Shown here: piece by piece, positions 1 through 20,914 of the stretch | How the letters are laid out: each line of letters begins with the position of its first letter | Position numbering within the stretch: the first letter of the stretch is position 1 | Source: a virus | IMG/VR virus record: IMGVR_UViG_3300027805_000099 | Span: 1-20,914 of that record | Length of the DNA stretch: 20,914 nt | Strand: one strand, 5' to 3' | The notes under the pieces: generated by a model | Database searches by the model: none | Told to the model about the DNA's origin: nothing | Seen by the model: only the letters and a program-made list of their open reading frames with translations | Translations under genes and position numbers: made by a program

Positions 1-2
1 CG

Positions 3-77
3 GCATCTCTGATGCTGACAGGAAATCAAGCACCACAACCACGGACCGATGGGTGGAAGGATGGTTTCTTTCATTAA
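3..77 (+). CDS. 3' end of an upstream gene (partial, frame uncertain)
   Basis: The window opens inside a reading frame. In the frame starting at base 3 it ends with residues TDGWKDGFFH and a TAA at 75-77, after which the sequence turns AT-rich and repetitive. The frame starting at base 2 is also open, to a TAA at 224-226, but its second half reads as Leu-Ser and Ile runs encoded by CT and ATT microsatellites, which looks non-coding. I prefer the shorter reading. The product is not recognised, and only about 25 residues are visible. Confidence 0.3.
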   Translation, partial: ASLMLTGNQAPQPRTDGWKDGFFH

Positions 78-154
78 AAACGCATCAGTTATCGTATAAA
101 CTATTGACAATCAATGAGTATAACCAAAAAGTCGATTTTGACGATTTCCCTATA

Positions 155-197
155 CTCTCTCTCTCTCTTTTTATTATTATAATTATTATTATTATTA
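155..197. repeat. (CT)7 and (TTA)n microsatellites
   Basis: Seven CT units at 155-168 are followed by three TTA units (171-179) and, after a 3-nt break, five more (183-197). They lie in the AT-rich leader before the first complete gene. Such runs can vary in length by polymerase slippage. No function can be read from the sequence. Confidence 0.85.
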
Positions 198-204
198 AAT
201 ATAG

Positions 205-299
205 AAAAAATCAGTTAATCAGTTAATAAGAGTATAAGTATATAATACTCAAGATGTTATATACTTAACCGATTCAAAAAAATCAGTTAAATCAGTTAA
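205..299. repeat. Direct repeat - inverted repeat - direct repeat leader
   Basis: An A6 run followed by two TCAGTTAA units occurs at 205-226, and nearly identically at 277-299 with one extra A between the units. Between these copies lies a perfect 11-bp inverted repeat: TAAGTATATAA at 235-245 and TTATATACTTA at 257-267, with an 11-nt loop. A second, overlapping pair, GAGTAT (230-235) and ATACTC (245-250), could form an alternative hairpin. The arrangement resembles a regulatory or iteron-type site ahead of the terminase gene cluster. The stretch 78-301 has no gene that I would defend. Confidence 0.75.
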
Positions 300-301
300 C
301 C

Positions 302-532
302 ATGAGAAAGAACCTAAAAAACGCAGGATTCAAGTTGGTGACCAGCTCCAACAGCTTTGAATTATGGGTAACCCCGAAAACGGGGCGTGTTTGCTATATC
401 GGGCGTTATGATGCCATTGCTACCGCCATCTCTATGAACGGCGGTATAACAGTTGATTCAGACGCTCCAATTGAGGCAGTCATTCACCAACTCAATTCGG
501 ATGAGCATTACCTGATTGATAAAATGCTCTAG
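302..532 (+). CDS. Small protein of unknown function (76 aa)
   Basis: A complete frame starts with ATG immediately after the second TCAGTTAA pair and ends 42 nt before the preferred start of the methyltransferase gene. I do not recognise the family. The product is a mixed alpha/beta-looking small soluble protein without membrane segments or clear catalytic motifs. Its middle (FELWVTPKTGRVCYIGRYD) could form beta strands, and its end is acidic and helical-looking. Base composition matches the downstream genes rather than the AT-rich leader, which supports coding. It is the first complete gene of the rightward cluster that includes terminase. A role cannot be assigned. Confidence 0.65.
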   Translation: MRKNLKNAGFKLVTSSNSFELWVTPKTGRVCYIGRYDAIATAISMNGGITVDSDAPIEAVIHQLNSDEHYLIDKML

Positions 533-560
533 GACGTGCCATACGTTCGATTTAAGACAC

Positions 561-568
561 TATCTTTG
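561..568 (+). promoter_or_regulatory. Bacteroidota-type -7 box TATCTTTG
   Basis: TATCTTTG matches the TAnnTTTG -7 consensus and ends six bases before the preferred ATG of the methyltransferase gene at 575. No convincing TTTG -33 box is visible. The motif has six fixed bases and is expected by chance about once per 4 kb per strand, so position is the main support. If used, transcription would begin at or next to the start codon. Confidence 0.4.
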
Positions 569-574
569 ACACTG

Positions 575-1177
575 ATGACAAACTACTCACAAAACGATGA
601 ACAGGCCGTTATAACGGCTTATTTTGGCTCTGAAGTTGGACACTTTTTAGATATCGGAGCTTATGACGGCGTAAGGCTCTCAAATACAAGGGCTTTGCTC
701 GAAAACGGATGGACCGGCGTACTGGTAGAGCCGTCACCGATGGTGTTCCCTCAACTGATGGCCAATACCGTAGACTATCAGGATAAGGTAACCCTTGTTA
801 ACTCAGCCATCGTTACCGAGACTACCGACCCGGTAGAGTTTTGGGACTCCATGGGAGACGCCATCAGCACCACCGACCCGGCACATCTTGAGAAATGGAA
901 GTCGCACCCATCATGGCGTAAGTTCTGGATTATGCCGCTCCGGGCGCAGAAGTTCTGTATGGTCTTCGGCTTTGACTTTGACTTCGTATCCATTGACGTG
1001 GAAGGTCAGAACCTTAACGTGCTTCGCTCCCTACCTCTTGGCAACTTCGATAAGATGCGGATGCTTTGTGTTGAGTACGACATGGATGCTGGAAAGATTA
1101 TTGACCACATCACAGGCCTAGGCATCGGGATGAAACTTGTTCACCGTAATGCGGAAAACCTTATCTTTGCTAAATAG
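575..1177 (+). CDS. FkbM-family SAM-dependent methyltransferase
   Basis: The 200-residue product has the FkbM methyltransferase layout. It has an N-terminal YSQNDEQ segment, SAM-binding motif I DIGAYDG at about residues 26-32, an acidic ribose-binding loop LVEPSP at about 50-55, and the family's SIDVEG block at about 139-144 followed by the Leu-rich NVLRSLPL. FkbM enzymes methylate hydroxyl groups of sugars and related small molecules. The frame extends upstream to a GTG at 536, but homologous sequence begins at YSQN, so I use the ATG at 575. The likely substrate is a glycan, since three glycosyltransferases lie nearby. The actual substrate (virion glycoprotein or host surface sugar) is inference. 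Confidence 0.85.
   Translation: MTNYSQNDEQAVITAYFGSEVGHFLDIGAYDGVRLSNTRALLENGWTGVLVEPSPMVFPQLMANTVDYQDKVTLVNSAIVTETTDPVEFWDSMGDAISTTDPAHLEKWKSHPSWRKFWIMPLRAQKFCMVFGFDFDFVSIDVEGQNLNVLRSLPLGNFDKMRMLCVEYDMDAGKIIDHITGLGIGMKLVHRNAENLIFAK
1162..1169 (+). promoter_or_regulatory. Possible -7 box TATCTTTG before the terminase genes
   Basis: A perfect TAnnTTTG match lies in the last codons of the methyltransferase gene, 34 nt before the small terminase ATG. There is no clear -33 box, and similar matches occur inside other genes. Only its placement at a gene boundary suggests use. Confidence 0.25.
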
Positions 1178-1203
1178 TTTGTTCACATCAAATCCTATCA
1201 AAA

Positions 1204-1539
1204 ATGGGTTTACCAAAGGGTAAGACAAACAATCCTAAAGGCCGTCCCGTTGGCATACGCAGCGAGAAAGCAGTTCAATGGGATATGATAAAGGAAACTT
1301 TTATGACGTCTCATACTGAACGTGCGAACCGTGTATTGGCATCGTTGGATGATGAGAAGTTTCTGGATGCGTATATGAAGATGCTAGAATACTTCAAGCC
1401 TAAGTTGGCACGGAGCGAAAACACGAACACAAACGATACTAAAGTCACCATCGAGGTGAATTGGGATAATGACCAAAAGTTTATCCATACAGCTCCAAAA
1501 GCCGCATTACAATCAGGACAGGGTACTGAAGGAAGCTAA
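1204..1539 (+). CDS. terS: Putative small terminase subunit
   Basis: The product is 111 residues. It opens with a Gly/Lys/Pro-rich segment (PKGKTNNPKGRPVG) like that at the start of many small terminase-like proteins of Bacteroidota phages, followed by a helical region (residues about 22-70) that could oligomerise or bind DNA. The C-terminal part is polar. The gene overlaps the large terminase gene by 71 nt in another frame, suggesting coupled translation. The small subunit recognises viral DNA and regulates the large subunit's ATPase and nuclease. The assignment rests mainly on the N-terminal motif and position directly before the large subunit, not on a diagnostic domain. Confidence 0.65.
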   Translation: MGLPKGKTNNPKGRPVGIRSEKAVQWDMIKETFMTSHTERANRVLASLDDEKFLDAYMKMLEYFKPKLARSENTNTNDTKVTIEVNWDNDQKFIHTAPKAALQSGQGTEGS

Positions 1540-2692
1540 ACGCTTTTCGGTACTTAAGTGCGGAAGAAGGTTTGGTAAGTCAACGCTATCTATTTACAAA
1601 GCGGCGGAAGCTTTAGTAAAGGGTGAGTACGTTGCCTACTTCGCACCTACATACAAGGACGCATCGGAATGGTGGAGTGAGATAGGTTGGAGACTGCAAC
1701 CGATTATATCCTCTAAGGACTCTACTTTGAAACAGATAAAGACCATGACTGGCGGTAAGTTAGACGTATGGTCGTTTGATAATCCCGACAGCGGTCGAGG
1801 TCGTAAGTACCATCTAGTCCTTATCGATGAGTGCGAGAAGGGCGGTAACTTTGAGGTAGCATGGAAACAATCAATCCGACCAACGCTAACGGACTACAAG
1901 GGTTCTGCATGGTTCTTTAGTACCCCACAGTTCGGACGCACGTTCTTTAAGGAGCTGTTCAATTACCAAGATAGGCTAGACGACTGGAAGTCGTGGAAGT
2001 TCACCACCTACGATAACCCGTACATCGACCCGGCGGAGGTTGATGCCGCTAAGAATGAACTCGACCCGTTAACCTTCGCCTGTGAGTACATGGCTGAAGA
2101 TGTCGACCTGTCCAACAAACCCTTCGCCTATTGCTTTGATAAGAACCGCCACGTCAAGCCTGTCAGGTATGAAAGTGGGCATTATTTATACCTGAGCTTT
2201 GACTTTAACGTAGACCCTATCACGTGCGTTGCCAGTCAGTACATCAACGGAGAGATACGGTTCATCCGTGAGTTCAGGCTATCCAACTCCAATATCTATG
2301 AGCTTTGCGACCAAGTACGGGCGGTCTATCCCGATGCTGTCTTCATGGTCACCGGGGATGCCAGTGGTCAGGCACGGTCGGCGTTGACCATTGGGAACAT
2401 CAACTACTACTCTGTCATCCGTGAGAAGCTCCTACTTAATAAGGGACAGTTCAAGGTACCATCAGTTAACCCGGCAATCAGTGATAGTCAGGTATTGACC
2501 AATAGTATCCTTCAAAACCATACCGTTTACTTTGATCCATCGATGACGTGGACTATCGATGATATGCTTTACGTGGAGGTGACCGATACGGGTGGTATCG
2601 ATAAGGCTAAGGATAAACATCGGTCTCACTTATTGGATGCTGTTAGATATACTTTTAGTACCTTTCACAAACATTTAATTAAGGTCTTTTGA
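1469..2692 (+). CDS. terL: Terminase large subunit (ATPase-nuclease)
   Basis: The 407-residue product carries the full motor signature. Walker A is CGRRFGKST (residues 31-39), Walker B is LVLIDE (116-121), and the coupling motif is STPQ (151-154). The C-terminal RNase H-like nuclease has candidate metal ligands D245 (DFNVD), D297 (GDASG) and D390 (LLDAVRY). The length is on the short side for the family but both domains are complete. The ATG at 1469 places Walker A about 30 residues in, as is usual when a PHxxQ adenine-binding segment precedes it (PHYNQ, 12-16). The protein pumps DNA into the prohead through the portal and cuts it. The portal gene is unusually distant, more than 11 kb downstream. 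Confidence 0.95.
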   Translation: MTKSLSIQLQKPHYNQDRVLKEAKRFSVLKCGRRFGKSTLSIYKAAEALVKGEYVAYFAPTYKDASEWWSEIGWRLQPIISSKDSTLKQIKTMTGGKLDVWSFDNPDSGRGRKYHLVLIDECEKGGNFEVAWKQSIRPTLTDYKGSAWFFSTPQFGRTFFKELFNYQDRLDDWKSWKFTTYDNPYIDPAEVDAAKNELDPLTFACEYMAEDVDLSNKPFAYCFDKNRHVKPVRYESGHYLYLSFDFNVDPITCVASQYINGEIRFIREFRLSNSNIYELCDQVRAVYPDAVFMVTGDASGQARSALTIGNINYYSVIREKLLLNKGQFKVPSVNPAISDSQVLTNSILQNHTVYFDPSMTWTIDDMLYVEVTDTGGIDKAKDKHRSHLLDAVRYTFSTFHKHLIKVF

Positions 2693-2693
2693 G

Positions 2694-2879
2694 ATGCCTA
2701 CCTATTTCGATAAGGTATTCTACGTCTATCCCGACAGCAAGCAGCCTGAACGGGCAAGGGTTGACGGGGTGTACTGCAATCTGTTCTACCAGTTCAACAG
2801 CTACGGCGAGGCATGGCTGTTCCTATTAGAGAACCACATCAGACGTATCGAAGAATACAAGCACGATGATAAGAACTAA
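2694..2879 (+). CDS. Small protein of unknown function (61 aa)
   Basis: The ATG lies one base after the terL stop and the end overlaps the next gene by 14 nt, so this is a tightly packed operon member. The product is rich in aromatic residues (Tyr, Phe, Trp) and ends in a charged helix (about residues 46-61). No family is recognised, and there is no signal peptide or membrane span. The operon context between terminase and a nuclease-like gene gives no specific role. Confidence 0.6.
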   Translation: MPTYFDKVFYVYPDSKQPERARVDGVYCNLFYQFNSYGEAWLFLLENHIRRIEEYKHDDKN

Positions 2880-3297
2880 ACCTTTCTGCCAGTTCCTTTA
2901 CGACATTCACGACCGACCGGCTAAGGATGTGGTCTATCAGTTCTTACAGAAGTGGTACACCTCGGACATCCATCCCGACCAACAGCCCAACGAATACGGC
3001 CGGTATGATTTCATAATGTACAAGGGAGACGATGAGGTAAAGGTCGAGGTTCAACGTAAGCTCGGATGGACGGAACGGGGCAAGTGGCAACGTAACTTCA
3101 ACAGCATCGACATCGAATACCGTAAGCGTAAGAGTGAGGCGGATATCTTCTGTATCGTTAATGCCACGATGGATACGGTCGCCATCATCCGCCGTGATGT
3201 AGTTATGAGTAGTCCTGTCACTGAAAAGGATACCCGTTACGGTCGTGAGCCTTTCTTTAATATACCTATCTATAAAGCCTATATCTCTATCTTATGA
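2866..3297 (+). CDS. Putative PD-(D/E)XK-like nuclease
   Basis: The 143-residue product contains YDF (D48) followed by the strand-like VKVEVQRK, giving D48-X12-E61-x-Q63-x-K65. This resembles the catalytic core of PD-(D/E)XK-fold nucleases, in which an acidic residue precedes E-x-K/Q. Downstream are a basic segment (YRKRK) and a hydrophobic strand (ADIFCIVN) that fit the fold's later core. Short proteins of this fold include resolvases, repair nucleases and restriction enzymes. Lying beside terminase, a DNA-branch-cleaning or packaging-related role is possible, but substrate and activity are inference. It may alternatively be an inactive structural relative. Its stop overlaps the next start by 4 nt (ATGA). 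Confidence 0.5.
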   Translation: MIRTKPFCQFLYDIHDRPAKDVVYQFLQKWYTSDIHPDQQPNEYGRYDFIMYKGDDEVKVEVQRKLGWTERGKWQRNFNSIDIEYRKRKSEADIFCIVNATMDTVAIIRRDVVMSSPVTEKDTRYGREPFFNIPIYKAYISIL

Positions 3298-4082
3298 AAA
3301 TCCTAGTTAAGTGGCCAACACGGTCACGGCCTAATAAGTTCCTTAAGACTCTGTTCTTATATCAATCGCTACGCACTACGGAAACAGTTGACTTCCTGAT
3401 TACCATCGATAGCGATGACCATAGGATGTTACAGCGTGATGTGGTCAATACCTTAAGGCAGTGGGGCAACCTACGCTATGAGATTATCGAGCCATGTGGT
3501 AAGATAGGTGCTATCAATAGCGGCGTGGAAGCTATCAGTAGGCAGTACGACATCATCGTACTGGCATCGGATGACATGATACCGGCGGTCAAGGGGTGGG
3601 ATAAGCGGATAGCCGATGACATGGAGCGGCTGTATCCTGATACGGATGGGGTGCTGTGGTATAACGATGGGTATGTGGGAGACCAGCTCAACACCCTTTG
3701 CATCTTGGGTACCAAGTACTACCGCCGATTCAACTATATCTATAACCCTGACTACAAGGCTCTTTGGTGCGATAACGAGTTCATGGAAGTGGCTAACCTA
3801 TTGGGCAAACAGACTTACTTCCAAGATGTTATCATCCGTCATGAGCATCCTATTCACGGTCACGGACGGCAGGATAACCTAAACCATAGAGACAATCATT
3901 TGTATTATGAAGACAAACGAACCTACGACCTTAGAAAGTCCAACAACTTCGGAATCACAGCCATTACTAAGCCTATTGATACCGACCTTAGTGAACCGAA
4001 AGGAGCTGTTCAGCAACCTACTGAAGGAAATAAACCGACAGATAGCAAACCAAAACGCAGAAGGAAAGGTACAAGTGTGTAG
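3294..4082 (+). CDS. GT-A-type glycosyltransferase
   Basis: The 262-residue product starts like a GT-A-fold (family 2-like) transferase: a first strand KILVKWPTRSRP, then LITIDSDD (35-42), a G-x-N-S helix (GAINSGVEA) and a candidate metal/nucleotide-sugar site ASDDM (91-95). A later WCDNEF acidic motif (158-163) and HEHP (183-186) fit the acceptor side. Such enzymes transfer a sugar from a nucleotide donor. The recognisable domain ends near residue 220 (about base 3953). The remaining tail, rich in Lys, Thr and Pro, lies within the 176-nt overlap with the next glycosyltransferase gene in another frame, and may carry little constraint. The target is unknown, perhaps a virion protein or host glycan. 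Confidence 0.8.
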   Translation: MKILVKWPTRSRPNKFLKTLFLYQSLRTTETVDFLITIDSDDHRMLQRDVVNTLRQWGNLRYEIIEPCGKIGAINSGVEAISRQYDIIVLASDDMIPAVKGWDKRIADDMERLYPDTDGVLWYNDGYVGDQLNTLCILGTKYYRRFNYIYNPDYKALWCDNEFMEVANLLGKQTYFQDVIIRHEHPIHGHGRQDNLNHRDNHLYYEDKRTYDLRKSNNFGITAITKPIDTDLSEPKGAVQQPTEGNKPTDSKPKRRRKGTSV

Positions 4083-4539
4083 CCTGTCGGATGATAGGCA
4101 GATGAGTATCGGGGAGAAGCGTAACCGACTGATGGCGATGGCTACGGGTAAGTACATCGCCTTCATCGATGATGACGACATGATACACCGTGACTACCTA
4201 CGGCACGTCCTCAAGGCTTTAGACCTCGACCCCGATGTGGTAGGGCTTGTTGGTGAGATAACCATGCACTCAGTTGGCAGGGGAACGGTACGCAGGAAGT
4301 TCTACCATACCGTAGCCAATAACAGTTACCGGACATCGGCAAGGGGTTACGAGCGACCGCCTAATCATCTGAACCCGATGAGAAAGAAAATAGCCGAAAA
4401 GTTTGAGTTTATCGACAAAAGCCATGGAGAGGACACGGACTGGGCAATGAGAATCTGCAAGACAAAAGCCTTAAAGTCAGAGGTTATGGTCAATAATATA
4501 CTTTATTTCTACAACTTCAATCCCAATAAAAAGTATTAA
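3907..4539 (+). CDS. Glycosyltransferase family 2-like protein
   Basis: The 210-residue product has a GT2-like core: LLSLLIPTLVNR (20-31), SIGEKRNRL (67-75), then GKYIAFIDDDDM (81-92) holding the DXD-type metal site, and HGEDTDWAM (173-181) with the likely catalytic ED pair. It overlaps the preceding glycosyltransferase by 176 nt in the +1 frame. The ATG at 3907 is used because an in-frame TAA lies at 3880-3882 and the conserved domain begins around base 3964. The first 19 residues are Thr/Ser/Pro-rich and not family-like. It could be expressed by re-initiation, or fused to its neighbour by a +1 frameshift. The sugar donor and acceptor cannot be read from sequence. Confidence 0.82.
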   Translation: MKTNEPTTLESPTTSESQPLLSLLIPTLVNRKELFSNLLKEINRQIANQNAEGKVQVCSLSDDRQMSIGEKRNRLMAMATGKYIAFIDDDDMIHRDYLRHVLKALDLDPDVVGLVGEITMHSVGRGTVRRKFYHTVANNSYRTSARGYERPPNHLNPMRKKIAEKFEFIDKSHGEDTDWAMRICKTKALKSEVMVNNILYFYNFNPNKKY

Positions 4540-4544
4540 CTTTG
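4537..4544 (+). promoter_or_regulatory. Bacteroidota-type -7 box TAACTTTG
   Basis: TAACTTTG matches TAnnTTTG and straddles the end of the glycosyltransferase gene, ending five bases before the ATG at 4550. No clear -33 box is visible upstream. The following CTTTGTA string also appears at the capsid-operon promoter (16674-16680). If used, the transcript would be leaderless or nearly so and would serve the tail module. Confidence 0.45.
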
Positions 4545-4549
4545 TAGGT

Positions 4550-4906
4550 ATGAGCATCAATATCTGTGACTTATGCTATGAGGTGACCGTCCCTGCCTGT
4601 CAGGATACGTACACTTTTGATACTGGACTAACGGCGGCCACTCCTTATACCATGATTTTAGAGGACGTTAACGGCAACCAGTACAATTACATCAGCACCC
4701 CGGCTGGCGGTTCGGGGGTATGGACACTCAATACATCCTACTTTCCTGACGGGATGTTCAACCAATGGTCGGGCAGTTATAGGATTACGTTTAGTGCCGA
4801 TACCAGTGGCGATGCTACCGAAGGGGATGAGGAGCTTACAATCGATGGCAGTAGTTACTTCTGCATCGTTATGAAGATGGTCAAATCTACATTGGTATAC
4901 GATTGA
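4550..4906 (+). CDS. Small beta-rich putative virion protein
   Basis: The 118-residue product has alternating short hydrophobic and polar stretches (TPYTMILEDVNGNQYNYIS, then SGSYRITFSAD) typical of a beta-sandwich, and few helices. Its N-terminus has a Cys cluster, CDLC at residues 6-9 and C17, resembling cysteine motifs in other structural proteins of this window. It is the first gene after the glycosyltransferases and just upstream of the tail chaperone, so a tail or decoration role is likely. I do not recognise a named family. A possible promoter box sits directly before the start. Confidence 0.6.
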   Translation: MSINICDLCYEVTVPACQDTYTFDTGLTAATPYTMILEDVNGNQYNYISTPAGGSGVWTLNTSYFPDGMFNQWSGSYRITFSADTSGDATEGDEELTIDGSSYFCIVMKMVKSTLVYD

Positions 4907-5280
4907 TGGCGTGGTCTGAACTCTTTGCGATGGCGTTGGCCAATAGTCTTGTTATCTTTGGGATTAACAAGGCTACTGCATTTGAGTTCTGCCATCCCGA
5001 TGACAACGGCTCGGAGTTCTGCGATGGTGACGGGGTGGATAAGGATAGCAAGATGGTGCTGTATCGTTTCCGTTTGTGGTCGATACAGTCCCTTGGTAAC
5101 TTCTGGAGTAAGCCGCTGTTCACTTGTCCGCCGTGTATGGCATCCGTTCACTCGACCTACTTCTATTGGGGACTGATGCCAGCCACTCAGGAGTCGTTGA
5201 TACTTTACCCCTTGTATGTGTTGGGGCTTTCAGGGTTAGTAGCACTAATCAACTCAGTAACTAAATATGGAAATTCTTAA
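4906..5280 (+). CDS. Small membrane protein with CPPC motif (DUF1360-like?)
   Basis: The 124-residue product has a hydrophobic N-terminal segment (about residues 5-20) and a C-terminal one (about 97-118), with an acidic loop between and the motif FTCPPCMAS (72-80). Small phage and bacterial membrane proteins with a central Cys-x-x-Cys followed by an aromatic segment include the DUF1360 type, but I cannot confirm membership. The start codon ATG overlaps the previous stop (TGATG). A TTG three bases earlier is possible but unnecessary. A holin-like or membrane-anchoring role is conceivable, and no lysin is visible next to it. Confidence 0.6.
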   Translation: MAWSELFAMALANSLVIFGINKATAFEFCHPDDNGSEFCDGDGVDKDSKMVLYRFRLWSIQSLGNFWSKPLFTCPPCMASVHSTYFYWGLMPATQESLILYPLYVLGLSGLVALINSVTKYGNS

Positions 5281-5554
5281 AGAAGCACTGGAAAGAAATG
5301 GTTTCGAGTACGTTGGACCTTGTAAGATTTGTGGCGGTCGTGGCTTTGAGTATAAGCTTAATAAGACTATCGCCAAGATAAAAAAGGATGACAGAGGTAA
5401 CGAGCTAAAGGTTACCCTAAGCGGATGGACACAACAGGGACGGCGGATAGTTCCAACACAGATTGAGAAAAAGAACCCGAATCACATAGAGAATATAGAT
5501 AACCTAATAAGAAAACATTCAGGTCTAGATGACAACTCAAGCACAGAACAATAA
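5267..5554 (+). CDS. Small CxxC protein of unknown function
   Basis: The 95-residue product contains CKICGGRG at residues 19-26, one half of the CxxCxGxG zinc motif found in DnaJ and similar zinc ribbons. A single motif could bind metal only as a dimer or with other ligands. The rest is highly charged and Lys-rich, without membrane segments. It overlaps the preceding gene by 14 nt and the tail chaperone gene by 26 nt, so it belongs to the tail operon. The portal protein in this window has two copies of the same motif, which hints at a shared zinc-binding theme. Function unknown. Confidence 0.6.
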   Translation: MEILKEALERNGFEYVGPCKICGGRGFEYKLNKTIAKIKKDDRGNELKVTLSGWTQQGRRIVPTQIEKKNPNHIENIDNLIRKHSGLDDNSSTEQ

Positions 5555-6152
5555 CGACCATTGGGTAGTTGACGAAGGTCACGTCATAGTCCCGGCATTT
5601 ATGTCGGGTGGCGTTCAATACTACCAGATGAAGGACATCTTCAACAGCTTTGCCGGACGGGCTTTGGATGCTATGGCCATCTACGAAAAGTGGTCGATGC
5701 GTACCAGTCCTGAGTTCATGACGGCATGGCTGACGGCGTTGGAGAATACTATCAACGCCAACCCTATCAAGATTACAGAGGTAGCGGACATGATTAACGT
5801 CATGCGTGAGCGTATCAACTTTGCTATCCCAACGGAGTCTATCATTTGGGAACTAGCGGCCGTGGCCTTCTTTGACCGTAATGAGTCACCATACCGTTAC
5901 GACCCTGAGTATGCCAAGGATAAGGTAGCACGGTGGAAACAGGATGAGGGCTTGCCCGCTTTTTTTTTCAAGACCCCGCTAAAGGATATGGTCAGCTTTC
6001 CCGACTTATCGGAGAAAGGTTTAGAGACTTATTTGAAGGCGGTGGAGGCGGTATCAGGGAAACAGTTAGAGAAAGTGCTATCAAAAGTTTTGTCCGGTCA
6101 GCTGAATCCCGGTTTATTATCAGTGTTAGAATCCGAACGGAGTTTGGTTTAG
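5529..6152 (+). CDS. Tail assembly chaperone (short, zero-frame form)
   Basis: The 207-residue protein lies immediately upstream of the tape measure gene, the usual place for the lambda gpG-like chaperone. It is largely helical, with a region at about residues 30-130 (YQMKDIFNSFAGRALDAM, then IIWELAAVAFFDRNESPY) that fits a family I associate with tape-measure neighbours in Bacteroidota phages. Chaperones of this class coat the tape measure protein during tail tube assembly. The gene contains a T9 run (5960-5968) and its end overlaps a long open -1 frame that lacks a start codon (see the extension entry), so two products are likely. The stop is TAG at 6150-6152. Confidence 0.7.
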   Translation: MTTQAQNNNDHWVVDEGHVIVPAFMSGGVQYYQMKDIFNSFAGRALDAMAIYEKWSMRTSPEFMTAWLTALENTINANPIKITEVADMINVMRERINFAIPTESIIWELAAVAFFDRNESPYRYDPEYAKDKVARWKQDEGLPAFFFKTPLKDMVSFPDLSEKGLETYLKAVEAVSGKQLEKVLSKVLSGQLNPGLLSVLESERSLV

Positions 6153-6238
6153 ATGCTAACAAACTTAACGTTTACGAGTATTACTTGCTCTTGGAGCAGT
6201 TAGAAAAGTTAAGTCGTGGCAGAAACAGTCGTCATTAA
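5963..6238 (+). other. Probable -1 frameshift extension of the tail chaperone
   Basis: The -1 frame relative to the chaperone is open without a stop from the T run to the TAA at 6236-6238, 23 nt into the tape measure gene. From about 6083 onward it reads as convincing protein (SRFIISVRIRTEFGLDANKL, then NVYEYYLLLEQLEKL), yet it contains no ATG or GTG and no usable start, so it must be reached by frameshifting. Candidate slip sites are T-TTT-TTC at 5963-5969, a canonical XXXYYYZ heptamer in zero frame, or A-AAA-G at 6083-6087, closer to where the -1 frame becomes protein-like. The long product would match the lambda gpG-T arrangement. Confidence 0.7.
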
Positions 6239-9047
6239 CATAGAGGCCAATACTCAGGGGCTTCAGTCTACAATAGATTTACTAACCAAGTTAGGAGTCG
6301 TAGAGCAGAAGGTCGCCGATGAGTTCCGTAAGACTAACGAGCAGAATGTAACGTCCTTGAACAAGGGCGTTCAGGCTACTACCAAGGAGTTCGAGAAACT
6401 TGACAAAGCTGTCAAGGGTATCAAGGCCGACAATCAGTTAGCCAAGGGTTTGGATGCCAGTAAGGAAGTTGCAAAGACTGGCAATAGTTTTAATAGTCTA
6501 CGTAAACAGTTTCAAGCAGCTACCAAAGAAGTAGAAGAGTTAACTGGCAAGTTCGGTCCTTTAGATGCTCGTACTAAAGCGGCTGCTATAAAGGCTGGAG
6601 AGTTAGCGAGTGAAATTGATAATATCAATAAACAAATAAATGCTTTAACTCCAGAGGGTAAGTTCCAAGCCATTCAGAATTTAGGCGGGTCAATAGCTGG
6701 TATTTTCCAAGTAGCTACTGGGGCATTACAAGCATTTGGTGTAGAGAGCGAACAAGCCACAAAGATTGCCCAACAGTTCCAAGGAGCATTGAATATATTC
6801 GGAGGATTGTCACAGCTAACACAGTTAAAGGATAATCTAACAGCAGTTAAAGCAGCATTAGGATTTACAACTGCTGCTCAAGTTACAAACACTACGGCAA
6901 CAGAGGCTGGAATAGTGGCTACTGAAGGTCAAGTAGTTGCTAATAATGCTGCTACTTTTAGCTTTCAAGCACTAACAGCCGCTATGAAAGCTAATCCGTT
7001 TGGAGCTGTTTTGATAGCCATTACTGCGTTGATTGGTGGATTTACTTTATTGAATAATTTACTTGATGACAGCGAAGAAAAATTTCAGAATATTAATGAC
7101 GAAATTGCATCGGCAGATAGACTTCTTTCAGCACAAACTCAAACGATAGATAGGAACGGAAAGAAGCAGTTATCAGATTTAGATTTAGTAATACAAAGAA
7201 AGCAAGACCAAATTGCTTTAGATGCTGGTCTGGCCAAAACAGCATCTGAAAAGATAGCCATTGAAGAAAGAGGAAATAAGGAGTTGTTTGAACTTCAAAA
7301 GGAAAGATTAAGTTTAGAAAGTAGAATATTACAACGTAAGGTTGATGCTAATACAGAGTCTTTAAATAAAGATATTGCAGCTAGAAATAAAGCGAAAGAA
7401 CTTAATACTGAGGAGTCAAAAGAACTGGTAAAGAATTTAGATGAAAGAATTGAGGCTAAAAGACAATTTAATGATAATTCGATAACTGAAAGCCAGATTC
7501 TATTTAATGAATTACAGACACTAGAATCTAATTTCACAAAGGATGTTAAACTTCAGCAGAAGGCTAGAAGTGAGGCTGACTTTGAGCAGACATTAACTAA
7601 CTGGAAAAGATACTATACTCAATTACGTACCATAGCGTTAAATACAAGTAAGGATACTCAAGAGTTTAATCGTACCAGTACAAAATTGGCTATTGAAGAA
7701 ACTGAAAAGACTATTGAGTTATATAAGAAACAGAATAAGGATGTAACAGACTTGGAGTTTCAATTAGCACAATTAAGAATAAAGGCTAATGATGAGGCTT
7801 TCGAGAATGAACTTGCTAATGCTAAAAAGAGGGAACAAGAGAACAAAAGGTCTTTGAGTCAAATCTCTTCAAGTGAGGAGGAGTTCAATAACAGATTAAA
7901 ATCTCAAAGGTCATTGGTTTTATCTGAATTGATTGAGATATATAAAAAGTATAACAAGGATATTGGCGATTTGCAGGCCGAACTTGATGCATTACTTTTA
8001 TCTGAACGTAAAAGTCCAGCTCAAAAGAATGCCCAAGATTATACTAATGCTATTGGTATTATCACCCAATATTATAGCGAAGAAGAACTTCGAATATTGA
8101 AGAATGCCAAGACTAAAGAAGAAGCAGACCTACTTATTAAGAAAAATGAACTTGATAAGTTAAATACATTACGTGAGGCTGCTGTTAAGTTTGGTCAAGA
8201 TACTACAGAGATAGATAAGAATATAGTCAAACTAACAAATGATAGCACAGAGGCTGTAGAAAATTTAAGTAAACAAGTCCTTGAGGGTTTGCGTGATTTA
8301 GGAGTACAAATATTTTTTGACCAGATAAACAAAGGATTTGAGGACAGCATTGAAACTGTTAATGCTTTAAAAGAGGCTCAACTTGAGGCAATCGCAGAAG
8401 AAGAAGAAGCATTATTGGAGTCATATGATAACCGTAGAATAGGCAAGAGAGAATTTGAATTTGAGCAAGAAAGACTCGCTAGACAACGTATCAATGCTGA
8501 AAAGAAAGCGGAAAAGGAGCTGAATGAAATAAGAAGAAAGCAAGATATAGCTAATAGGGCACAGAAGTTGTTTGAGATTGGTATAGCTACATTTAGAAAC
8601 GTAGTCGAGCAGCCTGGTGCTGGAGGTGTTTTAATACCTTTCTGGATAGGACTTGGAGCTATTCAAGCAGCTGGTGTACTTGCTCAACCGCTACCAAAGT
8701 ACAAGAAAGGTACGCTATCGGTTGGAGGAGTAGGTACTGATGATAGTCAATTGGCGTTATTACAGCCTGGAGAGGCAGTGATACCTACAGATACTAATAG
8801 AAGATATCATCCAGCTATAAAGGCTATCTATCACGGTAAGATAAAGGCTGATGACATTAACAACTTTGTCAACTTAAAGCTACGTGGAGACTACTCGCCA
8901 GCTGACACCAGACCAGTAACGGCAAAGATGGATACCTCCGACCTTTATGCTTTGGGACGGATAATGAAAAAGAACGATGGCGTTTATGTGAGGAACATAG
9001 GCGAATTAGCCGCTTTGATTACTGACAGTTATAATCCAAGAAGATAG
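6216..9047 (+). CDS. Tape measure protein
   Basis: The 943-residue product is the longest in the window. The N-terminal half is helical and Ala/Gln-rich. A hydrophobic stretch, FGAVLIAITALIGGFTLL, lies at about 262-279. A long charged coiled-coil region spans about 290-790, and a second hydrophobic segment lies at about 803-825. The C-terminal end has the LLQPGEAVIPT block common in tape measures. The protein sets tail length during assembly and is usually injected or released on infection. At about 1.5 A per residue it predicts a tail near 140 nm. The start is GTG, overlapping the chaperone's frameshift frame. The interior is clearly more AT-rich than its own ends, suggesting that the middle was exchanged. 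Confidence 0.92.
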   Translation: MAETVVINIEANTQGLQSTIDLLTKLGVVEQKVADEFRKTNEQNVTSLNKGVQATTKEFEKLDKAVKGIKADNQLAKGLDASKEVAKTGNSFNSLRKQFQAATKEVEELTGKFGPLDARTKAAAIKAGELASEIDNINKQINALTPEGKFQAIQNLGGSIAGIFQVATGALQAFGVESEQATKIAQQFQGALNIFGGLSQLTQLKDNLTAVKAALGFTTAAQVTNTTATEAGIVATEGQVVANNAATFSFQALTAAMKANPFGAVLIAITALIGGFTLLNNLLDDSEEKFQNINDEIASADRLLSAQTQTIDRNGKKQLSDLDLVIQRKQDQIALDAGLAKTASEKIAIEERGNKELFELQKERLSLESRILQRKVDANTESLNKDIAARNKAKELNTEESKELVKNLDERIEAKRQFNDNSITESQILFNELQTLESNFTKDVKLQQKARSEADFEQTLTNWKRYYTQLRTIALNTSKDTQEFNRTSTKLAIEETEKTIELYKKQNKDVTDLEFQLAQLRIKANDEAFENELANAKKREQENKRSLSQISSSEEEFNNRLKSQRSLVLSELIEIYKKYNKDIGDLQAELDALLLSERKSPAQKNAQDYTNAIGIITQYYSEEELRILKNAKTKEEADLLIKKNELDKLNTLREAAVKFGQDTTEIDKNIVKLTNDSTEAVENLSKQVLEGLRDLGVQIFFDQINKGFEDSIETVNALKEAQLEAIAEEEEALLESYDNRRIGKREFEFEQERLARQRINAEKKAEKELNEIRRKQDIANRAQKLFEIGIATFRNVVEQPGAGGVLIPFWIGLGAIQAAGVLAQPLPKYKKGTLSVGGVGTDDSQLALLQPGEAVIPTDTNRRYHPAIKAIYHGKIKADDINNFVNLKLRGDYSPADTRPVTAKMDTSDLYALGRIMKKNDGVYVRNIGELAALITDSYNPRR

Positions 9048-11011
9048 TGTTTCAGTTCTTTCTAAACGGTACACAGATAACGGATCAGCCAGAGGGTTGG
9101 GACGGCATGACCAGTAGCATCAAGCGTGATGACCTTACGGGTGGTCTTATCTTCGATGCTGACATCAAGTTCAAGAGCTACGGCGGACAGGATTTGTATG
9201 TGGCTCTTAAGACGGCATGGGATGCTGATAAGTTTGGCACATCGACGATGGATATCTTTCAGCGGTCGGGTACTGCTGGTAACGTCCTTATTCATGCCGG
9301 GACTATCTTCCATAGCGACCTTAAATGGAAACTCATTAACAATGCGGTAGAGTTCAAGGTCGATGACGCTTCCTTCTACTCCAAGATAAAGGCTAACAAG
9401 TCGGTGGAGTCTAACGTGGATGTGACGTTAAGCAAGAACCTAGTACCGATTACCGCCCCGACATTCTTTCAACTTGAATGCCATAAGGTATCCAACGGTA
9501 CTTACTATGCTCAAAAGAGATACGCTTACAAGCTATACGATGTCATAAAGTACTACATCGACTTTATGTCGGACGGTACTATCGGCTTTGAGTCGGATTG
9601 CTTTGGCGTTGGTGGGGTGTATGAAGGATATTGTATTGTAGGTGGTGACGAACTATACAGCCATGCCCACTTAGTCACTCCAAGGATGAGCTTTCAGAAG
9701 TTATTCGAGGACTTACGTAAGCGTTTTAACGTAAGGTTCAGCATGGTAGGAAGCATAACCAGTCCTATAATGAAGCTCGAACCTAATGCGTTTTGGTTTG
9801 AGTCAGCCGATGTCTACACTATTCCAGAACCGCCTGATGAGGTGGTTATGAATGTCAACCAGTCGTTACTTTACGCTAATGTCAAGGTAGGTTCTGAAAA
9901 GTATGAGACCACATCCGCTATGACGTTCCCTGACGTTCAGTCTTTGGTGGCGTTCCGTGAAGAGACCTTCCACTTTGAGGGAACAAATAACGTAGACAAT
10001 ACGCTTGACCTTGTAGGTTCTTTGGTCATCTCTAACAGCTCTATTGACCTTTGTTTGGAGAAGCTGTCGGGCTATGAGAGCTATAATGAAGACGTATTCC
10101 TTATCCATTATGATACGGTGACCAATAGGACTATAAGTTCCGACTGGTTAGGTCTTGGTCATCACTTTTATAACGAGACTCTTAATAACGTCAACATCCT
10201 TAACCGTTGGTCGGATAGCTTACCCAATAACATTATCGCCAACTTTGCCAATACGAATGATAACCGCTTTGAGGCGGTGATGACTAACACAGCTGTTCAG
10301 CCATCAGTAATATTAGTTAGTAACACAGGTCCAACTTTGGGTGGTCCGCTTCGCTTTGATGATGACTATACTTTAGGTAACGACCCCGGCGGTAACTATG
10401 GAGCTACAACGGCACAAGGATCACCAGTTAGTCAGGCTAATAGTATCTATACTGCTTCGGCTAACGGTCGGTATACCTTTACTTCCGAGGTACTATTATC
10501 ATATTCTGGTTCACCTAACCTTAGTACTCAGGTAGAGGTTTACTTTCAGAAGTTTGACAGTAGTAATAGTCAGATAGATGACTTCTATGCAGGTAGGATA
10601 TTTATGGCTTCTAGTGGCAATCACATAGTTTCTGGCACATGGATTACCTATATGCTTTCTACTGAATACATAGCAGTATATCTTAATTTTATATCGACTG
10701 GACCCGCTGGAATTTATTCCTACCAAGTCCGTCCGTTCCAAACCAAGTTCCGGTGTGATGCTATTAACTTGGGTGGCGGGGTGCTGTCGGCGGTGAATTC
10801 TGAAGCCTATAAGTGTGTGAAAATGGATTTCAAGTACCCGATGACACTTTCTGACTATCAGTCAATTAGAGCGTCGAAAAGTGGAATAATTGAAGTACCT
10901 TTGTTAGAGAATAAGTCAATCCGAGGCTGGATTGAAAATGTTAAATTCGACCACTACGGTGGGGAAACATCATTTTCATTGATTACCGATGGCAATACAA
11001 TTTATAGATAA
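9047..11011 (+). CDS. Tail hub / tail tip-like structural protein
   Basis: The 654-residue product follows the tape measure with a 1-nt TAGTG overlap, using a GTG start. This is the position of distal tail or hub proteins. The first 250 residues have strand-rich sequence with GGLIFDADIKFKSYG and a FYSKIKANKSVESNVDV segment that I associate with tail proteins of Bacteroidota siphophages. Later parts are Asn/Ser-rich and beta-looking. A block at about residues 445-565 has lower GC and different codon choice, with an NGRYTFTSEVLLSYSG-type beta-sandwich pattern, and may be an inserted domain for host contact. No enzymatic motif is seen. It may also contact the tape measure C-terminus. Confidence 0.65.
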   Translation: MFQFFLNGTQITDQPEGWDGMTSSIKRDDLTGGLIFDADIKFKSYGGQDLYVALKTAWDADKFGTSTMDIFQRSGTAGNVLIHAGTIFHSDLKWKLINNAVEFKVDDASFYSKIKANKSVESNVDVTLSKNLVPITAPTFFQLECHKVSNGTYYAQKRYAYKLYDVIKYYIDFMSDGTIGFESDCFGVGGVYEGYCIVGGDELYSHAHLVTPRMSFQKLFEDLRKRFNVRFSMVGSITSPIMKLEPNAFWFESADVYTIPEPPDEVVMNVNQSLLYANVKVGSEKYETTSAMTFPDVQSLVAFREETFHFEGTNNVDNTLDLVGSLVISNSSIDLCLEKLSGYESYNEDVFLIHYDTVTNRTISSDWLGLGHHFYNETLNNVNILNRWSDSLPNNIIANFANTNDNRFEAVMTNTAVQPSVILVSNTGPTLGGPLRFDDDYTLGNDPGGNYGATTAQGSPVSQANSIYTASANGRYTFTSEVLLSYSGSPNLSTQVEVYFQKFDSSNSQIDDFYAGRIFMASSGNHIVSGTWITYMLSTEYIAVYLNFISTGPAGIYSYQVRPFQTKFRCDAINLGGGVLSAVNSEAYKCVKMDFKYPMTLSDYQSIRASKSGIIEVPLLENKSIRGWIENVKFDHYGGETSFSLITDGNTIYR

Positions 11012-12962
11012 TCAGCCCCTTACTTGGCGTACCGACTGGCCTACGGATAGCGACTGCAAAACGCCATACGATAGGGCTTGTACACTTTATACCACCAACG
11101 ACTACCTGATGTCGCAATGGAAGCAGACTCCTTGTGGTGCAGGTACTAATGAAATTTGCGACCCTACTTTCCCTAATACAAATACCGAGTTAGTCACCAA
11201 CGGTAGCTTTACCACTAACTCAACAGGATGGACACTAGTGGGATGCACACGGGATGCCACTAACAAGCGCATTCAGTTTGCCTCACAAAGTGAGTCCCTT
11301 GAACAGACAGGGGTAGTGAGTGCCGGGGTGACCTATGACGTTACCTTTACCATCGGTGGCAATAACCGCACTTCATTAAAGCTATACCTTGGCGGTACGC
11401 TTCACCCTACCTACTTCAACGCACCGGGTACCTATCGGGTAACCATGGTTGCCGGTGGTGCTAACACCAAGATACGTTTTGAAAACTACCTACTGGCACC
11501 TGCCTATAACGGATGGATAGATGATATCAGCGTTAAGCAGAACTCATGGAGTGGCGGTTGTTGGAGTACGGCTAACCCTACGCTATGGCTGAATAATGGT
11601 GACGGAACGGTAACCAAAGTACCGGGAACGGCTTCCGACCTTATCAGTTCGGTAAACTCTTTGCCTTTAGGGGCTTACATCCGTATGGGTATATCGGTAA
11701 CTAACCAAACGGCAGGTTCTTTAGAGATTGTCACCGATAGCACCAAGGGAACTATAACAGCCAACGGAACGTATTACTTCTATGATAGTGACTACAATAA
11801 CGATAACGTAACCTATCGGGCAGATGCTGACTTTGACGGTACTATCTCTAACGTATCGGTAATCGTTTACTCCAACTACTTCAACGTCATCCTGCGAGAT
11901 ACCAAAGGAGCTACGGACTACGACCTTAGCAGCTATCTGACTTACGATGAAGACTGGGTGACGCTGAACTATCAACTTGGTAGTGTTGACCCCGGCTGTT
12001 ATGAGCTTTGTTTCTATGATGCTTGTGGATTTAATGTCAACGAAGAACTTATTTCTGATACTGGCTTCACTCAATCTATCGGCGGAACTGATTGGCCTTC
12101 ATCCGTGGCCACATCGGGAAGTATAGCTATCACGGGCGGTGAGCTTGTAGTAACGCAATCGGGCATTCCTTTGACGGCTTATGTGGAGGCTAACCCAACA
12201 ACATGGCGTACCTTTGCAGGAAACACTTTGACGGTTATTGACTACTCCTTTACTACGGATGTGGTTCAGTATACGGGTTTTACCCGTGTTCAGATATACG
12301 ATACTAGCAACGGTCAAGAATTAACCTTGGTAACAAGTCCTGTCGCTACTACTCTCTATGAAGGTACTGTAAGTTGGCCTTATCCTATTACCAATGCTTC
12401 AAACCTTGCTATACGTATCCAGTCCACTGGAACTAACGGAACGAAGATAGAGCTAACGGATATGTCGCTTATCGTTCAGGCTTATGTGCCGGGACAGATG
12501 GATGAGTACTGCTCCAACTGCGTAGAGATTACCGATGATGCAGGATGCTCGGTATGGGTAGGCGGTACTAACGGCTCGGATGCTTTCGGCTTTCACTTCG
12601 CTAATAGCTTCCAAGTAGGGGCAAGGGTTCGGGCTATGCTTATCAATCCTAAATATCAAGGAGAAAATAATCGATATGCAGATGCCAACGGAAAGTACAC
12701 GGTCACAAGAGCAAATACGGGAAAGGTCTACACGCTCTTTATCGATTATACGGATGAGCATACTCACGATTGGTTACGGGTGGCCGTACTGTCTGACACT
12801 GTACGAATCGGATCATTCACCAACACCAACAACTACTACACCGCCCTTGACGGTGGATATGAGCCAGAGTGGCCGGACAACCTAGGCAACTGGCCATCGG
12901 CTCAAGCCCGTATCGATGTTCAGAAGCAAACGGACGAACTATATAATAATAATGCAGGATAA
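10989..12962 (+). CDS. Modular tail fibre/adhesin-like protein
   Basis: The 657-residue product starts 23 nt inside the preceding gene. After a Cys-containing N-terminal segment come at least two beta-sandwich modules resembling galactose-binding or CBM4/9-type domains. The first spans about 67-187 (ELVTNGSFTTNSTGW to GWIDDISVKQ), the second about 353-490 (NEELISDTGFTQS onward). A C-terminal part (about 505-657) has CSNC and an HDWLRVAVLSD block, possibly an attachment or structural domain. Such modules bind glycans, so this is a good candidate for receptor binding. A glycosyltransferase gene follows immediately, with its recommended start 11 nt inside this gene. No chaperone or endosialidase motif is visible. 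Confidence 0.65.
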   Translation: MAIQFIDNQPLTWRTDWPTDSDCKTPYDRACTLYTTNDYLMSQWKQTPCGAGTNEICDPTFPNTNTELVTNGSFTTNSTGWTLVGCTRDATNKRIQFASQSESLEQTGVVSAGVTYDVTFTIGGNNRTSLKLYLGGTLHPTYFNAPGTYRVTMVAGGANTKIRFENYLLAPAYNGWIDDISVKQNSWSGGCWSTANPTLWLNNGDGTVTKVPGTASDLISSVNSLPLGAYIRMGISVTNQTAGSLEIVTDSTKGTITANGTYYFYDSDYNNDNVTYRADADFDGTISNVSVIVYSNYFNVILRDTKGATDYDLSSYLTYDEDWVTLNYQLGSVDPGCYELCFYDACGFNVNEELISDTGFTQSIGGTDWPSSVATSGSIAITGGELVVTQSGIPLTAYVEANPTTWRTFAGNTLTVIDYSFTTDVVQYTGFTRVQIYDTSNGQELTLVTSPVATTLYEGTVSWPYPITNASNLAIRIQSTGTNGTKIELTDMSLIVQAYVPGQMDEYCSNCVEITDDAGCSVWVGGTNGSDAFGFHFANSFQVGARVRAMLINPKYQGENNRYADANGKYTVTRANTGKVYTLFIDYTDEHTHDWLRVAVLSDTVRIGSFTNTNNYYTALDGGYEPEWPDNLGNWPSAQARIDVQKQTDELYNNNAG

Positions 12963-13797
12963 AAGAGGCATACTCTTATTGGCTACGGGTCACCCGTATT
13001 ACGCTCACATGGCGGTCAACTTGCTCGTTAGCTTACGTAGCTTCGAGCCTGAACTGCCCGTAGCTATCCTGCATGACGGTCAAGGTTTCAAGTTATTGGA
13101 AGGATGGCAACAGGACTACTTCACCACAGCCATCGAGCTACCTGCAAAGCTCACGGGTGGTGACCCTTATCGGGTTAAGTTGCATCTGGATGAATTGACA
13201 CCTTTTGAACAGACCATGTTCATGGATGTGGATATGCTTTGGAACAACTTCCATAGTCCGATGGAGTTGCTGTCGGAATTGGAGGGAATCGAGTTTACCA
13301 TGATTAACCGTGGTCGAGTGTCATCGGCTGACAGCACGTTGAGCCGTTGGGTGAACCTATCCGAAGTGGGAGACGCTTACAAGCTCGATGAGTTCTACGA
13401 TATCAGCAGTGAGATAATCTATTTTGAAGGAACTCCTAAAGTATTTGCCGAAGCACGTAAGGTCTACAATAAGCCAAAGGTCAAGGTATCGGCTTTCGGC
13501 TCTGGACTGCCTGACGAGGCATTCTTTATGATAGCCATCGAAAAGCTAGGCATCAAGCTCCATCAGTCCCCGTGGGAACCATCGTACTGGGAGCCACGGT
13601 ACTTCCCGAAACAGCATAACCGTAGTCACGTTACCGGGTTTTATGCTTTATCAGTTGGCGGTGCGTTTACTTCCAACCACATCAAGAAGATATACGACAT
13701 CCTTATCAGTCACTATTACAGCTCTTTGGGTATCGCTTCCAAGCCTTACCAATTACAAAATAAAAGCCGAATAATTAAAGAACGTAGGAAAATCTAA
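12952..13797 (+). CDS. Glycosyltransferase (GT-A, GT8-like)
   Basis: The product is 281 residues from the ATG at 12952. It begins with a Rossmann-like strand GILLLATGHPYY (6-17) and the AVNLLVSLRS helix, then has the metal-binding DVD in FMDVDMLW (90-97). Further on are GSGLPDEAFF and a Trp-rich WEPSYWEPRY segment. This pattern fits GT-A enzymes related to family 8. The frame extends upstream to an ATG at 12916, but those 12 residues lie within the fibre gene and precede the fold, so I choose 12952. The stop overlaps the portal start (TAATG). Between the fibre and portal genes, the likely target is a virion or host-surface glycan; donor sugar unknown. Confidence 0.8.
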   Translation: MQDKRGILLLATGHPYYAHMAVNLLVSLRSFEPELPVAILHDGQGFKLLEGWQQDYFTTAIELPAKLTGGDPYRVKLHLDELTPFEQTMFMDVDMLWNNFHSPMELLSELEGIEFTMINRGRVSSADSTLSRWVNLSEVGDAYKLDEFYDISSEIIYFEGTPKVFAEARKVYNKPKVKVSAFGSGLPDEAFFMIAIEKLGIKLHQSPWEPSYWEPRYFPKQHNRSHVTGFYALSVGGAFTSNHIKKIYDILISHYYSSLGIASKPYQLQNKSRIIKERRKI

Positions 13798-15548
13798 TGG
13801 CTATCATCGACATCAGCCAATACCACACAGGTGGTAAACGTCATCAGTTTTATGCTGAAACGGTTAATAAGTATCATTCTATTAAGACACATGCCCTTGG
13901 TGAGTTCCCCAAGGAGCTGATCTCTGAACGCCGTCCCGGTGAATCGGATACCATCAAAAGGTATCGGGAAAAGATTTACGTTCCCAAGACTCAAGCCACG
14001 GTTACCAAGATATTCAATAGCCTTCAGAAGATACGAAAGTCTGCTGACTATCTTATTAGCTTTAACGAGACGGTAGTACCGCCAATGGTTATCCGTGAGG
14101 AGCGACCATCGTATTACTTGACGGATGAGTTTCCTAAGTACAGCTCTTTGGATAACTGGTTTTGGTCGGTGGCTTTCAATCAGTACCTGATGGATGCTAA
14201 TGCCGTCATCATGGTCGTACCGATTAACGTGGTCAAGGAGTCTAACGAATACTTTAAGCCTTACCCTATCCTTTTCAATAGTCCGCAGGTTCTTGACTTT
14301 GTTTACGAGCAGTACGGAGTATTTAAGTCCATCGAGGAAAGCACCTATCGTAGCGGCAATCGCAACTACAAAGGGGCGGTATACTATTCTGTTGACCGTG
14401 AGTCCATTGTCAAGTATGAGCAGATAAACGCTAAGGGAGACTTTTCAGCTACCGAGTTCCTTCATGGATTAGGTTACGCTCCTATCTTTAAGACCTTTGG
14501 TGTTATCGTTCAGGATGGCGTGGATGATGCGCTGTATTCTAGCCGTATCGCTCCTATCGTTCCTTCCCTTAACGAAGCGGCACGGGAATGGAGTGACCTA
14601 CAGGCCGAAGTGGTTCAGCATATTCACTCAACGATGTGGGCTATACAAGGTAAGGAGTGTAATACCTGCCATGGTGTTGGTGTACTGCCTAAAGCAGGAG
14701 CCAGTCCTATCGAGTGCCGTGACTGTAATGGTAAGGGCTTCTTTCCGTTCAATCCTTATGAACACATCACGGTTAAACAGGCATCTTTGGGAGACCCTTC
14801 TACTCCTATCCCACCTGCCGGGTATCTTACCAAGCCTATCGACATTGCTAAACTGCAAGACCAACGGGTTCATGACCATATCTACCATGCCCTGTCATCG
14901 CTAAATATGGAGTTCCTTGCCGCTGTTCCTTTGTCACAATCGGGGACGGCTAAAGAGGTTGACCGTGCCGAGCTGAATAACTTCGTTTATTCCATCGCTG
15001 AAGATTGCGTCCGTATCTTGGATGAGATTGCTGAAATGGTTATCGACTACCGCTATGGTGGTATCGTTCCTGACTATGAAAGCCGTGAGCAGTTACGCCC
15101 TAGCATCACCGTTCCTGAGAAGTACGACATCCTTCCGGAAGGTTATTTGGTGGATGAGATTGCCAAACTACGTACAAGCAAGGTTAGCCCTTTGATTGTA
15201 AACGCCGCTGAGTTGGAGTATGCCAGTAAGAAGTTCAATACCAATAAGAAGATAAAGGAACGCCTTCAGGATATCTACGCTCTTGACCCGTTGGCAGGTA
15301 TGAACATCGAAGAGATATTGGTAGCGGTTTCTAATAACGCCATCAGTAAAAAGACCTATATCATTCACAGTAATATCCGTGAGTTCGTGGATATGGCGCA
15401 TGAAGATGACCCTGAGTTCTATCAGTTACCGATGATGGATAAAAAGGCTGTCATCAGTGCTATGGCTGATGCGTGGATTATGGAAAGCCGTCCAAGAAAC
15501 ATTATGGATGATACCGAAGGAATGGGTAACATCAGCATCGGAGTTTAA
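13797..15548 (+). CDS. Portal protein with embedded zinc-ribbon-like segment
   Basis: The 583-residue product has the length and helical, acidic character of siphovirus portals, with LNEAAREWSDLQAEVVQHIH (259-278) and LSSLNMEFLAAVPLSQSG (366-383) resembling the stem/wing helices and the conserved loop before the long helix. The portal forms the dodecameric ring through which terminase pumps DNA. Unusually, residues 288-314 hold two CxxCxGxG motifs (CNTCHGVG and CRDCNGKG, Cys 288, 291, 307, 310) that could bind one zinc. The ATG overlaps the upstream stop, and the MuF-like gene starts in its stop codon (TAATG), as is common for portal-MuF pairs. No fold was tested. Confidence 0.85.
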   Translation: MAIIDISQYHTGGKRHQFYAETVNKYHSIKTHALGEFPKELISERRPGESDTIKRYREKIYVPKTQATVTKIFNSLQKIRKSADYLISFNETVVPPMVIREERPSYYLTDEFPKYSSLDNWFWSVAFNQYLMDANAVIMVVPINVVKESNEYFKPYPILFNSPQVLDFVYEQYGVFKSIEESTYRSGNRNYKGAVYYSVDRESIVKYEQINAKGDFSATEFLHGLGYAPIFKTFGVIVQDGVDDALYSSRIAPIVPSLNEAAREWSDLQAEVVQHIHSTMWAIQGKECNTCHGVGVLPKAGASPIECRDCNGKGFFPFNPYEHITVKQASLGDPSTPIPPAGYLTKPIDIAKLQDQRVHDHIYHALSSLNMEFLAAVPLSQSGTAKEVDRAELNNFVYSIAEDCVRILDEIAEMVIDYRYGGIVPDYESREQLRPSITVPEKYDILPEGYLVDEIAKLRTSKVSPLIVNAAELEYASKKFNTNKKIKERLQDIYALDPLAGMNIEEILVAVSNNAISKKTYIIHSNIREFVDMAHEDDPEFYQLPMMDKKAVISAMADAWIMESRPRNIMDDTEGMGNISIGV

Positions 15549-16450
15549 TGGCGTTAGACGACTTAAATAAGATTGTCCGTACCCTTGACGGCTCTGTGGA
15601 AGAGTTCGTCAAGGACTTGCCACTATCGGAGCAAAAGATATGGCAGAAGGTTCTTTCCTTAACCCGTCAGCTTGACGTTGACGGCATGGGTAAGGTGACC
15701 AATAACGTCAATAACCTGCGTATCCTTAATGACATCAATAAGGAAATAAACGGCATCGTTCTTACCGATGAGTATAAGCAAAAGGTCGAGAAGTTTACCA
15801 ATGTCTTTGCTGACTTGGAGACGCTTAATAACAAGTACCTGTCATCCGTATTTACGCAGTTCAAGCCGTCCCGTGTTCTAAAGGAGTTGACAAAGGTGTC
15901 AATAGACATCACCATCGACCAGTTGCAGGAAACGGGGGTAGCTTCATCACTGGCATCGGAGCTGAAGGATATCCTAAAGCAGAACATCACTACGGGTGGT
16001 AACTATGCTGATATGACTGAACAGCTAAGAGCTAGTATCCTTGGAGACCCTCAAACATCGGGTGGTCTTACCCGTTACGCCCGTACATTCACTACGGATG
16101 CCATCAATCAGTATTCAGCGACCTATACCAAGACGGTATCCTCTGACTTGGGAGCGGTATGGTTCAGATATACCGGCTCTAATATGGAGACGACTCGACC
16201 TTTCTGCGACCATCTCACTAAAAAGGATGGCGGTTACTTTCATGTCAACGAGATACCGGGCTTTCTAAAAGGGCAAGTAGGAGACCAGAAAGTACCTATC
16301 TATCCAAAGTACAATCTGCCACAGGGAATGAATGAGAATACCACGGCAGATAACTTCTTGGTGTTACGTGGTGGATACAACTGTGGACATCAGATATTCC
16401 CCGTCTCAAAAGCATCCGTTCCACCTTCGCTACGTTCAAGGTTCGAGTAG
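15548..16450 (+). CDS. MuF-like minor head protein
   Basis: The 300-residue product has a helical N-terminal half and a C-terminal MuF-type (phage Mu gpF / SPP1 gp7) core: WFRYTGSNMETTRPFCDHL (205-223), with C220 and H222, then LRGGYNCGHQIFP (273-285) with C279 and H281. These spaced Cys/His pairs are the family hallmark and may bind metal. Such proteins sit inside the prohead near the portal and take part in head morphogenesis or are ejected with DNA. The gene directly follows the portal with a 1-nt overlap, the classical pairing. Its last 61 nt overlap the end of a convergent minus-strand gene. Confidence 0.85.
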   Translation: MALDDLNKIVRTLDGSVEEFVKDLPLSEQKIWQKVLSLTRQLDVDGMGKVTNNVNNLRILNDINKEINGIVLTDEYKQKVEKFTNVFADLETLNNKYLSSVFTQFKPSRVLKELTKVSIDITIDQLQETGVASSLASELKDILKQNITTGGNYADMTEQLRASILGDPQTSGGLTRYARTFTTDAINQYSATYTKTVSSDLGAVWFRYTGSNMETTRPFCDHLTKKDGGYFHVNEIPGFLKGQVGDQKVPIYPKYNLPQGMNENTTADNFLVLRGGYNCGHQIFPVSKASVPPSLRSRFE

Positions 16451-16611
16451 TTCCATTCACGGATAATCCTATCGATAATCTGTTGGCGACCTCTGAACTT
16501 TCCTTGCTTTAAAAGTTTGGATTGCTCTTCAAAGATAATAGCGGCTACTTCATCGCACATCTTATAGGTGAAGGCATGACAATCGTAAGTGCTTCGGTTC
16601 TTTAGTTTCAT
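16390..16611 (-). CDS. Ribbon-helix-helix-like small DNA-binding protein
   Basis: This is the only minus-strand frame that I accept. It fills the largest internal gap in the rightward cluster. From the ATG at 16611 it encodes 73 residues: a short strand (HAFTYKM, 12-18), helix DEVAAIIFEEQSKLLKQG (20-37), then RGRQQIIDRIIREW (40-53). The spacing and the I-I-x-x-I-I-x-x-W pattern resemble MetJ/Arc ribbon-helix-helix repressors. A frame extension to TTG at 16629 would run through a perfect dyad, so the ATG is preferred. A -7 box on this strand and the dyad lie just before the start, as expected of an autoregulator. Family membership is inference. The last 61 nt overlap the MuF-like gene tail. 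Confidence 0.6.
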   Translation of the reverse strand: MKLKNRSTYDCHAFTYKMCDEVAAIIFEEQSKLLKQGKFRGRQQIIDRIIREWNYSNLERSEGGTDAFETGNI

Positions 16612-16612
16612 G

Positions 16613-16629
16613 TTGTATAGGTTATACAA
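16613..16629. promoter_or_regulatory. Dyad operator TTGTATA-GGT-TATACAA
   Basis: A perfect 7-bp inverted repeat with a 3-bp spacer lies between the minus-strand -7 box, which it overlaps by 3 bp, and the minus-strand ATG at 16611. The size and symmetry are those of a dimeric repressor site. It also lies about 35 bp upstream of the plus-strand promoter box for the scaffold-capsid genes. Binding by the adjacent ribbon-helix-helix-like product is inference. Confidence 0.6.
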
Positions 16630-16634
16630 ATATA
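16627..16634 (-). promoter_or_regulatory. -7 box TATATTTG for the minus-strand gene
   Basis: On the minus strand this reads TATATTTG, a perfect TAnnTTTG match, about 15 nt before the ATG at 16611. Transcription would start within the dyad. No strong -33 TTTG is seen at the expected distance. Confidence 0.45.
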
Positions 16635-16663
16635 AGTTTCTAAAGTGTTATTTCCTACCATTT

Positions 16664-16678
16664 TAGGTTTGACCTTTG
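16664..16678 (+). promoter_or_regulatory. Promoter of the scaffold-capsid operon
   Basis: TAGGTTTG (16664-16671) is a perfect TAnnTTTG box, and GACCTTTG (16671-16678) is a near match overlapping it. The scaffold ATG follows at 16699. The region lies between divergent genes in the largest internal gap, which adds weight. GTTTC at 16636-16640 is a weak -33 candidate. Confidence 0.5.
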
Positions 16679-16698
16679 TAACTTAAACTGGCTAACTT

Positions 16699-17595
16699 AT
16701 GGCAACTACCGCAGGTGAATTTATCACAAAACTGGCTACAATGGCAGGGCTGTCTACATCAGACCCGGACATCGTAAGCATCCTATCCAATTCCGAATTT
16801 AGTAACTATCGTTTGCCCGAAACGGTTTACTCCAAAATCAACAGCTCTCTGTTGACAGTGGACTCCGCACGGAATAACGAGAACTTACGCCGCCACTACC
16901 ACGCTGAAATCCTCAACGGCCTCGACAATAACATCGAGTCCATGTTGGAGCGTTTCGGTATCGATGGTGAAGTGGCTGAAACGGTACGTCAAGAAAAGAA
17001 GACGACCGAAAAGTATAACCGTCTCATCGAGCGGTTAAATGACCTTCACGCTAAAAAGGCTCAAAGCACTACCAAGAGTGACAAAGCCGAGTTAGAGAAT
17101 GAAATCTCTAAGCTCAACAATCAGGTGAAGGACTTGAACACCAAACTGCAAACAGCACCCGTAGAACGTGACCAGTTCTGGACAGAAAAGCTCAAGACAA
17201 AAGCTGTCCAAAACCTACTCACATCCTACAACTACGCAGGGGAAAAAGACATTCCGAAAGATGTTCTAATTGAGACAGCATCCGTTCTGCTTAACCGTAA
17301 GCTCAACGAGTCCAAAGTCCGGTTAGAGTATTCTGCCGATAACGATAATATCAGTCTGAAAACCGAGTCAGGCATGGACTTCTACAAGGATAATACGCCC
17401 ATATCCTTCAAGTCGTTTGCCGACCAAGTGTTAGCAGAAAGTAAGCTCTTAGCTATCCCGGCCTCTCAAGGGGCAACTCAACCCGCCGCTTCTTCACAGC
17501 CTATGCCTTCTCAAACAATCGTACAAGGCAACGGGCGTGTCCAAGATGCTTCCAGATACCTTGCGGCACTGGATGACATTGCATCAGGACGTTAA
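16699..17595 (+). CDS. Capsid scaffold-like protein
   Basis: The 298-residue product is charged and helical, with a strong heptad-type coiled coil at about residues 96-152 (EKYNRLIERLNDL, then AELENEISKLNNQVKDLNTKL) and a Gln/Ala/Ser/Pro-rich flexible tail. It lies 14 nt before the major capsid gene. This composition and position are typical of scaffolding proteins, which assemble the prohead shell and then leave. No protease active site is recognised in it or nearby, so if removal is proteolytic the protease lies elsewhere. It is the first gene after the likely capsid promoter. Alternative: a minor head protein with coiled coil. Confidence 0.75.
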   Translation: MATTAGEFITKLATMAGLSTSDPDIVSILSNSEFSNYRLPETVYSKINSSLLTVDSARNNENLRRHYHAEILNGLDNNIESMLERFGIDGEVAETVRQEKKTTEKYNRLIERLNDLHAKKAQSTTKSDKAELENEISKLNNQVKDLNTKLQTAPVERDQFWTEKLKTKAVQNLLTSYNYAGEKDIPKDVLIETASVLLNRKLNESKVRLEYSADNDNISLKTESGMDFYKDNTPISFKSFADQVLAESKLLAIPASQGATQPAASSQPMPSQTIVQGNGRVQDASRYLAALDDIASGR

Positions 17596-17609
17596 TACTA
17601 ATCTAAACT

Positions 17610-18725
17610 ATGGCAAACGGTCTTGCTCCATATTTATTGAACGACATGAAGTCGTTAGTCGGCGGTGCCTATCCCGGCCACAAAGTCGACCTTAAGGGTT
17701 TCCTCGCTATGCTTACCTCTGGTAACGGCGCTAACCCTATCCAAACTTCTAACCTTGCAGGTCACAAGAAAGAAGTACGTTTCTGGTATCGTAACCGTAA
17801 CACTAAGCCGCAAACTGATACGTCAGCATCTTGCGACAATGTGTTAACTCCTGCTCGTAAAGAGTACACGGTATCCGTTGGAAACACCCGTCAAATTGCA
17901 TGGCACCTGCCTGATGAGTTGGTAGCTGCTTACATGGATGAGGCTTCTGCTCGAGTAAACATCCCCGGCGGTCCTATTAATGGCGCTTCTGCTGAACTGT
18001 TGGACATCATCCTTTCCGGTATGAATGGTATCTTGGAAGGTATGAATGATGACCTGCTCGGTTTGGTTACATGGGGTAAGAACAAGGTTAGCGGCTCTAA
18101 CGCTGCAGTTACCTTGAATATCTCTGCTGATAGCGGTGTTCAGAAATTGACCACTGGCTTCCCTAAACTGTTGGGAGACTACAAGAAGAACAACCTCTCT
18201 GGTGTTCCTAACATCGTTGGTGCTGGTCTGTTCTACTCTTATATGTTGTCACAGCCTTTCAAGAGTGCTGATCAGTCAGGTATGAACAGCATGATGGCGT
18301 CTAACGGCGTTAACTTCTTCGCTGACCAAGACTTCGCTGATACCGTAGGTGCTGATAACATCGGTGTATTCGAGCCGGGTTCTATCCAACTCGTTGAGTA
18401 CCTTGAGTACACTGGTTTCAAAGCTGGTGTTAAGCCGGGTTCTTCTGAGTTTGGTGTTATCGCTCTTCCTGCTGTTGCTTCTGATGGCTCTATACTGCCT
18501 GTACTGGCGGATTGGCAGTTGAAGTACATTGACTGCCCCACGACCCTCACCGATGCCTATTCAGGTTCTACGGCTACCTATCAGAAAGGTTGGAGCTTCA
18601 TTATGAAGAAAGACTTCGGTCTGTTCCAATTACCTTCTGACAGCTACCGTCAGGAAGATGGTAACTATTCAGTTAACGGCGCATTGCGTTACAACGTAAC
18701 GAACGCTTGCGACACTTGTTCCTAA
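17610..18725 (+). CDS. Major capsid protein
   Basis: The 371-residue product follows the scaffold-like gene. Its codon choice looks strongly selected (frequent CGT, GGT, GCT, AAC), as expected for the most abundant virion protein. Sequence features fit an HK97-type shell protein: an N-terminal region (about residues 1-80) that may form the arm and loop, a central helical part (ELLDIILSGMNGILEGMNDD, about 129-148), and a strand-rich C-terminal part (GWSFIMKKDFGLFQL). It ends in CDTC plus one Ser, a Cys motif shared with other virion proteins here. No maturation cleavage site can be called. The fold assignment is inferred from context and length. Confidence 0.85.
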   Translation: MANGLAPYLLNDMKSLVGGAYPGHKVDLKGFLAMLTSGNGANPIQTSNLAGHKKEVRFWYRNRNTKPQTDTSASCDNVLTPARKEYTVSVGNTRQIAWHLPDELVAAYMDEASARVNIPGGPINGASAELLDIILSGMNGILEGMNDDLLGLVTWGKNKVSGSNAAVTLNISADSGVQKLTTGFPKLLGDYKKNNLSGVPNIVGAGLFYSYMLSQPFKSADQSGMNSMMASNGVNFFADQDFADTVGADNIGVFEPGSIQLVEYLEYTGFKAGVKPGSSEFGVIALPAVASDGSILPVLADWQLKYIDCPTTLTDAYSGSTATYQKGWSFIMKKDFGLFQLPSDSYRQEDGNYSVNGALRYNVTNACDTCS

Positions 18726-18744
18726 TAGTGCCTAATCAACAACG

Positions 18745-19680
18745 ATGAATTGTCTAATCGACTATATCGGACTAACTGGATGTGGGGCTTCAAGCCCTGC
18801 ATCCGGTTTGTTTATTAACTCCCTGCCGGGTATCAGCTTCAAATCTATTGAGCAACTGGCAGACGCTGAACAGCAGACATACGTAGGAGTTTGGAACGAT
18901 GTCCAGCTACGAGCCATTAAGAAATTAGAGCTAAACCTTACGGCGGCTCTATCGAAGGACTACAAGGTACTTCGAGCTAAGTATAGCATCAACACACAAC
19001 CCGAAAGCATTACAAGTAATACCGGAGCTTATTCGACCCCAACTTTCCGCATTGAAACCAATTGCGAGAGTCCTTTGGGTTTCCATCGTATAGAATCTAT
19101 CACCGCTAGAAAAGTCAACGCCAATAGCACGGTAACAGTAACCGTCTTGGATGTGGATGACAATAGCGTTCTTTATAATAATGTCTTTGCTTCCAATGGA
19201 TTATCGACTCAAACGGTAACGGTAGCACAAGACTTCTATCAGGCTGAAATCTATGTCAAGGTAACTCTCTCTGGAGACATTTACTACCAAGACCCTGCTG
19301 ACCCTATTTATTTTAGCGGTGGCAATATCAAGTACGGCATTCATAGCGTTTCCACGTTTACCGAAGGCAATATGTCCTACGGGTTGAATTTAAACTACGG
19401 ACTACGTTGCTCTTTAACTAATCTTGCCTGTCACTCTAGAGACCTCTTTGCTTTGCCATTATGGTATATGCTAGGCTCTGAGATGATGATGGAACGGATG
19501 ACATCAGAGCGTATCAATAAGTGGACGGTTGACCGCAAACAGGCTGAAGAACTAAAGGCGTTCTATGATGCAGAATCGGAGAAGGCTCTCAAAGCCGCCA
19601 TTGCTGGTATCTGTATTAACGATTGCGACTGCTGTCTAGAATGTGACCCTCCAATAGCTGTAAGAGAAGCCAGACTGTAA
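18745..19680 (+). CDS. Neck-region structural protein, Cys-rich C-terminus
   Basis: The 311-residue product follows the capsid gene. The N-terminal region (GLFINSLPGISFKSIEQLAD, about 21-40, then a helical WNDVQLRAIKKLEL) resembles head-tail connector or adaptor proteins that I associate with Bacteroidota siphophages. The middle (about 95-200) is a beta-sandwich-like segment. The end has a helix (ERINKWTVDRKQAEELKAFY) and a cysteine cluster, CINDCDCCLEC, at about 293-303. Its stop overlaps the next start (TAATG). Position suggests a role at the head-tail joint, but I cannot name the family. Confidence 0.6.
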   Translation: MNCLIDYIGLTGCGASSPASGLFINSLPGISFKSIEQLADAEQQTYVGVWNDVQLRAIKKLELNLTAALSKDYKVLRAKYSINTQPESITSNTGAYSTPTFRIETNCESPLGFHRIESITARKVNANSTVTVTVLDVDDNSVLYNNVFASNGLSTQTVTVAQDFYQAEIYVKVTLSGDIYYQDPADPIYFSGGNIKYGIHSVSTFTEGNMSYGLNLNYGLRCSLTNLACHSRDLFALPLWYMLGSEMMMERMTSERINKWTVDRKQAEELKAFYDAESEKALKAAIAGICINDCDCCLECDPPIAVREARL

Positions 19681-20153
19681 TGCTCAAGATAACATCTAAC
19701 CTAACCGATGTCACCTCATCCCTAATAGGGAGACTAAAGGCTGTGGCTGACCCTAACGGAGAGGTTAGAGATAAGATGCTTCGTACCATTGCCCTTGACA
19801 CAGCGGCACAGATGAAGGTGCGTATCCACCAAGAAGGTAAGAATAGCGAGGGTGGACAGATAGGGGAATACTCCAACGCCTATCTAAAGGTTAGGGAAAA
19901 GAACAGACGGGGTACGGATAAGAAAGTGATCCTTTCCCTTACCCGGCAAATGGAAAATGATTTTGGCATCGTTGCCGGTAGCGGTGCTACTGGCTATGCG
20001 TTAGGGTTCAAGAACCCTGACAATGCCGATAAAGCCAGTTGGGCTGAAGACCGCTACGGCGATGTCTATAAGCCTACGGAAATGGAAGTAGCTCACATGA
20101 GAGTGGTGGCTGAACAATTTATAACAGACGTACTGAACGGTGAAACTGCTTGA
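19680..20153 (+). CDS. gp10-like neck / tail completion protein
   Basis: The 157-residue product has a helical N-terminus (VRDKMLRTIALDTAAQMKVR, about 29-48), then a Gly/Tyr-rich loop with IGEYSNAYLKVREK (61-74), a strand LSLTRQMENDFGIVAG (85-100) and a final helix (about 134-153). This sequence of elements matches HK97 gp10-like head-tail joining proteins, which complete the neck or tail tip ring. It lies between two further neck-region genes and overlaps the next by 14 nt. Assignment rests on pattern and order. Confidence 0.65.
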   Translation: MLKITSNLTDVTSSLIGRLKAVADPNGEVRDKMLRTIALDTAAQMKVRIHQEGKNSEGGQIGEYSNAYLKVREKNRRGTDKKVILSLTRQMENDFGIVAGSGATGYALGFKNPDNADKASWAEDRYGDVYKPTEMEVAHMRVVAEQFITDVLNGETA

Positions 20154-20730
20154 TAAGATAATAGACGAACTGAATGACCACCTGATGGATGGCGTGCTGA
20201 ACGAACAAGCGTTTCAGAACGCCGCTATCTATGGTCTATCGTACCTTACCGTTCCAAAGGATGACAGCCCACAACGTCCGTACACTTGGGATGGTGACAA
20301 TATCAAAGAGGTCGCTAACCCAGATGACAGCTATGCCTTTAGCATCTACCATCGGTGTAATAACATCACTTACAAGGAAGCTCCTAACATTACCTATGGA
20401 GACGGCAACGGAATGATACAGATGGTCTGCGAGATGACCGCCGTAGTCTATTCCGACCGCTATAAGACTAACTATACTCAGGAAGATATCCTGATGAAGA
20501 TATCAGCCGGACTCAACCATACGTTCACAAGAACGCAGTTAGGGACTTCCGGCTTACAGAAAGTGAGGGCTACCGTGCTTCGGGCGAATAATAACAGCAC
20601 GGCGGTCTTTACGGGCGAATACGGTCAAGAGGCTAACTGCCCCTTGGCAATGAACTCTGTCTACTTTGGTATCGTGTACCAATTAGAAATTACTGCTAAC
20701 AGCTCTTGTTTGAGCTGCACCAACTGCTAA
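20140..20730 (+). CDS. Neck-region protein, possible tail terminator
   Basis: The 196-residue product starts with GTG 14 nt inside the preceding gene. It opens with a helix (LLDKIIDELNDHLM) and continues with alternating strands, including MIQMVCEMTAVVYSDRYK (about 92-109) and VYFGIVYQLEITANS (174-188). This helix-then-strands outline and the place between the gp10-like gene and the likely tail tube gene fit tail terminator-type proteins, but I see no diagnostic motif. The end carries a Cys cluster, CLSCTNC, at the extreme C-terminus (190-196). Confidence 0.55.
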   Translation: MKLLDKIIDELNDHLMDGVLNEQAFQNAAIYGLSYLTVPKDDSPQRPYTWDGDNIKEVANPDDSYAFSIYHRCNNITYKEAPNITYGDGNGMIQMVCEMTAVVYSDRYKTNYTQEDILMKISAGLNHTFTRTQLGTSGLQKVRATVLRANNNSTAVFTGEYGQEANCPLAMNSVYFGIVYQLEITANSSCLSCTNC

Positions 20731-20742
20731 AACAGACTAACT

Positions 20743-20914
20743 ATGTCTATCTACTATCCTTCCTCAAATTGTGGTGGTGGTTCTATTCCAGACTACTACT
20801 GTAATCCGTGCCTTGACTCATCTGTCATCGAGTACGGTCGTGTTCGTTCAATCGCTTTGATTAAGAACACCTATATCAATACCCTTCTGGCTAACCAGAC
20901 ATCTTCATCCGTAT
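20743..20914 (+). CDS. Likely tail tube (major tail) protein, 5' part
   Basis: Open from the ATG at 20743 to the window end (57 codons). The N-terminus has C9, C18 and C21 (NCGGG, then CNPC), followed by SSVIEYGRVRSIALIK, a pattern that I associate with major tail proteins of Bacteroidota siphophages. It starts 12 nt after the preceding stop. In siphophages the gene after the terminator is usually the tail tube. The rest lies outside the window, so the assignment is tentative. Confidence 0.55.
   Translation, partial: MSIYYPSSNCGGGSIPDYYCNPCLDSSVIEYGRVRSIALIKNTYINTLLANQTSSSV

Follow-up and report, generated by a model that had tools for sequence, protein, structure and literature searches.

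A conserved small minus-strand gene with an operator-like dyad at the boundary of the capsid genes in a group of uncultured phages

The window, by which we mean the whole stretch of DNA analysed, is a virus fragment from IMG/VR, 20.9 kb long, with the gene order terminase, tail, portal, MuF-like, scaffold-like and capsid. The plus strand carries all main genes of the window. Between the MuF-like and scaffold-like genes, a gene for a 73-amino-acid (aa) protein is placed on the minus strand (Table 1). Every other opposite-strand ORF of 50 aa or longer in the window is covered by a longer ORF on the main strand, in agreement with the preliminary description, which had accepted a single minus-strand gene at this junction. 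The MuF-like gene gave PHROG matches to head maturation and morphogenesis. The scaffold and capsid labels are based on position and weak matches: the scaffold-like gene weakly matched Phage_scaffold and head scaffolding entries (Pfam and PHROG), and the putative major capsid gene gave no Pfam match and one weak, irrelevant PHROG match.

Table 1 Positions of the genes and sequence elements around the minus-strand gene in the window.
Feature	Position	Strand	Remark
MuF-like head morphogenesis gene	15548..16450	+	Convergent with the 73-aa gene; Phage_Mu_F E=0.0026 (below cut-off)
73-aa gene (P0001), probable small DNA-binding regulator	16390..16611	-	ATG at 16611; functional core residues 8-53
3′-end overlap of the 73-aa gene with the MuF-like gene	16390..16450	-	61 bp, both 3′ ends
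Dyad TTGTATAGGTTATACAA, putative operator	16613..16629		Centre on the predicted minus start (~16622)
Minus -7 box TATATTTG	16634-16627	-	Full match to the Bacteroidota consensus TAnnTTTG
Interval between the two -7 elements	16635..16674		40 bp; length fixed, sequence free
Divergent element GACCTTTGTA (G-N4-TTTG-YA)	16671..16680	+	Conserved; probable weak -7 box, scaffold/capsid promoter
Scaffold-like coiled-coil gene	16699..17595	+	First gene 3′ of the divergent element; assigned by position
Putative major capsid gene	17610..18725	+	Assigned by position and conservation only

Relatives (contigs G001-G009 and the distant L067) were found by searches with the 73-aa protein and its neighbours. 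The contig of G004 ends inside the 73-aa gene, and the window itself is G000 in the contig counts. Bases 2-109 of the G002 contig carry part of the capsid gene in inverted orientation, probably an assembly artefact. Sequence searches for relatives of the 73-aa protein found none in isolated phages, plasmids or bacterial genomes, and a host or culture is therefore not assignable. The sole matches of the MuF searches there were Pelagibacter phages, and these were distant (25-28% over part of the protein). The phages are probably an uncultured group of Bacteroidota, an assignment made from the TAnnTTTG boxes.

All nine clade relatives in which the junction is present (MuF identity 57-98%) have the 73-aa gene at an unchanged position on the same strand, and its 3′ end overlaps MuF in every clade member open to judgement. 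A near-invariant core, MCDxVAxI...EQ...GKFRGRxxIIDRIIREW, is present in all but G009. In L067 (45% portal identity), a 58-aa gene without MuF overlap lies at the same junction and on the same strand; it aligns to the core almost without gaps and shares Cys11, Cys19, Ile25, Glu29 and Ile50 with the 73-aa protein. Because the identity is only 19%, homology of the two genes is regarded as probable and not as proven. The clade of L061 and L068, which a tree places as sister, has no minus gene at the junction.

Comparisons with the window gave dN values of 0.02-0.44 and dS values from 0.29 to saturated, and the differences from close relatives fall mostly on third codon positions. Between the window and G003, the differences by codon position are 2/2/14, with dN of 0.05 and dS of 1.8. 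Purifying selection on the gene is clear from these comparisons. The last 61 bp of the ORF are antisense to MuF and the C-terminal conservation there follows MuF, as would be seen in a spurious ORF that is open by chance or as MuF antisense; conservation from about residue 54 onward was discounted because it is antisense to MuF codons. Residues 1-53, however, lie outside MuF in a part with no open plus frame, and they carry both the conservation and the third-position bias. Selection in this part rules out a spurious or antisense-only ORF, a reading to which we attach a negligible probability. Judged by its conservation and substitution pattern, the minus ORF is a real gene.

The AlphaFold prediction with the family alignment has an extended segment at residues 12-18 and helices at residues 20-36 and 42-62, with a mean pLDDT of 70. 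The core reaches a pLDDT of 86-90, and the confidence of these monomer predictions is mainly in the helices; the strand-helix-helix pattern given in the preliminary description is thus reproduced at moderate confidence only. The putative strand shows the hydrophobic alternation F14/Y16/M18 with Lys or Arg mostly at position 17, as in ribbon-helix-helix (RHH) proteins. For a profile comparison, nine RHH proteins were used, each verified by its own Pfam match. The profiles align in register with a score of 12.8 against a shuffled mean of 8.5; this score was reached by 4 of 200 column shuffles, and the hhalign probability was below 4%. No significant match to the 73-aa product was found in Pfam, PHROG, NCBIfam, PDB sequences or Foldseek. 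More specifically, Pfam gave no RHH family for any member at E values up to 10, PF01402 and PF03869 had no match in the record of the window, and no RHH protein was among the Foldseek matches. The sole Pfam match of the L067 homologue was TraM, at E=0.049, below the cut-off, and this is the strongest pointer to a known family. The check by profile and structure prediction gives an RHH-like build at moderate confidence and no significant match to a known family or fold. An RHH fold is plausible for the product, and from its predicted build the fitting label is RHH-like; it should not be filed as RHH.

On the promoter side, the minus -7 box of the preliminary description is confirmed, as is the perfect dyad overlapping it. 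The -7 box covers positions -12 to -5 (PMC9723704), and the minus start is predicted near 16622 with a leader of ~11 nt and the dyad centred on the start. The window shows no recognisable -33 motif, and none could be identified in Flavobacterium johnsoniae (PMC7366714). Searches for a sigma-70 promoter or an intrinsic terminator found neither, including after the 73-aa gene. As for RNA elements, no Rfam family reached threshold (one chance-level match had E=0.88), and the folding is not unusual (z -1.2). In another part of the window (4537-4552), the full -7 consensus TAACTTTG has its 3′ end 5 bp ahead of an ATG, as also in G001, G003 and G004, which suggests leaderless or very short-leader late transcripts.

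The dyad is a perfect 7+3+7 inverted repeat, TTGTATA-GGT-TATACAA. By itself it proves nothing, because perfect palindromes with arms of at least 7 and spacers of at most 6 are equally frequent in shuffled sequence (10 in the window and 10.3 in mononucleotide shuffles). The motif TTGTR-N7-YACAA occurs exactly once per genome in the window, G001, G002, G005, G006 and G009 (six contigs of three lineages), always directly after the minus -7 box and at the predicted start. The dyad of G008 has one mismatch to the motif, and the corresponding position of L067 is occupied by TTTGTAATTATTACAAA, a perfect palindrome of 8+1+8. In simulated DNA with the same composition, a dyad of this type arose next to a -7 box with a probability of ~0.001. 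The sole other instance of the motif among all contigs is GC-rich and lies in G010, which is without the gene, and no further dyad copies forming a regulon were found in any contig. Both the minus frame and the dyad, on whose conservation the preliminary description had made its proposal depend, recur in relatives. The pairing of gene and dyad is nevertheless incomplete, since G003 and G007 keep the gene without the dyad; in G007, a direct repeat of the half-site takes its place.

A divergent -7 box toward scaffold and capsid had also been proposed. A conserved element is indeed present on that side (GACCTTTGTA, with its TTTGYA part at 16675), but the sequence that best fits the proposed box, TAGGTTTG at 16664-16671, is not the conserved one and is kept in the closest relatives only. 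From the minus box (CAAATATA in plus reading) to TTTGYA, the distance is exactly 40 bp in the window, G001 and G005-G009. This group comprises five lineages, between which the identity of the interval is 23-60%, mostly 23-45%. Near-saturated substitution without net indel argues for a constraint on spacing. By comparison, no two lineages agree in how far TTTGYA lies from the scaffold ATG (21-26). Exceptions to the spacing are G003, where the minus box is shifted, and L067 (39 vs 44 bp, start to start). In the gene-less sister phages L061 and L068, a full-consensus TATATTTG precedes the genes that lead up to the scaffold gene, whereas the window clade has a degenerate GAnnTTTG on the scaffold/capsid side. 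By comparison with these two related cases, the degenerate box of the window clade would fit dependence on an activator. The plus start is predicted at 16683 and the dyad centre ~62 bp upstream of it, which matches the distance at which CRP acts as a class I activator. A 10-bp direct repeat, AAACTGGCTA, is present at 16685-16694 in the scaffold leader and at 16729-16738 in the early scaffold gene.

The 73-aa gene appears alone in the window, G001-G003, G007 and G008. In other relatives, small additional minus ORFs lie between the promoter and the gene: one in G005, two in G006 and three in G009. In L067, the 58-aa gene comes first, and its stop overlaps the start of a second small ORF. Those of the extra ORFs included in the family scan gave no matches. 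The description as a lone minus gene thus holds for the window but not for some relatives, in which it is one of 2-4 cassette genes. The 73-aa gene is the constant member of this cassette, and the other members vary and are unrelated.

Among known regulators, the locus resembles the P22 Arc/Mnt-type RHH repressors (PF03869) in that a small phage protein with a predicted strand-helix-helix build is accompanied by a palindrome on a promoter, and the F-x-hydrophobic-K/R-hydrophobic strand is in register with Arc. Unlike Arc and Mnt, the 73-aa product has no significant sequence or fold match, and its gene lies among late structural genes behind a Bacteroidota-type promoter and not in an immunity region. 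The TraM match of the L067 homologue covers the N-terminal DNA-binding part of this protein of conjugative plasmids (PF05261), but it is below the cut-off, and the phage locus has no oriT or conjugation context. The position within a structural cluster, which had been called unusual, is uncommon but precedented, because a single small reverse-strand bS21 gene within the terminase, portal and capsid genes was published for Bacteroidetes phages (PMC9723584). That gene is likewise lone, small, on the reverse strand of a structural cluster and from the same host phylum; bS21 is a ribosomal protein, however, and the 73-aa product has no similarity to it, with no S21 family among the Pfam or NCBIfam matches. 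In the pLS20 switch, the operator of an autoregulator lies upon overlapping divergent promoters (PMC4207663). We use it as a working analogue for the divergent promoters with an operator-like site upon them; it differs in controlling plasmid conjugation genes, in its regulator and in DNA looping between two operators, where the window clade has at most one operator-like site per genome.

We favour, with somewhat better than even confidence, an autoregulated, RHH-like small DNA-binding protein that is bound at the dyad and probably also tunes scaffold/capsid transcription. The parts computed here are the gene, its conservation and selection, the conserved dyad that is single in each genome where it is present, and the 40-bp spacing. 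The gene would be transcribed on the minus strand from the host-type promoter TATATTTG, and its small product would bind DNA, probably as a dimer and most likely with a strand-helix-helix build. The most likely target is the dyad at the start of the gene's own transcript, where the protein would repress its own promoter; from the position of the dyad, we infer that the bound protein would block initiation and thereby limit its own synthesis. A conserved inverted repeat on the gene's own promoter, the mark of an autoregulator, is found. The minus promoter and dyad stand back-to-back with the scaffold/capsid -7 element at a fixed distance, and therefore their occupancies should interact and coupling to capsid transcription is plausible. 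An effect on scaffold and capsid is probable on this ground, and its sign is not readable from the sequence. Against a regulator stand the varied promoter spacing in L067 and G003, the dyad-less G003 and G007, and the unrelated cassette genes. It is also conceivable, if unlikely, that the protein regulates capsid dose: dyad-bound protein would activate the weak GAnnTTTG promoter and shut off its own, and the resulting self-limiting pulse would give the synthesis of head proteins a timing distinct from that of the tail and portal genes.

The same locus could instead be an accessory, moron-like minus cassette with its own promoter, the product of which acts elsewhere, for example on the host early in infection; the dyad would then serve another regulator or keep the cassette quiet, and the capsid genes would be uninvolved. 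We regard this as possible but doubtful. It is in line with a cassette of one to four small genes, none of a known family, with the full-consensus host-type promoter and with the reverse-strand bS21 of a structural cluster, which acts in translation and not in transcription (PMC9723584). However, the 73-aa gene is constant in all clade members while the others vary, the fixed spacing of the promoter pair is unexpected for an independent insert, and a single dyad per genome, at this promoter, suits a local autoregulator. The marks of a moron (variable presence, own promoter with terminator, differing composition) are not found as a set: the gene has its own promoter and variable extra neighbours, but its composition is close to that of the adjoining genes and no terminator is seen.

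Promoter geometry and antisense RNA could also matter more than the protein, if the back-to-back polymerase sites are mutually exclusive and minus transcripts run antisense into MuF. A 40-bp spacing fixed over free sequence would agree with this, as would the 3′ overlap across the judgeable clade members with no terminator after the gene; strong selection on the protein sequence, the different spacing and absent MuF overlap of L067, and a dyad left unexplained make it quite improbable. Many antitoxins are autoregulated RHH proteins, and the overlapping stop and start of the two L067 genes would suit a cassette that pairs an RHH antitoxin with a small toxin. No partner on the strand is present in the window, G001-G003, G007 or G008, though, the extra genes of G005, G006 and G009 precede the 73-aa gene and differ between lineages, and no family match was found for them; we consider an antitoxin very improbable.

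Among the titles and abstracts returned by searches of openly licensed papers, none concerned this protein family, its operator-like dyad or the spacing of the promoters, and the combination appears undescribed. To our knowledge, late-gene timing in Bacteroidota phages is poorly described. The locus is a compact, testable module, with an unmatched protein family, one operator-like site and two divergent elements, placed where the tail and portal genes meet the capsid genes. Should the autoregulator proposed here act on the capsid promoter, it would reveal how phages of this kind adjust head proteins relative to tail proteins.

Some further observations were made on the genes of the window and its relatives. 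Portal residues 288-315 (window 14658-14741) contain a clade-wide DnaJ-like zinc-binding motif, CNTCHGVG...CRDCNGKG (Pfam DnaJ_CXXCXGXG E=0.0018, below cut-off). Three genes among the late genes, within 3294-4539 and 12916-13797, appear glycosyltransferase-like by eye. Where the window has a 111-aa gene ahead of the terminase, L030 (G001) has a 414-aa gene at 14391-15635, the start of which is ParB-like by eye, indicating a gene replacement adjoining the packaging genes. The MuF-like protein of L061 (7718-9424) has a C-terminal extension (568 aa vs 300) that is ADP-ribosyltransferase-like by eye, comparable to MuF polymorphic toxins.
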